Assembly (NCBI RefSeq): GCF_900104795.1
Contig: NZ_FNTG01000002.1
Location: forward strand, 2,480,001-2,544,000
Origin: Burkholderia sp. WP9
GTDB lineage: Bacteria; Pseudomonadota; Gammaproteobacteria; Burkholderiales; Burkholderiaceae
Direction: 5' to 3'
DNA length: 64,000 nucleotides
Made by a program: the position numbers and the translations under genes
Part shown: positions 1 through 64,000 of the stretch, piece after piece
Layout of the letters: each line of letters starts with the position of its first letter
How positions within the stretch are numbered: position 1 is the stretch's first letter
The notes under the pieces: model-generated
What the model saw: only the letters and a program-made list of their open reading frames with translations
Databases searched by the model: none
What the model was told of the DNA's origin: nothing

Positions 1-546
1 GTTGAAGAAAGCGTGAAAGGCCAGACCTCGATCAACGCCGAGATGCCGCTCATGATCATCGCCGTTCTGACCTTGTTGATGATCCAGCTAAAGAGCTTCT
101 CGCGGACCTTTATCGTCGTGTTGACCGCACCGCTCGGGCTGATCGGCGTCGTGGCTGCGCTGCTGCTGTTCGGCAAGCCCTTCGGCTTTGTCGCGTTGCT
201 CGGCGTGATCGCCATGTTCGGCATCATCATGCGCAACTCCGTGATCCTGGTCGATCAGATCGATCAGGACATCGCGGCGGGGCATGGGCGCTTCGACGCG
301 ATTGTCGGTGCGACCGTGCGGCGCTTCCGCCCGATCATGCTGACGGCCGCCGCCGCCGTGCTCGCCTTGATTCCGCTGCTGCGCTCGGCGTTTTTCGGGC
401 CCATGGCGACCGCGTTGATGGGCGGGATCACGATCGCCACCTTACTGACGGTGTTCTTCCTGCCGGCTCTCTACGCGACGTGCTTCAGGGTCCAGCGCGA
501 CGAACGCGGGATGCAGCCGGTCGTCGTCGAGCACACGGAGATTTGA
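1..546 (+). CDS. RND-family efflux pump inner-membrane subunit, C-terminal part (gene starts before the window)
   Basis: This is the last ~181 residues of a proton-driven AcrB/HAE1-type multidrug exporter of the inner membrane. Reading frame 1 is open from the first base, so the true start lies outside the window. The segment shows the last transmembrane helices: hydrophobic runs around MPLMIIAVLTLLMI, FIVVLTAPLGLIGVVAALLLF and GVIAMFGIIMRNSVILVDQI, then the conserved R-x-RPIMLTA loop and a final helix ending LPALYATCF. GIIMRNSVILVD followed by RPIMLTAAAAVLALIPL is a family hallmark. The next gene begins two bases after the stop and encodes the matching outer-membrane channel. The substrate cannot be told from this fragment. 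Confidence 0.93.
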   Translation, partial: VEESVKGQTSINAEMPLMIIAVLTLLMIQLKSFSRTFIVVLTAPLGLIGVVAALLLFGKPFGFVALLGVIAMFGIIMRNSVILVDQIDQDIAAGHGRFDAIVGATVRRFRPIMLTAAAAVLALIPLLRSAFFGPMATALMGGITIATLLTVFFLPALYATCFRVQRDERGMQPVVVEHTEI

Positions 547-548
547 AG

Positions 549-2012
549 ATGAAGTTTGCCCATAAGACATCCGTTGTCGCCGTCGCTATGGCGCTCGCGC
601 TAACGGCTTGCTCGTTCGGCCCCGGCGGCGAACCCCCAGTGATGCCTTCGCCAACGCATTACGGCGCGCAGGCGCAGGCGTCCGGGACGGTCGTGGCAAA
701 TGGCGTCGCGCAGCAGTTCGATATCGGTTCGACGGCAGTGCCGCAATGGTGGCGGCTGTACCGGTCGGACGCGCTCGATGCGCTGGTCGAGGAAGGTCTG
801 CGCAACAGCCCGACGCTTGCGGCGACGCAGCGCACGCTTTCGGCCGCACAAGAGGAATTGCGCGCGCAGGTCGGTTCGTCCACGCTGCCTTCGATCGACG
901 CCGCCGCGCAGATCGAGCGGGCGCGTTCACCGGTCGTGCCCGGCATTGGTCCAACCGAGGTCCGGTACAACTTTTTCGCCGGGCAGATTCAGGCGCATTA
1001 CACCTTCGACCTTTTCGGTGCGACGCGCTACGCCAACGCGGCGGCTGCCGCCCGTGTGAACGTGCAGGGCTATGAACTCGAAGCGGCCCGGCGTGCGCTC
1101 GCCGCGAACATCGTCGGCACGGCGATCGATGTGGCGGCGCTCGATCGTCAGATCGCTCTCACCGAACGGCTCATTGCCGTGGCGAGCGAAACGGCGAATG
1201 AGGACCAGCAACGCTACACGCTCGGATCGCTCACGCACGTGCAGGCGCTGAACTCGAAGGACGACGCGGAGTCGATCGCGGCCAGTCTGCCGCCCTTGCG
1301 GCAGCAGTGCGCCACAGCCGTCCACGCGCTGGCGGTGCTGATGGGGCGTACGCCGGACGACGCACCGGCCGTTCCCGACCTCGACAGCCTGTCTTTGCCC
1401 GACCACGTGCCGGTCGCCGTGCCATCGGATCTTTTGCGTTCGCGCCCTGACATTCTGGCGGCCGACGCCGCAGTGAAAGCGGCTGCGGCCGACGTCGGCG
1501 CCGCGACCGCGCAGCTCTTTCCGAGCCTGTCATTGACAGCCGCGATGGGCCGCGGTGGCTTTAGCTGGCCGATGCTGCTCTCAGGCGCGGGCGGACTGTG
1601 GGCGATCGGGGCGGGTCTGTCGCAACCGATCTTTCATGGTGGGGCGTTGTTGGCGCAGCGCAGGGCCTCGATCGAGTCATACGACGCCGCGGTTCTCCAT
1701 TACAAGTCGACGGTTCTGTCGGCATTCAAGGATGTCGCGGATTCGCTTGCCGCGCTGGAGAACGACGCGCAGGCGCTGGCGTCTACCGAACGAGCGGCGC
1801 AGGCAGCCCGTGCGGCCTTCGACGAAACCGCGTCGCGCGCCCGCCTCGGTTCCCTGCCGTCCACGGCGCAGCATGCCAGCGAGCAGCGATTTCTCACTGC
1901 GCAGCTGGGCGCCGTGCGCGCCGGAAGCCAGCGCATGACCGATACCGTCACACTGTTCCAGGCGATGGGCGAATTGCCGTCTGCTCAGCAGCACGTGACG
2001 TCAAAAGAGTGA
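549..2012 (+). CDS. RND efflux outer-membrane channel lipoprotein (OprM/NodT family)
   Basis: This is the trimeric outer-membrane channel that completes a tripartite RND pump. The 487-residue length fits the family. I place the start at the ATG giving MKFAHKTSVV, because it yields a lipoprotein signal peptide with lipobox LTAC (acylated Cys21) and follows the pump stop by two bases; longer in-frame starts would cover the pump gene and bury the signal. Two repeated outer-membrane efflux protein domains follow. Typical motifs are visible: PQWWRLYRSDALDALVEEGL near the N-terminus and VPSDLLRSRPDILAADAAV at the second repeat. It is surely co-transcribed with the pump subunit just upstream. Confidence 0.93.
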   Translation: MKFAHKTSVVAVAMALALTACSFGPGGEPPVMPSPTHYGAQAQASGTVVANGVAQQFDIGSTAVPQWWRLYRSDALDALVEEGLRNSPTLAATQRTLSAAQEELRAQVGSSTLPSIDAAAQIERARSPVVPGIGPTEVRYNFFAGQIQAHYTFDLFGATRYANAAAAARVNVQGYELEAARRALAANIVGTAIDVAALDRQIALTERLIAVASETANEDQQRYTLGSLTHVQALNSKDDAESIAASLPPLRQQCATAVHALAVLMGRTPDDAPAVPDLDSLSLPDHVPVAVPSDLLRSRPDILAADAAVKAAAADVGAATAQLFPSLSLTAAMGRGGFSWPMLLSGAGGLWAIGAGLSQPIFHGGALLAQRRASIESYDAAVLHYKSTVLSAFKDVADSLAALENDAQALASTERAAQAARAAFDETASRARLGSLPSTAQHASEQRFLTAQLGAVRAGSQRMTDTVTLFQAMGELPSAQQHVTSKE

Positions 2013-2023
2013 CGCGTCCCGGC

Positions 2024-3403
2024 ATGGAACATCGGAACCTGATTGCCTGCCACGAATGTGACCTCCTTTTCCGCAAGCCGCCGCGCCTGGGTGGGTTGGT
2101 TGCACGGTGTCAGCGGTGCGGTGCGGGTTTCAAAGGACTGCATCGCAGTGGTCCGTCGCTCGAGACGATCTGCGCTTTGACCGTCGCTGCGTTGATTACT
2201 TTTGTGATTGCGCAGGCGTTCCCGGTACTACGGCTGGAGACAAACGGGATCGGCTCGCAGACCACGCTGTTTGGTGCAGTGCAATCGCTGTGGGGCGAAC
2301 ACATGCGTGTCGTCGCATGCATGGTGTTCTGTTCGTCGATGCTGTTTCCGCTGACGGAGTTGCTCGCCGTTCTTTACCTGCTGGTTCCCGTTCTGATGGG
2401 TAAACGGCCGTCCGGCTTCAATCGGGTCATTCGCCTCATTCAATTCGTTCGACCGTGGGGAATGATCGAGGTATTCATGCTCGGGGTGTTCATCACGATC
2501 GTGAAAATGGTAAGCATCGCGCAGGTGATTCCGGGGCCGGGCCTGTTTGCATTCGGCGCATTGACCGTGATGCTGGCTATCGTTGCCGCGTTCGACCCTG
2601 CCGTGTTGTGGGAGGTTTGCGACGAAATGAAAATTCGTCGGCGCGCCGACATTGCCCGGTCGAGCGTGAGTGACAGCCGCGTTGTGCCGGGTGACACCTC
2701 CGGCTCGCCGGAAACAGGAGCCACGGGTGATGTCTCGGCAAGACATGCAGGACTTCTCGCGTGTCATACCTGCGGCCTGGTTCAGACGGCAATCGCGCAT
2801 CAGCCGCATCAGCACTGTTCGCGTTGTGACTCGCTGCTGCACGAGCGCCGTCCGCACAGTGTGACGCGTTCGCTGAGTCTGCTTGTCGCCGCAGCGATCG
2901 TCTATATTCCGGCGAATCTTTTGCCGATCATGCATGCCTCGTCGCTCGGCCGCTCAGAGGACGACACGATTCTCGGCGGCGTCGGCTACTTCTGGAGCTC
3001 GGGAGACTGGCCGCTCGCGGTCGTTATCTTCGTGGCGAGCGTCATGGTGCCAATGCTCAAACTCACGGTTCTCGCACTGCTGACCTTGACTGCTCGCCGG
3101 GGTTCGGACTGGCGCCCGCTCGAACGCGCGAAGCTGTTTCGTATTGTCGAGCGGGTTGGCCGGTGGTCGATGCTCGATGTCTTCGTTGTTGCACTCACGG
3201 TTGCCCTGGTGCACTTCGGCTCCTTTGCCTTCGTTACCGCGGGTCCGGGCGCGCTCGCTTTCGGGGCGGTCGTGATCCTCACCATGCTGGCATCGCATCA
3301 GTTCGACCCACGGCTCACCTGGGACAACGTCCGTCGCGCACAACCGCATTCCGAGGACGTCGAATCCGCACGGGTTCGTAGCTCCGTCGCCCCCATAAAC
3401 TGA
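2024..3403 (+). CDS. pqiA: Paraquat-inducible protein A (PqiA), integral membrane partner of an MCE lipid-transport system
   Basis: PqiA is an inner-membrane protein working with the MCE tunnel PqiB and lipoprotein PqiC, thought to move lipids between the membranes. The ~459 residues hold two PqiA domains, each opening with a zinc-ribbon-like pair of CxxC motifs: C9/C12 and C29/C32 in the first half, CHTC (from residue 247) and CSRC in the second. Each is followed by about four hydrophobic helices, for example TICALTVAALITFVIAQAFPV and VVIFVASVMVPMLKLTVLALL. I chose ATG 2024; an in-frame GTG at 2009 overlaps the preceding efflux-gene stop and is an alternative. pqiB follows after 24 bases, so the three pqi genes form one unit, possibly continuing the efflux operon. 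Confidence 0.9.
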   Translation: MEHRNLIACHECDLLFRKPPRLGGLVARCQRCGAGFKGLHRSGPSLETICALTVAALITFVIAQAFPVLRLETNGIGSQTTLFGAVQSLWGEHMRVVACMVFCSSMLFPLTELLAVLYLLVPVLMGKRPSGFNRVIRLIQFVRPWGMIEVFMLGVFITIVKMVSIAQVIPGPGLFAFGALTVMLAIVAAFDPAVLWEVCDEMKIRRRADIARSSVSDSRVVPGDTSGSPETGATGDVSARHAGLLACHTCGLVQTAIAHQPHQHCSRCDSLLHERRPHSVTRSLSLLVAAAIVYIPANLLPIMHASSLGRSEDDTILGGVGYFWSSGDWPLAVVIFVASVMVPMLKLTVLALLTLTARRGSDWRPLERAKLFRIVERVGRWSMLDVFVVALTVALVHFGSFAFVTAGPGALAFGAVVILTMLASHQFDPRLTWDNVRRAQPHSEDVESARVRSSVAPIN

Positions 3404-3427
3404 AATCAGCAACACTATTCTCTAGCG

Positions 3428-5023
3428 ATGCATCTTCCTGATCTACCCCTTCCCGACATCAAACCACGAAAACGCTGGCTTCCCTCGTTGATCTGGTTGG
3501 TCCCCCTGATCTCGGCGTTGATCGGCATTGCGCTGGTAGCCCGATCCATTTCCGAAAAGGGGCCAGTGGTCACGGTTTCGTTCAATAACGCAGACGGAAT
3601 GGAGGCAGGCAAAACGAAGGTCAAGTACAAGGATGTCGAAATCGGCTCCGTTCAGGCCATTACGCTGACGAAAAACCTCCAGCAAGTGATGGTAAAAATT
3701 CAACTCACCAGGGAGGCAGAAAAATTCGCGACACAAGGCACGCGTTTCTGGGTGGTCCGCCCGCGCGTGGGGGCCAACGGCATTTCGGGCCTCGGTACTT
3801 TGCTTTCCGGTGCGTACATCGGCGTCGACATCGGGCAATCGTCAGAGCGACGGACGGAGTTTGTCGGACTCGAGAATCCTCCCATCGTCACCAGCGGCCA
3901 ACCGGGGCACCAGTACACGCTGCGAGGGGATTCGTTGGGGTCGGTCGATATTGGTGCACCTGTCTTTTACCGTCGTGTGCAGGTGGGCCAGGTGGTCGGC
4001 TTTTCACTCGACCCGCACGGCTCGGGCGTGATCGTGAACGTCTTCGTCAATGCGCCATTCGATCAGTATGTCGGGACGAACACTCGCTGGTGGCATGCGA
4101 GCGGTGTCGATCTTCGGCTCGACTCGAGCGGGCTCAAGATCAACACGCAGTCACTGGCCACAGTGGTCGTGGGAGGTCTCGCGTTTCAGTCACCGCCGGG
4201 TCAGGACGCCGGACAACAGGCCGCTGACAAGGCGGTGTTTCGACTCGCGGCGGACGAGTCGGACGCGATGCGCGAGCCGGACGGACAACCACTCAATGTG
4301 GTGATGCGATTCAACCAGTCGCTGCGCGGATTGTCCGTTGGCGCACCTGTGGACCTGCGCGGCATTGCATTGGGTCAGGTGACGGAGATTGGTATTGAAT
4401 ACAGCGAAATGGACAAGAGTTTCAGCATGAAGGTCTCGATGGCACTTTATCCCGACCGGCTCAGCCGGCGCAGCAGGGAGGCGCTACCGGCCCCCAACAC
4501 GCCAGGTGGGCATGAGCTGCTTCAGCACCTCGTGATGGAAGGGTTGCGTGGCCAGTTGCGAACCGGCAACCTTTTGACCGGGCAACTCTATGTGGCGCTG
4601 GACATGTTCCCGAAAGCCCCGCGTGCGACCGTGGATGTGCATCAGAACCCGATCGAATTGCCGACCGTGCCTAACACGCTTGACGAACTGCAGGTGCAGA
4701 TCGCGGACATTGCCAGGAAACTGAACCAGGTGCCGTTCGACAAGATCGGCGCCAACCTGAATGGCGCGCTGGAAAATGCCAACAAGCTGTTCGGTCATCT
4801 GGATACGGAGGTTGTTCCACAGGCTCGGGATACGTTGGCGGCAGCGCAGCGGACGTTCGGAACCGCTGAGGCGACGCTTCAGCAGGCGGCGCCGTTGCAA
4901 TCGGATGTGCAGTATGCGATGCAGGAACTGACCCGTACGCTGCAGTCTCTCAACGCACTCGCGGATTATCTGGAACGTCATCCCCAGGCGCTTCTGTTCG
5001 GCAAGAAAGGAGACCGGCCGTGA
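3428..5023 (+). CDS. pqiB: PqiB, membrane-anchored protein with three MCE (MlaD) domains
   Basis: PqiB forms stacked hexameric rings and a needle across the periplasm for lipid transport. The 531-residue protein has one transmembrane helix near residues 19-39 (LIWLVPLISALIGIALVA) and then MCE repeats. The first begins near residue 46 (VVTVSFNNADGMEAGKTKVKYKDVEIG), the second near residue 160 and the third near residue 290 (LNVVMRFNQSLRGLSVGAPVDLRGIALG). The tail is predicted helical. The length matches E. coli PqiB. The stop overlaps the start of the next gene (GTGA), so translation of PqiB and the lipoprotein is probably coupled. No clear Shine-Dalgarno sequence precedes the ATG. Confidence 0.9.
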   Translation: MHLPDLPLPDIKPRKRWLPSLIWLVPLISALIGIALVARSISEKGPVVTVSFNNADGMEAGKTKVKYKDVEIGSVQAITLTKNLQQVMVKIQLTREAEKFATQGTRFWVVRPRVGANGISGLGTLLSGAYIGVDIGQSSERRTEFVGLENPPIVTSGQPGHQYTLRGDSLGSVDIGAPVFYRRVQVGQVVGFSLDPHGSGVIVNVFVNAPFDQYVGTNTRWWHASGVDLRLDSSGLKINTQSLATVVVGGLAFQSPPGQDAGQQAADKAVFRLAADESDAMREPDGQPLNVVMRFNQSLRGLSVGAPVDLRGIALGQVTEIGIEYSEMDKSFSMKVSMALYPDRLSRRSREALPAPNTPGGHELLQHLVMEGLRGQLRTGNLLTGQLYVALDMFPKAPRATVDVHQNPIELPTVPNTLDELQVQIADIARKLNQVPFDKIGANLNGALENANKLFGHLDTEVVPQARDTLAAAQRTFGTAEATLQQAAPLQSDVQYAMQELTRTLQSLNALADYLERHPQALLFGKKGDRP

Positions 5024-5724
5024 CTCTGCTTCAGTCTTATTCGCTGCGCGCTTTCGTTCGTGTGGCGGCGGCAATCAGTCTCGCTGCTCTGGCGGCGTGT
5101 GGTTCTCCGCCGAGCCGGTTCTACACGCTCGACGCCGGCGGCGGTTTGCCCACGGCGGATCGCACGGCAAGCCCCGCCGTTCTGATCGATATGCGGCCCG
5201 TTACAGTGCCTTCCGCGCTGGCGAGGAGCCAATTTGTCGTTCAGGTGAATGCCACTCAGGTCAAGGTGCTGGAGCACGATCGCTGGGCGTCGCCGCTGCC
5301 GGATGAAATCCGCACCGCAGTGCTGGCAATGGTGACCCGGCAGTCGGGTGCGCTCGACGTGCACGGGATGGCGCGCACGGACGAGGTTCCGCTGTACCGC
5401 ATTTCGGTGCAAGTGCAGCGCTTTGAGACGTGGCCTGGGTCGCACGTACTGATTGAAGCTGTATGGAGCATACAGCCGTCAAATGGTCAGGAAACGATGA
5501 CCTGCCACAGCATAGCCAGCCAGCCGGTCTCAGCTGGCTATGATGCGATCGCAGATGGGCATCGGCAGGCGTTGCAACGAATCTCTACGCAGATTGCGCG
5601 GGGCCTCCGCGAGCTTGGCATGACATCAGCATTGCACGGGAGCCGGCAAGCGGTGACACGCCCGGCATCCTGCCCGTTGATGGCCTATGCTGAAGCGGGG
5701 ATCGGGGTGACCCGACGCCCCTGA
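5020..5724 (+). CDS. pqiC: PqiC-like outer-membrane lipoprotein (ABC-type transport auxiliary family)
   Basis: PqiC is the outer-membrane lipoprotein that docks with PqiB. The start is the GTG overlapping the PqiB stop codon. The product has a lipoprotein signal peptide with lipobox LAAC and acylated Cys27, followed by the family pattern PPSRFYTLDAG. Further family features are VDMRPVTVPSALARSQFVVQ-like sequence and a predicted beta-sheet domain. At 234 residues it is a little longer than E. coli PqiC; the last ~30 residues (after ELGMTSALHGS) look like an unstructured extension. Gene order pqiA-pqiB-pqiC is the classical one. Confidence 0.85.
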   Translation: MTLLQSYSLRAFVRVAAAISLAALAACGSPPSRFYTLDAGGGLPTADRTASPAVLIDMRPVTVPSALARSQFVVQVNATQVKVLEHDRWASPLPDEIRTAVLAMVTRQSGALDVHGMARTDEVPLYRISVQVQRFETWPGSHVLIEAVWSIQPSNGQETMTCHSIASQPVSAGYDAIADGHRQALQRISTQIARGLRELGMTSALHGSRQAVTRPASCPLMAYAEAGIGVTRRP

Positions 5725-5745
5725 CAGTCCTTTTTCGCGTCCGCC

Positions 5746-6516
5746 TTATTCCGCCTCGACTTCCGCTTCGATGAGCGGCAACGCCCGCGTCGAAATCTTC
5801 TCAGCCTCCGCGCGCTTGAGCCCGAGTGTTTGCAAAAGCGTTGCTGCCGTACGCTCGGCAAAGTGTTCCCCGCTGAAGCCGAGTTCGTCGAGCAGCGCTG
5901 CCGCCGGCGCGCCAGGCGCGACGAAATTCAACTCGGCTGCGATTGCGGCAAGCACCGTACCACCCACCGAAAGAAAGCCGATGAAGGGGTCAGCGACCAC
6001 GAAGCGCTTGGCGGCGATGCCATTTCCAATGTCCCGCAATAGCCGCTGGCCCAACCCACGGCTCAGGATGTGCGCCGAAAAACCTTCGCGTATCAGGAAA
6101 CGTCCCCAGACGGGATCGCGCCGCGCTCGCATCAAGGTGTGGCGCATGGAGACGGAGATCACTTCCGCCGGATCGGACAGGCCGCCGGTGAGGCGATCGA
6201 GCATGTCGCCGAACTCCTCGAACACGTTGTCGACGAGCGTCGCGTAGATGGCTTCTTTCGACTCGAAGTGGTTGTAGAACGAACCGAAGCCCACGTCGGC
6301 GGCCTCGGTGATTTCGTTGATTGCAACGCCCTCCATGCCCTTGTCCGACATGAGCCTGAGCGCTGCGTCGAGGAGGCGCGCGCGCGTCTCACGTTTGCGG
6401 CGCGCTCCGCGCGGTTCGCGCTCCTCGGGAACTGGAGCCGGGGAATCGGAAGCCGCGGAAACGCGGGTCACACGGCCGGCGCGCTTAGGTGCAGGCCGGT
6501 TCAAAGAGTTCGCCAT
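5746..6516 (-). CDS. TetR-family transcriptional regulator
   Basis: This is a dimeric DNA-binding regulator released by a small ligand. I choose the ATG giving MANSLNRPAPK (256 residues); an upstream in-frame start adds 22 unlikely residues. A charged N-terminal tail precedes the TetR helix-turn-helix around residues 45-95, seen as RARLLDAALRLMSDKGMEGVAINEITEAADVGFGSFYNHFESKEAIYATLV. The C-terminal ligand domain contains MRHTLMRARRDPVWGRFLIREGFSAHILSRGLG. It lies divergent from the aromatic catabolism cluster and shares its promoter region, so it probably represses that cluster in answer to a pathway compound. Confidence 0.9.
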   Translation of the reverse strand: MANSLNRPAPKRAGRVTRVSAASDSPAPVPEEREPRGARRKRETRARLLDAALRLMSDKGMEGVAINEITEAADVGFGSFYNHFESKEAIYATLVDNVFEEFGDMLDRLTGGLSDPAEVISVSMRHTLMRARRDPVWGRFLIREGFSAHILSRGLGQRLLRDIGNGIAAKRFVVADPFIGFLSVGGTVLAAIAAELNFVAPGAPAAALLDELGFSGEHFAERTAATLLQTLGLKRAEAEKISTRALPLIEAEVEAE

Positions 6517-6558
6517 GACGAGTTCCAGTCTTTGCTCATGCCCAAGTATAGATTGAAA

Positions 6559-6599
6559 TGTCTCTATTGACAAAACTATCATCTATGACTTTAATGTCA
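6559..6599 (+). promoter_or_regulatory. Sigma70-type promoter with two operator-like palindromes, for the aromatic cluster
   Basis: TTGACA (6567-6572) and TTTAAT (6590-6595) are separated by exactly 17 bases, a near-consensus sigma70 promoter reading rightward. Two palindromes of the same 4-6-4 build overlie it: TGTC-N6-GACA (6559-6572) on the -35 box and TGAC-N6-GTCA (6586-6599) exactly framing the -10 box. This suits repression by the divergent TetR regulator. The predicted transcript start near 6602 leaves a ~265-base leader before the first cluster gene. Operator role is inference. Confidence 0.55.
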
Positions 6600-6715
6600 C
6601 AAAAGCGTGCGGCGACGCCAGATAAACAAATAGACAGACGGAGTGACAGTGGAGACAGGAGCAATCAACACTACCGGGCCGTTCGGCCCGCGCAACCCGG
6701 CTCAGCCGTCGGCGC

Positions 6716-6853
6716 ATGAGGTCGACCGTGCTGGGCCTGTTCGGCAGCGTGAATTCGCTCGGCAGCCTGAATGCCGATCCGAAGTTCGTTACGTCGAGTC
6801 TCATCGGCACGCGCCGGCTTTCAAAGCCGAATACGGCCATTCAAACCGTTTGA
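6716..6853 (+). CDS. Possible 45-residue leader ORF or gene fragment, unidentified
   Basis: This short reading frame (begins MRSTVLGLFGSVNSLG, ends NTAIQTV) lies inside the predicted long leader of the catabolic transcript and stops 13 bases before the next start codon. Its third codon positions are GC-rich, as in real genes here, and it has no recognisable family. It could be a leader peptide, a decayed 3' end of a lost gene, or chance. No good ribosome-binding site is seen. Confidence 0.2.
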   Translation: MRSTVLGLFGSVNSLGSLNADPKFVTSSLIGTRRLSKPNTAIQTV

Positions 6854-6866
6854 TTTCCGTCCTGCC

Positions 6867-7936
6867 ATGAAACAGACCACCGTACAGCCGGCCCGTCATC
6901 CCAATCCCACGACGAAAGCCTCGGCATTGACCTACCTGATATTCGATCGGCCGGATCTTGTGAAGGCCGAGGCATTTCTCAGTGATTTCGGTCTACGAAC
7001 CGTGTTGCGCAATGAAGAGCTTGTTTTGTTGCGAGGAACCGGCGCATCGCATTTTTGCTATGTGATCCAAAGGGCGCCGAAATCCCGGTTCGTCGGCCTT
7101 GGGCTGCAGGTCGACACCAAGGCCGAGCTCGATGCACTTGCAAGGCTGCCTGGCGCATCTGCGGTCGAACGATCGCAGTTGCCGGGCGGCGGCTATACCG
7201 TGCGGCTGACTGACCCTTCCGGTTTTCGCGTCGATGCGATATGGGATCAGGCGCCGGCTTCAGCGCTATTTCATCGGCCACCGTTGCCGTTCAATTCCGT
7301 GGACGCGGCCGTGCGCATTAACGGAACACAGCGGCCACCCGAATGTGCGCCGGAATCATCCGGCTTGGACATGTGGTGCTAGAACTCGTCGACTATCAGG
7401 AAACCTGCGCGTGGTACACGCAGCACTTCGGCTTCATTCCAAGCGACGTGCAGGTACTTCCCGATGGTTCCCCCGTCGTTGCGTTCATGCGGCTCGATCT
7501 TGGCGAACGGCCGGCCGATCACCATACGCTAGCGCTTGCACAAGGCTTTGTACCGACCTACAGCCATAGTGCGTACGAAGTCGTTGACGCTGACGCAATT
7601 GGCATGGGGCAGCGCGTGTTGCGCGACAAGGGCTGGACGCACGCGTGGGGGATCGGCCGGCATATCCTGGGTAGTCAGATTTTCGACTACTGGCAAGACC
7701 CGTGGGGCGACAAGCACGAACACTATTGCGACGGCGATCTTTTTACAGCCGACACGCCCGTGGGCGTGCATGCGGTGAGTCGCGAAGCGATGGCGCAGTG
7801 GGGACCGGCAATGCCACGCAGCTTCACCAAACCAAAATTCACGCCCGCGAGCATCGTGGCGCTCGTCAAGAACCTGCGTCGCAGCCCCGACCTGACGCTC
7901 TCCAAACTTCGCAGGCTGGCAAAGATTTTCGCCTGA
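6867..7936 (+). pseudogene. Type I extradiol ring-cleavage dioxygenase (VOC family), split by a one-base frameshift
   Basis: Read as one unit, this encodes a two-domain vicinal-oxygen-chelate protein of ~355 residues like BphC-type extradiol dioxygenases, which open catechol-like rings beside the hydroxyls using Fe(II). The N-terminal domain begins MKQTTVQPARHPN and runs through VDAAVRINGTQRPPECAPE. In that frame translation then goes astray and stops at 7382. The catalytic domain (GIIRLGHVVLELVDY onward) continues one frame away. Adding a single base in GGAATC (7352-7357) would restore the usual PPxxPxEIIRLGHVV linker. Either the gene is inactive, the read has an error, or both halves are made separately. 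It heads the cluster with an FAA hydrolase and a CoA ligase. Confidence 0.75.
7343..7936 (+). CDS. Catalytic C-terminal domain ORF of the frameshifted extradiol dioxygenase
   Basis: This 197-residue frame holds the complete metal site of a type I extradiol dioxygenase. Candidate ligands are His10 (RLGHVVLE), His75 (TYSHSAYEV) and Glu126 (DKHEHYCD), and the catalytic-acid position is His107 (GIGRHILGSQ). Their spacings of 65, 51 and 32 residues agree with those of BphC (64, 50 and 31 from H146/H210/E260/H241, recalled). The signature DYWQDPWGDKHE is intact. It could start on its own at ATG 7343, which overlaps the end of the N-terminal frame, but single-domain versions usually need pairing to be stable. 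The ring-cleavage substrate is unknown. Confidence 0.6.
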   Translation: MCAGIIRLGHVVLELVDYQETCAWYTQHFGFIPSDVQVLPDGSPVVAFMRLDLGERPADHHTLALAQGFVPTYSHSAYEVVDADAIGMGQRVLRDKGWTHAWGIGRHILGSQIFDYWQDPWGDKHEHYCDGDLFTADTPVGVHAVSREAMAQWGPAMPRSFTKPKFTPASIVALVKNLRRSPDLTLSKLRRLAKIFA

Positions 7937-7970
7937 ACCAATCCATTCCATAAGATCCGGAGATCTAACC

Positions 7971-8927
7971 ATGGCACTTCACGTTCTGCATTACAGGCAT
8001 CATGGCCGTCCCCAATGGGGCGTCGTCGTCAACGGCGCGATCACGCCGATTCCGGGCGACTTCAAGACGACCGCTGAGTTTATCGAAGCCAATCCGGTCG
8101 AGCGGCTGTTCATGCTGAGCGGTCCCACGATTCCCGAATCGGAAGTGCAGTGGTTGTCGCCCGTGACAGCCAATCAGCAATTCATCTGTCAAGGCGCGAA
8201 TTACCGCCAGCATATGATCGAGTCCGGACTGGATCCGGATGTGAAGAAATTCAACATGATCTTCACGAAAGCAACAAGCTGCATTGTCCCAGCCGACTCA
8301 CCCGTGGTTAAACCGAAAGAGGTGCGGTTCCTCGACTACGAGATCGAACTCGGGCTCGTGCTCAGACGCGACATCAACTCGCGCGAAATGGTCTCTGACG
8401 CAAACCTGCATGACTATATAGCCGGCGTCGTGATCGTCAACGACTACTCCGCGCGCGACATCCAGATTCCTCAGATGCAGTTCTACAAGGGCAAGAGCTA
8501 TCGCACGTTCGGCCCGGTGGGTCCTTACCTTTGCTTGCTGGAGGAACAGGATATTCCAAAGCTGAAAGAGTTCGTGCTGACGCTCATGGTGAACGGAACG
8601 GTCCGGCAGAGCGATTCCACGGCGGGCCTTGTCTATGGTCCGGCCGAGACGCTAACCGAGCTTTCCGCCGTTCACGACCTGCACGCCGGCGACCTGCTCG
8701 CCACCGGCACACCTTCGGGCTGTGCGCTGAGCATTCCGTCGCCCGAAAAGCAGCGCGCCGCAGCGCAACTGCCCGAAGCAGAAAAGTGGCGTCTTTTTCT
8801 GAAGATGCAGGAGGACAGGCCGCAGTACCTGCAGGCGGGGGATCTCGTGGAGGCGCATATCGTCAGCAGCGACGGTTCCATCAATCTGGGCGTGCAGCGT
8901 AACTTCGTTGTTGACGAGGCAGCATGA
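7971..8927 (+). CDS. Fumarylacetoacetate hydrolase family protein
   Basis: This family hydrolyses, hydrates or decarboxylates C-C bonds in ring-cleavage products, with a divalent metal in the active site. The 318-residue protein has the conserved core: FLDYEIELGLVLRRD with the metal ligands E-x-E near residue 125, VIVNDYSARDIQ near 160, and GDLLATGTPSGCA and LQAGDLVEAHI toward the end. An AGATC-rich ribosome-binding region with GGAG precedes ATG. The stop overlaps the next start (ATGA), so it is translationally coupled to the CoA ligase. Placement after an extradiol dioxygenase suggests it acts on the meta-cleavage product; the exact reaction is inferred. Confidence 0.88.
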   Translation: MALHVLHYRHHGRPQWGVVVNGAITPIPGDFKTTAEFIEANPVERLFMLSGPTIPESEVQWLSPVTANQQFICQGANYRQHMIESGLDPDVKKFNMIFTKATSCIVPADSPVVKPKEVRFLDYEIELGLVLRRDINSREMVSDANLHDYIAGVVIVNDYSARDIQIPQMQFYKGKSYRTFGPVGPYLCLLEEQDIPKLKEFVLTLMVNGTVRQSDSTAGLVYGPAETLTELSAVHDLHAGDLLATGTPSGCALSIPSPEKQRAAAQLPEAEKWRLFLKMQEDRPQYLQAGDLVEAHIVSSDGSINLGVQRNFVVDEAA

Positions 8928-10882
8928 CAGGCGTCGCGAACATGGACGATGTCCAGGCTATCGAAACGCAGGCGCGGTTGGCGGACCTGCCGTCGAGTAC
9001 CTACGAGATGATCTGTCGGGGCGCCGCCATCAATCCATCGGCACCCGCGCTCTCGTTCTTTGCAACGGCCGACGAGTACCGGAACGGCGAGTGCTGGACC
9101 TATGGCCAACTGGTGCGCGACATCACGCGAACCGCGAACCTGTTTTCGCGGCTGGGAGTACAGCGCGACTCAGTTGTCGCCTATGTACTGCCCAACCTTC
9201 CGGAGACGCACTTTGTGATCTGGGGCGGCGAGGCGGCGGGGATCGTGTGCGCGATCAACCCGCTGCTTGAAGGGGAGGCCATCGGCGACCTGCTTAATGC
9301 TTCGGGCGCCAGTGTGCTCGTCACACTGGCACCGTTTCCTGGGGTCGATCTCTGGCAAAAAGTGCAAACCGTGCTGCATACAGTGTCTTCCCTCAAGCAT
9401 CTTGTGCTCGTCAATCTGGCCGACCGGATGCCGCGCGAAAAGCGTTCCGCGGCCCGAACGCTGCAGCGTGATGAGTCTTCAAGATTGCATGGACGTGGCG
9501 GCATTCATAGTGCCGTTCCTTCGCATATTTGCGTTCACGATTTCGGCACCGCGATAGCCAGTGAAGACGGCGATGTGCTCAGCAGCGTGGTTGAAATCGG
9601 TGTCGAGGATGTATCGTCGTTGTTCTGCACGGGCGGCACCACCGGACTGCCGAAGATTGCGATTCGACGGCACGGCAACGAGGTGGCCAATGCGTGGAGT
9701 GCGGGGCAATTCCTTGGCGAAAGCGTTGGTCCGGGGAAAACGATTTTTTGCGGATTGCCGCTCTTCCACGTCAATGCCGTGCTGGTGACGGGTCTGCTGG
9801 CGTTCTCGCGTGGTGCCCACGTCGTGCTCGGTACTCCGCAAGGCTATCGAGGCGACGGCGTTGTAAATCGTTTCTGGGAAATTGTCGAGCATTACCGCAT
9901 CAACTTCTTTAGCGGGGTCCCGACACTTTATGGGTCTCTGCTGGACGTTCCCGTTGGCGCGCACGATATCAGTTCGCTCGAGTATGGACTGTGTGGCGCC
10001 GCCCCCATGCCGGTGGAACTGCTTCGCACGTTCCAGAATCGTACCGGCGTAAGAATCCTTGAAGGCTACGGCCTCACGGAAGGCACCTGCGTCAGCAGCG
10101 TCAACCCTCCGCTTGGCGAGCGCAGGGCCGGTTCGATTGGGCTTCGTTTGCCCGGTCAGGCAATGAAGGCAGTCGTGGTCGACGAAAACGGCCGCTACGT
10201 ACGGGATTGCGTGGCGGATGAGGTCGGCCAACTGATTATCTCCGGGCCAAACGTGTTCGCTGGCTATATGCGAACGGACCAGAACAGTGGCATCTGGATG
10301 GAAGGCGGTGACAGCGCGCACTGGCTCAACACCGGCGATCTCGGACGCTCCGATCCCGACGGGTACTTCTGGCTCACCGGCCGGAAGAAAGAACTGATTA
10401 TCCGAGGGGGGCACAACATCGACCCGGCGGCGATCGAAGAACCACTGCATCGTCATCCCGCGGTACAGATCGCAGCAGCGATAGGGCGCCCGGACATGCA
10501 CGCCGGCGAATTGCCGGTTGCCTATGTCCAGTTGAAGCCTGGCACCACCGCAACCGAAGCCGAATTGGCCGAGTTCCTGCGCCGCGAGATAAACGAACGT
10601 GCCGCACTGCCAAAGGGCATACGGATCGTGGATGCGATACCTCTGACGGGCGTTGGCAAGATATTCAAGCCCGCACTGAAGCGCCGTGAAATGACGGACG
10701 CGATGCGGTCGGCCCTCGCGGAAGCGGGCGTCGAGGACGCAACCGTTAGTCTGATTGATGACACCTCACGCGGGGTTTCACTGCACGTCGAACTTTCAGA
10801 CCCGACGTTGGAAGTATTGGCGACTTCCGTGCTGGGGCGTTTTCCGTTCGCATTTTCGATCTCGGTCTCCGCACGGGATTAG
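8924..10882 (+). CDS. AMP-dependent acyl-CoA synthetase/ligase
   Basis: The enzyme activates a carboxylic acid to its CoA thioester through an acyl-AMP. At 652 residues it is complete. Diagnostic motifs are the phosphate loop CTGGTTGLPK near residue 235, EGYGLTEGTC near 380, LNTGDLGRSDPDGYFWLTGRKKELIIRGG near 470, and GVGKIFKP with the catalytic lysine near 582. The start overlaps the preceding hydrolase stop. It lacks a signal peptide and is cytoplasmic. Its substrate is most likely an aromatic or ring-cleavage-derived acid of the same pathway; the residues that set specificity are not ones I can read. Confidence 0.9.
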   Translation: MTGVANMDDVQAIETQARLADLPSSTYEMICRGAAINPSAPALSFFATADEYRNGECWTYGQLVRDITRTANLFSRLGVQRDSVVAYVLPNLPETHFVIWGGEAAGIVCAINPLLEGEAIGDLLNASGASVLVTLAPFPGVDLWQKVQTVLHTVSSLKHLVLVNLADRMPREKRSAARTLQRDESSRLHGRGGIHSAVPSHICVHDFGTAIASEDGDVLSSVVEIGVEDVSSLFCTGGTTGLPKIAIRRHGNEVANAWSAGQFLGESVGPGKTIFCGLPLFHVNAVLVTGLLAFSRGAHVVLGTPQGYRGDGVVNRFWEIVEHYRINFFSGVPTLYGSLLDVPVGAHDISSLEYGLCGAAPMPVELLRTFQNRTGVRILEGYGLTEGTCVSSVNPPLGERRAGSIGLRLPGQAMKAVVVDENGRYVRDCVADEVGQLIISGPNVFAGYMRTDQNSGIWMEGGDSAHWLNTGDLGRSDPDGYFWLTGRKKELIIRGGHNIDPAAIEEPLHRHPAVQIAAAIGRPDMHAGELPVAYVQLKPGTTATEAELAEFLRREINERAALPKGIRIVDAIPLTGVGKIFKPALKRREMTDAMRSALAEAGVEDATVSLIDDTSRGVSLHVELSDPTLEVLATSVLGRFPFAFSISVSARD

Positions 10883-11082
10883 AACTTAATCAGAGGGCCG
10901 CGTGGCGATGCCGCGATTCGATGGAATTACGGTGTTGGTAAGTTAGTAAACCTAATTTGTGATAGGGGCGATGATAAGGGCTGTATTAAACAGGGAAGGA
11001 GAAGAACCCGCCAATCAGGAAATTGCAAAGGTCACACCAATAATCCATAAAAATTTTTAGACAAAGGGACAGGAGAAGAGAC

Positions 11083-11823
11083 ATGGAAAATTGCAAACGA
11101 GCCTTCAGATCGGTCGGTATCGCAGCATGCATCTGCTTGGCCGGCTTGATCGGCAACGCCAATGCGCAGTCGGCCGGAAGCGTGACACTGTCGACAGGAT
11201 GGCTTCACATTGCACCGCAGGGTGATGCAACACCGCTGACCGTGGAAAGCGTCGGCGGCGTAGCGGTGAATCGCCAGTTGACCGGCAGCGGGGCGCATGC
11301 CAGTTCAACCAATACGGTGGGCATCACCACCGAGTACTACGTCACGGACAGCATCGGTGTCGCAGTGTTGTTCGGACTGCCATTGAAGGTAAATCTGATT
11401 GGCGACGGCACGCTGCAGAAGTATGGCAACCTGGGTTCCACGAGACCGATGCCGCCCGCGATCGAGCTTCGATACCACCTTTTCTCAGCCGAATCGAAAT
11501 TCCGCCCATTCGCCGCATTAGGCGTGAACTACACGTGGTTCACCCAGGTTCGGACGACCAATAGCCAGTTCGTGACCGATAGCGTGGGTCCAGGCGGTTC
11601 GGCACACGCCACGCTCAGTTCATCGTGGAATCCGGTGTTCGAAATCGGGGCAAATTACGCGATTACGAAGCACTGGTCCGTCGGAACCACTGTCAACTAT
11701 ATGCCGGTGAAAACTAATCTGGTGTTGTACGGACAGACAGCGACTGGAACGCAGATCGTGTCCAGATCGACGCTTCGGCTCGATCCCCTTAGCGTCTTCG
11801 TGAACGTCGCCTATACGTTTTAA
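11083..11823 (+). CDS. OmpW-family outer-membrane protein
   Basis: OmpW proteins are eight-stranded beta-barrels with a hydrophobic channel; relatives beside catabolic genes are thought to admit hydrophobic or aromatic substrates. The 246-residue product has a signal peptide ending NANA-QS near residue 28, then alternating amphipathic strands, the family segment PAIELRYHLF and FRPFAALGVNYTWF, and a C-terminal strand ending in the barrel-assembly signature YTF. GGACAGGAGAAGAG precedes the ATG as a strong ribosome-binding site. About 200 AT-richer bases separate it from the CoA ligase, so it may also have its own promoter (TTGGTA, 17 bases, TGTGAT is one weak candidate). Confidence 0.85.
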   Translation: MENCKRAFRSVGIAACICLAGLIGNANAQSAGSVTLSTGWLHIAPQGDATPLTVESVGGVAVNRQLTGSGAHASSTNTVGITTEYYVTDSIGVAVLFGLPLKVNLIGDGTLQKYGNLGSTRPMPPAIELRYHLFSAESKFRPFAALGVNYTWFTQVRTTNSQFVTDSVGPGGSAHATLSSSWNPVFEIGANYAITKHWSVGTTVNYMPVKTNLVLYGQTATGTQIVSRSTLRLDPLSVFVNVAYTF

Positions 11824-11950
11824 TGAGTACAGACCTTTGACTCCCAGCGTGACATGACCGCGCCAGTCAGAGCCGCTCACATGTTCACGCAAGCTTGCCG
11901 TTCAGGCGTTCATGCCGCCGCTTGTGCAATAAGTTCTTTTTGGATCGAAT

Positions 11951-14929
11951 ATGAAACGACAGGTCCTCAAGACCATTCTTTTTGCGTTGCCCAAGCTCCT
12001 TGAGTTGACGGCACGCCGGTTTCCCGCCTATCGTGAACGCCTGAAGCAGCGCGATCTGGTCGTTTCGATCGGGCTCATGGACGGAAGTATCAATCGGCTC
12101 ATCGAGTTCAAGAATGGCCACATTCGGTCGCGTGCCGGCAATCATCGGCGCTCCGACGTGCGCATGGCTTTCAAGGATGTCGCCACCGCGCTGAAGTTCT
12201 TTTCCCCCAAGCCGGACCAGGGCGAGATTATCCACGCCGCCAAGAACTTCAAAGTGGTGACCGAAGGCGAGGACGAACTGCTGGTTTGGGTCATGCAAAC
12301 CCTGAGCATGATGCAGACCATCGGTTTGCCGATGGGCACGCGGATGCGCGACGGTACGCGCCGCTACACCACGTGCACAAACGGCGGCCCGCTGTTCGTC
12401 TACGTCAACCGTGGCCGCGTCGTCCGGGTCACGCCCATCGATCTCGACAGCACCGACGCGCCGAGTTGGGTAATCGAAGCGCGTGGACGCCGCTTCAGTC
12501 CGCCACGGCGTGGACTGGTCGCGCCCCACGCGTTGACGCTCAAGTCGCTCGTCTATTCGGACAAGCGCATCCTTCATCCCATGAAGCGAGTCGACTTCGA
12601 TCCTGACGGCGAACGCAATCCGCAAAACCGCGGCAAGTCCGGCTATGTACGTATCAGTTGGGAGGAGGCGCTGGACATTGTCGCCAAAGAAATCAACCGG
12701 CAGAAGCGCGTTCATGGACCAGGTTCGATTACGTTCCCGCTGTCGTCCCACCACCAGTGGGGGAACGTGGGCTATTACCTCAGCGCGCTGACGCGTTTTG
12801 CCAACCTGATCGGTTTCACCCGGGTCGCCGCGAACCCCGACAGCTGGGAAGGCTGGTACTGGGGCGCGATGCATCATTTCGGCAATTCGATGCGGATCGG
12901 CGTTCCATCCGGCTATGGCGGTGTCGAGGATTGCCTGAAGGAAGCTGACATGATCGTCTTCTGGTCCTGCGATCCCGAAAGCACCAATGGCGCCTATGCG
13001 GGATTCGAGGGAACGCCGCGACGCCTCTGGGCCAAGGAACTCGGCATTGAGTTCGTGCATATCGACCCGCACTGCAATCCCACCGCGCAATTACTCGGCG
13101 GGCGATGGATTCCGGTCCGACCGCAAACCGACGCCGCACTCGCTACCGCCATCATGTACGTGTGGGCCGTGGAAAACCTGTACGACAAGGATTACGTCGC
13201 TACCCGCACGACCGGGTTTGACGAGTGGAAAGCCTACCTTCTCGGCGAAACCGACGGCGTTGCCAGAACGCCCGAGTGGCAGGAAAGCGAGACCGGCGTG
13301 CCCGCCAAGGACGTCCGCGCGCTTGCGCGCCGCTGGGGGAACAGGAAGGTCCATCTGGCTGTCGGGATGACCGGTGCGGGATTCGGTGGTGCGGGCCGAG
13401 GCGCGACGGGAGCCCAATGGGCACGCTGCATGATCATGATGATGGCGATGCAGGGCTGGGGTAAGCCGGGCGTGAATTTCGGCTGCCTTGAAGCGGGTGT
13501 TCCTCACGACCTCCATTTCTATTTCCCCGGCTACGCTGACGGCGGCATTTCCGGCGACCTGGCGTGGACCGCCAACGCGGTGAACAATTACCAGCGCATG
13601 CCGCATATCCTGACCATGAATCCCGTCAAGCAGATGGTGCCGCGGCAGCAACTTCCCGATGCCATCGTCAACGGTCATGCCACAGGCTACCTGTGGGACG
13701 GCATGTCGCAGGAAGCCCAGTTCGCGCCGTTTACCTATCCCATGCCCGGGTATTCGCCGATCCACATGATCTACCGTTACGGCGGATCCGCCTTCAGCAC
13801 GGTGACGAATTCCGGACGCTGGGCCGACGCCTACCGACACTCGAGTATCGAGTTCGTGGTCAATCAGTCCATCTGGATGGAGGGTGAGGCTCAGTTTGCC
13901 GACATCATCCTGCCTGCCTGCACTTCTCTGGAGCGCTGGGACATCGGGGAATGGTCGAATTCCGGCGGCTACGCACATCATGGCTACAGCACGGTCAATC
14001 ATCGCATCATGACGCTCCAGCACAAGTGCATCGAGCCTTTGGGCGAGTCGCGTTCCGACTACGACATCTTCACCGCGATCCTGACCCGGTTGGGCCTGGG
14101 CGCCGTGTTCACCGAGGGCTGCAGTGAGCTTGACTGGGTCAAGCGCGTCTTCGACTCGTCGGATCTGCCGGATCATATTTCGTGGCGCCAGTTCTGCCGC
14201 AAGGGTTATTTTGTCGTGCCACCCGAGAAGCCCGAATTGCGCCATCCGGTGGACATGCGTTGGTTCGCGGAGGGCCGGCGCAAAGACCTGCAGGAACCCC
14301 ACCCGTTGCCGTCGCAGTTCGCCGAAAAATTCGGCTCGGGTCTGCAAACGCCCAGCGGCAAACTGGAGTTCGTACCCGAGTTGCTCAAGCGGCACACGGC
14401 AGACAATCCCGAACGGCCGGCGCTCAATCGCTACATTCCGTCGTGGGAGGGAATGCGTTCCGAACTCGCCGACCGGTATCCACTCCAGTTGATTGCCACG
14501 CACAGTCGTTACAGCTTCCATACCCATTGCGACGGCAAAAATTCCTCGGTGAACAGCATTGATGACCATCGCGCGCTGATCGGCGGCCACCGCTTCTGGC
14601 TGCTCAGGCTGAGTGTGGCGGACGCGGTGCTGCGAGGCATCGCCCATCGCGATCTGGTCAAGGTTTACAACAACAGGGGCGCTGTGATCTGTGCCGCCGA
14701 CGTCTCGCCGCTGGTCAACGCGGGCGTTGTCAAGTCATACGAGGCGAGTGCCGAATTCAGACTGATTGAAATTGACGGCGAGCGCGTCGAGATCGGCGGC
14801 TGCATGAATATGCTGACCCCCGACCGGTCTCAAACCGCCGGCACGAGCAGCATGAGTCCCAACTCGTGTCTGGTGCAGGTCGAAAAGTGGAAATCCGCCG
14901 AGGCGTTCATGCTCGGTCGTGCAGCGTGA
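11951..14929 (+). CDS. Molybdopterin enzyme large subunit of the pyrogallol-phloroglucinol transhydroxylase type, with N-terminal SCP2-like domain
   Basis: This is a DMSO-reductase-family catalytic subunit (992 residues) binding a bis-molybdopterin cofactor. Residues ~130-990 resemble the transhydroxylase large subunit AthL of Pelobacter. There is no N-terminal iron-sulfur Cys motif and no Tat signal, so it should be cytoplasmic. His267 (SSHHQW) lies 30 residues before Asp297-Ser298-Trp299 (NPDSWEGWYWG), the same spacing as AthL His144 and Asp174/Ser175(Mo ligand)/Trp176, as I recall them. Residues ~1-125 look like a sterol-carrier-protein-2 fold (VSIGLMDGSINRLIEFKNGHI ... FKVVTEGEDELLVWVM), which the classical enzyme lacks. 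The small subunit follows after 10 bases. Likely substrate: a polyphenol or catechol, by inference. Confidence 0.8.
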   Translation: MKRQVLKTILFALPKLLELTARRFPAYRERLKQRDLVVSIGLMDGSINRLIEFKNGHIRSRAGNHRRSDVRMAFKDVATALKFFSPKPDQGEIIHAAKNFKVVTEGEDELLVWVMQTLSMMQTIGLPMGTRMRDGTRRYTTCTNGGPLFVYVNRGRVVRVTPIDLDSTDAPSWVIEARGRRFSPPRRGLVAPHALTLKSLVYSDKRILHPMKRVDFDPDGERNPQNRGKSGYVRISWEEALDIVAKEINRQKRVHGPGSITFPLSSHHQWGNVGYYLSALTRFANLIGFTRVAANPDSWEGWYWGAMHHFGNSMRIGVPSGYGGVEDCLKEADMIVFWSCDPESTNGAYAGFEGTPRRLWAKELGIEFVHIDPHCNPTAQLLGGRWIPVRPQTDAALATAIMYVWAVENLYDKDYVATRTTGFDEWKAYLLGETDGVARTPEWQESETGVPAKDVRALARRWGNRKVHLAVGMTGAGFGGAGRGATGAQWARCMIMMMAMQGWGKPGVNFGCLEAGVPHDLHFYFPGYADGGISGDLAWTANAVNNYQRMPHILTMNPVKQMVPRQQLPDAIVNGHATGYLWDGMSQEAQFAPFTYPMPGYSPIHMIYRYGGSAFSTVTNSGRWADAYRHSSIEFVVNQSIWMEGEAQFADIILPACTSLERWDIGEWSNSGGYAHHGYSTVNHRIMTLQHKCIEPLGESRSDYDIFTAILTRLGLGAVFTEGCSELDWVKRVFDSSDLPDHISWRQFCRKGYFVVPPEKPELRHPVDMRWFAEGRRKDLQEPHPLPSQFAEKFGSGLQTPSGKLEFVPELLKRHTADNPERPALNRYIPSWEGMRSELADRYPLQLIATHSRYSFHTHCDGKNSSVNSIDDHRALIGGHRFWLLRLSVADAVLRGIAHRDLVKVYNNRGAVICAADVSPLVNAGVVKSYEASAEFRLIEIDGERVEIGGCMNMLTPDRSQTAGTSSMSPNSCLVQVEKWKSAEAFMLGRAA

Positions 14930-14939
14930 GGAGCATGGA

Positions 14940-15803
14940 ATGAGCAAGTGGAATCTGATTGTCAAGGTCGGGCAGTGCGAGAACTGCCAGAACTGCGTCA
15001 TCGCCGCCCGGGACGAGCATGTCGGAAACGACTTTCCCGGTTATGCCGCGCCCGCGTCGGCCAATGCAGAGAGCGTCGTGCGCATCCTGCGCCGTGTTCA
15101 GGGCGACGCCCATATGGTCGAGACCACGTATCTGCCGGTCATGTGCAACCACTGCGACGACGCGCCGTGCATGCGGGTGGGCGGCGATGCGATTCGCAAG
15201 CGCGCCGACGGCATCGTCATCATTGACCCGGACAAGGCGCGGGGTCGCAAAGACATCGTGAAGTCGTGCCCGTACAAGGCAATCGTCTGGAACGAAGAGC
15301 TTCAATTGCCACAGACCTGGATCTTCGATGCGCATCTGCTCGATCAGGGCTGGTCCCGGCCGCGCTGTCAGCAGTCCTGCCCCACCGACGTATTTGAGAC
15401 CGTCAAGCTGGATGACGCAACAATGGAGGAGAAGGCCCGGCGCGAGGGGCTGAAGGTGTTGAGGCCGAATCTCGGCACGAAGCCTCGCGTATGGTATAGC
15501 GGCCTCGAGCGCTGGGAAACCTGCTTCATTGGAGGAAGCGTCAGCGTGCAGATGGAAGACGTGACGGAGTGCGTCGCGGATGCAGTCGTCACGTTGTACG
15601 TCGGTGACGAGAAGGTGGGCGAGACCGTTTCGGACTACTTTGGCGATTTCCGCTTCGGTGGGCTTGCCAAGGGAAGTGGCCTCTATCGGGTCGAAATCCA
15701 TCATGACGCCGGTAACGCCCGGCGTAATTGCGAACTGGACGAAAGCGCTTACCTGGGCGAGATCAGGCTCGCCCAGTCGACAACCGGCGTGGGAGTCGCG
15801 TGA
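14940..15803 (+). CDS. Iron-sulfur small subunit of the transhydroxylase-type molybdoenzyme, with C-terminal beta-sandwich domain
   Basis: This is the electron-transfer partner of the molybdenum subunit, 287 residues, started at MSKWNLIVKV behind GAGGAG. Cysteines are C13, C16, C19 (CENCQNC), three in CNHCDDAPC, one in KSCPYKAI and two in RCQQSCP. By the usual ferredoxin pairing this makes two complete [4Fe-4S] sites; Cys sets for two further sites are missing. Residues ~190-287 (YSGLERWETCFIGGSVSVQMED onward) form a transthyretin-like beta domain, as in the AthS subunit of Pelobacter transhydroxylase. That two-part build separates it from ordinary DmsB/NrfC proteins and supports the assignment of the large subunit. 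Confidence 0.8.
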   Translation: MSKWNLIVKVGQCENCQNCVIAARDEHVGNDFPGYAAPASANAESVVRILRRVQGDAHMVETTYLPVMCNHCDDAPCMRVGGDAIRKRADGIVIIDPDKARGRKDIVKSCPYKAIVWNEELQLPQTWIFDAHLLDQGWSRPRCQQSCPTDVFETVKLDDATMEEKARREGLKVLRPNLGTKPRVWYSGLERWETCFIGGSVSVQMEDVTECVADAVVTLYVGDEKVGETVSDYFGDFRFGGLAKGSGLYRVEIHHDAGNARRNCELDESAYLGEIRLAQSTTGVGVA

Positions 15804-15841
15804 TCATGAGCACCGCAACACAGCTGCTTTGCCCAAGACCG

Positions 15842-15941
15842 GCGGATCCTATCTGGCTGGGATACGACAGAACGCGATGCCCCGACCGGGAAAAGGCGAG
15901 GATCTGGTCCGGCCTACGAGAGAGCTCCAGATAGGATCCGC
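15842..15941. repeat. Perfect 15-bp inverted repeat with 70-base spacer
   Basis: GCGGATCCTATCTGG (15842-15856) is repeated in exact inverse as CCAGATAGGATCCGC (15927-15941). It fills the gap between the converging iron-sulfur subunit and small heat-shock genes. The arms could close a large stem-loop in either transcript, acting as a bidirectional end or a stability element, or they could be the ends of a decayed mobile piece. There is no T-run. Confidence 0.6.
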
Positions 15942-15949
15942 TTTGGGGG

Positions 15950-16354
15950 TCAGCCCAAGCTGACATCAATGCGGCGTGGTTTTGCTTCCTCCCGACGCGG
16001 GATGGTCAGCCTCAGCACGCCATCTTTCAGGTTAGCCTCGATCCGCGACGTGTCGAAATCATCGCTAACGGCAAACTGTCGCGAAAAGTGGGGGGCGCGT
16101 ATCTCGGCGTGGGAGAGACGCAGGTTTGCCGGGGTAGGCACAGCCGACTGAGCTTCGATGGTCAGGCTCCCGCCATGGACGTTCACATCGAGCCGTTCCC
16201 TGGTGACGCCAGGCAAGTCAGCCAGTAGCGTCACACCATGACTGTCCTCGAAAATGTCGACCGCTGGTGTCAGCGTTAGCCGGCGGGTCTCGTCTGCGGC
16301 GCTGCGGCTTGCTGGATCGGTCTCGCGCTGTGCAATTTGCGTGGTGTCGCTCAT
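15950..16354 (-). CDS. Small heat-shock protein (Hsp20/alpha-crystallin family)
   Basis: This ATP-independent holdase chaperone is 134 residues long. The alpha-crystallin domain spans about residues 30-130: LTPAVDIFEDSHGVTLLADLPGVTRERLDVNVHGGSLTIEA at the front and the conserved core LKDGVLRLTIPR (the A-x-x-x-n-GvL signature) near the end. It is the second gene of a pair, starting 12 bases after the stop of the first with a GAGGTGA ribosome-binding site, so the two are co-transcribed. Paired small heat-shock proteins of differing type commonly form mixed complexes (as IbpA/IbpB). Confidence 0.9.
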   Translation of the reverse strand: MSDTTQIAQRETDPASRSAADETRRLTLTPAVDIFEDSHGVTLLADLPGVTRERLDVNVHGGSLTIEAQSAVPTPANLRLSHAEIRAPHFSRQFAVSDDFDTSRIEANLKDGVLRLTIPRREEAKPRRIDVSLG

Positions 16355-16366
16355 CGTGTCACCTCA

Positions 16367-16807
16367 TCACTCAACTGTAATTGCGCGGGGTTTGGACATC
16401 TCGCGCTTACCAACCGAAATCAACAGGCATCCGTTCACGTAACGCGCCTGTACCTTGTCGGGATCGGCATGCTGGGGCAGCTCGACCGCTCGCCGGAAAG
16501 AGCCGGCAAAGCGCTCGTGCGTGTAGGCCCGTCGGCCGTCGGCGGGATCGGGCAGTGAACTCGTCCGCTCGCCGGCGATGGTCAGCAGGCCCTTGTCGAT
16601 GGAAATATCCAGCTTCGATGCATCAATACCGGGCGCAAACGCGACGATTTCAATCGTATCGTCGGTCGTCCCGATGTTGATGGGTGGAAAGGTCCCGACT
16701 CGGCTTGAGCGAAGGCTGGAAGGAAATCCGCCGAAAAGGTTAGACATCTGCCGCTGCAGACGGTCCAGTTCGTTGAAGAGTTCGGTGCCAAAGTAAAGGT
16801 CACTCAT
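16367..16807 (-). CDS. Small heat-shock protein (Hsp20/alpha-crystallin family, IbpA-like)
   Basis: This 146-residue holdase is the first gene of a two-gene heat-shock operon. The N-terminal arm (FNELDRLQRQMSNLFGGF) resembles class A bacterial small heat-shock proteins. The alpha-crystallin domain covers ~40-140 with INIGTTDDTIEIVAFAPGIDASKLDISIDKGLLTIAGER and the terminal core ARYVNGCLLISV. GAGGAGAAA lies at good spacing before ATG. The upstream region carries a CTTGAA element in the right orientation (see the divergent promoter entry), consistent with heat induction, though its -10 is weak. Confidence 0.9.
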   Translation of the reverse strand: MSDLYFGTELFNELDRLQRQMSNLFGGFPSSLRSSRVGTFPPINIGTTDDTIEIVAFAPGIDASKLDISIDKGLLTIAGERTSSLPDPADGRRAYTHERFAGSFRRAVELPQHADPDKVQARYVNGCLLISVGKREMSKPRAITVE

Positions 16808-16962
16808 GGTCGCTTTCTCCTCTGGTGGCGGGGAGACGAACCGGTGAACGCGCTCCAGTCCGCTTGCCCCAGCCGCAAAACAAACAAGGTTGAAACACGC
16901 AGCGCCCGCGTCGACCCGCGAGCGACTGCCCGAGCGTTTTCAAAATAAGATGCAGGAAAAGA

Positions 16963-17033
16963 TTTTCAAGCCCCTCATTTGAGGAATTTTTCTGGCTTGT
17001 TGTCGGGCTTGAAAAACCGATGACCGCCCTTAT
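16963..17033. promoter_or_regulatory. Divergent heat-shock control region: 11-bp inverted repeat and sigma32-like promoter
   Basis: TTTTCAAGCCC (16963-16973) and GGGCTTGAAAA (17005-17015) are perfect inverse copies, each holding the sigma32 -35 core CTTGAA in outward orientation. Rightward, CTTGAA (17008-17013), 13 bases, then CCCTTAT (17027-17033) fits the sigma32 pattern and drives the gene at 17068. Leftward, the -35 copy faces the Hsp20 pair, but no CCCCAT-like box sits at the normal distance. The arrangement may serve both promoters or bind a shared regulator. Confidence 0.5.
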
Positions 17034-17067
17034 CATCCGCGCACCAGTGTCACCCCAGGAGAACTCC

Positions 17068-17451
17068 ATGGAATTCGAAACAGAGTGGATAACTCTCGGA
17101 AAGCATCGGTTCAGGTTGCGCTCGACGAAAGGCTTTCCGACTGAAGTGATGCATCAGCTTGCCGGCGTCGTGAGACTGGCGGTCGATAACAACATGAGCG
17201 CGCGAGCCCGCATAGTCGAAATCGTGCAGCGGAAGGAGCAAAGTTATGACATATCCATAGGCACGACACTCGCCGAAGACCGCATTTGTGCGCCGCAACT
17301 TGAGGGCGCAATCTCAACAGTGATGGGACTGCTACCCGACCAGGTCAACGTTCTAGTCCAGACAGTTACGCAGGAAGAGGTAGACCTGCATTTCGGCGTC
17401 TATGAACGCATGCTGGCCGAAAAACTCGGTGTTGTGCCGCCTATCCAGTGA
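17068..17451 (+). CDS. Conserved-looking protein of unknown function, probably heat-inducible
   Basis: I do not recognise this 127-residue family. The start MEFETEWITLG follows AGGAGA at ideal spacing. The protein is soluble with no signal peptide or membrane helix. It begins with a strand-rich part (ITLGKHRFRLRSTKGFPTEVM) and continues with mixed alpha/beta sequence ending LAEKLGVVPPIQ. It has no Cys pairs or nucleotide-binding motifs. A sigma32-like promoter lies just upstream and two chaperone genes are divergent, which suggests a stress role; this is inference from position only. Confidence 0.7.
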   Translation: MEFETEWITLGKHRFRLRSTKGFPTEVMHQLAGVVRLAVDNNMSARARIVEIVQRKEQSYDISIGTTLAEDRICAPQLEGAISTVMGLLPDQVNVLVQTVTQEEVDLHFGVYERMLAEKLGVVPPIQ

Positions 17452-17610
17452 TAAGGTTGCGTGGCCCGTTGCCGCTCTCGGCCGCGGGTCCACTTCGGCT
17501 TTCCGGTCCGTTTGCAATCACGTGGAGCAGGATTTTGTGATTGCAGTCGATACTGGCCGTAGCAGCAGCCGTGATGCGGTTGCGAGGCCAACCCCGAAGG
17601 TCTCGTCCGT

Positions 17611-17967
17611 CTATGCGCTGCCGCATAGCTTCGCCACGGTTGTGAGAACGACGTTGATAGGCGCCGGCTTTTGCAGGCAGACGTGGTAACAATTCGCTTC
17701 ACGAGCGGCCGCTGGCGCTGCTGTATGAACAAGCACAGGAATGCGCGAAAGTTCGGGATTCGATTTGATATGACGGCATAGCTCCCGACCATCAACCAGC
17801 GGCATCATCCAGTCGGTGATGATAAGGTGCGGCCGCCAACCGTCCAGAATCCGGAGCGCCTCCGCGCCGTTCGCGGCGCATCGCACTTCGTACCCCTCTC
17901 CAATGAGAATCAGATGCCAGGCCGTCAAAATATCCGGCTCGTCATCGACAAGCAGAATCGAGTGCAT
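17611..17967 (-). CDS. Stand-alone response regulator receiver protein
   Basis: This 118-residue protein is a single CheY-like receiver with no output domain. The start is MHSILLVDDEPD. Acidic pocket D8/D9, phospho-acceptor D52 (LIITDWMMP), the switch Thr (VLVHTAAP) and conserved Lys (CLQKPAP) are all present, so phosphorylation is likely. There is no histidine kinase gene next to it. It lies divergent, about 550 bases upstream of the PYP gene, so a link to the light module is possible but unproven. Single-domain receivers usually work by protein contact, for example on kinases or diguanylate cyclases. Confidence 0.88.
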   Translation of the reverse strand: MHSILLVDDEPDILTAWHLILIGEGYEVRCAANGAEALRILDGWRPHLIITDWMMPLVDGRELCRHIKSNPELSRIPVLVHTAAPAAAREANCYHVCLQKPAPINVVLTTVAKLCGSA

Positions 17968-18513
17968 GAGACGACTGCCTATATGTGTTGAGTAAGCGGA
18001 TACGTGAGCGTGCAATTCGCGTTCCCGGTGTCTTCGCGCCGGTTACCCGTTTGCTGACGCTCGCTTATTTGGGGCAGCTGACCGGGGGGGCTGTTCAAAC
18101 GAACTTGGGATGGCTCGGGCGTCGACGAATGAGGACAGAGTGCTCCCATCGCAGAACTTATGTTGCGCCTGAAACGCGCGAGCAATTCGTACCTCCAGTA
18201 CGTCCTTCGTAAGCTCGCGGCAATTTGTGCAGGGCAACTCATGCGGATCCATAGAAAAGGCTGTTGTTTTGTTGGGCGGGTAGATCTTTCCTGGCCACGC
18301 TATGGCAACGCGGCGACAGTGCGCCCAATTGGACGTTATTACCGACAGGCTCTGGCAATCTCCAGCGCCGCTCTCGCGTTAAAGTTATTTCGTCGGAGGC
18401 CGTTATGCCGTCTATTGGGCGGTTTCTTTGGGGCAACAAGTTGTCGCTATTTTCACCAGAAGCAGCACTTGGAACTCTTTGGATAAATAGTCGGTACGAA
18501 CGAACTTGGTGTT
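17968..18513. other. Intergenic region before the PYP gene; no recognisable gene
   Basis: About 545 bases between the receiver gene and the PYP gene. Short open frames occur on both strands, but none resembles a known protein or has a convincing ribosome-binding site. I could not identify a clear sigma70 promoter. It must contain the control of the light module, since the next gene downstream begins a tightly packed transcript. Confidence 0.4.
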
Positions 18514-18906
18514 GTGGCGCCACACGGGATAAGCGTGAACGAAGAATTCGAGGCGGTGCGAATAGGGGAGCTGGCTGGATTGGATGCTGCCCGGTTAGAT
18601 GAAATGCAGTTTGGCGTCATCGGGTTAAGCCCGGATGCACTTGTCACGGTCTATAACGCGACCGAATCGAAGAACGCCGGATTGCGGGCGCAGCGAGTAT
18701 TAGGGAAACATTTCTTCGAAGAGGTGGCCCCGTGCATGAATAATTTCATGGTGGCGCAGCGCTTCGAAGACGAGGAGGCAATTGACGATATTGTTCCCTA
18801 CGTTTTGACCTTGCGCATGCGCCCGACCCCGGTGCGGCTCAGGCTGCTGAAAGCGCCGGACTGCGCGACGCGGTTTGTCCTGATTGAGCGAAAGGCGGCC
18901 CATTGA
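18514..18906 (+). CDS. pyp: Photoactive yellow protein homologue (blue-light PAS photoreceptor)
   Basis: PYP is a ~125-residue soluble PAS protein that binds p-coumaric acid by a thioester and responds to blue light. This 130-residue homologue aligns over its length with Halorhodospira PYP: MQFGVIGLSPDA for LAFGAIQLDGDG, VYNATES for QYNAAEG, VLGKHFFEEVAPC for VIGKNFFKDVAPC. Chromophore Cys69 is Cys74 here, and the phenolate partners Tyr42 and Glu46 are Tyr47 and Glu51, with identical spacing. Thr50 and Arg52 are changed to Ala55 and Leu57, which could shift colour or photocycle rate. The start GTG is weak; GTG 18535 is an alternative. Its stop overlaps the start of the diguanylate cyclase gene. 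Confidence 0.88.
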   Translation: MAPHGISVNEEFEAVRIGELAGLDAARLDEMQFGVIGLSPDALVTVYNATESKNAGLRAQRVLGKHFFEEVAPCMNNFMVAQRFEDEEAIDDIVPYVLTLRMRPTPVRLRLLKAPDCATRFVLIERKAAH

Positions 18907-20243
18907 ACGCGGTGAATCCAGACACGAACGACCTCGAGTCCGAATACGAGGCGTTACTCTCGTTCATGTACCTGTCCCCGGTCGGGATTATCCGCAGCGA
19001 CCAGGCGGGTCTCGTGGACATGATGAACCCCCTTGCCGCGCAGCTTCTCATGCCTCTGGTAAAAGGCGGCGGTATCGAGAATATTTTCGATAGCCTGGCG
19101 TCAGTGGCGCCGGAGCTTCGCAACCTGGCGGCCAGCTTTGAGGGCGAGCGGGGGGCAGTGTGTGAAAACCACCGGGTGTTTGTGACGCCGGCCAAAGAGG
19201 GGGCGGTCGTGCTCGCCTGTTCCATCATCAAGGTGGGTGAGAATCTGCTGATGACGGTGCTGACGGACATTTCCCGGCAGGTTGCGGCCGAGAGAAGAGC
19301 GCGGCAAACAGAATCGTGGCTGGCCGGAATCTACACGAGCGTCAACGACTTTGCTTTCTTCTCGCTTGATGCGCAAGGGCGTATTGAAAGCTGGAATCCA
19401 TCGGTTGAACGCCTGACGGGATTTGGCGAGACCGACGTCGTCGGGCACACACTCTCGTGCTTTTATGCCCGCGACGAGCACGTATCGCACCGTTCACCGG
19501 AGCATATCGCGCTAACGCGTGACGAGGGTTGGCACGTGGAGGAGTTCTGGTGTGAAACCAGGGGCGGTCGACGCTACTGGGGGCAGGTTCTCGTCGCGGT
19601 GCTGCGCGAAGAGGAAGGGGAGATAGCGGGGTATTCGGTCGTTCTGAGAGACGTGACGGAGCGCAAGGTGAGCAGCGACAACCTTGCGCGCCTGCTTACG
19701 ACCGACCACCTGACAGGCGTATCGAGCCGGGCCCACTTCTTTGAAGTTGCCGAATCCGAGGTGGCGCGCGCCGAACGACATGGGCGGGCATTGTCGGTCG
19801 TTATGCTGGACGCGGATTACTTCAAGCGGATCAACGACACGGCCGGGCATCAGGCGGGTGACGAGGTTTTGAAACGGATCGCCGGCGAAGCGAAGGGGCT
19901 GTTACGCACGTCCGACACGGTCGCGAGACTCGGCGGCGAGGAATTCATTCTGATGCTGCCGTCTACGACGGCCGGCGAGGCGTTGGTGGTCGCTGAGCGA
20001 CTGCGGGTTGCGGTCGAGCGGGCGCGAATCGAAACGGCGGTCGGGCAATTGAAAGCGACGATCAGTCTGGGCGTCGCGACATTGAGTCCTGCCAATCCGA
20101 CGCTCCAGGGATTGCTGGCTGCCGCCGACCGCGCGCTCTACGACGCGAAAAGAGCAGGGCGGAACTGCGTACGCGGCGAGGTTTTGGAGCCGGCGGGCGA
20201 AGCATGCTCCGCCTGCGAAGAAGCCAACACACCGGGAGACTGA
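18903..20243 (+). CDS. PAS-PAS-GGDEF diguanylate cyclase
   Basis: The enzyme makes the second messenger c-di-GMP from two GTP. In 446 residues I see a first PAS-like region (~15-125, SPVGIIRSDQAGLVDMMNP), a second PAS/PAC (~140-255, DFAFFSLDAQGRIESWNPSVERLTGF ... YSVVLRDVTERK) and a GGDEF domain (~270-430). The active loop is GGEEF at 344-348, and an RxxD inhibitory site (RTSD) lies five residues before it, so the enzyme should be active and product-inhibited. No membrane segment. Its TTG start overlaps the PYP stop (TTGA), implying coupled translation and probably a direct functional link with PYP. GTG 18912 is another possible start. Confidence 0.93.
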   Translation: MNAVNPDTNDLESEYEALLSFMYLSPVGIIRSDQAGLVDMMNPLAAQLLMPLVKGGGIENIFDSLASVAPELRNLAASFEGERGAVCENHRVFVTPAKEGAVVLACSIIKVGENLLMTVLTDISRQVAAERRARQTESWLAGIYTSVNDFAFFSLDAQGRIESWNPSVERLTGFGETDVVGHTLSCFYARDEHVSHRSPEHIALTRDEGWHVEEFWCETRGGRRYWGQVLVAVLREEEGEIAGYSVVLRDVTERKVSSDNLARLLTTDHLTGVSSRAHFFEVAESEVARAERHGRALSVVMLDADYFKRINDTAGHQAGDEVLKRIAGEAKGLLRTSDTVARLGGEEFILMLPSTTAGEALVVAERLRVAVERARIETAVGQLKATISLGVATLSPANPTLQGLLAAADRALYDAKRAGRNCVRGEVLEPAGEACSACEEANTPGD

Positions 20244-20310
20244 CGGCCGCCCCGCAGCAGGACCAACGGCGTCAACCCTAATCAGCAAACAGTCAGCGCG
20301 ATAACACCAG

Positions 20311-21102
20311 ATGGATTCCTTCATGATTCGTAGCCCCGATGGGGTGGCGGGACAGCCGCAACGATGTTCCGGGTGCAGGGACATAACGCCCCTGCCGATA
20401 GAGATCGATTTCGCGTTTCAGCCCATCGTCGATGTGAGCGCCCAGGCTGTTTTCGCATGCGAGGCGCTCGTGCGTGGTGCGAGCGGGGAATCCGCGCACT
20501 CGGTGCTGTCGCAGATCGACGATGCAAACAAATACCATTTTGACCAGCGCTGCCGGCAGGTTGCGATCGCCAGTGCAGCCGCGTTAGGTCTCGACTCGTT
20601 TCTCTCCATCAATTTCATGCCCAACGCGGTCTATCGGCCGGAGGTATGCATCAGGAGCACTCTGGAAGCTGCGCAGACGCATGGTTTCCCGATTGAAAAA
20701 ATCATATTCGAGACTGTTGAGGGCGAACATCTGGCCGACCGCACACATCTGGTCGAGATTTTCAGGGCATACAAGACATTTGGCTTCCTGACGGCAATTG
20801 ATGATTTCGGAGCCGGTTATTCGGGGCTTGCTCTGCTGGTGGATTTCCAGCCCGACATCATCAAGCTCGACATGGGACTGCTCCGCGGTATCGACACTGA
20901 CCCGGTGCGTCAGCGCATCGTGCGAGGCGTGATTTCAATTTGCGACGATCTTGGTATCCGTGTCGTGGCGGAAGGCATCGAAACCAGGGGCGAACGAGAC
21001 TTCTTTGTTGCGCATGGAGTCAGGCTGATGCAGGGCTATTTTTTCGCAAAACCAGGTTTTAAAACGATTCCGGCAATCGATAAGCTAAAGTGCTTTACAT
21101 AG
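20311..21102 (+). CDS. EAL-domain c-di-GMP phosphodiesterase
   Basis: EAL proteins split c-di-GMP to pGpG. This 263-residue protein is almost only an EAL domain, with a short N-terminal stretch containing a Cys pair (RCSGCRD). Catalytic features are complete: E51-A-L-V-R, the Asn in SINFMPN, Glu in IIFETVEGE, the metal Asp pair in AIDDFGAGYSG, Lys in IIKLDMG, Glu in VAEGIET and Gln in LMQGYFF. It resembles the EAL part of blue-light BLUF-EAL proteins. It lies 67 bases after the cyclase on the same strand, so PYP, cyclase and phosphodiesterase likely form one operon that sets c-di-GMP in both directions. Confidence 0.92.
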   Translation: MDSFMIRSPDGVAGQPQRCSGCRDITPLPIEIDFAFQPIVDVSAQAVFACEALVRGASGESAHSVLSQIDDANKYHFDQRCRQVAIASAAALGLDSFLSINFMPNAVYRPEVCIRSTLEAAQTHGFPIEKIIFETVEGEHLADRTHLVEIFRAYKTFGFLTAIDDFGAGYSGLALLVDFQPDIIKLDMGLLRGIDTDPVRQRIVRGVISICDDLGIRVVAEGIETRGERDFFVAHGVRLMQGYFFAKPGFKTIPAIDKLKCFT

Positions 21103-21188
21103 CCATAAGCATGCTGGTCTGCTCGCAGTCCAGGTTACCTTGCACCTTTGATCTGGCTTGCTGACTGCTTTGTCGATTGGGCCGCCAG

Positions 21189-22184
21189 CTACCGGGTGGC
21201 GATTCGCTCGGCCAGCATCCGGCCGCTGTGCCACGCACCCTCCACTCTGCCGCCGTTGAGCCAATCGCCACACAATGCCAGGCCGCTGGCTTCATCCCAG
21301 ATGTATCCGGGCGCGGGCTCCTCGCTAGGCTCGGTGTCAGCAAATCGCCAGCGGTGTGCCGTCCATTCGGTGGACTTTTGGCCGCCGTGCAGCGCAAACG
21401 CTTCGAGCAGACAATCCGCGACACGTTCCGCGCTGGCGTCGATGTAAAGCTCGCTCCAGTCCGCGTTCGCGTGCAACAGCCATGTTTCGGGGCCGTTGCG
21501 CCCCGGCTTGCTGCTGTCGCGCGCCATCCAGCGCAGAGGCCCCTGATTGATGAAAGCGGCATCGAACGGCACCGGCACGCGAGCGGGCAGGCGCACCATG
21601 AGTGCCCAACATGGGCGCATCGCGGTCTCGCGTGCGAGCGCCGCCAGTCCCGTCGCGGCTTCACGCAGCAAGTCCGCCGCCTGCGGGGCGGGCATGGCGA
21701 GGACCACGACGTCGAAGCGATCCGCAAGCATGCCCTGTTCGGCTGACACGAGACGCCACTGTCGCCCATCCCGATGCAATGCCGTGACAGTGCAACCCAA
21801 GGTCACCGACTGAGCGTCAGCCAGAAACTTCGCGGGCGAGTTCATTGACGGCGTACCGACGAAGCGGTCTTGCTTGCTCGCCCATGCGGTTTGTGCGGAC
21901 CCATCGAGCACCGCGATTCGTGCAGGCCATATCGCGGCGACGCCCGCGTTCTGCCAACGCGCCACTTCCGCCTGGAAGAGCGGATCGCGAGCGGTGAAGT
22001 ACTGCGCCCCATGGTCGCACTGCCAGTCGCCTTGGCGACGGGTGCTCATCCGCCCGGCAGGCCCGCGGCTTTTGTCGAACACGTTGACCTCGAACCCGGA
22101 GCGGCGCAGCACCGTCGCGCATGACAACCCGGCGATCCCCGCACCGACGACGGCTATTCGTGGGCCTTTCCGTTTTATAGGCAT
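21189..22184 (-). CDS. FAD/NAD(P)-binding oxidoreductase of the renalase-like type found in light-response clusters
   Basis: This 331-residue flavoprotein starts at MPIKRKGPRIAVVG. The dinucleotide-binding motif VGAGIAGLSCATVLRRSGFEVNVFDKSRGPAGRMSTRR is followed by the family hallmark DHGAQYFTARD. The end GLALCGDWLNGGRVEGAWHSGRMLAERI closes the FAD site. Relatives commonly sit beside photolyase, MerR/LitR and folE genes and are light-induced in some bacteria; their reaction is not established. It faces the PYP operon and diverges from the MerR gene over a shared 223-base control region, as expected for a member of the regulator's target set. Confidence 0.85.
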   Translation of the reverse strand: MPIKRKGPRIAVVGAGIAGLSCATVLRRSGFEVNVFDKSRGPAGRMSTRRQGDWQCDHGAQYFTARDPLFQAEVARWQNAGVAAIWPARIAVLDGSAQTAWASKQDRFVGTPSMNSPAKFLADAQSVTLGCTVTALHRDGRQWRLVSAEQGMLADRFDVVVLAMPAPQAADLLREAATGLAALARETAMRPCWALMVRLPARVPVPFDAAFINQGPLRWMARDSSKPGRNGPETWLLHANADWSELYIDASAERVADCLLEAFALHGGQKSTEWTAHRWRFADTEPSEEPAPGYIWDEASGLALCGDWLNGGRVEGAWHSGRMLAERIATR

Positions 22185-22292
22185 GACTTCTCTCTCCAGG
22201 GTTCGCGGACTCGCAGGGACCCGCCACCAAAGCCAATTTCGCATTGAGGTGCGTCACAGTGACTCTGATTATGGAGTCTTGATGTCCAAGTA

Positions 22293-22359
22293 TGACACAT
22301 TGACGATCTTTTTTAACTTTGATGAGGCGACGCGACTCGCAATAATGATTCACATTGAC
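22293..22359 (+). promoter_or_regulatory. Repeated ACATTGAC motif in the oxidoreductase/merR divergent promoter
   Basis: TGACACATTGACG lies at 22293-22305 and a shorter copy CACATTGAC at 22351-22359, between divergent light-cluster genes. The 13-mer recurs exactly just before folE (23479-23491). A nearby GACTC-N8-GAGTC palindrome starts at 22261. These may be binding sites for the MerR regulator. A published LitR class II site of the TGTACA-N12-TGTACA kind, as I recall it, is not seen. Confidence 0.4.
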
Positions 22360-22407
22360 TCGAAACAGGAATATTATCCCGAGTCATGCAACGCTAAAGG
22401 AATGGCC

Positions 22408-23415
22408 ATGCCGTCGCCCTCCGTCGAAGACACGTCGCCCGCTCGCAATTACAGGAGTGGGGAGGCCGCCCGGCTCGCGCGGATGCCGGTCACGAGGCTC
22501 AGGCTTTGGGAGCGGCGCTACGAAGTGGTGGGCCCGGCCAAAAGTGAGGCCGGACAGCGCCTGTATTCCGAGGACGACGTGCGCCGGCTGGTTCTGATCA
22601 ACGCGCTGGTGCAGCGCGGCCACGCGATTGGAGCGATTGCGCGGCTCGAGCGCGAGCAACTCGAGTTTCTTGCCGCAGGGGAGGCGTCCAGCGGCAGATC
22701 GCGCCCCACCAATGCCAGTCACGAGGTCAGGTTCCGGCTCACGCTAGTGGGGGAGAACCTGGCCCGGCGCCTGGCTGAAACGGGTATCGATCTGCGGCGC
22801 TACGGCGTTGGCAAGCTCGCGGAGTATGCGGATCTCGCGGCGGCGCGCGAAGGCGCGTCATCTGAAGGGGAAGAGGCGAACCTTCTGCTGCTGCGTGTTC
22901 CTTCGCTGCATGAGGACGCCGCTTCGGACGTTCTCGCGCTCAGCGACGCCTGCGGCGCGGCGGCGGTTGCCGTGGTGTACGGCTTCGGTACGGGGCGCGC
23001 GGCAGAAGCGTTGCGCCTCGCGGGTGTGCGGCTGTATCGGGAGCCCGACAGCAGGACCGAGCTTCGCCAGATGCTCGGCGATCTGTGTCACAGCGCTCGG
23101 GTGGCGCATGAGGCCGGCGAAGCACCCTCCTGGTCGCGCTCGCCACGTCGGTACGACGACGCCGAGCTCGAAGCCATCGCTGCCCGCTCGTCAACGATTG
23201 CCTGCGAATGTCCGCGGCACCTTGCTGAACTGGTGATGCAACTGTCGACGTTCGAATCCTATAGCGACGAATGCACGTCGCGCTCGGCGCACGACGTTGC
23301 GTTACACCGGCATCTCGGCGACGTCGCCAATCGCGCGCGCGTGCTGATCGAGTCGGCGCTCGAGCGTGTGGTGCGCGAAGAAGGCTGGTCGCCTCAACCG
23401 CATCAGACGGATTGA
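22408..23415 (+). CDS. MerR-family regulator of the LitR/CarH type, lacking the cobalamin ligand
   Basis: LitR/CarH proteins repress light genes in the dark; the best-known ones sense light by adenosyl-B12. The N-terminal MerR helix-turn-helix (YRSGEAARLARMPVTRLRLWERRY) carries the WERRY motif typical of that group. The C-terminal ~200 residues fold like the B12 region (LLLLRVPSLHEDAASDVLALSDACGAAAVAVVYGFG), but the DxHxxG motif is replaced near VGENLARRLAETG, with no His. That resembles class II LitR of Pseudomonas putida, which needs a separate photosensor. I chose ATG 22408 because AAAGGA is well spaced; ATG 22402 is two codons earlier. Divergent from the FAD oxidoreductase and followed by folE. 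Confidence 0.85.
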   Translation: MPSPSVEDTSPARNYRSGEAARLARMPVTRLRLWERRYEVVGPAKSEAGQRLYSEDDVRRLVLINALVQRGHAIGAIARLEREQLEFLAAGEASSGRSRPTNASHEVRFRLTLVGENLARRLAETGIDLRRYGVGKLAEYADLAAAREGASSEGEEANLLLLRVPSLHEDAASDVLALSDACGAAAVAVVYGFGTGRAAEALRLAGVRLYREPDSRTELRQMLGDLCHSARVAHEAGEAPSWSRSPRRYDDAELEAIAARSSTIACECPRHLAELVMQLSTFESYSDECTSRSAHDVALHRHLGDVANRARVLIESALERVVREEGWSPQPHQTD

Positions 23416-23478
23416 GATGGGTCTTCGCGAGTCGGGGCTTACAGCGCAAGGTTTACAGCGCACGTTACGCGTACGGAT

Positions 23479-23491
23479 TGACACATTGACG
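23479..23491 (+). promoter_or_regulatory. Second exact copy of TGACACATTGACG, just upstream of folE
   Basis: The 13-mer ends 17 bases before the folE start codon. It is part of ATTGACACATTGACG, two ATTGAC half-copies eight bases apart. The position is too close to the start codon to serve as a normal -35 box for this ATG, so an operator role is more plausible. Shared with the oxidoreductase/merR control region. Confidence 0.35.
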
Positions 23492-23507
23492 TTGGGAGAA
23501 AAGTCTC

Positions 23508-24233
23508 ATGGAATCAGTCGCGCAGGACATACGCCACGGCCTGGAGCTGGGCGAGGGCGTGCCGCTTTCGCAGCGGATCAGATGTCGGCTTCTCAGTGCG
23601 GGAGCCCGATTCCACGCGAACGACAACATCGCCGACTACCTTCGCGAGGGAGAACTGGAGCTGCTGCAAAAGGAAGTCGCGGACAAGCTACAGGGCGTTT
23701 TGCGCTCGCTCGTCATCGATGTCGACAACGATCACAACACGCAAGAAACCGCGCAACGCGTGGCAAAAATGTTCGTTCGCGAAGTCTTTGCGGGACGATA
23801 CGACACCGCGCCGGCTGTCACCGAATTTCCGAATGTCGAACGGCTCAATGAATTGATGATCGTGGGCCCGCTGCGTGTGCGCAGCGCCTGCTCCCATCAC
23901 CTGTGTCCGATCATGGGCCGGGTCTGGATTGGAGTGATGCCCAACGAGAGTTCAAACCTCATTGGCCTGTCCAAGTACGGCCGCCTGATCAACTGGATCA
24001 TGACCCGGCCGCAGATCCAGGAAGAAGCCGTCAAGCAGATCGCGGATCTGCTCGAAGAACGCATCCAGCCCGACGGGCTTGCCGTGGTGCTGGAGGCCGA
24101 CCACTTCTGCATGCATTGGCGCGGCACGAAAGACGACGACGCAAAAATGGTGAACAGCGTGATGCGCGGTTCATTTCTTCGGGATCCCGCATTGCGTCGC
24201 GAGTTTCTGGATCTTCTGCCGGGTCGGAATTGA
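23508..24233 (+). CDS. folE: GTP cyclohydrolase I (FolE type)
   Basis: The enzyme turns GTP into 7,8-dihydroneopterin triphosphate, the first step to folates and pterins. The 241-residue protein has the full catalytic core: NVERLNELMIVGPLRVRSACSHHLCPIMGRVWIGV with the zinc Cys and His, SKYGRLINWIMTRPQIQEEAVKQIADLL, and EADHFCMHWRG with the third zinc Cys. A GGGAGAAAAG ribosome-binding site precedes ATG. Extra folE copies often lie in bacterial light-response clusters, where they may feed the folate antenna of photolyase; the position after a LitR-type regulator fits that reading. Confidence 0.92.
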   Translation: MESVAQDIRHGLELGEGVPLSQRIRCRLLSAGARFHANDNIADYLREGELELLQKEVADKLQGVLRSLVIDVDNDHNTQETAQRVAKMFVREVFAGRYDTAPAVTEFPNVERLNELMIVGPLRVRSACSHHLCPIMGRVWIGVMPNESSNLIGLSKYGRLINWIMTRPQIQEEAVKQIADLLEERIQPDGLAVVLEADHFCMHWRGTKDDDAKMVNSVMRGSFLRDPALRREFLDLLPGRN

Positions 24234-24310
24234 CTGGCAGGGCAGAAAGTGGGCCTTGGTGGTCGGTATTAAATGGCTGAACGTAGCGGGTACTTGTCGG
24301 GAGTGAGGCA

Positions 24311-25060
24311 ATGGCGGCGATCTGGATTACTGGCGCGAGCGGTGCAGTCGGATCTGCACTGGCCCGGAGACTGTCAGCGCGCGGTCTAAGCGTTGTTCTT
24401 ACATCTCGCGATGGAGCGAGGCTCACCGAACTCGCCGACGAACTTGGAGAGCGCGCACTCGCTGCACCCGCCGACGCAACCGATGCAGCGCAGGTGCAAT
24501 GTGCAATTCAGGCAGGTATTGAGCGCTTTGGAGAAGTGACCGGTGTCGCCCATTGCGTTGGATCGATTCTGATCAGACCGCTGCACCTGACCAGCGAAGC
24601 GGATATGCGCGCGACTCTTGCCGATAACTACATCAGTGCGTGGCACGTGCTTCGGGCTTTCGTTACCGCTGCGCTCGCCCATCGCAAGCCCTCGAGCGCC
24701 GTACTGGTGGGCACGGTTGCGGCGCAGTCTGGATTTCCGAATCACGAGGCCATTGCCGGTGCAAAGGCCGCGGTGGCGGCGCTCGCCGTCACGGCAGCCG
24801 CGACCTACGCTGAGCGGGGTATTCGGGTGAATTGCGTTCATCCAGGATTAACTGTCTCGAACATGTCGTCGAAGCTCACCGGCTCACCTGAGTCGATCGC
24901 CTGGATGTCAAAGCTCAATCCGATGAGGCGTCTGGGTCAAGGCGAGGACGCGGCGGCGTTGATCGACTTTCTGCTAGGCGATGATGCTGGCTGGATCACT
25001 GGCCAGCAGATCGGGGTGGACGGCGGCCATGGCATCCTTCATTCGATGGCGGGCGCGTGA
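24311..25060 (+). CDS. SDR-fold protein lacking the catalytic tyrosine
   Basis: This 249-residue short-chain dehydrogenase/reductase-like protein has a Rossmann start ITGASGAVGSALARRL, the segment GERALAAPADATD, and an SDR end LLGDDAGWITGQQIGVDGGHG. The usual YxxxK active site is missing: Lys152 is present (AIAGAKAAV), but the Tyr position is Ile148, and the Ser region reads VGTVAA. It may bind NAD(P) without normal catalysis or use other chemistry. It lies 77 bases after folE on the same strand. SDR genes are common members of light-induced clusters, so I place it in the same regulon by inference. Confidence 0.85.
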   Translation: MAAIWITGASGAVGSALARRLSARGLSVVLTSRDGARLTELADELGERALAAPADATDAAQVQCAIQAGIERFGEVTGVAHCVGSILIRPLHLTSEADMRATLADNYISAWHVLRAFVTAALAHRKPSSAVLVGTVAAQSGFPNHEAIAGAKAAVAALAVTAAATYAERGIRVNCVHPGLTVSNMSSKLTGSPESIAWMSKLNPMRRLGQGEDAAALIDFLLGDDAGWITGQQIGVDGGHGILHSMAGA

Positions 25061-25177
25061 TGCGATATCGTTACGCGTCAGTCAGCGTGGAGTTTTCCCG
25101 AATCGCTTCGGGCTTCAGTTGCCTGCGCGTGGAATCGGCAGGCCTCCGATGGGGCGCCCACGGCCCAACGGAACAGA

Positions 25178-26593
25178 TCATCGCGCTGTGCCCGCACTTT
25201 TCATAGAGATGCCGCCAGAGTGCGGATTCGCGTCGCTCGTGTCCTCGGGCAGCAAGTTACCGTCATCAAGACTTTCGTCGGCATGCGCGGTGGCCGGGTA
25301 GCGCTCCGGATAGAAATGACGCTCGGCGACCTGCGCGTCGAACGTATGCGACCACTTTGCAATCACGACCGTGGCAACGCTGTTACCGATCGTGTTGCAG
25401 GCGGCGATCGCCATTGACATGAAGCGGTAGACCCCGAAAATCACCGCAACCCCTTCAACAGGCAGGATGCCGGTCGACGCCACCGTCGCAGCAAACACCA
25501 CAAACGATCCGCCTGACACCGTGGCCGCACCCTTGGAGGTCAACAGCATCAACAGGAGCAGGCCGACCTGATGCTGCAGCGTAATTGGCACGCCATACGC
25601 ATGAGCGATGAACAGCACGCCCATCGACATGAAAAGCGATGTGCCGTCGAGATTGAACGCATAGCCGGTAGGCAACACGAGACCGACTGTCTGCTTCGCG
25701 CAACCGAGCCGTTCGAGCTTGATTAAAAGGCGCGGCAGCGCGCTCTCGGACGACGCGGTACCCAGCACGATAAAAATTTCGTCCTTGATATAGCGGAGGA
25801 AGCGCCACAGACTAAAGCCTGCCAGTTTCGCGATGATTCCCATGACCACGACGATGAACAGGATCACAACCGCGTAGAAACTGAGAACGAGTTGGGCAAG
25901 TGCAATGAGCACGGCGGTGCCGTTGCTGCCCACCGCGTAAGCGACGGCGCCGAAGGTGCCGAGCGGCGCCAGCTTCATCACGAGGTTGATGAACGAGAAC
26001 AGGACTTCGGAAACAAGATCGAGTCCCTCGTTGATCCTGACGCGGCGGCGTTCAGGAATCGCGAGTATCCCGATACCGACCATCACAGCCAGCACCACCA
26101 CCTGCAGCAGTTCTCCTTTCACGAAGGCGCCGATGAAGTTATCCGGCACGAGGTGCATGACAAACGCGACGAAGCCTTGTGATTCCATTTTTGCAACCGC
26201 CGGCGGCGCTGCTCCGACGGCGATGGCCGTCATGCCCTTTCCGGTTTGCAGCAGGTTGCCAGCCAGCAGGCCGACCATCAAGGCAATGGTCGATACCACT
26301 TCAAAATAGACAATCGAGCGCCATCCTACGCGGCCCGCGCTCTTGACGTCACCGGCCGACGCGATGCCATGCACGATGGTGAGAAACACGAGCGGCGCGA
26401 CACCGGCCTTGATAAGCGACAGGAAGATGTCGCCCAGTACCTTCAGCTGCCCACCCACCTTCGGGAAAATCAGACCGACGGCAATCCCGAGGATCAGCCC
26501 GGTCAGAACCTGCATTCCCAGCCTGCGGTACCACGGCAGCCTTCTGGGCGGCGGAACGTCCGGCGATGCGTTTGATGCGTTATGGTTGTTCAT
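25178..26593 (-). CDS. Dicarboxylate:cation symporter (DctA/GltP family, DAACS)
   Basis: This inner-membrane transporter imports C4-dicarboxylates or acidic amino acids with H+ or Na+. The start is MNNHNASNASP behind GGAGG; the 471 residues show about eight membrane helices and two re-entrant loops. Signature regions are the serine-rich loop GTASSESALPRL, YAFNLDGTSLFMSMGVLFIAHA and SKGAATVSGGSFVVFAAT, and the helix-8 motif CNTIGNSVATVVIAKW. It begins 26 bases after the stop of the fumarase-superfamily lyase, so the two form an operon. The likely cargo is fumarate, malate or a succinyl compound handled by that lyase. Confidence 0.9.
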   Translation of the reverse strand: MNNHNASNASPDVPPPRRLPWYRRLGMQVLTGLILGIAVGLIFPKVGGQLKVLGDIFLSLIKAGVAPLVFLTIVHGIASAGDVKSAGRVGWRSIVYFEVVSTIALMVGLLAGNLLQTGKGMTAIAVGAAPPAVAKMESQGFVAFVMHLVPDNFIGAFVKGELLQVVVLAVMVGIGILAIPERRRVRINEGLDLVSEVLFSFINLVMKLAPLGTFGAVAYAVGSNGTAVLIALAQLVLSFYAVVILFIVVVMGIIAKLAGFSLWRFLRYIKDEIFIVLGTASSESALPRLLIKLERLGCAKQTVGLVLPTGYAFNLDGTSLFMSMGVLFIAHAYGVPITLQHQVGLLLLMLLTSKGAATVSGGSFVVFAATVASTGILPVEGVAVIFGVYRFMSMAIAACNTIGNSVATVVIAKWSHTFDAQVAERHFYPERYPATAHADESLDDGNLLPEDTSDANPHSGGISMKSAGTAR

Positions 26594-26619
26594 GATGTGC
26601 GCTCCTCCACGTCTTTCAA

Positions 26620-27990
26620 TCAAATGCCGCTGGACAATTCGACGGCGCGATCGACCATTTGTGGCGCGAGGCCGAGATAGTTGGCTGGATCGGTCATTCG
26701 ATCGATAGCCGCGCGGTCGAAGTGCCTGGTAACTTCAGGCAGCGCCGCGAGCGCTTCGGCGAGCGTGCCGCCTTTCTCGTTCACGGTACGGCACGCGTCG
26801 TAGACGATATCGTGAGCCTGCTGGCGGCCGGTGAACGGCGCCATTCCCATCATGACTGCCTCCGCGACGATCAACCCCCGGGTGATACCCAGGTTGTGCT
26901 TCATGCGTTCGGTGTCGACGATCAATCCCCCTAGCGCAAACTTGGCCTGATGCAGCGCGCCAGCCGAAAGGATGAAGCTTTCGGGAATGGCGATCCATTC
27001 CGCGTGCCATGGGCCCGTGGCGCGCTCGAAGTCCTGGATCATCGCGTCGACCATTAGACCCGCTTGCTGCCGCACTGCTTTCGCCGCGGCAAGCATCAGT
27101 TCGCTGGAAATCGGATTGCGTTTTTGCGGCATGGTGCTGCTTGCACCGCGCCCCTTGACGAAAGGCTCGTACACTTCGGCGAACTCCGTCGACGCCATGA
27201 TCATGATGTCGAGCGCGATTTTGCCGAGCGAACCCGTCACGAGCGTCAGCAGGTTGACGGCTTCGGCGAGACCATCGCGTGCTACGTGCCACGTGGTCGC
27301 GGGTACGCCGAGCTTCAGTTCATCGGCGAGCGCCTTCTGAACCTCGAAACCCTTGTCGCCGAGCGAGGCCAGCGTTCCCGCAGCCCCTGCGAATCCGACG
27401 ACGGCCACCCTCGGCCGCAACTCTGCGAGGCGTTGTTGATGCCGGTCGAACATCGCGAGCCAGATGGCGACCTTGTAGCCAAACGTGATGGGCAGCGCCT
27501 GCTGCAAGTGTGTGCGGCCCGCCATCGGCGTATCGCGGTGTTTCTTTGCAAGACCGACCAGAATCGTGCGCAGATCGCGTATGTCGCTGTCGATTAGATC
27601 GAGCGCATCGCGCACCTGCAGCGAGACCGCCGTATCCATGATGTCTTGTGTCGTCGCGCCCCAATGGACGTAACGGCCCGCTTCGCCGCACATGCCGACG
27701 AGTTGGTGAACGAGCGGCAGAATCGGATAACCCACAATGTCTGTCTCCTCGCGCATGTGATCGAAATCGATCCGCTCGATCGTCGATTCACGGGCGATCA
27801 CTTCAGCCGCATCGGCCGGAATCACGCCAACGCGCGCTTCAGCCCTGGCCAGCGCCACTTCCACGTCGATATAGCGCTGCACGAGCGCGTAATCGGAGAA
27901 CAGCGCACGCATCTTCGGTGTGCCGAAGGCGTCGCGAAACAGGATTGAATCGACCACGGTGCTGGCCATAGGGACAGTGCGACTCGTCAT
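26620..27990 (-). CDS. Fumarase/aspartase-superfamily lyase (PurB/PcaB-like)
   Basis: Members of this superfamily cleave C-N or C-O bonds to release fumarate, or cyclise muconates. The start MTSRTVPMAST has GAGAGG upstream; the product has 456 residues. Conserved regions are HWGATTQDIMDT, the catalytic-site GRTHLQQALPITFG, and the superfamily signature GASSTMPQKRNPISSE. It is closer to the PcaB/EDDS-lyase branch than to true adenylosuccinate lyase, and the adjoining dicarboxylate transporter argues for a reaction giving fumarate from an N-succinyl substrate, rather than muconate cyclisation; no other protocatechuate genes are near. The true substrate is open. Controlled by the divergent GntR gene. 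Confidence 0.85.
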   Translation of the reverse strand: MTSRTVPMASTVVDSILFRDAFGTPKMRALFSDYALVQRYIDVEVALARAEARVGVIPADAAEVIARESTIERIDFDHMREETDIVGYPILPLVHQLVGMCGEAGRYVHWGATTQDIMDTAVSLQVRDALDLIDSDIRDLRTILVGLAKKHRDTPMAGRTHLQQALPITFGYKVAIWLAMFDRHQQRLAELRPRVAVVGFAGAAGTLASLGDKGFEVQKALADELKLGVPATTWHVARDGLAEAVNLLTLVTGSLGKIALDIMIMASTEFAEVYEPFVKGRGASSTMPQKRNPISSELMLAAAKAVRQQAGLMVDAMIQDFERATGPWHAEWIAIPESFILSAGALHQAKFALGGLIVDTERMKHNLGITRGLIVAEAVMMGMAPFTGRQQAHDIVYDACRTVNEKGGTLAEALAALPEVTRHFDRAAIDRMTDPANYLGLAPQMVDRAVELSSGI

Positions 27991-28059
27991 GAAGACCTCT
28001 CGGAAGTGCAGGAAACCGGTTTTAAAAAGGGCCGGGACGATTCGCGGAAAACCATCGAT

Positions 28060-28095
28060 ATGTCCGGACATAAGTAAATTAATATGTTCGGACAT
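28060..28095. promoter_or_regulatory. Twin 12-bp palindromes, probable GntR operators
   Basis: ATGTCCGGACAT (28060-28071) is a perfect palindrome and ATGTTCGGACAT (28084-28095) differs by one base. Their centres are 24 bp apart, a little over two helical turns, in an AT-rich gap between the lyase operon and the divergent GntR gene. They are the obvious binding sites for that regulator. Confidence 0.65.
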
Positions 28096-28154
28096 GTTGA
28101 ACAAGCTATGATTTACCCTAGCCCCTGATAAATTGACTCCATCGCCACCCAAAA

Positions 28155-28886
28155 ATGAATCGACCGCACTTCGCCGACATCGCTCGCGACTTGACTGAGA
28201 GCATTGCGTCCGGCCGCTATCCGGTCGGCTCGTATCTGCCCACCGAACTTGAACTGCGCGACCACTATCAGACGAGCCGGCATACGGTTCGCGCAGCGCT
28301 GCATGAATTGCAGCAGTTGGGGCTCGTGTCGCGACGCAAGAACGCGGGAACGCGCGTTGAATCGACGCAGCCGAAGAACGAGTTTCGGCCTTCGCTCGCA
28401 TCGGTGGACGATCTCGTTCAGTTCGGCTCCGAGCACTTGCGTCTGGTGCAATCGACGGAGGAGATCTTCGCTAGCGGCAAGCTCGCCAAAACGCTGAAGT
28501 GTGCTGACGGTGCGCGATGGCTGCGCGTTTCGAGCCTGCGCATCGACGGCGACAGGGAGAGTGCGCCGGTCGGTTGGACCGACGTATATATCGATCCGGC
28601 TTACACGGAAGTCGCAGATGCTGCGCGATCTCAACCGGATGCGCTTATCAGCTCGTTAATCGAAGCGCGTTATGGTCGCTGCATCGCGGAGATCCAGCAG
28701 GACGTGCACGCCGCGTTGATTTCGCAGGAGATGGCGGAAAGGCTGAAAGTCGATAAGGGCACTGCGGCGCTTGAGATTGTGCGGCGCTACCTCGACTCCG
28801 CGGGGGAAACCTTTGAAGTGTCGATAAGCGTCCATCCGGCTGAACGCTTCTCGGTTTCGATGCGACTGAAGCGCTCCGACGCTTAG
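28155..28886 (+). CDS. GntR-family regulator, HutC/UTRA subfamily
   Basis: The 243-residue protein has the winged helix-turn-helix at ~5-75 (IARDLTESIASGRYPVGSYLPTELELRDHYQTSRHTVRAALHELQQLGLVSRRKNAGTRV) and a UTRA ligand domain at ~95-240, ending SISVHPAERFSVSMRLKR. Such proteins are usually repressors released by a substrate of the controlled pathway. It diverges from the lyase-transporter operon, and two near-identical palindromes lie between them. The inducer is likely a compound carried by the DctA-type transporter. Confidence 0.9.
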   Translation: MNRPHFADIARDLTESIASGRYPVGSYLPTELELRDHYQTSRHTVRAALHELQQLGLVSRRKNAGTRVESTQPKNEFRPSLASVDDLVQFGSEHLRLVQSTEEIFASGKLAKTLKCADGARWLRVSSLRIDGDRESAPVGWTDVYIDPAYTEVADAARSQPDALISSLIEARYGRCIAEIQQDVHAALISQEMAERLKVDKGTAALEIVRRYLDSAGETFEVSISVHPAERFSVSMRLKRSDA

Positions 28887-29250
28887 CCGTTGCAGGGGTT
28901 GCAAGCAGACCAATCGACTGCAGTTTGCGGGCAATTGGCTGTTCCGTTTCAACCCCGATCGACCGCAATGCTTAAGGCAATTGCCGCTCCAGCCGGTGAC
29001 CGCTTTGAATGCCATTGCCGACCGTGGAGGCATCTTCATGGAGGGCAGTTCAGGGTCGCGTGCTGTCGATCGCGACCGTTCTGCATTCCGAAGTTCATGC
29101 CGTTTGCATGAGGCAGAGGTCGGCCAACAAGCGACATGGGTGGTGCGCTTGCGTCAGACATCCGGAAGGCAGCGTGAACCGCGAACGGAGATTCGCCTCC
29201 GGCACGTCCGCCTCGCTCGCCGATGCTCGCAAGCGAGAGTGCCCCGACTA
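28887..29250. other. Intergenic region, no gene recognised
   Basis: About 364 bases between the GntR gene and the 3' end of the truncated LysR gene, which converge. Open frames in it run into the LysR gene and look like shadows. I see no strong terminator hairpin, promoter or RNA. Confidence 0.4.
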
Positions 29251-30093
29251 TCAAGGTTGGAACACCGACGGTTCGAACGCGGCGAGTTGCACCAATTCAT
29301 CAACAGCGACTTTGACTTTCGGCTGAAGGTGTCGTGTCTTCTGCCAGATCGCATGAATCGGTGTTGTCGTCGACAGGCTCGGCAGCACTTCTCGCAGCGC
29401 GCCCGTGCGCAAAGCATCTCGCGCCAGCCATCCGGGAAGCTGGGCAAGGCCGCAGCCCGTCACGCACGCGTTCAGCAAGGTGTCGCCGTCCGTCAACTCG
29501 TGACGCGCTCGCACATCGAAGTAAGCGGCTCCGCTGTCGTTCGCCGCATCTGCCAATAGCCAGCCGGACCGTACGTTGCTACGCCATCCGATCAAGCAAT
29601 CGTGTGTGAGCAGATCGTCGCGCTGCACCGGTTCGCCGGTTCGTGCCAGGTAATCGGGCGCGCCGCAAATAACGAGCCTCTGCTCGCCCAGCTTACGCGC
29701 GACGAGATCCGGAAATGCATCGAGTGTGCCGATGCGCACCGCCAGATCGACTCCCTCGCTGACGAGATCCACCGCCCGATCCTGCAACGTGACGGCGAGA
29801 TCCAGCCGCGGAAATCGCCGGGTCAGATTCAACAGTGCAGGCACGATGTGCCGGCGGCCAAAAGTCGTCGGAAGATCGACGCGCAGGCGGCCAATAGGTT
29901 GTTCGTGGCCCGTCGACAGAAAGGCTTCTGTTTGGTCCAGATCTTCAAGGATGCGTCGGCACGTGAGCAGGAAAGTCTCGCCCGCGGTCGTCAGGTCAAT
30001 GCGGCGCGTCGTCCGGTGCAGCAGTTGCACACCGAGCCGCACCTCCAGCCGCGAGATGTTCTTGCCGACCGCGGAACCGGTAAGGCCCAGCAA
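29251..30093 (-). pseudogene. LysR-family regulator with a truncated 5' end
   Basis: From the first usable codon (TTG) the frame reads LLGLTGSAVGKNISRLEVRLGVQLLHRTTRR, the second half of a LysR helix-turn-helix, followed by a complete effector domain to ~280 residues. Upstream in frame, QRGSFTAAGEL is typical LysR sequence, but about 15 residues further back the frame meets the stop codon of the helicase gene, so the normal first ~15 residues and start codon are gone. Without the front of the DNA-binding domain it is probably inactive. The break point falls right at the end of the helicase gene, pointing to a recombination event. Confidence 0.7.
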
Positions 30094-30147
30094 CTCACCG
30101 GCGGCGGTAAAGCTGCCGCGTTGAGCGTCCTTTCGGGGCGAACCAGG

Positions 30148-31611
30148 TCAATGACCGCGGCCACCCGCGGGTTTGCCAGCCGGCTTGCGTGAACCCGCGG
30201 CTGGCTTGCCGGCGGGTTTGCTGCGTGGCTTTTGCACGCTGAATGGGCTGCTGCCGGACAAGCTTGTGCCGCTTGTGCCGCTTGTGCCGCTTGTGCCTTT
30301 TCCCGCGGCCGCAGCGCGTTGCGCCGCGGGCTTGCGTTTGTTTTCGCCACCTTGCGGGCGCGGTTTCTTGCTGAGCACCTGTATGGCGCCTGCCGCGGCA
30401 TGCGGGACTTTGGGCTTCTTAGGCTTCTTGGGTTTCTTGATGATCTGGCCCGTCGCGCTGGTTTCCGGCACGCGGTGTTCGGCTTCAAAACCCGGCTCTT
30501 CTTCACGGGGCAGTGTTTGCCGGATCAGTGCTTCAATCGCGGCCAGTTGCGGCGCTTCATCGGCACACACGAGCGACACCGCCACGCCGCTGGCGCCGGC
30601 GCGTCCGGTACGGCCAATACGGTGTACGTAGTCTTGCGCCACGATCGGCAGGTCAACGTTGATCACCAGCGGCAGGTCGTCGATATCCAGCCCGCGCGCA
30701 GCCACATCGGTGGCTACCAGCATATGTACTTCGCGCGTCTTGAAGCGCTCCAGCGCACGCAGACGCGCGGGTTGCGGTTTGTCGCCGTGGATGGTGTCGA
30801 CCGCATAGCCCGCTTCATCCAGCATGGCCGCCAGGTAATCCACGCCATTGCGGGTTTTGACGAACACCAGCGCGTGTTGCCAGTTGTTCTCGGCCACGAG
30901 ATGCATGAAGAGGTCTGGCTTGTTCCTCTTATCCACCGGCACTACCCATTGCTTGATCTTGCTGGCCGTCGCATTGGGCGGGCTGACGCTGATATTGACC
31001 GGGCCGCGCAGAATGCCCGCCGCCATGGCGCGGATATCATCGGTAAACGTGGCGGAGAACAGCAGGGTCTGGCGTTGAGCGGGCAAGGCAGCAAACACGG
31101 CGTTGAGTTCGCGCGCAAAGCCCAGATCCAGCATGCGGTCTGCTTCATCCAGCACCAGCGTTTGTATTTGATCAAACTGCACCGCATTTTGGCGATTGAG
31201 ATCCAGCAAACGGCCCGGCGTGGCAACGAGCACATCCACGCCTTTGCGCAACTTCATCATCTGCGGGTTGATACTGACACCGCCGTAGGCGGCCAGAAAT
31301 CGTAAGTCGAGGCCCTTGCCGTAATCGACAAAGCTTTGCAGCACCTGTTCGGCCAGTTCACGCGTGGGCACCAGCACAAGAACACGCGCGCGGTTGCTGG
31401 ACACCGCCGGGCCGTGTTGCACTAGCCGTTGCAGCAGCGGCAGCGCAAAACCCGCCGTTTTGCCAGTGCCGGTTTGTGCCGCTGCCATGACGTCCTTGCC
31501 ACTGAGCACAGCAGGAATCGCCTTGGCCTGAATTGGCGTAGGCGTCTGATAATTGAGGTCCTGCAGATTACGCAGCAAGGGATCGATCAGGCCAAGCGAG
31601 GCAAAAGACAT
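30148..31611 (-). CDS. rhlE: DEAD-box RNA helicase, RhlE type
   Basis: The enzyme unwinds RNA with ATP, in ribosome assembly or RNA turnover, often in the cold. The start is MSFASLGLIDPLL (487 residues). Motifs in order: Q-motif TPTPIQAKAIP, Walker A AAQTGTGKT, PTRELAEQ, DEAD (VLDEADRMLDLGF), SAT (LLFSATF), and in the second domain HRIGRTGRAG. The tail is basic and of low complexity, with KKPKKPKKPK and four GTS repeats encoded by a 9-bp tandem repeat. The gene sits between two broken genes, and its Lys/Asn codon use and repeats look somewhat different from its surroundings, suggesting it arrived by transfer. Confidence 0.93.
   Translation of the reverse strand: MSFASLGLIDPLLRNLQDLNYQTPTPIQAKAIPAVLSGKDVMAAAQTGTGKTAGFALPLLQRLVQHGPAVSSNRARVLVLVPTRELAEQVLQSFVDYGKGLDLRFLAAYGGVSINPQMMKLRKGVDVLVATPGRLLDLNRQNAVQFDQIQTLVLDEADRMLDLGFARELNAVFAALPAQRQTLLFSATFTDDIRAMAAGILRGPVNISVSPPNATASKIKQWVVPVDKRNKPDLFMHLVAENNWQHALVFVKTRNGVDYLAAMLDEAGYAVDTIHGDKPQPARLRALERFKTREVHMLVATDVAARGLDIDDLPLVINVDLPIVAQDYVHRIGRTGRAGASGVAVSLVCADEAPQLAAIEALIRQTLPREEEPGFEAEHRVPETSATGQIIKKPKKPKKPKVPHAAAGAIQVLSKKPRPQGGENKRKPAAQRAAAAGKGTSGTSGTSGTSLSGSSPFSVQKPRSKPAGKPAAGSRKPAGKPAGGRGH
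30262..30297 (+). repeat. Four exact tandem copies of a 9-bp unit inside rhlE
   Basis: GCTTGTGCC is repeated four times without change. On the coding (minus) strand each unit reads Gly-Thr-Ser, giving a GTS tract in the disordered C-terminal tail of the helicase. In-frame unit length means copy number could vary between strains without breaking the gene. Confidence 0.85.
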
Positions 31612-31743
31612 TGGCGTATTCCGGGCTAAAGCCGCGATTTTAGCTGTTGCCGCCTGTTTTCGGCGCAGATCATGGTCGAGCACATCGACGTTGATCGCCA
31701 CTGAAAAACGTAGCTTGCCGGGCACCGCGTCCGCACGCTGTAC

Positions 31744-31935
31744 TCGGTTAGCAATGACGTAATCGTGCACCGAAATCGGCTTTTGGCCCGTTATCTGCTC
31801 GACCAGATCTTTAGTGCCAGCGAACTCGCCTGCCTGATAGCCGCAATACACCGCCGTAATGTGCTGGATGAAATACCGCGGCAATCCAAATTGGTTATGC
31901 GCTCGCCAGTATGGTGAATCGTACTGGCGGTTCAA
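31744..31935 (-). pseudogene. 3' remnant of an NmrA-family NAD(P)-binding protein gene
   Basis: In the same frame as rhlE but upstream of its start, the sequence reads RAHNQFGLPRYFIQHITAVY, then AGEFAGTKDLVEQITGQKP and ISVHDYVIANR. This is the usual C-terminal end of NmrA/SDR-a proteins (AGxFAGxTDxVExxTGxxPxS). The remaining ~250 residues are absent: the preceding gene ends only ~44 bases upstream. There is no stop before rhlE. It marks one edge of the rearranged segment that also beheads the LysR gene on the other side. Confidence 0.6.
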
Positions 31936-31978
31936 TCTCCGAAGCGGGCTGCCGCGATAGCTCGTTCGCCGCCTCCAC

Positions 31979-33307
31979 TCACATCATCTCGGGGCGGCTC
32001 AGTTTCGTTCCGTCGGAAAAGCGGGCAAGTTGGTAGGGCCTAATGTCGAACTGCAGCGCCTCGTCCATTACCAGCCGGCTCACGAGCACCCCTGCGCCTG
32101 GCCCAAGTCCAAAGCCGTGTCCACTGAACCCGGACGCGATCACGAGACCGGGGTTCGCATCGACCTTCGAGATGACGGGAACGAGGTCCGGCGTCGTGTC
32201 GATCGCGCCCGCCCATGCGTGAGCGATCCGCAAGCCCGCGAGCTCGGGAAACACGCTGGCCACGTTTTGCAGGGCACGTCCGAGCCATTCGGTATCGGGC
32301 CGGGGATCCAGCACCCGCGTTGCTTCGAACGGCGAGACGTCATCGTCGCGCCAGTTCGCGCTTGCCTCCGGTCCGTGGAAGAAGCTGGCACCGACGCGAA
32401 CCTTCAGTTTTTTCTTCAGCTTGCTGCGGAACATGGTGCGAAACTTCACCGAATGCCGCAGGTTTTGCGGTGCGAGTTCCACGCGTCCATAGCCGGGGAC
32501 AGCGATCGTATAGCCGCCGTCCAACCGTCTCCTCAGCGCGAAGTTAGGCCCTGAGAAACAGCCTTCGATGACCCCCGGCGCCTCAGCAGTTCGCAACGCC
32601 GTTCCCATCACGTTGATGGAGGGTAGATCGATGCCGTGATGCTGGCAGAACAACGCGCTCCAGGCGCCTCCCGCGAGAACGACGGTATCGGCTGCGAGCC
32701 GGCCGCGTTCTGTCCAGATGCCGGAAACACGCCCCGCACTCGTGTCGAGACTTCGTACCGCGCAGTTCTGAAATACCTTCGCGCCGAGACCTTGCGCGCC
32801 GCGAGCAATCGCAGGCGCGGCTTTCGACGGTTCGGCGCGGCCGTCCGTGACCGACCACAGCCCGCCAGCCCATTTCGCGCGTCCGGACGGAATGCGCGCG
32901 GCCAACTCGCGCGCACTGAGTATCTCGCTGTTAAAGCCGACTTCCCGGGCGCGGGCCAGCCACGATTCCCATTGCGCGATGTCAGACTGATGCTCCGTGC
33001 CGTACAGGATGCCCGCCTGACGAAACCCAATGTCCTCGCCCAGTTCCTCGCTCAGTTCGCTCCAGCGCTTGAGGCTCTGCATCGCGAGGGGCAACTCATG
33101 GAGGTCGCGATTCTGCTGACGCACCCAGCCCCAATTACGCCCCGACTGCTCGCAGCCGATGACGCCCTTTTCGAGCAGAGCCACCTGGACGCCGCGACGT
33201 GCCAGTTCATACGCAGTGCTGACGCCAATAATGCCGCCGCCTATTACCGCGACATCACATCGCTCGGGGAAACCTTCGCTGTCCGTGACTTCGTCGATCC
33301 TTAGCAT
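31979..33307 (-). CDS. FAD-dependent oxidoreductase, D-amino-acid oxidase/dehydrogenase (DAO) family
   Basis: This 442-residue flavoenzyme oxidises an amine or amino acid. The N-terminal FAD motif is CDVAVIGGGIIGVSTAYELARRGVQVALLEKG, followed by QSGRNWGWVRQQNRDLHELPLA, a stretch common in DadA/glycine-oxidase-like deaminases. The C-terminal FAD-closing motif is NPGLVIASGFSGHGFGLGPGAG. No signal peptide or membrane helix is seen. It is on the same strand as the methyltransferase gene upstream but 230 bases away. The substrate is not evident. Confidence 0.88.
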   Translation of the reverse strand: MLRIDEVTDSEGFPERCDVAVIGGGIIGVSTAYELARRGVQVALLEKGVIGCEQSGRNWGWVRQQNRDLHELPLAMQSLKRWSELSEELGEDIGFRQAGILYGTEHQSDIAQWESWLARAREVGFNSEILSARELAARIPSGRAKWAGGLWSVTDGRAEPSKAAPAIARGAQGLGAKVFQNCAVRSLDTSAGRVSGIWTERGRLAADTVVLAGGAWSALFCQHHGIDLPSINVMGTALRTAEAPGVIEGCFSGPNFALRRRLDGGYTIAVPGYGRVELAPQNLRHSVKFRTMFRSKLKKKLKVRVGASFFHGPEASANWRDDDVSPFEATRVLDPRPDTEWLGRALQNVASVFPELAGLRIAHAWAGAIDTTPDLVPVISKVDANPGLVIASGFSGHGFGLGPGAGVLVSRLVMDEALQFDIRPYQLARFSDGTKLSRPEMM

Positions 33308-33537
33308 TTCACCGCCGTTGGTTGCCGCTTACCGGTAGGTTACGGCTGTCGAGACCGTCGGAGATGCGCACCTGAAGGGCGATTTCATCTTCCGAAGGTC
33401 ATGGCCAGGATTTTCGTGTCTTCCACCGCTTCGCCGATAGGACGATCCTGTTGTATCCCAAAGCCATACAACAATAGGCCACCAGGCATTGAGGCAAATC
33501 GTCAATCGTCTACCGAAGAAGGCAGCGGTTCGCTCTG

Positions 33538-34356
33538 TCAGCGCTGGACGAGGACCACGTGCGCCTGGGTCTTTGCGTCGACAGATCCCGTGCCGAATCG
33601 CTCAATGATCGCGGTCTCACACGCTGTCGTAGCCTCGTCAATACCCGCACCGTGACGGGCCTCGATCTCGTTGCGCAACGGCGTCCCCTGGCAATAGGCG
33701 ACGGCCGCCACGCGAGCCGATGCCGCGCGGCTGCGCGCCGCAATCGTCTCGAACTGCGGCGCCGCACTGAAGCCCGCATCCGCGAGATCGCGCGAAATGG
33801 CTTGCTTGTCGAAATAGCCATGCGGTGTGCGCACCATGAAGAGCGGCGGGTCCACGGGGAAGAGGCTGGCGAGCGCCGCCGTGACGGTATCGGCTAACTC
33901 GTTTTCCTCGATACGATCCCAGACGTTGAACAGAAACACGCCGCCGGGCCGAAGTACGCGCCGAGCTTCGGAAAACGCGCGCGCTTTATCCGGAAAGAAC
34001 ATGGCCCCGAACTGGCAGACGACAACATCGAAACTCGCGTCGGCGAACGGTAGCCGGGTCGCGTCTGCCTGTTGCCATATTACTGACGTTGGAGTGCCGA
34101 TTGCCGCGGCGCGATCGAGCATCGGCTGATTCAGGTCGGTTGCAACGAGGTCGACATGCGCGGGCAATGCATACGCCATCGCGCGGGTCACTACGCCAGT
34201 GCCGGCTGCGGTCTCAAGCACGTGGGACGGATGGTGCGCAGCTACCCGCTGCGCGAGATCCACCGCGTAGGGTTCGAAGATCAGCGGAACAAGATGGCTG
34301 TCGTAGAGCTCGGGGATTGAGCCAGCGAAGCGGCTGTCGGTACCGATGCTACCCAT
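33538..34356 (-). CDS. Class I SAM-dependent methyltransferase
   Basis: The 272-residue soluble enzyme has the UbiE/Methyltransf_11 layout: motif I HVLETAAGTGVVTRAMA, an acidic residue at the end of strand 2 (VDLVATDLNQPML), DATRLPFADASFDVVVCQFGAMFFPDKARAFSEARRVLRPGGVFLFNVWD as motifs II-III. The C-terminal part (PLFMVRTPHGYFDKQAISRDLADAGF) is typical of a common Burkholderia group with unknown acceptor. It stands alone, with ~240 non-coding bases between it and dgdA. Confidence 0.88.
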   Translation of the reverse strand: MGSIGTDSRFAGSIPELYDSHLVPLIFEPYAVDLAQRVAAHHPSHVLETAAGTGVVTRAMAYALPAHVDLVATDLNQPMLDRAAAIGTPTSVIWQQADATRLPFADASFDVVVCQFGAMFFPDKARAFSEARRVLRPGGVFLFNVWDRIEENELADTVTAALASLFPVDPPLFMVRTPHGYFDKQAISRDLADAGFSAAPQFETIAARSRAASARVAAVAYCQGTPLRNEIEARHGAGIDEATTACETAIIERFGTGSVDAKTQAHVVLVQR

Positions 34357-34596
34357 TGCGCCTCCTTCATGCTCTTGCGGAAATTATAGGCGCAGTAAGA
34401 TGTTTGACGGCCTTCCCCACGAACGCGCGGCGTTGCCCTTGAAGCAGTGATGTGGTCCAACCGTTGCGTCTAGATTCGGGAGAGGCGCTTTCTACCGGGA
34501 TCGACGCACATGCTCGAACATGCATCGAACTTCATCGCCGTAGTCACCCTCACCCGAGACCAAGTTCGAAGCAGTCGAATCCAACCGGTTAGTTCA

Positions 34597-36859
<2,263 letters not shown>

Positions 36860-36976
36860 TCGATCGGACTCGGAAGAGGGCGGTGGTCCAGCGATGGGCG
36901 GCGCTCAGTTCAGTCGCCTGTCGCGTGCCGGTGGTTTGCGCGAGATGCAGCAGTGATCGGCCGCAAGTGCGCGATC

Positions 36977-37864
36977 TCACGGTCCGAATTCCTCGACCAT
37001 CAAATCAATGAAAGCGCGCAATTTAGGCGTAGCGCGCCTCGCGGTAAAGAGCGCGTGCATTGGGCGTTCCGGCGCCTCGTACTTGCGCAGAAGACGTACG
37101 AGCCGGCCTGCGGCAATGTCGTCCCTGACCGCGATCTCCGGCGCGAGCGCGATGCCAAAGCCGTCAATCGCAGCGGCGATCAATGCCTTCGTATCGTTGG
37201 CCTGAAAGCGCCCGCTGACCGTTACCGCATGTTTGCCGCGCGCGCTGCCGAAGACCCATTCGTTGTACGGAGGTAGTGACGTGAAGGAGAATCCAAGGCA
37301 TTCATGCTTGGCCAGTGCTTCCGGCGTTTTGGGTTCACCACGCTCTTCCAGATAAGCCGGCGACGCACAGGCGAGCAGTCGGTACGGCATGAGTGGTTTC
37401 GCGATCATCGACGAATCCGACAGCGCGCCGAGCCGGATCGCCACCTCATACCCTTCATCCACGAGATCCACAAAACGATCGGTCAACGTGAGATCGACCT
37501 GGACTTCGGGATGCTCGCGAAGATAACGGGTAATCAACGGCGCGAGGCAACACGATCCAAATGTGACCGGAGCGGTGACACGCAGGCGTCCGCGCGGCGA
37601 GGCTGAGAAATCCATCGCTACCGATTCCGCCGCCTCAGCGTCCGCCAAGAGGGCCTTGCAGCGCTCATAGAAAATCTGGCCGATTTCAGTCAGGCTCTGG
37701 CGCCGGGTTGTCCGGGCAAGGAGCGGCGCGCCGACACGCTCTTCGAGTGCGATCACATGTCGTCCAGCCATTTGCGACGAGATACCGAAGGCGAGAGCGG
37801 CCGCCGCAAACGAGCCGCTTTCGGCGGCTTTCACGAAGATAGCCATGCTGGTCAGGCGGTCCAT
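36977..37864 (-). CDS. LysR-family transcriptional regulator
   Basis: This 295-residue protein opens MDRLTSMAIFVKAAESGSFAAAALAFGISSQMAGRHVIALEERVGAPLLARTTRRQSLTEIG, an intact LysR DNA-binding domain of the large CrgA-like group. The effector domain runs RLRVTAPVTFGSCCLAPLITRYL to the end. It is divergent from the NAD(P)-binding reductase gene across ~128 bases and probably controls it. Confidence 0.92.
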   Translation of the reverse strand: MDRLTSMAIFVKAAESGSFAAAALAFGISSQMAGRHVIALEERVGAPLLARTTRRQSLTEIGQIFYERCKALLADAEAAESVAMDFSASPRGRLRVTAPVTFGSCCLAPLITRYLREHPEVQVDLTLTDRFVDLVDEGYEVAIRLGALSDSSMIAKPLMPYRLLACASPAYLEERGEPKTPEALAKHECLGFSFTSLPPYNEWVFGSARGKHAVTVSGRFQANDTKALIAAAIDGFGIALAPEIAVRDDIAAGRLVRLLRKYEAPERPMHALFTARRATPKLRAFIDLMVEEFGP

Positions 37865-37992
37865 GATTCCCCACTTATAGTTTCTACAGGCGAACCAGAA
37901 TCATCGTTTATCTCGGTTAGGTTTTCAATCATAGTGATTGCACGGTGCGGGCGGTGAATGGCGCCGCCCGCAGGTCCAACAGGAGATTGAAA

Positions 37993-38652
37993 ATGAAGAT
38001 GGGTATTCTGGGTGCGGGATTTCTTGGCAGGGCGCTCGCGACGCTGGCAAAGCAGAACGGCTACGAGGTGATGATCAGCAATTCGCGAGGCCCGGAAACG
38101 CTGATGAGCACGGCTGCGGCGACAGGTTACCGCGTCGGAACCGCGCGTGAGGCGGCGGTATTCGGCGACATTGTCGTGATCTCGGTGCCGCTGCGCAGCT
38201 ATCTCACGCTGCCGGTTGCGGAACTGGAAGGGAAGATAGTGATCGACACCTGCAACTATTATCCCGAACGCGATGGCCATATCGATGCGTTGGACCAGTA
38301 CACCCTGACCACCAGCGAACTGATGGCGCGCCACTTGCCCGGAGCTAGGCTCGTGAAGGCGTTCAGCGCGATTCTCGCCAAGGATCTCGAAACCGACGGC
38401 GTCCCGACTGGAAGACCCAATAGACGCGCGCTGCCAATCGCAGGGGACGACGTTGCGGCAAAGCAGGCGGTCGCCGGCATTCTCGATCAATTCGGCTTCG
38501 ATGCGGTCGATGCGGGCTCGCTGTCCGCGAGTTGGCGCTTTGAACGGGCGAAGCCCGCCTATTGCGTTCGGCTGGATCGTGCCGGGCTTCTGGAGAAGTT
38601 GGCGCAAGCCGAGCGAAATGTGGAGTTGCCGCATGGTTCGTGGCGGCACTAG
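37993..38652 (+). CDS. NAD(P)-binding reductase of the NPOR/F420-dependent-reductase-like type
   Basis: The 219-residue protein starts MKMGILGAGFLGRALATLAKQNGYEVMISNSRGPETL, a Rossmann NADP site with the NSR motif favouring NADPH. The middle reads DIVVISVPLRSYLTLPVAELEGKIVIDTCNYYPERDG, characteristic of NADPH-dependent F420-reductase-like proteins that in bacteria act on unknown acceptors. AGGAGATTGAA is a strong ribosome-binding site. It is divergent from a LysR gene that may regulate it. Confidence 0.88.
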   Translation: MKMGILGAGFLGRALATLAKQNGYEVMISNSRGPETLMSTAAATGYRVGTAREAAVFGDIVVISVPLRSYLTLPVAELEGKIVIDTCNYYPERDGHIDALDQYTLTTSELMARHLPGARLVKAFSAILAKDLETDGVPTGRPNRRALPIAGDDVAAKQAVAGILDQFGFDAVDAGSLSASWRFERAKPAYCVRLDRAGLLEKLAQAERNVELPHGSWRH

Positions 38653-38710
38653 GCATCTCATTGCTTTGGGCAAGCGGCGGCGCGGATGTGCCGCCGGAGA
38701 GCATTTCTTT

Positions 38711-38741
38711 CGCTCGATGCGTGACGCAAACGCATCGAGCG
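38711..38741. terminator. Stem-loop between two converging genes
   Basis: CGCTCGATGCG, nine loop bases, then CGCATCGAGCG: a perfect 11-bp stem lying between the converging NPOR-like and alkyl sulfatase genes. It can end transcription from either side. A short CTTT precedes it on the + strand; there is no long T-run. Confidence 0.65.
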
Positions 38742-38772
38742 GTGACGAAATCGCAAACGGGTCACGCCTTTT

Positions 38773-40743
38773 TCACGGTTCGGCAATCGTGAACCAGAAG
38801 TCGAACTTGTCGAACTGCCCGAGCATCTCCTTGAACTTCGCACGGTCACCGTCGAATGTTACCTTTCCGCTGTCTGCGAGGTTGCCGAGCTTGAGCTTGC
38901 CAAGAGCAATATCGTCGAGGGTCGAGCGGTCCAGCGTCACGGTGGCATCGGGGCTGGCGAGCGTTTTGCCCTTGCCGTAGTTCATCACGCCGTTCTTCAC
39001 CGTCAGCGCATAGTTTTCCTTGATATCGGGGAATACGATGTTGAACGCGTAGCTCCTGTCTCCCACCCTCGGGCCGTTCAGGTGGATGGCGAGAAAATCC
39101 AGGAACATTTCGGTGGTCATGCCACGAATGATGTCAGGGGACGAAGTGTTCGGCGTGGCAACTTTCACCACTCCGCCGCGCAACTCCTGGGCGCCGCTCA
39201 AATAGAAGTTACGGGTCGGGCCTGACTCTGCCTGGTAACCCAACTGTTCGAGCGCGTCGGCCTCGAGGTTGCGCGCCGCCTGATTCTTCGGCTGCGCAAA
39301 TACCAGCTTGTTCGTAATGGTTGCGGACCAGCGGTAGTCGCCTTTGTCGTAGGCGTCTTTTGCGCGCTTCATCATTTTGTCCGCCCCGATCATTTCCACG
39401 TACTTCTTCGCCTCATCAGTCGGCGGAAGCGGGTCGAAGTCCGCCGGGTTGGCGTCCCACCAGCCGAGATAGAGTTGGTAGGTAGCACGTACGTTGTGCT
39501 TCAGGTTGCCGTAGTAGCCCCGATTATAAAATTCCTTGGCCAACGAATCCGGCAGTACGAACTCATCGGCTATTTCGTGCATGGTCAAACCCTGGTTCGC
39601 CATGCGCAGCGTCTGGTCGTTGATGTACTTGTAGAGGTCGCGCTGCTTCTCCAGGTGCTGTACGACACGCTCGTTACCCCATTGCGGCCAGTGGTGGCTC
39701 CCGAACGAAACCACCGCGTCTTTGCCCCAGAGGTCGATGGTCTCGTTCAGTGCTCCGGCCCACTTCTGCGCGCTTCGGACCTTCGCACCGCGCAAGGTCA
39801 GTATGTTATGCAGAGTATGGTTGGCGTCCTCAGCCAGGTCGATTGCCTTGAACTGCGGGAAATAGAACAGCATCTCCGCAGGGGCCTCGGTGCCGGGTGC
39901 CATCTCGAACACGATCTCAACGCCATCCACGGTGAGTGTTTCGCCCGTCTTTGTGATGAGCTTGCTAGGCTCGAAAACGGTAATCGTCCCGGCCGCGGTC
40001 GTCAGCCCGAGGCCGCCGCCTACATTTCCGCGGGGGTTTTTCGGCAGCAGGTTGCCGTACATATAGGACGCCCGGCGGCTCATGACATTGCCCGCGAACA
40101 CATTCTCGCTGATCGCCTCTTCCATGAAACCCTCGGGCGCGATCACCGGAACCTTGCCCGCCCGGACATCCTTTTCGTCGACGATGCCGCGAATGCCCGC
40201 AAAATGGTCGACATGGCTATGCGTGAAAATCACGCCGGTGATGGGCAGGCGCTCGACCTTGCTGTTGACCAGTTCGAGTGCAACCTTTGCAGTCTCTGTC
40301 GAGGTGAGTGGGTCGATAACGATCCAGCCGGTCTTGCCTCGCACAAACGTAATATTGGCCAAGTCGATGTTTCGCACTTGGTAGATGCCATCCACCACCT
40401 TGAACAGCCCACGAATCGCGAGGAGTTGCGACTGACGCCACAGACTCGGGTTGACCGTCGCCGGGGCCTCTGCTGTGCTCTTCAGGAAGTCGTACTGGGC
40501 GAGGTCGATCACGACGTTGCCCGCCTCGCCCTTGATTACCGGGCTGGGCACATCGGCGATAAACCCGCGTCGCGCGTCTTCGAAATCCTGCTGGTTCGAA
40601 AACGGCAGATAGGCATGCAGTTTCCCATTGACCTCTCGAGTCGAGCGGGTCGCGTCCTGCGGAGTCTGCGCCATGGCGGGCGCGGCGACGACAAGCGCCG
40701 CGCACCATCCCAAGGTGCTGATTATTCGTGTACCGGTTTTCAT
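38773..40743 (-). CDS. Secreted alkyl sulfatase (SdsA1/BDS1-type metallo-beta-lactamase fold)
   Basis: The enzyme hydrolyses alkyl sulfates such as dodecyl sulfate, freeing sulfate and alcohol. The 656 residues begin with a signal peptide (ISTLGWCAALVVAAPAMAQ, cut near residue 26), so it acts in the periplasm. The zinc-binding motif THSHVDHFAG is at 173-182, with EDANHTLHN and FGSHHWPQWGN supplying other ligands. A dimerisation segment follows, and the last ~125 residues form the SCP2-like domain (FDGDRAKFKEMLGQFDKFDFWFTIAEP). The length matches SdsA1. Confidence 0.93.
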   Translation of the reverse strand: MKTGTRIISTLGWCAALVVAAPAMAQTPQDATRSTREVNGKLHAYLPFSNQQDFEDARRGFIADVPSPVIKGEAGNVVIDLAQYDFLKSTAEAPATVNPSLWRQSQLLAIRGLFKVVDGIYQVRNIDLANITFVRGKTGWIVIDPLTSTETAKVALELVNSKVERLPITGVIFTHSHVDHFAGIRGIVDEKDVRAGKVPVIAPEGFMEEAISENVFAGNVMSRRASYMYGNLLPKNPRGNVGGGLGLTTAAGTITVFEPSKLITKTGETLTVDGVEIVFEMAPGTEAPAEMLFYFPQFKAIDLAEDANHTLHNILTLRGAKVRSAQKWAGALNETIDLWGKDAVVSFGSHHWPQWGNERVVQHLEKQRDLYKYINDQTLRMANQGLTMHEIADEFVLPDSLAKEFYNRGYYGNLKHNVRATYQLYLGWWDANPADFDPLPPTDEAKKYVEMIGADKMMKRAKDAYDKGDYRWSATITNKLVFAQPKNQAARNLEADALEQLGYQAESGPTRNFYLSGAQELRGGVVKVATPNTSSPDIIRGMTTEMFLDFLAIHLNGPRVGDRSYAFNIVFPDIKENYALTVKNGVMNYGKGKTLASPDATVTLDRSTLDDIALGKLKLGNLADSGKVTFDGDRAKFKEMLGQFDKFDFWFTIAEP

Positions 40744-41337
40744 TACGGCTCCTTGTCGGATATCACCTGTTCAATGCGATCGAGCGGCAGTTGTCGTGGG
40801 TTGAATATGCGGTCCAGCGGCTTGCGACAGTTGATCCAGAGCAACGTCTGCGAGCGCATTCGGGAAAGCCCTGCGTCCGGCGTGGTGCTCGCGAGCGTGA
40901 AGGCGGCGGATATATGCCCGGATTGTTAATTGGGTATGCCAGGTATTTATAGAAAACGTGTCGACCACGTTGTCCGTTATCGGAAGGAGAAATGGCGCGT
41001 ATTGATGGCAATCGGGCGGAAGCGGCGGCCATATTGGCCTCGGAATGCCACACCACCAGCCGAGGGTAGTTGTCGCTCCAACTACCGCGTCCCAGCGCCT
41101 TGCGCCCATCATCAGGCGCCATTAATATCTTTTCCGACCTAATCCAGCCAGAAAAATATATTGGACGTCTTACTCGCTCTCTCGCATTATTCGTCCATTC
41201 TCGTCGCACACCGTCCGCGCTATCGCACGCCACTGCTCATGGGGCAGTGGTAAGCCATCGCCGCCCGTCAAGGCACGACTGGCCGGGCTGCGCCGAGGCA
41301 AGTCAAATTTAAACGACCCCAATATCTGAGGATACAG
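40744..41337. other. Long intergenic region between the sulfatase and ilvD; no gene recognised
   Basis: About 594 bases separating divergent genes. The ribosome-binding region of ilvD (GAGGATACAG) lies at its right end. A 25-codon frame at 40992-41069 follows AAGGAG but is only two bases from it and matches nothing convincing. AT-rich stretches around 40920-40960 and 41130-41165 could hold promoters for either side, but I cannot name a clear one. Confidence 0.4.
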
Positions 41338-43200
41338 ATGCCTGAATATCGTTCACGAACTTCGACTCATGGTCGCAACATGGCCGGCGCGCGCGCCTTG
41401 TGGCGCGCTACCGGCATGAAGGACGGTGATTTCGGCAAGCCCATTATTGCGGTGGTGAATTCGTTCACCCAGTTCGTGCCGGGCCATGTGCATTTGCGCG
41501 ACCTCGGCGCGCTGGTCGCGAAGCAAATCGAAGCGGCCGGCGGCGTCGCCAAGGAATTCAACACCATCGCAGTAGACGACGGCATCGCCATGGGCCACGG
41601 CGGCATGCTGTACTCGCTGCCCTCGCGCGAACTGATCGCCGACTCGGTGGAATACATGGTCAACGCGCACTGCGCCGACGCCATGGTCTGCATCTCCAAT
41701 TGCGACAAGATCACGCCGGGCATGCTGATGGCCGCCATGCGCCTGAACATCCCGGTGGTCTTCGTCTCCGGCGGTCCGATGGAAGCCGGCAAGGTCAAAT
41801 CGCCGAAAGACGGCCAGGTGATCGCCAAGATCGACCTGATCGACGCGATGATCAAGGCGGCCGACTCGAGCGTCAGCGACGCGGAAGTCGCGGAAATCGA
41901 GCGCAATGCCTGCCCGACGTGCGGTTCCTGCTCGGGCATGTTCACGGCGAACTCGATGAATTGCCTGACCGAAGCGATCGGTCTGGCGCTGCCCGGCAAC
42001 GGCACGATCGTCGCCACGCACGCATGGCGCAAGGGGCTGTTCGAGCAGGCGGGCCGTCTGGTGGTGGACTTGTGCCGCCGCTACTACCAGGAAGAAGACG
42101 CGTCGGTCCTGCCGCGCAGCATCGCCACCAAGCAGGCATTCGAGAACGCCATGGCGCTCGACGTGGCCATGGGCGGTTCGACCAATACCGTGCTTCACCT
42201 GTTGGCGGCGGCGCAGGAAGCCGGTGTCGATTTCACCATGTCCGACATCGATCGCATCTCGCGCAAAGTGCCGTGCCTGTGCAAAGCCGCGCCCGCTACC
42301 GACAAATACCATATCGAAGACGTGCACCGTGCCGGCGGCATCCTCGGCATTCTCGGCGAACTGGCGCGCGCGGACCTGCTCGACCTGTCGTGCGGCAACG
42401 TGCATAGCGGCACGCTGGGCGATGCGATCGCCAAATGGGACATCGCGGGCGGTGCGGGCGAAGAAGCGCAGAAGTTCTTCCGCGCGGCTCCGGGCGGGAT
42501 TCCGACCACCGTCGCGTTCAGCCAGGAAGCCACGTTCACCTCGCTGGATACCGATCGCAAGACCGGCTGTATCCGCAGCAAGGAGAGTGCGTATTCGAAA
42601 GACGGCGGTCTCGCGGTGCTTTACGGCAACCTCGCGGACAAGGGTTGTATCGTCAAGACCGCGGGTGTCGACGAATCGCAGTGGATTTTCTCGGGGCGTG
42701 CGCGCGTTTTCGAGAGCCAGGACGATGCTGTCGAAGCCATTCTGGGCGACAAGGTCGTGGCCGGCGATGTGGTCGTGATCCGCTACGAAGGCCCCAAGGG
42801 CGGTCCCGGCATGCAGGAAATGCTTTACCCGACGTCGTATCTGAAATCGAAGGGCTTGGGCAAGACCTGCGCGCTCTTCACCGACGGCCGTTTCTCCGGC
42901 GGTTCGTCCGGGCTGGTGATCGGGCACGCGTCGCCGGAAGCGGCCGAAGGCGGCACGATCGGCCTGGTGGAAGACGGCGATGTGATCGAGATCGACATTC
43001 CCAAGCGCAAGATGCACCTGGTGGTGTCGGACGAGGAACTGGCGAGCCGCCGTGCAGCCATGGAAGCCCGCGGCGACAAGGCGTGGATGCCGGTTGCTCG
43101 CGAGCGCGTAGTGTCGCAGGCGTTGCAGGCCTATGCGGCGCTGGCCACCTCCGCCGACCGCGGCGCGGTGCGCGATATCTCGCAACTGAAGCGCAAGTGA
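41338..43200 (+). CDS. ilvD: Dihydroxy-acid dehydratase
   Basis: IlvD dehydrates 2,3-dihydroxy-3-methylvalerate and its isovalerate analogue, the third common step to isoleucine and valine, using an iron-sulfur cluster and Mg2+. The 620-residue protein is the E. coli type. Motifs: [37 protein letters not shown] at the front, cluster Cys122 in [11 protein letters not shown], and [19 protein letters not shown]. The end carries [26 protein letters not shown]. It is a single gene here, and many Burkholderia have a second ilvD of another type elsewhere. Cytoplasmic. Confidence 0.96.
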
Positions 43201-43208
43201 AGTGCCAA

Positions 43209-43267
43209 GGTCCTGTCGCGGTCAGGCGATCAGGACCAGGAGTCGACACGCCGGGTAATGCCCGGCG
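43209..43267 (+). terminator. Two hairpins downstream of ilvD
   Basis: GGTCCTG (43209-43215) pairs with CAGGACC (43231-43237), and CGCCGGG (43249-43255) pairs with CCCGGCG (43261-43267) over a TAATG loop. They start eight bases after the ilvD stop. No T-tract follows, so termination is possible but not certain. Confidence 0.4.
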
Positions 43268-43414
43268 GTCGCGTTGCTGCTCGAGCTGAAAAGCGTCGGG
43301 CAGCGACTGTCCCTGACGGCCGCGCCCTTGCAACGAGGGCAGGCCGCGTGGACTTTCCGCGCACAGAGTTCACTGCGCGTGGCGTCGGCAGATCAGCACC
43401 TGCCGCGTATGAGG

Positions 43415-44062
43415 CTACGCAGCCGAATACTTCGGACGCGCTTCGCGTTCCAGATACCCCAGACAGAGCGACTCGAGTTGGCCGCGAAGCTTGCGGATCA
43501 TCGATTGCGGCGGCTTCCCTTCAAGCAGCGAACGTACGGGGCCGGCCAATGCGCCCATGAACATGAAAGTGGTCGTGGGAATGTCGTCAAAATGCGCGTC
43601 GGACGCCGTCTTTAGCATAGCCTCTAGCGCCACGCGGTGACGCGACTGCACTTCGCGAACGTAGTCGCGCGAGTCGAGTTCGAGCGCCACCGCGTATAGA
43701 GCACGCGATTCGTCCAGATTCTCCGTTTTTGCCTTCACGAATGCCGCAACGACAGCCTTCACCATCGTCGACAAAGAGGCGCTGTGCGCTGACAAGGCGG
43801 CGGCCTCCATTGCGCTCACCACCTTTTCCAGATGCCGTTGCAGCACGGCGAAGAGAAGCGCCTGCTTTTGCGGGAAGTACTGGTAAAGCGTGCCGACCGA
43901 AACGCCGGCTCTCTCCGCCACCCGGATCGTGGTGAGCCGCTGCAACCCCTCGGCCAGCAAAACCTGAATAGTCGCGTCGAAAATCGCGTCCACGGTCGCC
44001 AGGGAACGCGCCTGTTGCGGCTGTTTGCGGGCGTTCAGCCCCTGTCCGTTATCCGTGCGCAT
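43415..44062 (-). CDS. TetR-family transcriptional regulator
   Basis: The 215-residue protein begins MRTDNGQGLNARKQPQQARS; a GTG four codons upstream is an alternative. The helix-turn-helix is ATVDAIFDATIQVLLAEGLQRLTTIRVAERAGVSVGTLYQYFPQKQALLFAVL. The ligand domain contains SRALYAVALELDSRDYV and ends near GYLEREARPKYSAA. It diverges from an aldo/keto reductase gene ~90 bases away, and the gap contains GAATGATTATTC, an imperfect palindrome that may be its operator. Confidence 0.9.
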   Translation of the reverse strand: MRTDNGQGLNARKQPQQARSLATVDAIFDATIQVLLAEGLQRLTTIRVAERAGVSVGTLYQYFPQKQALLFAVLQRHLEKVVSAMEAAALSAHSASLSTMVKAVVAAFVKAKTENLDESRALYAVALELDSRDYVREVQSRHRVALEAMLKTASDAHFDDIPTTTFMFMGALAGPVRSLLEGKPPQSMIRKLRGQLESLCLGYLEREARPKYSAA

Positions 44063-44151
44063 ATGCGAATTCACAATCTGAATGATTATTCGTATTCTAG
44101 TCGAACGTGTTGCGGCTACTGCAACAACAATCCGAACGAAGGAGTGGGTCG

Positions 44152-45033
44152 ATGACCGAAGTTACGCGGGCAGGTACTTTTCAACTTGGCGAGCGTCCTG
44201 TGACGCGCATGGGTTACGGTGCGATGCAGCTAGCGGGGCCGCACGTTTTCGGGCCACCGAAAGACCGCACCGCGGCGATAGCGGTGCTTCGTGCTGCAAT
44301 CGAAAGCGGAATCACCCACATCGATACGAGCGATTTTTACGGCCCCCATGTCACGAATCAGCTCATTCGTGAGGCGCTTCATCCTTATCCCGATGCGCTA
44401 ACGATTGTCACGAAGGTGGGCGCCAGCCGAGGGAGCGATGCCTCGTGGAACCTTGCGTCGTCGGCGGCCGAACTGGAATCGGCGGTGCATGACAACCTTC
44501 GCCATCTCGGTCTCGATGCGCTCGACGTCGTGAACTTTCGCGTGATGTTCGACGTGGGTGCACCCGCCGAGGGCGATATCGAGGCGCCGCTAACCGCGCT
44601 TGCGGAACTTCAGGCGAAAGGCTTGATTCGTCACATCGGGTTGAGCAATGTGACCGCAAAGCAGATCGCGCAGGGACGCTCGATCACGAAGATTGCGTGC
44701 GTGCAGAACATGTACAACCTGGCTCATCGTAACGATGACGCGCTGATCGACAGTCTTGCCGAAGATGGCATCGCGTATGTTCCGTTTTTCCCGCTCGGCG
44801 GCTTCTCTCCGTTGCAGGCCGAAGCGTTGAGCGCTGCTGCAGACCAATGCGACGCGACACCGATGCAGGTGGCGCTTGCCTGGTTGTTGCAGCGCTCGCC
44901 GAACATCCTGCTGATACCGGGAACCTCGTCGGTCGAGCATCTGAAGCAGAACATCGCAAGCGTGAACCTTCGTTTGCCAGAGGATGTCTTGTCGCCGTTG
45001 GACACCATCGGTTCCGGGAATACGAAAGACTGA
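44152..45033 (+). CDS. Aldo/keto reductase
   Basis: This 293-residue NADPH-dependent TIM-barrel reductase starts MTEVTRAGTFQLG after AAGGAG. Catalytic residues are recognisable: Asp and Tyr in THIDTSDFYGPHVTNQ, Lys in LTIVTKVGASRG, and the barrel motif DVVNFRVMFDVG, where the usual catalytic His position is unclear. The cofactor end is ILLIPGTSSVEHLKQNI. The group is often annotated as pyridoxal-reductase-like or oxidoreductase. Likely repressed by the divergent TetR and induced by an aldehyde or electrophile. Confidence 0.9.
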   Translation: MTEVTRAGTFQLGERPVTRMGYGAMQLAGPHVFGPPKDRTAAIAVLRAAIESGITHIDTSDFYGPHVTNQLIREALHPYPDALTIVTKVGASRGSDASWNLASSAAELESAVHDNLRHLGLDALDVVNFRVMFDVGAPAEGDIEAPLTALAELQAKGLIRHIGLSNVTAKQIAQGRSITKIACVQNMYNLAHRNDDALIDSLAEDGIAYVPFFPLGGFSPLQAEALSAAADQCDATPMQVALAWLLQRSPNILLIPGTSSVEHLKQNIASVNLRLPEDVLSPLDTIGSGNTKD

Positions 45034-45281
45034 GGTGCTCATCTGCCACGAGGTGTGGTCGCGCGTGAAAACGTGGACGAACGTCCTGAACATGCTGGCG
45101 CGTTGCCATAAACCTTCACAAAGCGACCATGCTGCATTTCGATCGTCCCATGATCGACTGCCGATAAAAAGACGGTAATTATCAAACGGAGCGGCGAAAC
45201 CTAAGATGCCTTCTTGATTCGGGTCGGACCTGATCCGATCCGCCACCGTGCCATCGGCACACCAGATCAGGGAGCATCGCA

Positions 45282-46070
45282 ATGGATATCCGGACGAGCG
45301 GCGCGAGAATTCGCGTCATGGAGCAGGGGGAGGGAGAACGGGCACTCGTGTTCCTTCACTACTGGGGCGGATCGTCCCGCACTTGGGACGGCGTCGTCGG
45401 CCGCTTGTCGACGCCATGCCGAACCGTTGCCACCGATCATCGCGGATGGGGTGACTCGGACGCGCCCGAGCACGGCTACACGATTGCCGATCTCGCGAAC
45501 GATGCACAAGAGGTCATCGAAACACTGGGACTGCGGCGCTACATTCTGGTCGGTCATTCAATGGGCGGAAAAGTAGCGCAGTTGCTTGCGTCCCGGCGAC
45601 CTGCGGGATTGCAGGGCCTGGTGCTCGTGGCGCCGTCGCCGCCTTCGCCCATGGCTCTTCCTGAAGAGCAGCGCGTGGCGATGGCAGCAGCCTATGATTC
45701 GCGCGAGTCGATCGAGTGGGTGCTGGACAACGCACTCACGGCGAATCCGCTCACGCCGGCCTGTCGTGAGCAAGTCATCGCCGACAGCCTGCGCGGTGCG
45801 CCGCAAGCCAAAGCTGCGTGGCCACGCACCGCCATGCTCGAAGACATTACTGACGATGTGAGGTCCATCAATGTCCCCGTGCTGGTGATTGCCGGCGAGT
45901 TGGACAAAGTTGATCGTGTGGAGACGTTGCAGAAGGAGTTGCTGCCCCGGATTGCAGGCGCGCGCTTGCAGGTGTTGCCGGGCATCGGCCATCTGTCGCC
46001 GCTCGAGGCACCCGAGGCGGTCGCGGCGGCGATCGAGAAGTTCGTGGCAGCCCAAGACGCCGCCGCATAG
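45282..46070 (+). CDS. Alpha/beta-hydrolase
   Basis: The 262-residue hydrolase has the oxyanion-hole region LVFLHYWGGSSRTWDGVV, the nucleophile elbow GHSMGGK with Ser93, the acid in AGELDKVDRVE and the His in LPGIGHLSPLEAPEAV, so the catalytic triad is complete. GGGAGCA precedes ATG. No signal peptide. It converges with the LysR gene downstream. The substrate is unknown; the sequence is of the haloperoxidase/esterase kind. Confidence 0.9.
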   Translation: MDIRTSGARIRVMEQGEGERALVFLHYWGGSSRTWDGVVGRLSTPCRTVATDHRGWGDSDAPEHGYTIADLANDAQEVIETLGLRRYILVGHSMGGKVAQLLASRRPAGLQGLVLVAPSPPSPMALPEEQRVAMAAAYDSRESIEWVLDNALTANPLTPACREQVIADSLRGAPQAKAAWPRTAMLEDITDDVRSINVPVLVIAGELDKVDRVETLQKELLPRIAGARLQVLPGIGHLSPLEAPEAVAAAIEKFVAAQDAAA

Positions 46071-46135
46071 CTCGTGCATAGACGACGTGTCACGCGCATG
46101 CGGCGCCACGCTGAGCGGCACGCCGCTTCTGCCGC

Positions 46136-47104
46136 CTAGGACTTCACCCGTTTTGGCTTGTCGGAGGAACGACGCGGGCTGGCGCTACGCCGCGTCGGAA
46201 TGCGATCCCACGGCGGATCGTCTCCGAATGCCGCCACCAGATGGTCGAGGAACCGGCGCACTTTGAGTGGCATGTGACGCGCGCTCGGATAGACCGCCTG
46301 GATCGTCAATTCCGAGGTGTGGTACTCCGGCAGCAGTTCGACGAGTTTTCCAAGCGCGATCTGCTCTCCAAACACGAACGTGGGTCCATAAACGATACCG
46401 GCTCCGGCGAGTGCCGCGGCAAGCAGCATCTGGGTGTTGTTGGCCGAGATCCGGCTCGGCCCGTCGATCACATGCGAACGGCGTTTCGCATCGACCAGCG
46501 TCCAGTCTCCCACGGACACAGCTTCACTGAACGTGAGCCGCGGCGCCTGCCGCAGGTCGTCCGGATTGCGCGGCGCTCCGTGACGCCTGAGATAGTCCGG
46601 GGACGCGCAGATCACCATTCGGCACGGTGCGAGCCGGCGTGCGATCAACCCCGAATCGGGCAAACGCCCAATTCGAATCGCAATATCGACACCGGCTTCG
46701 AGCAGGTCGACATAGCGGTCACTCAACGACACTTCGATTTTGACCTGCGGATTGTCTTCCACAAAGCTCGCGAGCACGTCGCCGAGATGCATGGCGCCGA
46801 AAGTGACCGGAGCGGAAATGCGCAGCACGCCACCAGGCGCTCCGTGTGCATCACCCGCCTCGCGATTGGCCTCGTCGTAGGCTTCGAGGATCTGTTTGCA
46901 GCGTTGGTAATAGTTTTGACCGATATCGGTCAGGCTCAGACGGCGCGTCGTGCGCTGGAGCAGTCTTACATTCAGTTCGGCTTCGATCGCACTCACGTAT
47001 TTGCCGGCCATCGCGGCGGATAACCCGAAACGTCGCGCGGCGGCTGCAAGACTGCCTTCATCGACCGCCGCGACGAACACGCCCATGCCAGTCAACCGGT
47101 CCAT
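46136..47104 (-). CDS. LysR-family transcriptional regulator
   Basis: This regulator has 322 residues. The front MDRLTGMGVFVAAVDEGSLAAAARRFGLSAAMAGKYVSAIEAELNVRLLQRTTRRLSLTDIG is a CrgA-like LysR DNA-binding domain, and the effector domain starts LRISAPVTFGAMHLGDVLASFVEDN. The tail is basic (TRRSASPRRSSDKPKRVKS), longer than usual. It does not diverge from an obvious target; the nearest genes are the converging hydrolase and, upstream, the sulfite exporter gene on the same strand. Confidence 0.9.
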   Translation of the reverse strand: MDRLTGMGVFVAAVDEGSLAAAARRFGLSAAMAGKYVSAIEAELNVRLLQRTTRRLSLTDIGQNYYQRCKQILEAYDEANREAGDAHGAPGGVLRISAPVTFGAMHLGDVLASFVEDNPQVKIEVSLSDRYVDLLEAGVDIAIRIGRLPDSGLIARRLAPCRMVICASPDYLRRHGAPRNPDDLRQAPRLTFSEAVSVGDWTLVDAKRRSHVIDGPSRISANNTQMLLAAALAGAGIVYGPTFVFGEQIALGKLVELLPEYHTSELTIQAVYPSARHMPLKVRRFLDHLVAAFGDDPPWDRIPTRRSASPRRSSDKPKRVKS

Positions 47105-47228
47105 TTGCTCCTCGATTCGATAGCTGGATTATCGGATGGGTCAGCATAAACGAAAATACCCAACTTCCAGCCAACTCCAGGAAACGGGAACGCAGCAACT
47201 TTGCTGCGACAGGCGAAGTCAGGCGAAG

Positions 47229-48032
47229 TCAGGCGATCGCGGCTTTCGCCATCAGCCCCAGCGCGACGCATATCAGGATGGTCGCGAAACCGAGTTGCAC
47301 CCGGTGCGCCGGGAGACGGTGCGACGCGGCGCGTCCTGCGAGCATGCCCGCGCCAGTGGCGAGGCTGAACCACAGCACCACTTCGAGCGGTAGCGAAGCG
47401 CCGTGGCGCATCGTGGCGATGACACCGCCACCGCCGACCAGTGTGATGACCAGAAGCGAGGTAGCCACGACACCGTGCATCGGCACGTTGGTCAGCTTGC
47501 GCATCATCGGCACGATGATGAATCCTCCGCCGACACCGAGCATGCCGGTCATCAGTCCGGTAACCGCACCCGTTGCCGCGAGCGCCGCGCCCGTCGCCCA
47601 CGACCAGACGAGCCGGCCGGTCGCGGGGTTGACGCGCGCCACGCACAGCGCCGATTCGGGCTGCGGTGCCGCACCGCTGCGGAGTGTCTGGCGTAGCAGC
47701 CGGACCGCGACGATCAGCATCACGCTCGCAAAGAGCGCAAGCAGCAGGCGTTGTGGCAACGCGTGGGCGAGACGGGCGCCCACGGCGGTCGCTGGAATGC
47801 CGGCGATCGCCATGAACAGCGCGGCACGATATCGGACCAGCCGCTTGCGGAAGGCTTCAAGTGCGCCGACCGCGGCACTGCTCGATACGGCGACGAGCGC
47901 GACCGGCGTGGCCTGCTGCATTGGCCAGCCCATCCCGAACACCAGCGCGGGCACCGCGAGAATGCCGCCGCCCGCGCCCGTCAGACCAAGCAACGCGCCG
48001 ACGATCGCGCCGAGAAGAAGTGAGATCAGCAT
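47229..48032 (-). CDS. TauE/SafE-family anion exporter
   Basis: The 267-residue membrane protein has about eight helices and two copies of the TauE repeat: GAIVGALLGLTGAGGGILAVPALVFG near the start and GAVTGLMTGMLGVGGGFIIVPMM in the middle. Members export or import sulfite, thiosulfate or other sulfur anions. It is the last gene of a minus-strand run pdo-sqr-tauE, 33 bases after sqr, so it probably removes the sulfite or thiosulfate made by sulfide oxidation. Confidence 0.9.
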   Translation of the reverse strand: MLISLLLGAIVGALLGLTGAGGGILAVPALVFGMGWPMQQATPVALVAVSSSAAVGALEAFRKRLVRYRAALFMAIAGIPATAVGARLAHALPQRLLLALFASVMLIVAVRLLRQTLRSGAAPQPESALCVARVNPATGRLVWSWATGAALAATGAVTGLMTGMLGVGGGFIIVPMMRKLTNVPMHGVVATSLLVITLVGGGGVIATMRHGASLPLEVVLWFSLATGAGMLAGRAASHRLPAHRVQLGFATILICVALGLMAKAAIA

Positions 48033-48065
48033 CGATAGCCTTGAGGGTTGATGACAAGCCGCCGC

Positions 48066-49385
48066 TCATTCGGCGAGACGGGGATGGGCGAGCCACTCCT
48101 TGCCTTTGAGCATGCCGCGCCAATAGAGCGGCGGCAGGATGCGCTCCTTCAGCAGCCAGGCGAGCCGCGATGGATGCTTGCCGTCGATCAGCCAGCCGGG
48201 GAACGTCGGTGCGACCTTGCCCCCGTAGAGAAACTCGGCAAGCACGATCTTGCCGCGTTCGACCGTGAGCGGACACGATCCGTATCCGTCGTACGTTGCG
48301 ACACCCGACATAGCGCCGAGCGCCGCGAGCACGTTGTGCGCGACGACGGGCGCCTGCTTGCGAGCGGCGGCCGCTGTCTTTGCGTTGGGCGTGTTCGTCA
48401 CGTCGCCGAGCCCGTAGACGTTATCGAAGCGCTTATGGCGCAGCGTGCTCTGGTCGACGTCGACCCAGCCCGCCGCGTCGGCAAGCGGACTGACGGCGAT
48501 GAAGTCGGGCGCCGTCTGCGGCGGCACCACGTGGATCATGTCGAATTCCGTTTCGACACGTTCGGGCGCGCCGCCCGCCACCGTACGCGTGAAAGTGGCG
48601 CGCTTCGCCTCGCCGTCGATCGCGCTCAGGTTGAATCCGAAATTCAGCTTGATGCCGTAACTCTCGACGTATTTCATCAGCGCGGGCACGTAGTCGGCCA
48701 CGCCGAACAGCACCGCTCCCGCGTTATAAAACTCGACGTCGATCCCGCCGAGCCTCCCGGTGCGCTGCCAGTGATCGGAGGACAGATACATGGCCTTTTG
48801 CGGCGCGCCGGCGCATTTGATCGGCATCGGCGGCTGCGTGAAGAGCGCGCGTCCGCCCTTTAGCCCCTGTACGAGGCGCCACGTGTACGGGGCGAGGTCG
48901 TAGCGATAGTTCGAGGTGACGCCATTGCGGCCGAGGGTCTGCGCCAACCCTTCGACGGCGTTCCAGTTGAGCTTGAGCCCTGCGCAGACGATGAGCTGGC
49001 TATACCTGACAACGCGGCAACCCTCGAGCACCAGCGCATTGTTCTCCGGCTCGAACGCCGCTACGGCGCCCTTGATCCGGTGCACCCTGGCCGGCAGCAC
49101 GTCGTCCATGGTGCGCGCCGTCGTCTCGGGCCGGAACACACCGGCGCCGACCATCGTCCAGCCCGGCTGGTAGTAGTGCGTGTCGGCCGGATCGATCACG
49201 GCGATATCCAGCCCCGGCGCGCGCGCGAGCAGGCTCGACGCTGTCGCGATGCCCGCGGCGCCGGCCCCCACGATGACGACGTCGTGCCGCTCCTGTGAGA
49301 CGACGAGGGGCGACGCGATCCGCCCGGCAAGGCCGGTCAGGTCGTGGCCGGCAGCTTGCGGGTTCGTGTGCTTTCTGATTTCCAT
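48066..49385 (-). CDS. sqr: Sulfide:quinone oxidoreductase (type II/eukaryote-like)
   Basis: SQR oxidises H2S to sulfane sulfur on the membrane surface and passes electrons to quinone. The 439-residue flavoprotein has VVIVGAGAAGIATASSLLARAPGLDIAVIDPADTHYYQPGWTMVGAG, the typical SQR front, a Cys in the conserved FTQPPMPIKCAGAPQKAMYL, and VYGLGDVTNTPNAKTAAAARKQAPVVAHN for FAD. It lacks a signal peptide. It sits 39 bases after the persulfide dioxygenase gene, within a sulfide-induced operon divergent from fisR. Confidence 0.9.
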   Translation of the reverse strand: MEIRKHTNPQAAGHDLTGLAGRIASPLVVSQERHDVVIVGAGAAGIATASSLLARAPGLDIAVIDPADTHYYQPGWTMVGAGVFRPETTARTMDDVLPARVHRIKGAVAAFEPENNALVLEGCRVVRYSQLIVCAGLKLNWNAVEGLAQTLGRNGVTSNYRYDLAPYTWRLVQGLKGGRALFTQPPMPIKCAGAPQKAMYLSSDHWQRTGRLGGIDVEFYNAGAVLFGVADYVPALMKYVESYGIKLNFGFNLSAIDGEAKRATFTRTVAGGAPERVETEFDMIHVVPPQTAPDFIAVSPLADAAGWVDVDQSTLRHKRFDNVYGLGDVTNTPNAKTAAAARKQAPVVAHNVLAALGAMSGVATYDGYGSCPLTVERGKIVLAEFLYGGKVAPTFPGWLIDGKHPSRLAWLLKERILPPLYWRGMLKGKEWLAHPRLAE

Positions 49386-49424
49386 TGCTTCTCCTAACTA
49401 TTGTGCCGACGCTCAACGCATCCG

Positions 49425-50306
49425 TCAGAGCGCATTCACCGGAATCTTGATGTACGAAACGCCGTTACTCTCGGGCTCGGGCAGATGGCCGGCGCGCATG
49501 TTGACCTGAACGGAAGGAAGAATCAGAACAGGCATATCGAGCGTCGCATCGCGGGCCTTGCGCATTTCGACGAAGGCCTGCTCGGGTGTTCCTTCGCGTA
49601 CGTGAATGTTGTGCTCGCGTTCGTCCGCGACCGAGCTTTCGTACTGCACCGGACGGCCACCCGGCTGATAGTCGTGGCACATGTAAAGGCGTGTTTGCGA
49701 AGGCAGGCTCAGGACACGGCGGATCGAGCGGTACAGGGTGGATGCGTCGCCTCCCGGAAAGTCGCAGCGGGCGGTGCCGTAATCGGGCATGAAGAGCGTG
49801 TCGCCCACGAATGCCGCGTGATCGTCGCCGTCGCTCACGACATAGGTGACGCACGCCGGCGTGTGGCCGGGCGTGTACATCACGCGCACTTGCAGCTGTC
49901 CCAGGGCGAAGGTTTCGCCGTCGGCGAAGAGGTGATCGAACTGCGAGCCGTCCGTGGCAAACCCATGCCCGGCATTGAAGAGCTTGCCGAACACCTGCTG
50001 CACGCGCGTGACCTGACCGCCGATCGCGATTCTCCCGCCTAGCCGTTCCTTGAGATACGGCGCGGCGGACAGATGGTCCGCGTGCACATGCGTCTCCAGC
50101 AACCATTGCACGCTTGCGCCTAGTGCTTCGACGCGGGCGGCTAGCCGATCGGCCGACACGGTTCGCGTCCGGCCCGACTTCGGGTCGTAATCGAGCACGC
50201 TGTCGATCAGCGCGCATTGCTGCGAGCGCGGATCCAGCAGCAGATAGCTGATAGTCCACGTGGCGGGGTCGAAGAATCCTTCGACGATAAATTGGCTGGC
50301 TGTCAT
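49425..50306 (-). CDS. Persulfide dioxygenase-type metallo-beta-lactamase protein
   Basis: PDO oxidises glutathione persulfide to sulfite with a single Fe(II). The start MTASQFIVEGFFDP gives 293 residues. The metal motif is THVHADHL (His73, His75, Asp77, His78), with GHTPACVTYVV and GDTLFMPDYGTARCDFPGG supplying further ligands and the family segment. It resembles the Blh/PDO group located beside sqr. First gene of the operon, ~45 bases downstream of a sigma54-like promoter and divergent from its presumed activator FisR. Confidence 0.88.
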   Translation of the reverse strand: MTASQFIVEGFFDPATWTISYLLLDPRSQQCALIDSVLDYDPKSGRTRTVSADRLAARVEALGASVQWLLETHVHADHLSAAPYLKERLGGRIAIGGQVTRVQQVFGKLFNAGHGFATDGSQFDHLFADGETFALGQLQVRVMYTPGHTPACVTYVVSDGDDHAAFVGDTLFMPDYGTARCDFPGGDASTLYRSIRRVLSLPSQTRLYMCHDYQPGGRPVQYESSVADEREHNIHVREGTPEQAFVEMRKARDATLDMPVLILPSVQVNMRAGHLPEPESNGVSYIKIPVNAL

Positions 50307-50361
50307 TGCAGTCGTTCCTCGTGCCGGACGGGCTGTCCAGCAACATTCGGAGGCGACTTCA

Positions 50362-50377
50362 ATCAAGTATCGTGCCA
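50362..50377 (-). promoter_or_regulatory. Sigma54-type promoter for the sulfide operon
   Basis: On the minus strand TGGCACG-N4-TTGAT fits the sigma54 -24/-12 consensus (TGGCACG-N4-TTGCW) with one change in the -12 part. It lies ~55 bases before the persulfide dioxygenase start, in the correct orientation for pdo-sqr-tauE, and the divergent activator is of the sigma54-dependent class. Confidence 0.65.
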
Positions 50378-50486
50378 GTCGCGCCTTGGTGTCGCGCGGA
50401 AGTTCTAAATCCATGATCCACATCGATTTTTATGCGCCCCCGCGCCGCCCTGAAGCGGCCCGCGCCAAAGAGAGCGTCAGGCGACG

Positions 50487-50532
50487 GACTGCCACTGTCT
50501 GCCATATGGCAGTCGTGGCAGAAATGGCAGTC
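50487..50532. promoter_or_regulatory. Cluster of TGGCAG/CTGCCA half-sites, probable FisR upstream activating sequence
   Basis: Within 46 bases there are GACTGCCA (50487-50494), the perfect 14-bp palindrome CTGCCATATGGCAG (50499-50512), and TGGCAGTC again at 50507-50514 and 50525-50532. The cluster is ~110-125 bp upstream of the sigma54-like promoter, the usual distance for an enhancer site, and close to the fisR start, allowing self-control. Confidence 0.6.
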
Positions 50533-50577
50533 GGCGCGTATAGTGCTCATTCCTCGACGTATTTCCGGTCTGCAACC

Positions 50578-51984
50578 ATGATCCTGCCCGAGCCTTCATC
50601 CGTCCCGAACGCCTCGTCTGATGCGGTGCCCGCGCAGCCTGGCGCCCCCGAGATTGCCGCTCTCGTGTCCTATCTGGAATACGACCCGCAGCCTTCGATC
50701 GTGCTCGACCCGGACTACCGCATTCTTGCGGCCAACACCGCGTACCGGCGGCAGTTCGGCGTCGCGGGGCAGCCGCACGTTGGGCGACGCTGCTACCAGG
50801 TATCGCACCACTACGACGTACCATGCGACCAGGCCGGCGAGCATTGCCCGATGAAGCGGGCGTCCGAACTCCGCAGCGCGGATCGCGTGCTGCACATCCA
50901 TCACACGCCGCGCGGCCCCGAACATGTGGACGTGGAATTGCGGCCAATCTTCGACACGCGGCGCGAGATCGTCGCGTATGTCGAGCGGCTCTCGACGGTG
51001 CGCGGCGCCTCCGCGCGGCCAAGCGTGGACGGGTTGGTGGGACGCGCACCTGCGTTCAACGAAGCGATCGCGGCATTGCAGCGTGTCGCGCCCTCGATGT
51101 TGCCTGTCCTCCTGCTCGGCGAGTCCGGCACGGGCAAGGAACTGTTCGCCCATGCGCTGCACGAGGCGAGCGATCGGGCACAACGGCCGTTCGTGGTGGT
51201 CGACTGCTCTGGCATCACGGAGACGCTGTTCGAAAGCGAATTGTTCGGCTACGAGAAAGGCTCGTTCACCGGTGCCGTCAACCGCAAGCCTGGGCTCGTC
51301 GAGACGGCCCAGGGCGGGACTCTGTTTCTCGACGAAATAGGCGATGTGCCATTGTCGATGCAGGTCAAGCTGCTGCGTCTCATCGAGACGGGTGCGTTTC
51401 GCCGCGTCGGCAGCGTGGAGACGCAGCGCGCGGACTTCCGGCTCGTCGCCGCGACGCACAAGCCCCTTGAGCAGATGCTGGCGGCCGGACAGTTCCGCTC
51501 GGACCTGTATTTCCGGATCAGCGCGTTCCCGATTCGTCTGCCCGCGCTGCGCGACCGCTCCGACGACATTCCATTGCTGGTGGATTCGACGCTGCAACGC
51601 ATCGCCTCGGGGCGCGGCACCGCGCCGCGCAAGACTTTGGTCGCACCGGAGGCGCTCGCACTGCTACGCGCGTATCGCTGGCCGGGCAACATTCGCGAGC
51701 TGCGCAATGTGCTCGAACGCGCGAGCCTGCTTGCCGACGATGGCGTGATCCGGCCGGAACACCTGCCGGAGATGGTCAGGGGCGAGGTGCCGTCGGCGAG
51801 GCCAGAGCATGCGGCCTTACGCCTTGCTGGTCGCACCAAGCTCACGGATGTCGAACTGGCCCGCATAGCAGCGGGTTTCGTGGGGATGCGCAGAGACCTT
51901 GCAGCACAACTCGGCATTAGCGAGCGCACGCTGTACCGGCGGCTGAAGGCTCTCGACCAGGTTGACTCCAACGGCGAGCACTAA
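50578..51984 (+). CDS. fisR: FisR-type sigma54-dependent activator responding to sulfide/sulfane sulfur
   Basis: FisR turns on sqr/pdo genes when its cysteines react with sulfane sulfur. This 468-residue protein has a PAS-like sensor at ~30-145 with Cys72, Cys83 and Cys90 (RRCYQV, DVPCDQ, EHCPMK); the 11- and 7-residue spacings equal those recalled for Cupriavidus FisR C53/C64/C71. The AAA+ domain (~155-390) has Walker [15 protein letters not shown] (a GAFTGA variant that contacts sigma54) and LFLDEIGD. The Fis helix-turn-helix closes it ([21 protein letters not shown]). It lies divergent from the sulfide operon. Confidence 0.92.
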
Positions 51985-52326
51985 AGAAAAGCATTGCGCG
52001 CGATGACCGTCCGCGGCTTAGAAAAAGCGCAGTGCAGGCGGTTCAAATGCACGCCATCTGGCGTGCGCGCTGTGCCAGGCATTCCGGCCACCGGGCGCAC
52101 TATCAACACGAGAAACACGAAGCGAACCGGCAATCAGCGCGCGTCCCGCCAGGCAACTCTCGCCTCATCAAAAGATCACAACCGCGGTCGCTTGCCTTGC
52201 CCCCAAACCTGAAAACTCATTTGCGCCGAGGGCACTACCGGCGCGGTTTGCCAGAACGTAAATTCATTTCACGACTTCGCTGCAAACACAGCGGAGCTGG
52301 CCAACCTTGATTTCAGGAGAAACAAC
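51985..52326. other. Intergenic region downstream of fisR with one strong hairpin
   Basis: GCACGCCA (52049-52056) and TGGCGTGC (52059-52066) can pair as a tight stem that may end the fisR transcript, though no T-run follows. The rest (342 bases in all) holds no recognisable gene. TTCAGGAGAAACAAC before 52327 is the ribosome-binding site of the bicupin gene. Confidence 0.4.
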
Positions 52327-53271
52327 ATGCTTGATCGCACCGACGCAGCCCTTCTGGCAGACGACACCAACGTCACCGATAGCGCGCAATACTTCGAATA
52401 CACCAAAGCGGCCAACCCGATTGGCGCAAAACTGATTTCGCGCGTTCCCTTCAAGACGTTCCCCGCTGACCTGTATGCCGACGGTCCGACTCGCGTCGTT
52501 GCGCTCGACCTGTCAGCGGAACTGGGTTGCGACGCACCGGCGACCGGCCCGGGGTTGGTCGCCAACTTCGTTCGGATTCTGAAGGGGGAGCGCGTCGAAC
52601 TGGACCCGCTGGCCACATCGCAGATTTTCTATGTCATTCGCGGATCGGGATCGGCGGTGCAGGGCGGACACACGATTTCATTTACGCAAGGCGCGTTCTT
52701 CTCGTTGCCCGGCGGTATCGAATCCACGATTTCGGCGCTCGAAGATGTCGCGTTGTACTACGTCACCGACGCGCCATTGCTGACTTACCTCGGAGTGGAT
52801 TCGGTTTCTCCGCGATTCGCCCCGACCTTGTATCCGGCGGAACGCGCCGAGGCCGAACTGCAGAAAGTCGCCAAGGATACGCACGCCGCGCTTCGTAGCC
52901 GTATTTCCGTGCTGCTGGCCAACGCCAGTTTTCCGCAAACCCGCACGGTGACGCACGTGCTGTGGGCAATGTTCGGTCTGCTTCCTGGAAAGTCGGTTCA
53001 GAAGCCGCACCGTCATCAGTCGATTGCGCTGGACTTCATCGTTGATTGTCCGCAGGGATGCTATAGCCTCGTCGGCACGGAACTGGACGAGCAGGGCAAT
53101 ATTGCGGACGCCACCCGAGTCGATTGGGCGCCGGGCCTCGCGTTCGTGACGCCGCCGGGATACTGGCACGCCCACTTCAATGAATCGGACGAAGATGCCC
53201 GGCTCATTCCCATTCAGGACGCCGGCTTGCAAACTTATTTGCGCGCACTGGATATCCGCTTTGCCAAATAA
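52327..53271 (+). CDS. Bicupin-domain protein of unknown substrate
   Basis: The 314-residue protein contains two cupin folds. The first is around ~70-150 (IFYVIRGSGSAVQGGHTISFTQGAFFSLPGG) and has few metal ligands. The second is around ~215-300: GLLPGKSVQKPHRHQSIALDFIVDC ... FVTPPGYWHAHFNESDEDARLIPIQDAGL, whose His residues (PHRHQS, YWHAH) could bind iron. The layout recalls gentisate dioxygenase-like bicupins, but I cannot assign a reaction. AGGAGAAAC precedes ATG. A LysR gene on the same strand follows after ~300 bases and a terminator. Confidence 0.75.
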   Translation: MLDRTDAALLADDTNVTDSAQYFEYTKAANPIGAKLISRVPFKTFPADLYADGPTRVVALDLSAELGCDAPATGPGLVANFVRILKGERVELDPLATSQIFYVIRGSGSAVQGGHTISFTQGAFFSLPGGIESTISALEDVALYYVTDAPLLTYLGVDSVSPRFAPTLYPAERAEAELQKVAKDTHAALRSRISVLLANASFPQTRTVTHVLWAMFGLLPGKSVQKPHRHQSIALDFIVDCPQGCYSLVGTELDEQGNIADATRVDWAPGLAFVTPPGYWHAHFNESDEDARLIPIQDAGLQTYLRALDIRFAK

Positions 53272-53316
53272 GCAGGCTGTCATCGAGCAATAGAAAAGTC
53301 TCTGTCCGTCGTACTC

Positions 53317-53357
53317 GGCGAGCCCGTCGCGCACTTCCAGTGCGTGACGGGCTCGCC
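53317..53357 (+). terminator. Long terminator-like hairpin after the bicupin gene
   Basis: GGCGAGCCCGTC (53317-53328) pairs exactly with GACGGGCTCGCC (53346-53357), and the stem continues inward through GCGCAC/GTGCGT with one G-T wobble, leaving a 5-base loop TTCCA. This is the strongest stem in the window. It lacks a downstream T-run. Confidence 0.65.
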
Positions 53358-53577
53358 ATTGAACTGATCGCATGCCAAGGGCTTTGCACAAACGACATGG
53401 GCGCAGCCTCGGCCTTCTGCCATCTGTTCCGGCGAATGAATTCGGGTTCAGCACGCACGCCGGCGGTGTGAAGGCTGATATCGTAAGCTACCCTGCACTG
53501 ACAGTGCGTGCCGGCTGAAACGCCCAGACTCGATTGAAGGGCGCCGCGCCCCGCCGCAGTCCACTTTGGATTTCCAC

Positions 53578-54492
53578 ATGGATTACTTCGCAGCAGTCCG
53601 GACATTCGTGCGCGCAGCCGAACTGGGTAGTCTCACTCGCGCTGCCCAGGAGTTGTCCATCAAGACGTCGACCGCGTCGCGACATTTGAACGAACTCGAA
53701 GCCGATCTCCGCATTGCGCTTTTTAACCGGTCGACTCGTGGGCTCTCGCTCACGGAGGGCGGCAAGGTGTTCTACTCGCGCGTCTCGGAGGTGCTCACTC
53801 AGTTGAAGGATGCCAAGGACGCAACGTCGTCGCTCAACCAGAGTCCTTCCGGGGTGTTGCGTGTGACGCTGCCCGTTTCGTTCGGGCGGAAACACGTCGT
53901 GCCGCACATCGGCGAATTCATGGACCGGTATCGCGATATCGATATCGATGCAATCTTCACGGACGACGTCCTCAATCTCATCGAGTCACAGGTCGATCTG
54001 GGCATCCGCATAGGCGCGTTGCAGGATTCGTCGCTGATGGCCCGCCGTCTCGCGCCGCACCGCGAATTGGCATGCGCGGCGCCGGCGTATGTGAAGGCGA
54101 GCGGCGCACCCGTTACGCCCGCTGCGCTGAAAGATCACGCTTGCCTGATGTTCTCGCGAACAGCGGGGAATGTCTGGTACATGAGGCCTCGGGCAGACAC
54201 GGCGTCCGAGTGGCAGAAGGCGAGCGCGAGTGGCCGCCTCACGATCGACGATACCGATGCGTTGCTTGCAGTCACGTTGGCCGGAAGAGGGATCGCCCTA
54301 CTGCCCAGCTGGCTGGCGGACGAAGCACTTGGCGACGGTCGTCTCACACGCATATTGCCGGACTGGGAGATCCGTTCGTCGCGCGAAGAAGCTTCGATCT
54401 GGGCGGTTTATCCGAGGAAGAAAACGGTGTCGTCCAAGGTTCGGTCGTTTATCGACTTTCTCGCTGAAAAACTTGGCGAGAAGGCGCACTGA
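53578..54492 (+). CDS. LysR-family transcriptional regulator
   Basis: This 304-residue protein starts MDYFAAVRTFVRAAELGSLTRAAQELSIKTSTASRHLNELEADLRIALFNRSTRGLSLTEGG, an intact CrgA-like LysR DNA-binding domain. The effector domain begins VLRVTLPVSFGRKHVVPHIGEFMDRY. An ATG four codons earlier is possible. It is preceded by the bicupin gene (same strand) and converges with the small periplasmic protein gene; the target is not clear. Confidence 0.9.
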   Translation: MDYFAAVRTFVRAAELGSLTRAAQELSIKTSTASRHLNELEADLRIALFNRSTRGLSLTEGGKVFYSRVSEVLTQLKDAKDATSSLNQSPSGVLRVTLPVSFGRKHVVPHIGEFMDRYRDIDIDAIFTDDVLNLIESQVDLGIRIGALQDSSLMARRLAPHRELACAAPAYVKASGAPVTPAALKDHACLMFSRTAGNVWYMRPRADTASEWQKASASGRLTIDDTDALLAVTLAGRGIALLPSWLADEALGDGRLTRILPDWEIRSSREEASIWAVYPRKKTVSSKVRSFIDFLAEKLGEKAH

Positions 54493-54540
54493 TACACCAC
54501 GACCTGTCGGATTCGTCAGCGCCTCGCACAGCGAGCGCAA

Positions 54541-54942
54541 TCACTCCTCGCATTTCACGTCCTTCTTTTGCACGACGATAATCACCGGATACGTTCCCCG
54601 GTCCAGTTCGACGCGCGCGACCACGGCCATCGTCGTACTGTCGATATCGTCGTACACGCTGACTTTTTCATTCCGAAGGCTCGTGATGCCGGTACAGCCG
54701 GACGCGCGCCCCTCGTCGGAGACCTTGCATTGGATCGGGTTGTCCGCGAGGAAGCGATATCTGTCTCTGTCCGGGGTCGCCAGGTATTCGCGAAAGCTCT
54801 GTGCCGCGCCACCGATGCCGGTGACATACCCGATCGCACACTCCAGTTTGGGCGTCTCGCTACCCGCGGGTGTTTCGGCGCTCGTCGTCGCGCTCGCGGC
54901 CGCGATGACGACCGCGAGTGTCGATGCAAGGAGGTATTTCAT
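54541..54942 (-). CDS. Small periplasmic protein of unknown function
   Basis: The 133-residue product (start MKYLLASTLAVV) has a Sec signal peptide ending near ATTSA-ET and four cysteines in the mature part (LECAIGY, IQCKVS, SGCTGI, VKCEE), suggesting two disulfides. It contains YVTGIGGAAQSFREYL and VYDDIDSTTMAVVARVELDRGTYPVIIVVQKKD. I do not recognise the family. A GTG four codons upstream is another start. It is alone between converging LysR and the sugar operon. Confidence 0.75.
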   Translation of the reverse strand: MKYLLASTLAVVIAAASATTSAETPAGSETPKLECAIGYVTGIGGAAQSFREYLATPDRDRYRFLADNPIQCKVSDEGRASGCTGITSLRNEKVSVYDDIDSTTMAVVARVELDRGTYPVIIVVQKKDVKCEE

Positions 54943-55026
54943 GGCGCATGTCACGGTTGTCGGATCGAAGTGCTGGATTGTAAAGGCATCTCGCCCAACG
55001 CGGCGCCACCGTCGCCGTGGGTAGGT

Positions 55027-56706
55027 CTAGCGGATCTCTCTGGCCACGCTTTGCAGCTTCAGGAAGGCGCGGTAGCGCGCCTCGTGCAGTTGCGCGATGT
55101 CGCTCGCGCCCGGTTCGTAGGTCTTGCTGATCTGCGACATCTTCGCCATTGCCGAGCGCACGTTATCGAACTGGCCGCCTGCCACGCCGCCCAGCATGGC
55201 GGCACCCAGCAGCACGGGCTCTTCCGCCTGCGTGGCGAGCACGGGTTTGCCCGTTGCATCCGCGAGCAGTTGCCGAACCAGATCGAGCCGCCCAGCGCCG
55301 CCGCTGATCACCACCCGCTCGATCGGCGCACCCGCGTTGGCCTGCGTTTCGATGATCTGTCGAAGCCCGTAACCGATGCTGCACAGGCCCGCAATGTAGA
55401 GGGCGACGAGGCTGTCCAGGTCGTCTTCCATTCCAAGGCCCGCAATCACGGCTCTTGCATGCGGGTCGGCCAGCGGAGCACGGTTGCCGAGGAACTCCGG
55501 CACGACATGCAGGCCGCCGGCCAGCAACGCGGTGCCTGACACACTATTCGCCGACTGCACGGCGAGGGCGGCGAGCAGGGCCGGCAAGGACTGGCCCTCG
55601 CGCTGCGCGCGAAGCCGTGCGTCGGAAGACGCGGGATGCATGGCAAGCAGTCGTTCGATGGCCGCGCCGGCTACCGATTGGCCGCCCTCGTTGAGCCAGG
55701 CATCCGGCACCATCGCCGAAAAATACGGTCCCCACACGCCGGGCACGAAGACCGGACTGCGGGTCGTGGTCATCGTGCACGACGAGGTGCCGAACACATA
55801 GGCGAGACAGGACTCGGGGTCGCCATCTGCGCCGACCGTGCCGATCCCACCGGCATGGGCGTCGATCACGCCCGTGGCGACCGGCGTTCCGGTTCGCAGG
55901 CCGAGTTGCGCGGCGGCGTCCGCGGTCAGGCCACTGCCCAGCGGCGTGCCCGGATCGACGACTCGCTGGCCGATGCGCGCAAAGCTTTCGTCCGCCAGCA
56001 CGCCAAGGCCGACGCTGCGGAAGTAGCTCTCGTCCCAGCGCCGCTCGTGCGCCAGATAGGTCCACTTGCAAGTGACCGTGCAGGTCGACCTGGCCAGATC
56101 GCCGGTTGCGCGCCAGGTCAGGAAGTCGGTCAGATCGAAGAACTGCCAGGCCGCCGCGAAGACGCCCGGCCTGTTCTCGAGAAGCCACAGCAGCTTGGGC
56201 GTCTCCATTTCCGGCGAGATCTTGCCGCCGACATAGTTCAGCACCTCGTGACCCGTCGCGTTGATGCGCTCCGCCTGCGCCACGGCGCGGTGATCCATCC
56301 AGACGATGATGTCGCGCTCGGCCTGCTCCGAGGGGCCCACCGGCAATGGCTGACCGCCCGCGCCGAGCACGACGAGCGAACAGGTGGCGTCGAAGCCGAT
56401 CCCGGCGACCTGAGCCGGCGACACGGCGGCCTGCGACAGCGCGTCTTTCACGGAATCGCAGACAGCCGTCCAGATTTCGCCACTCGACTGCTCGACGATG
56501 GAACCGCTCGCATGGAACAGCGTGATGTCACGCCTGGCCGACGCCACCATACGGCCGGCGAGGTCGAAGAGTCCGGCCCGGGCACTCCCCGTGCCGACGT
56601 CCACGCCGATGACATAGCGTGCGTCGCGCGCGCTGTCCGCCGGGCTGTGGGTCGCACTGTGGGTCGATCTTTGACTCGCGCCGGAAGTCGGGTTCTCTGA
56701 GGTCAT
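55027..56706 (-). CDS. FGGY-family pentulose kinase (ribulokinase-like)
   Basis: The kinase phosphorylates a keto-pentose such as ribulose with ATP. From MTSENPTSG the product has 559 residues. Domain I starts YVIGVDVGTGSARAGLFDLAGR, then GIGFDATCSLVVLG and WMDHRAVAQAERIN, and the ATP part has VFGTSSCTMTTT and VVISGGAGRLDLVRQLLADATGKPV. The size and FDATCSLV sequence suit the ribulo-/ribitol kinase branch. It is the last gene of a five-gene transport and catabolism operon, following a polyol dehydrogenase that would make its ketose substrate. Confidence 0.9.
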   Translation of the reverse strand: MTSENPTSGASQRSTHSATHSPADSARDARYVIGVDVGTGSARAGLFDLAGRMVASARRDITLFHASGSIVEQSSGEIWTAVCDSVKDALSQAAVSPAQVAGIGFDATCSLVVLGAGGQPLPVGPSEQAERDIIVWMDHRAVAQAERINATGHEVLNYVGGKISPEMETPKLLWLLENRPGVFAAAWQFFDLTDFLTWRATGDLARSTCTVTCKWTYLAHERRWDESYFRSVGLGVLADESFARIGQRVVDPGTPLGSGLTADAAAQLGLRTGTPVATGVIDAHAGGIGTVGADGDPESCLAYVFGTSSCTMTTTRSPVFVPGVWGPYFSAMVPDAWLNEGGQSVAGAAIERLLAMHPASSDARLRAQREGQSLPALLAALAVQSANSVSGTALLAGGLHVVPEFLGNRAPLADPHARAVIAGLGMEDDLDSLVALYIAGLCSIGYGLRQIIETQANAGAPIERVVISGGAGRLDLVRQLLADATGKPVLATQAEEPVLLGAAMLGGVAGGQFDNVRSAMAKMSQISKTYEPGASDIAQLHEARYRAFLKLQSVAREIR

Positions 56707-56801
56707 GGCTTGCTGCCTGCTCACTATCGCGTTAGGGGTTAGGGGTCGCGTTTCTGAAGGACGGCGGGCGGCCCACAGCGGGCCCGCCCGGGTCGAGCGT
56801 T

Positions 56802-57530
56802 TCACAGATCGACGTTGTTCGGCAGGATCACGAGATCACGAATGGTCACGTTGCCCGGCCGCGTCAGCATGAAGAGTACGGCATCGGCGACCTCTTTGGG
56901 CTGCATCAGGCTGCCCGAGGCAAGCGCTTCATCCATCTTCGCTTTCGGCCAGTCGTCGAGCAGGGCCGTCACGACCGGGCCGGGCGCCACCGCGCCGACC
57001 CGCACGCCATGCTTGGCGAGCTGGCGGCGTGTCGTGTGAACGAAGGCCTGCACCGCGAATTTGGATGCCGTGTAGATCGGTTCCCAAACCACCGGCACGA
57101 TTCCGGCGATCGAACTGGTGAAGATAATGTCGCCCGACTTCTGCGCGACCATGTGCGGCAGCACGGCGTGGACCGAGCGGAACGCGGCATTGATGTTCAG
57201 GTTCAGCACGCGGTCCCATTCGTCCGGATTGCCGTCCATCACATCGCCGCCGACGTACGCGCCGGCATTCGCATGGAAGATATCGAGGCCGCCCGCGAGT
57301 GCGAGGATTGATGGCAGCAGCGCGTCCACTTCCGATGGCTGCAGCAGATCCACCACCAGTGGCAGCGCGTTCGGCCCCAGTTCCGCGCAAAGTTGTTCGA
57401 GTCTCTCCCTGGCACGGTCGATCAGCACCACCTTCGCGCCTTCCGCGATCAGTACGCGCGCGCACTCGAGGCCGATGCCCGATGCCGCGCCCGTGATGGC
57501 GGCAACCTTTCCCTTGATGGATTCAGTCAT
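56802..57530 (-). CDS. SDR-family polyol dehydrogenase (ribitol dehydrogenase-like)
   Basis: This 242-residue NAD-dependent enzyme starts [22 protein letters not shown] behind AGGAGA. The SDR motifs are complete: [13 protein letters not shown] (variant of NNAG), catalytic Ser in [10 protein letters not shown], and the YTASK active site. Relatives oxidise ribitol or other sugar alcohols to ketoses. It lies 25 bases after the permease stop and 95 bases before the kinase, so uptake, oxidation and phosphorylation of a pentitol is the likely pathway; which pentitol is open. Confidence 0.9.
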
Positions 57531-57555
57531 TCGCTGTTCTCCTGGATTGCTGGAA

Positions 57556-58839
57556 TTACGCGCGGCCATGCGAGACGCGGGACTGCCGGGCAAGCGAGTC
57601 GACGATCACCGCGATCGCCAGCACCGCGCCGGTGATCATGAAGCGCAACGAGGACGACAGGTTCAGTAGCGTCAGGCCGCTGGCGATCGACTGGATCACG
57701 ATGATGCCCAGCACCGCTGAATACGCGCTGCCACGGCCGCCGAACAGACTCGTGCCGCCGATCACCGCCGCGGCGATCGCGTTCAGGTTCACGTCGCCGC
57801 TGCCGGCCTGTTGACTGGCCGAGGCGAGCCGCGCCGCGGTCAGCACGCCGCCGAGCGCGGCAAGGCTCGCGCACAGCACGAAGGCACTCGTGTAGATGGC
57901 GCCGACCTTGATGCCGGCCCGCCGCGCGGCCTCGTGATTGCCGCCGACCGCGTGCATCGAGCGACCCCAGCGGGTTCTCTTGAGCGCATAGTCCATCGCG
58001 ACCGAGAGTCCGAGGAAGACGCCGAACATCAGCGGGACGCCTCGCCCCTGGTTGAGATAGGCCACCACGGCCTCCAGGAGGACCGTAATGGCGAGGGCGC
58101 GTGCGAGCAGGCTGCCCACCGAGGGCGCGGAGAGCTGGGACGCGCGGCGGCGCTCGCGCGTGCGCAACCCGAGCGCCAGCATCACCGCACCCGGCGCCAG
58201 TGCGAGGAGATACGAAATCACGGCCGGGATGATGATGAGCTGCCCAAGATTCACTATCGCCGAACCGTAGGGCAGGTTGATCGAACCGGTCGCGCCGAGC
58301 ACGTACAACTGCATGCCGAGGATCGCGAGCAGCCCGGCCAGCGTCGCCACGAAGCTCGGCATGCCGAGCCGGTTGAGCAGCAGCGCGTACAACGCGCCGA
58401 TCAGCGCGCCGACGGCGATGGCGGCGACGATAGCCAGCAGCACCGGCCAGCCGTGATTGACCCAGAGCATGCCGACGAGCGCCGAAGCGAAGCCGCTCAT
58501 CGAGCCGACCGAGAGGTCGATCTGTCCCACCATCAGCACACAGACGATGCCGAGCGAGATCACGCCCACCGTCGAGCAGTCGAACAGCAGATTGACCAGG
58601 TTGTCGGCCGAGAGGAACACCGGGTTCAGGCTGGTGAACACGGTCCAGATGATGATCAGGCCCGCCACGACCGGCAACGAACCGAGATCGCCCGAGCGCA
58701 CCCGTTCGACGAACTCGGAAACGGTGCCGCCTATCCCGGTGGCGTGCTTCACGCGGATATCGCTGCGGTCGAGCAGCGTGGACGGTTGCGGCTCGCCTTG
58801 CGGTTCACGCTGCGGGGCGCCTTGCATTTGATTGCTCAT
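57556..58839 (-). CDS. CUT2-type sugar ABC transporter permease
   Basis: The 427-residue inner-membrane permease starts [15 protein letters not shown] after AAGGAA. About ten helices are evident; the conserved segments are [31 protein letters not shown], the EAA-like loop [28 protein letters not shown], and [35 protein letters not shown]. It ends [29 protein letters not shown]. It is XylH/RbsC-like and longer than RbsC by an N-terminal extension, as XylH proteins are. Confidence 0.92.
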
Positions 58840-58853
58840 GATGGTTCCTTGGT

Positions 58854-59657
58854 TCAGGCACCCTGCTCGGACTGGCGCCGGCCGGCGCGGCGCGACACGG
58901 CGTTTTCGGTCGCGCCGGTGATCGCGGCGACCAGTTCCTGATTCGACGAGTCGGGATAGAAGACACCGTTGTTGCGGCCGAGCCGCAGCACCACGATGCG
59001 GTCCGCGACGGCGCGGACGTCCTCCATGTTGTGGCTGATCATGATGACGGCGTGGCCGCGGTCGCGCACCCGCTCGATCAGGTTCAGCACCTCGGCGGTT
59101 TGGGCCACGCCCAGCGCCGCCGTGGGTTCGTCGAGCATGATCAGCTTCGGGTCCAGCAGCAGCGAGCGCGCGATCGCCACGGTCTGGCGCTGCCCGCCCG
59201 AGAGCGAGGCGACCACGTCGCGCACGCTGGGAATGCGCGCCGACAGTTCGTTCAGAAGCGTCCAGGCTTTCACCTCCATGGCCACTTCGTCGAGGCGCAG
59301 CGGATTCAGTTCGCGCCCGAGATAGATGTTCGCGACGACATCCAGGTTTTCGCACAGGGCGAGGTCCTGGAACACCGTGGCGATGCCCAGATCGAGCGCC
59401 GCGCCCGGATCGGGCAGCGTGACTTCCTTGCCGCCGAAGGTGATGGTGCCGGTGCTGGGTTGATGGACCCCGGCGAGCACCTTCACCAGGGTTGATTTGC
59501 CGGCGCCGTTGTCGCCCACCAGGGCGACTACTTCGCCGGCATGCACGTCGAGCTCGATGTCCGTCAGGGCCGAGACCGCGCCGAAGTGCTTCGAGACGCC
59601 GCGCAGGCTCAGCACCAGTTCGCCGCGCCGGGATCGTGTTGTGGCGTGATCAGTCAT
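58854..59657 (-). CDS. Sugar ABC transporter ATP-binding protein, single ATPase domain
   Basis: The 267-residue ATPase powers the adjacent permease. Walker A GDNGAGKST, Q-loop TVFQDLALCENL, signature LSGGQRQTVAIARSLL, Walker B LIMLDEP and switch His ISHN are intact. It has one ATPase domain, like FrcA, whereas most CUT2 systems (RbsA, XylG) carry two fused copies; therefore it should act as a homodimer. It starts 68 bases after the binding-protein stop and ends 14 bases before the permease start. Confidence 0.92.
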   Translation of the reverse strand: MTDHATTRSRRGELVLSLRGVSKHFGAVSALTDIELDVHAGEVVALVGDNGAGKSTLVKVLAGVHQPSTGTITFGGKEVTLPDPGAALDLGIATVFQDLALCENLDVVANIYLGRELNPLRLDEVAMEVKAWTLLNELSARIPSVRDVVASLSGGQRQTVAIARSLLLDPKLIMLDEPTAALGVAQTAEVLNLIERVRDRGHAVIMISHNMEDVRAVADRIVVLRLGRNNGVFYPDSSNQELVAAITGATENAVSRRAGRRQSEQGA

Positions 59658-59725
59658 GGGACGGATACCTCATGGAGAGTTGACGGACCCGGCACGCGCC
59701 GGGTCCGTCCGGGGCTTGCGCCGGC

Positions 59726-60784
59726 TCAGTACGTGATGCCGAGCTTCTTGCAGCCTTCGGCATAGCGGTCGGTGCACAGATCCTTGCCGCTCGCGAAGCC
59801 CTTGTCGACGACCTCCGCCTTGAGGTTCTTCGCCGTAATGACCGCCGGCTTGAAGAGCTGCGACGGCGTGTTGAACAACGTGGTTTCACCCTTCGGTGTC
59901 TGGCCGGACAGGAAACCGACCGCCACCTTGGCCGCCGCCGCTGCGACGATCTCGCTCGGCTTGAGGATCGTGTTGTATTCGTCGCCCGCGATGATCAACT
60001 GCAACCCCGCGATCGTCGCGTCGTTGCCGGTCACCGGCGGCACCGGATTGACGCCGGCTGCCTTGAACGCCGCGACGGCCCCGCCGCCCGTGCCGTCGTT
60101 GGCGGCCACTACGCCGACGATCTGCGAGCCGAAGCGGGTGATCTGTCCGCTGACCCACTGCTGGGCCTTCGGCGGAGCCCAGTCCGGCGTGTCGTACTCG
60201 GCCAGCGTCTTGTAGCCGCTGCCCTGCAAACCGGCGTGGATGCCCTTCTTGATCAGCCCGGCCGCGGCGTCGGTCGGCGAACCGTTCACTTCGAGCACGC
60301 CGCCCTTGGTGGTCGGCACGCCCGTGTCTTTCAGGTGCTGGACGAGCGACTGCGCAATGGCCTTGCCGATGCCTTCGTTGTCGAACGACACGTAGTAGTT
60401 GGCCGGCGTGGAGGGCACCGGCCGGTCATAGGCGATGACCTTGATGCCCTGGCCCTGCGCCATATGGACGAGCGACGCCGCGGCCGTCGAGTCCACCGGG
60501 TCGAGCACGATCACCTTCGCGCCTTGTGCGATCACCGAGTTGAACTGCTGCTGCTGCGTCGCGACGTCGGCGTTGGCGTTCTGATAGAGCACCTTGCAGT
60601 CGGGGCAGAGCTTGCTCATTTCGGTCTTGAAACCGGGGAAGTCATGTTGCTCGTAGCGCGTCGAGGCCTGGTCGGGCATCAGGAACGCGACCGTGCCACT
60701 TGGCGCAGCCCAAGCAGCGGTGCTGCCCAGCAAGCTCAGGCTCAGGGCGCTGGCGCCGATGAGTTGGTTCGAAAGTCTGGTCAT
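59726..60784 (-). CDS. Periplasmic sugar-binding protein of a CUT2 ABC transporter
   Basis: This 352-residue protein captures the sugar for the transporter. A Sec signal peptide ends near AAWA-AP (residue ~27). The mature part is a two-lobed type I binding protein of the XylF/RbsB kind: FLMPDQASTRYEQHDFPGFKTEM, VIAQGAKVIVLDPVDSTAAASLV, IAYDRPVP, and VGVVAANDGTGGGAVAAFKAAGV, with Asp and Asn contacts typical of pentose binders. CGGAGAC is its ribosome-binding site. First structural gene of the transport operon. Confidence 0.92.
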   Translation of the reverse strand: MTRLSNQLIGASALSLSLLGSTAAWAAPSGTVAFLMPDQASTRYEQHDFPGFKTEMSKLCPDCKVLYQNANADVATQQQQFNSVIAQGAKVIVLDPVDSTAAASLVHMAQGQGIKVIAYDRPVPSTPANYYVSFDNEGIGKAIAQSLVQHLKDTGVPTTKGGVLEVNGSPTDAAAGLIKKGIHAGLQGSGYKTLAEYDTPDWAPPKAQQWVSGQITRFGSQIVGVVAANDGTGGGAVAAFKAAGVNPVPPVTGNDATIAGLQLIIAGDEYNTILKPSEIVAAAAAKVAVGFLSGQTPKGETTLFNTPSQLFKPAVITAKNLKAEVVDKGFASGKDLCTDRYAEGCKKLGITY

Positions 60785-60863
60785 CGCATGTCTCCGTTTT
60801 TAGAAAAATTCCGGCGAAGCTGCTGCCGTGTTTGGGCCTGGGTGAGCCTTCTTGTGAAGTTCG

Positions 60864-61847
60864 TCAGTTGTGCGGGGCGTGTCCGGCGAGGCGCCGGTCA
60901 TGCGCGATGTCGGACGATTCGGTCGCGCTGGCCGCATTCAGTTGCTGATAAGCCCGCCATCGCGAGGGCGACATGTTCTTGAGCAACAGGAACTGACGGT
61001 TGAAATTCGAGAGGTTGTTGAATCCGACCTGGTAGCAGATATCGGTGATAGTCAGCTCGCCTGACATCAGCAACTGGCACGCGAGATTGACGCGCAGCCG
61101 GTTCACGTACTGGACGAAGGGCACGCCGGTGTGCCGGCGGAAAGATCGCGAGAAGGCGCTGACGCTTTGTCCTGAGAGTTCGGCCAATTCCGCTTCCCGT
61201 AAAGTTTGTGACAGGTTCTTGCCGATATACGAGAGCACGTGATTGATGTGCGTTTCGGCATAACGTGCCGGGTCGGCGCGATAAGCGGCGCTTGCCAGCT
61301 TCGCGGGCTCGACGCTGTGCACGAGCAGGTCGAACAACGCGAGAAACAGCGTGATGCGCCGCATGCCTTGCGCGCTCAACATTTCGCGCATGATCGGCTC
61401 GGCGGCGGCGCCCGATTCCGCTGAGAACAGCACACCCCAGCGAGAAGCATCGAGCAATGGCTCCACGCGCCTGAGTTCGGGCAGAGCCTGAATGGCGCGC
61501 GCGATGAACGCGCCATCGAACTGCACGATAAGACAGCGCTCATCCACCCGATCGCCGCGCGGCACATTGCTGACCCAGTTGTGCGGCAGGTTCGAGCCCA
61601 CCATCACGAGATTGCCCGGCGCGAAATTGCCGATGTAATCGCCGACGAAGTATTTGCCCGTGGTCGATGTGATCAGCTGAATTTCGTATTCAGGATGGAA
61701 GTGCCAGCGCACCGTGCGATAGGGATAACCATGCGACCAGACCTTGAACGACTCATCGCGCCGTACGGCGACCAGTTCGAGATCCGGCGGGACGATTTTG
61801 GCGCAACGGGCGTCCGCATGCGCGGCGGCGCCCAGAGTGGTGTGCAT
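60864..61847 (-). CDS. AraC-family transcriptional regulator
   Basis: The 327-residue activator has an N-terminal cupin sensor (WHFHPEYEIQLITSTTGKYFVGDYIGNFAPGNLVMVGSNLPHNW) and two C-terminal helix-turn-helices (TLREAELAELSGQSVSAFSRSFRRHTGVPFVQYVNRLRVNLACQLLMSGELTITDICYQVGFNNLSNFNRQF). AGGAGGA precedes ATG. It lies only 79 bases upstream of the sugar-binding protein gene on the same strand, so it probably reads into, and controls, the pentitol operon. Confidence 0.92.
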   Translation of the reverse strand: MHTTLGAAAHADARCAKIVPPDLELVAVRRDESFKVWSHGYPYRTVRWHFHPEYEIQLITSTTGKYFVGDYIGNFAPGNLVMVGSNLPHNWVSNVPRGDRVDERCLIVQFDGAFIARAIQALPELRRVEPLLDASRWGVLFSAESGAAAEPIMREMLSAQGMRRITLFLALFDLLVHSVEPAKLASAAYRADPARYAETHINHVLSYIGKNLSQTLREAELAELSGQSVSAFSRSFRRHTGVPFVQYVNRLRVNLACQLLMSGELTITDICYQVGFNNLSNFNRQFLLLKNMSPSRWRAYQQLNAASATESSDIAHDRRLAGHAPHN

Positions 61848-62059
61848 CTGTCTTCCTCCTGAGCCGGCCTATTCTTTTGGGCGCGGTTCGCGCACAACGC
61901 ATTGCACCTGGCTACGAGAGGAAGTTAATCCTGTTGAGAGGATGCCGCCACTGAAAATCGGGCCGCAAACTGATACTTAATTGCATTCGGGTAAGTCCGT
62001 ACAGCGCAGCCGCGTGGAAGAACGGCGCGGGTTCGCTGGCCGCGGAGAGCGGCTCTTTA

Positions 62060-62123
62060 TCGGCAAATGCGTCGGCAAATGCGATCGGCAAATGCGATCG
62101 GCAAATGCGATCGGCAAATGCGA
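62060..62123 (+). repeat. 13-bp tandem repeat, about five copies
   Basis: The unit TCGGCAAATGCGA occurs as four exact copies (62072-62123) preceded by one copy lacking the last base (62060-62071), and a partial TCGGCT follows. It sits in the 348-base gap (61848-62195) between the AraC gene start and the 3' end of the hydrolase gene. Nothing else recognisable lies in that gap. Each unit contains GCAAATGC, a near-palindrome. Confidence 0.85.
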
Positions 62124-62195
62124 TCGGCTGAGGAGGTGCGCGGCGAGCCGCGCTCCGACGCGAGGGGAGCGCGTCGGCGAACATCCGCAATGGAA

Positions 62196-63047
62196 TCAGA
62201 AGCTGACGAACGCCTGCAGGAGCCGGTTGAACGCGCCGGCATTCGAGACATTCATGCCGTGCGACGCACCGGCAATGGTTTGCCGCTCCGCATAGCCGAT
62301 CCATTCAGCGAGCTTCTCGACGTTGTTACGGAACATGCGGGGGCTGCGCTGCCCGTCGATCAGCAAGGTCCGGCATTTCACGTCGCGCGCCGCCTCATGG
62401 GAATAGGCGGGCAGGGGATCGCGGAACTGCTTGGGGAGCGCGTCCGCATTGTCGATCGCCATGGTGCGGAAGGACGCCGGACTCTTGCGCCATGATCCGG
62501 GTGCGCTCACCGAGTCGACGAAAAGCTCCAGTCCCGCGTCGATTTCGCGGCTCTCGATCAGGTCGGCGACGCGCGCACGCAGCACGTTGGTCGCGGGCGG
62601 CAGCGACGCCTGCGCCATGCCGTCGATCTGCAGCGGGCCGCCCGGGTCCGCGAGCGTCAGCGATTTCACCAGCCGTGGATAGTCGCGCGCGACATGGAAC
62701 GCCACGCAGCCGCCCCGCGAATGGCCGACCAGATGGACGGGCGCAAGGCCGATCGCCTCGATGAACTCGGCCAGTTCGGCGACGTGCGTTTGCCAGCCGA
62801 ACTCGCCCTGAATGCAAGCCTCGTTCGCGGGCCAGTAGTGGCTCAGGCTCACCGAGATGCAGCGGAAATGCTGCGACAGCGCCGCGGTCTGCGCGCTCCA
62901 GTAGCGATAGTCGCAGAGCGAGCCGTGCACGAAGACCAGCGGCTCGCCCTCGCCGCACTCGACATACGGCACGCAGATGCCGGATGCGATGGTCGCAAAC
63001 GACAATTCCGGTACGGCAAGCACTGAGAAATCGGTACGGGCGTTCAT
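62196..63047 (-). CDS. Alpha/beta-hydrolase
   Basis: The 283-residue hydrolase has the oxyanion region EPLVFVHGSLCDYRYWSAQ, nucleophile elbow GHSRGGCVAF, and a C-terminal His in AGASHGMNVSNAGAF, giving a full Ser-Asp-His triad (Asp likely in TLLIDGQRSP). It resembles lactone/ester hydrolases or C-C hydrolases; I cannot narrow it. It has no signal peptide. Divergent from a LysR gene 96 bases away, which is probably its regulator. Confidence 0.9.
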   Translation of the reverse strand: MNARTDFSVLAVPELSFATIASGICVPYVECGEGEPLVFVHGSLCDYRYWSAQTAALSQHFRCISVSLSHYWPANEACIQGEFGWQTHVAELAEFIEAIGLAPVHLVGHSRGGCVAFHVARDYPRLVKSLTLADPGGPLQIDGMAQASLPPATNVLRARVADLIESREIDAGLELFVDSVSAPGSWRKSPASFRTMAIDNADALPKQFRDPLPAYSHEAARDVKCRTLLIDGQRSPRMFRNNVEKLAEWIGYAERQTIAGASHGMNVSNAGAFNRLLQAFVSF

Positions 63048-63143
63048 TGACTGGCTCCTTTGCGGTCACTATGCCCGATGTCACTGTCTTAGAAAATCGC
63101 GTAAAATTGATCGAATCTATTCACTTTTCTGATACCAAGCCCA

Positions 63144-63995
63144 TTGAAAGCGCTCGACCTGGACGTGATGACCATGATCGTGGCTGTCGCCGATACCGGC
63201 AATATCAGTCGGGCGGCGGAAGTCGTGCATCGCTCGCAGTCTGCGGTGAGCATGCAGATCAAGACGCTCGAGAGCGCGCTCGGCAAGCCGCTGTTCGTAC
63301 GCAAGCCGAGAAATGTGGTTCCGACGCAGGACGGCGAAGTGCTGCTGACCTACGCCCGCCGCATGCTCGCCTTGCGCGAGGAAGCATGGGCCGCGGTGGT
63401 GCGGCCTGACGTGACGGGGCGCGTAAGCATCGGCGTGCCGGACGACTACGCGTCGTCGCTGCTGCCGCCGATCCTGAAGAAGTTTTCCGCAAGCTATCCG
63501 AAGGTGGAGATTCAGGTGGTCGGTTTGCCGAGTGTCGCATTGGCGCCGATGGTGAAAGACGGCTCGGTCGATCTGGTGTGCGCAACGCGAGTGAAGGGCC
63601 TGTCCGGCGAGTTCATCCGGCTCGAGCCGATGGAGTGGGCAGCGGCGCCGAGCGCCGATGAAATCTGGCGCGAACGGCCGCTGCCGATCGCCGTGTTTCT
63701 GCCGGGCAGTGTGGCGCGGGAAAATGCCATTCGCAGCCTTGAACGCGCGAAGATTCCCTATCGGACCTCGTATGAAAGCCCGAGTCTGCTCGGTCTGCTG
63801 TCGATGGCCGAAGCAGGACTTGCGATTGTCCCCCTCGCGCGATGCGCGGTCCCGGCGCATTTCACGTTGCTCGGGCGTGCGCACGGCTTGCCCGAGATTC
63901 AGGCGCTCGAAATGGTGTTGGCGCGCAGCACCGCTTCGAAGCGACCGCCGTGTGATTTTCTGGCGGAGAAGATCGTTTCGGAGTTGAGGCGGTAG
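63144..63995 (+). CDS. LysR-family transcriptional regulator
   Basis: The 283-residue protein starts with TTG (MKALDLDVMTMIVAVADTGNISRAAEVVHRSQSAVSMQIKTLESALGKPLFVRKPRNVVPTQDG), an intact LysR DNA-binding domain. The effector region begins GRVSIGVPDDYASSLLPPILKKF, like IlvY/DgdR-type members. The stop falls five bases before the window end, so the gene is complete. It diverges from the alpha/beta-hydrolase gene and likely controls it. An internal ATG six or more codons later is possible but would cut into helix 1. Confidence 0.9.
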   Translation: MKALDLDVMTMIVAVADTGNISRAAEVVHRSQSAVSMQIKTLESALGKPLFVRKPRNVVPTQDGEVLLTYARRMLALREEAWAAVVRPDVTGRVSIGVPDDYASSLLPPILKKFSASYPKVEIQVVGLPSVALAPMVKDGSVDLVCATRVKGLSGEFIRLEPMEWAAAPSADEIWRERPLPIAVFLPGSVARENAIRSLERAKIPYRTSYESPSLLGLLSMAEAGLAIVPLARCAVPAHFTLLGRAHGLPEIQALEMVLARSTASKRPPCDFLAEKIVSELRR

Positions 63996-64000
63996 ATTCA

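Follow-up and report, generated by a model that had tools for sequence, protein, structure and literature searches.

Two light-linked gene sets side by side

The locus poses a single question: when a photoactive yellow protein (PYP) is encoded beside both c-di-GMP enzymes and a LitR-type regulator, which of the two does it serve? The window, a 64,000-nucleotide stretch of Burkholderia sp. WP9, a soil-type bacterium, had been described in an initial annotation as carrying seven genes in 6.5 kb, drawn from two light-linked sets, with PYP as the possible sensor for the LitR-type regulon, the c-di-GMP enzymes, or both. All seven genes are present, with their starts now refined, and sort into two modules, with the boundary near 21.1 kb: module 1 comprises pyp, a PAS-PAS-GGDEF gene and an EAL gene (18535–21102), and module 2 comprises genes for an FAD oxidoreductase and a MerR protein, folE, and a short-chain dehydrogenase/reductase (SDR) gene (21189–25060). 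The juxtaposition of the two sets is real, and a search of 144 genomes of the genus showed it only here. We consider it probable that these are two independent, separately inherited light modules lying side by side, each working by the mechanism proposed below. Because the modules normally lie apart in relatives, the neighborhood looks incidental and not like a new joint system.

PYP and the neighboring c-di-GMP enzymes

The pyp gene (18535–18906, plus strand) encodes a clade C-type PYP of 123 residues. The open reading frame of 130 codons extends from 18514, and GTG at 18535 is the likely start, since 123 residues is the commonest length among the relatives listed (52 of 120, the best 120 of 4195 matches). 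The protein matches PYPs in the PDB (best E value 2e-13), and the equivalents of the chromophore-site residues Tyr42, Glu46, and Cys69 are all present. In alignment A1, which takes 28 of the 120 listed relatives (from 4195 matches in all), the Glu and the Cys are each found in 28 of 28 relatives, and the Tyr position is occupied by Tyr in 24 and by Phe in four. Pfam returns a sub-threshold PAS match and nothing else, and the NCBIfam photo_yellow score is 64.2 bits, below the equivalog cut-off of 143.05; that model was presumably built on sequences of other clades. No TAL or pCL gene for chromophore supply was identified; the genome has three matches to the PF00221 lyase family, one of which we take to be HutH-like by its motif.

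The gene that follows encodes a diguanylate cyclase of PAS-PAS-GGDEF architecture (18903–20243, plus strand; Pfam GGDEF, 1.7e-43) with an intact GGEEF motif, and its start overlaps the pyp stop by 4 bp. In the structural model of this protein (mean pLDDT 81.8), the secondary structure suggests an N-terminal PAS-like domain that Pfam misses. The third gene encodes a RimA-like c-di-GMP phosphodiesterase (20311–21102, plus strand; Pfam EAL, 1.9e-42) that has the EAL motif and scores 393.9 bits against the NCBIfam RimA model, for which the cut-off is 430. Of 214 public PYP loci the best 80 were kept, and every one of these 80 has a GGDEF homologue directly 3′ of pyp; the divergence of PYP is proportional to that of the GGDEF protein (Mantel r = 0.946, p = 0.0001; GGDEF alignment A3, the window and 30 relatives' rows). 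The genome holds two such PYP-GGDEF-EAL cassettes, one of which adjoins the LitR-type module.

Clade C PYPs with neighboring GGDEF and EAL genes have already been published (Xing et al. 2022, PMC9664959; Dohmen et al. 2025, PMC12826048), and in both papers PYP is proposed as the sensor for the c-di-GMP enzymes; according to the former, none of the clade C PYPs was thoroughly characterized by 2022. The window shares with these systems a single-domain Burkholderiales PYP, the Tyr42, Glu46, and Cys69 equivalents, and a gene order in which a diguanylate cyclase gene directly follows pyp, with an EAL gene after it. We see no substantial difference in residues or gene order. The constant adjacency (in the best 80 of 214 loci), the gene overlap, and the proportional divergence support the suggestion that PYP is the sensor for the c-di-GMP enzymes, and the genomic case for PYP acting on c-di-GMP is a good one. 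Blue light is predicted to isomerize the p-coumaroyl chromophore of PYP, which would alter the activity of the translationally coupled GGDEF partner, most likely through contact with its N-terminal PAS domain; the PAS-PAS-GGDEF and EAL enzymes would together set c-di-GMP. This constant, overlapping, and co-diverging pair is a clear candidate for the signal output of a single-domain PYP.

The MerR protein resembles class III LitR

The MerR-type regulator (22402–23415, plus strand; Pfam MerR_1) was aligned with 22 of 55 other rows (alignment A2; one row, L180, is a fragment). Its best matches among PDB profiles, 5c8d (CarH) and 3whp, cover the head portion only, and a Pfam comparison relaxed to an E value of 1 gives no B12-binding domain in any of the 23 aligned proteins, the window's own among them; to that extent the earlier statement that the regulator appears unable to bind B12 holds. 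The C-terminus carries a CECPRH...C motif, the form CECPxH...C being invariant among the aligned LitR-type regulators, which makes it a candidate chromophore or cofactor site for class III LitR. Identity to relatives from Burkholderia anthina and Caballeronia plasmids is about 45–49% (44.9% for B. anthina). A single-sequence structure model of the regulator (mean pLDDT 43.6) was set aside.

Two LitR classes provide the relevant comparisons. In class II, exemplified by PmlR2/PmSB-LOV of Pseudomonas mendocina (PMC9758184), LitR is paired with a short LOV protein; the window shares with it a B12-less MerR protein tied to folE, SDR, and FAD-oxidoreductase genes, but differs in that no B12-binding_2 match is present and the genome search turned up no short LOV. 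We rejected the class II assignment because the B12-binding_2 match is absent. Class III is represented by LitR of Burkholderia multivorans (Sumi et al. 2018), as described in PMC9758184 and PMC6739363; according to the former, the recombinant Burkholderia-type protein alters its absorption in response to light on its own. The class is reported to depend on a non-B12 chromophore. The window protein shares with B. multivorans LitR the MerR head without recognizable B12 domains and the bacterial family, and its relatives lie near folE, oxidoreductase, SDR, sigma-factor, and photolyase genes, whereas the window copy has neither an adjoining sigma factor nor a photolyase. The regulator thus fits class III better than the LOV-dependent class II, with B. 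multivorans LitR compared by description only, and can probably do without a sensor from elsewhere. That a B12-less LitR requires an outside photosensor is true of class II but probably not of this case, where the regulator is class III-like and the class is reported to respond to light alone.

Other photoreceptors were sought genome-wide. Since a strict LOV pattern would miss the DCRFLQ and DCRLLQ variants, a protein search with a short-LOV query was added; at an E value of 1e-8, the limit of the listing, its only two matches fall within long reading frames, of 1040 and 1071 codons, both of which appear by eye to encode PAS-GGDEF-EAL proteins. The claim that no LOV gene lies nearby is thereby supported, the genome-wide search at this threshold yielding only these two long frames. 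No BLUF gene was found in the genome, nor was the photolyase-related gene of the orthologous loci.

Module 2 enzymes and candidate operators

Divergent from merR lies the gene for the FAD-dependent oxidoreductase (21189–22184, minus strand; Pfam Amino_oxidase and NAD_binding_8; start taken from relatives). Downstream of merR are a folE-type GTP cyclohydrolase I gene (23508–24233, plus strand), which we regard as a divergent paralogue because its product matches the Pfam GTP cyclohydrolase I family (1e-42) but falls below all four NCBIfam FolE cut-offs shown, and an SDR family oxidoreductase gene (24311–25060, plus strand; Pfam adh_short_C2, 7.1e-45), common to genome G276.

Between the divergent genes, a putative operator region (22245–22401) contains five GACTC/GAGTC copies and one TGACACATTGACG, and is the window's densest 157-bp stretch for GACTC/GAGTC. 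A second TGACACATTGACG, upstream of folE (23479–23491, plus strand), is kept in both orthologous loci compared, and the only exact copies in the 9.0-Mb genome are this one and that at 22293–22305. Similar sites (12-base core, at most two mismatches) occur, among 19 LitR or PYP stretches, in the window and stretch L138 only. The operator is no more than a candidate, because the GACTC count was made after inspection of the same promoters and the merR-side TGACACATTGACG is missing from both orthologous loci. In the dark, the class III-type LitR would hold down three genes, merR itself, folE, and that of the divergent oxidoreductase; in the light, its non-B12 chromophore would lift repression, and pterin/folate synthesis and redox enzymes would be induced.

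The regulator might instead control transcription of the pyp operon, with PYP as a LitR target, not a sensor. Position is the one point in favor of this arrangement, which we consider exceedingly unlikely: the exact TGACACATTGACG copies are confined to module 2, the 519 bp before GTG 18535 contain neither TGACACATTGACG (up to three mismatches) nor GACTC/GAGTC, repeats that are themselves candidates, and, as DNA similarity of the pyp module to relatives begins at 18503 or later, the module seems to be inherited without a promoter. LitR control of pyp was rejected on the missing repeats.

Linkage and co-occurrence in relatives

The limits of the modules fit separate inheritance. DNA similarity between the window and the closer PYP loci stops at 21078–21084, and similarity to LitR-module loci starts at 21146 (G164) or 21191 (G276), placing the junction at 21085–21146. 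In G276 (89% DNA identity over 3.9 kb) and G164 (88%, 3.2 kb) module 2 has no PYP next to it, and in G254, G300, G303, and others module 1 (DNA identity up to 89%) has no LitR module next to it. No MerR match (tblastn, E value 1e-8) was found near PYP in 80 loci (the best 80 of 214), 56 of which extend 9.9 kb or more in each direction. Conversely, MerR relatives adjoin folE, ECF sigma factor, or photolyase genes, and no pyp was found in their stretches as annotated or compared.

This distribution bears on the proposal that PYP stands in for the Pseudomonas short LOV in sensing light for the LitR-type regulator, lit PYP binding MerR and freeing the folE and oxidoreductase promoters. Besides the juxtaposition in the window, the failure to find a short LOV in the genome, and the known action of short LOV on class II LitR, co-occurrence speaks for it. 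As the initial annotation had suggested checking, pyp and this MerR gene occur together above chance, both in the genus (MerR in 10 of 12 PYP-bearing genomes against 34 of 132 others; Fisher p = 1.3e-4) and in the family (11 of 18 against 33 of 231; p = 2e-5), kinship being ignored in both tests. The MerR searches scored the first 8 or 14 candidates per genome, so weak or extra copies may be missed. Loose neighborhoods point the same way: the PYP-MerR distance is about 11 kb in Caballeronia sp. SBC1 and SBC2 and about 25 kb in G025 (Trinickia soli by its PYP contig).

Against the proposal, 34 of the 44 MerR-bearing genus genomes lack PYP, and linkage is seen in one of the ten genus genomes with both genes, the window's own; in none of the other nine do pyp and merR lie within 30 kb on one contig, although linkage across a contig end is possible in G303 and G347, where the PYP contig spans 9.8 kb (G303) or ends 13.8 kb from pyp (G347). 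The linkage in related genomes that the proposal called for is thus largely missing. PYP and MerR divergence correlate little (Mantel r = 0.14, p = 0.20, 10 genomes, with G000 and G164 represented by a second, unlinked MerR, not the window copy). In the eight genomes with an orthologue of this second type, which omit G260 and G303 because their MerR is not orthologous by identity, r rises to 0.51 (p = 0.012), and GGDEF-MerR gives 0.50 (p = 0.018), so co-divergence with PYP is hardly greater than with GGDEF. In addition, PYP already has a constant neighbor in GGDEF, and the regulator is class III-like, not class II-like. We therefore judge PYP as the sensor of the LitR-type regulon to be very improbable, given the class III likeness of the regulator and the linkage seen in one of ten genus genomes. 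Direct action of lit PYP on the neighboring class III-type LitR in the window's lineage is likewise a long shot; if true, PYP would double as c-di-GMP switch and transcriptional anti-repressor. The excess of co-occurrence and the neighborhood in Caballeronia sp. SBC1 leave room for such direct action.

Light genes might also gather into islands by horizontal transfer, one light signal co-ordinating c-di-GMP and photoprotection without PYP-LitR contact. The co-occurrence fits this, as does Caballeronia sp. SBC1, where 16 kb hold PYP-GGDEF-EAL, a second PYP, MerR-folE-SDR, and a sigma factor, the second PYP adjoining an AMP-binding protein gene, the whole flanked and interspersed with transposase genes; in L066, an SDR (61% identical to the window SDR) lies 5.8 kb from PYP. 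Yet three lineages only are involved, and of the ten other genomes in the family sample that carry both genes, one has them within 30 kb; a rough hand estimate from genome size gives an expectation of about 0.13, so this is not clearly above chance. Gathering of this kind is unlikely, and we retain two separately inherited modules as the reading of the locus. Against that reading we count the PYP/MerR co-occurrence, the Caballeronia SBC1/SBC2 and G025 neighborhoods, the r of 0.51 for the second-type MerR, the failure to identify TAL and pCL genes, the comparison with B. multivorans LitR by description only, and the PYP score under the NCBIfam cut-off.

We note that a response regulator receiver protein (17611–18015, minus strand; Pfam Response_reg) is encoded before pyp, and that in G164 a stretch similar to it lies, collinear, beyond the FAD oxidoreductase gene (82.6% DNA identity over 431 bp, in L138).

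Two adjacent light-response modules

The locus consists of two known kinds of light module, placed side by side. All seven genes that the initial annotation had described as light-linked are present and intact, and Pfam and NCBIfam assign them to the families PAS/PYP (pyp, 18535–18906, +), PAS-GGDEF (18903–20243, +) and EAL (20311–21102, +) in the first module, and FAD oxidoreductase (21189–22184, −), MerR (22402–23415, +), GTP cyclohydrolase I (folE, 23508–24233, +) and SDR (24311–25060, +) in the second.

The PYP is weak in Pfam, yet 108 residues match solved PYPs, and the Tyr, Glu and Cys of the pCA site are all found. Among 28 aligned PYP relatives, Glu and Cys are kept throughout (28/28), and the Tyr position is occupied by Tyr (24) or Phe (4). 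Ala and Leu lie opposite Thr50 and Arg52 of Halorhodospira halophila PYP. The diguanylate cyclase has an intact GGEEF and, five residues ahead of it, an RxxD motif of the inhibitory-site type; in the EAL protein, the EAL motif is intact. The EAL protein also comes near the NCBIfam family RimA (393.9 bits, cut-off 430), a name that refers to control of ribosomal protein S6 modification. We note that many of these PYPs carry the misleading label 'phosphonate transporter' in public records (P0005, P0010 and others).

PYP and its probable GGDEF partner

Scanning GTDB contigs yielded 214 stretches that encode a PYP. In each of the best 80 of these 214 (80/80), a homologue of the window GGDEF protein directly follows pyp, and MerR is found in none (0/80; tblastn, E 1e-8); 56 of the 80 have at least 9.9 kb on both flanks. 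In the 10 genus genomes with both PYP and MerR, PYP distances scale almost in proportion to GGDEF distances (Mantel r 0.946, p 0.0001), but not to MerR distances (r 0.14, p 0.20). In the eight of these genomes whose second-type MerR is orthologous, the coefficient for PYP and MerR rises to 0.51 (p 0.012); GGDEF-MerR gives nearly the same value (0.50, p 0.018), so common descent, and not a link particular to PYP, seems to lie behind it.

A model of the GGDEF protein built from 31 sequences (mean pLDDT 81.8, pTM 0.47) contains, by eye, an N-terminal PAS-like domain missed by Pfam, followed by a helix, another PAS domain and GGDEF. PYP would dock on the first PAS domain, and the first module likely serves PYP-to-c-di-GMP signalling. 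The clade C PYP-GGDEF neighbourhood is already in print (PMC9664959), and a 2025 survey, whose main text lacks the words MerR and Burkholderia, reports 29 of 113 predicted pyp operons with GGDEF/EAL proteins (PMC12826048).

Two irregular loci were seen: in one Burkholderia sp. strain, the GGDEF gene that follows PYP is split by about 2 kb of other sequence (L057, 10548–12585), and the second PYP gene of genome G095 (G095:C2:1887539-1887906; L023, L025) is covered by two matches in a frameshift-like manner.

A probable class III-type LitR

The head of the window MerR resembles the CarH DNA-binding head, and the expectation that it lacks B12 binding is borne out in so far as no recognisable B12-binding domain is present in any of 23 aligned MerR proteins. 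For LitR of Burkholderia multivorans, absorption near 340 nm and binding to the litR and folE2 promoters are reported. The C-terminus carries the motif CECPxH...FE...S..C (residues 268–291 of the window MerR), which is found in all 23 aligned proteins, in 55 of 56 collected MerR rows (the remaining row is a fragment) and in 12 of 17 class-wide MerR loci scanned; in these class III-type LitR relatives it may be where a metal, an Fe-S cluster or the chromophore binds. PmlR2, of the class II type, still has a B12-binding_2-like domain, and a short LOV protein acts as its switch; class III LitRs, chiefly from Burkholderia, are described as having a C-terminus unlike any functional domain, with light altering the absorption of the recombinant protein (PMC9758184). 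For class III LitR, a non-B12 chromophore is stated (PMC6739363). The most likely reading of the second module is a class III-type LitR regulon that senses light by itself.

A MerR relative encoded on a plasmid of Burkholderia anthina has as neighbours genes for folE, a sigma-70 family factor, SDR, FAD oxidoreductase and photolyase, and similar neighbours occur in further genomes (identified partly by eye, partly by Pfam). Distant MerR relatives in other families of the class adjoin photolyase-related genes (L215, 2888–3937, by Pfam; L223, 191–1363, by eye only), so the LitR-photolyase link may be wider than Burkholderiaceae.

Two sequence elements, noticed after the fact, are candidate regulatory sites. 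TGACACATTGACG has two exact copies across the 9.0 Mb genome, one upstream of merR and the other upstream of folE, with ten more sites at one mismatch; the copy before folE is retained in both orthologous loci, and that before merR in neither. Upstream of merR, 157 bp hold five copies of GACTC/GAGTC, a density reached nowhere else in the window, and the 519 bp upstream of pyp hold none. This distribution suggests that the LitR regulon ends short of pyp.

Linkage of the modules among relatives

The edges of DNA similarity are sharp around both modules. PYP loci of other genomes share window 18503–21084 or less, and in none of these compared genomes does the LitR module lie beside PYP. Conversely, G276 shares 21191–25129 (89% DNA identity) and G164 shares 21146–24328 (88%), neither with PYP alongside; G164 has PYP elsewhere, and MerR lies elsewhere in G254, G300 and G303. 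In G164, a stretch like window 17596–18026 (a response-regulator gene) is collinear beyond the oxidoreductase, and the gap that the PYP module fills in the window holds a KaiC-like gene there. A photolyase-related gene follows SDR or folE in G276 and G164; none was found in the window's genome.

The initial annotation had called for a check of pyp and merR in relatives, and co-occurrence was found while conserved linkage was not. PYP is present in 12, MerR in 44 and both in 10 of 144 genus genomes (Fisher p 1.3e-4, kinship ignored), and in 18, 44 and 11, respectively, of a 249-genome family sample (p 2e-5, kinship ignored); the MerR found together with PYP is in most cases the other paralogue, not that of the window. 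Within the genus, the two genes lie within 30 kb on one contig in the window's genome only, a count in which the 9.8-kb PYP contig of G303 allows no verdict and G347 was judged to 13.8 kb. In the family sample, where several other draft contigs are short, the two genes stand about 25 kb from each other in G025, whose PYP contig matches Trinickia soli. In plasmid pSBC1_3 of Caballeronia sp. SBC1, PYP-GGDEF-EAL lies about 9 kb from MerR-folE-SDR, the distance from pyp to merR being about 11 kb; transposase genes surround the two sets and also lie between them. Caballeronia sp. SBC2 has the same pyp-merR spacing. Light genes thus sometimes gather, but PYP and LitR form no conserved unit.

PYP had been proposed as the sensor for the B12-less LitR-type regulon, the c-di-GMP enzymes, or both. 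The invariant GGDEF neighbour in the best 80 of 214 loci and the PYP-GGDEF proportionality argue for the enzymes, whereas the unconserved linkage and a MerR that most likely senses for itself argue against the regulon. No PYP-LitR link turned up in passages of the open-licence papers among the matches listed.

Second copies and other sensors

The window's genome holds a second, complete PYP-GGDEF-EAL cassette (G000:C1:701838-702200, L137), whose PYP is 83% identical to that of the window and whose locus has no DNA similarity to the window beyond the cassette. A second MerR (C2:2595630) adjoins an ECF-type sigma factor. The genome has no BLUF and one PHY (phytochrome) domain match. A LOV query matched two large proteins, both PAS-GGDEF-EAL by eye, with GHDCRLLQ in one and no such motif in the other. 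The former, a 1040-aa open frame (L212, G000:C1:3018984-3019352) with PAS domains, the LOV-like domain, GGDEF and EAL, is possibly another blue-light c-di-GMP enzyme.
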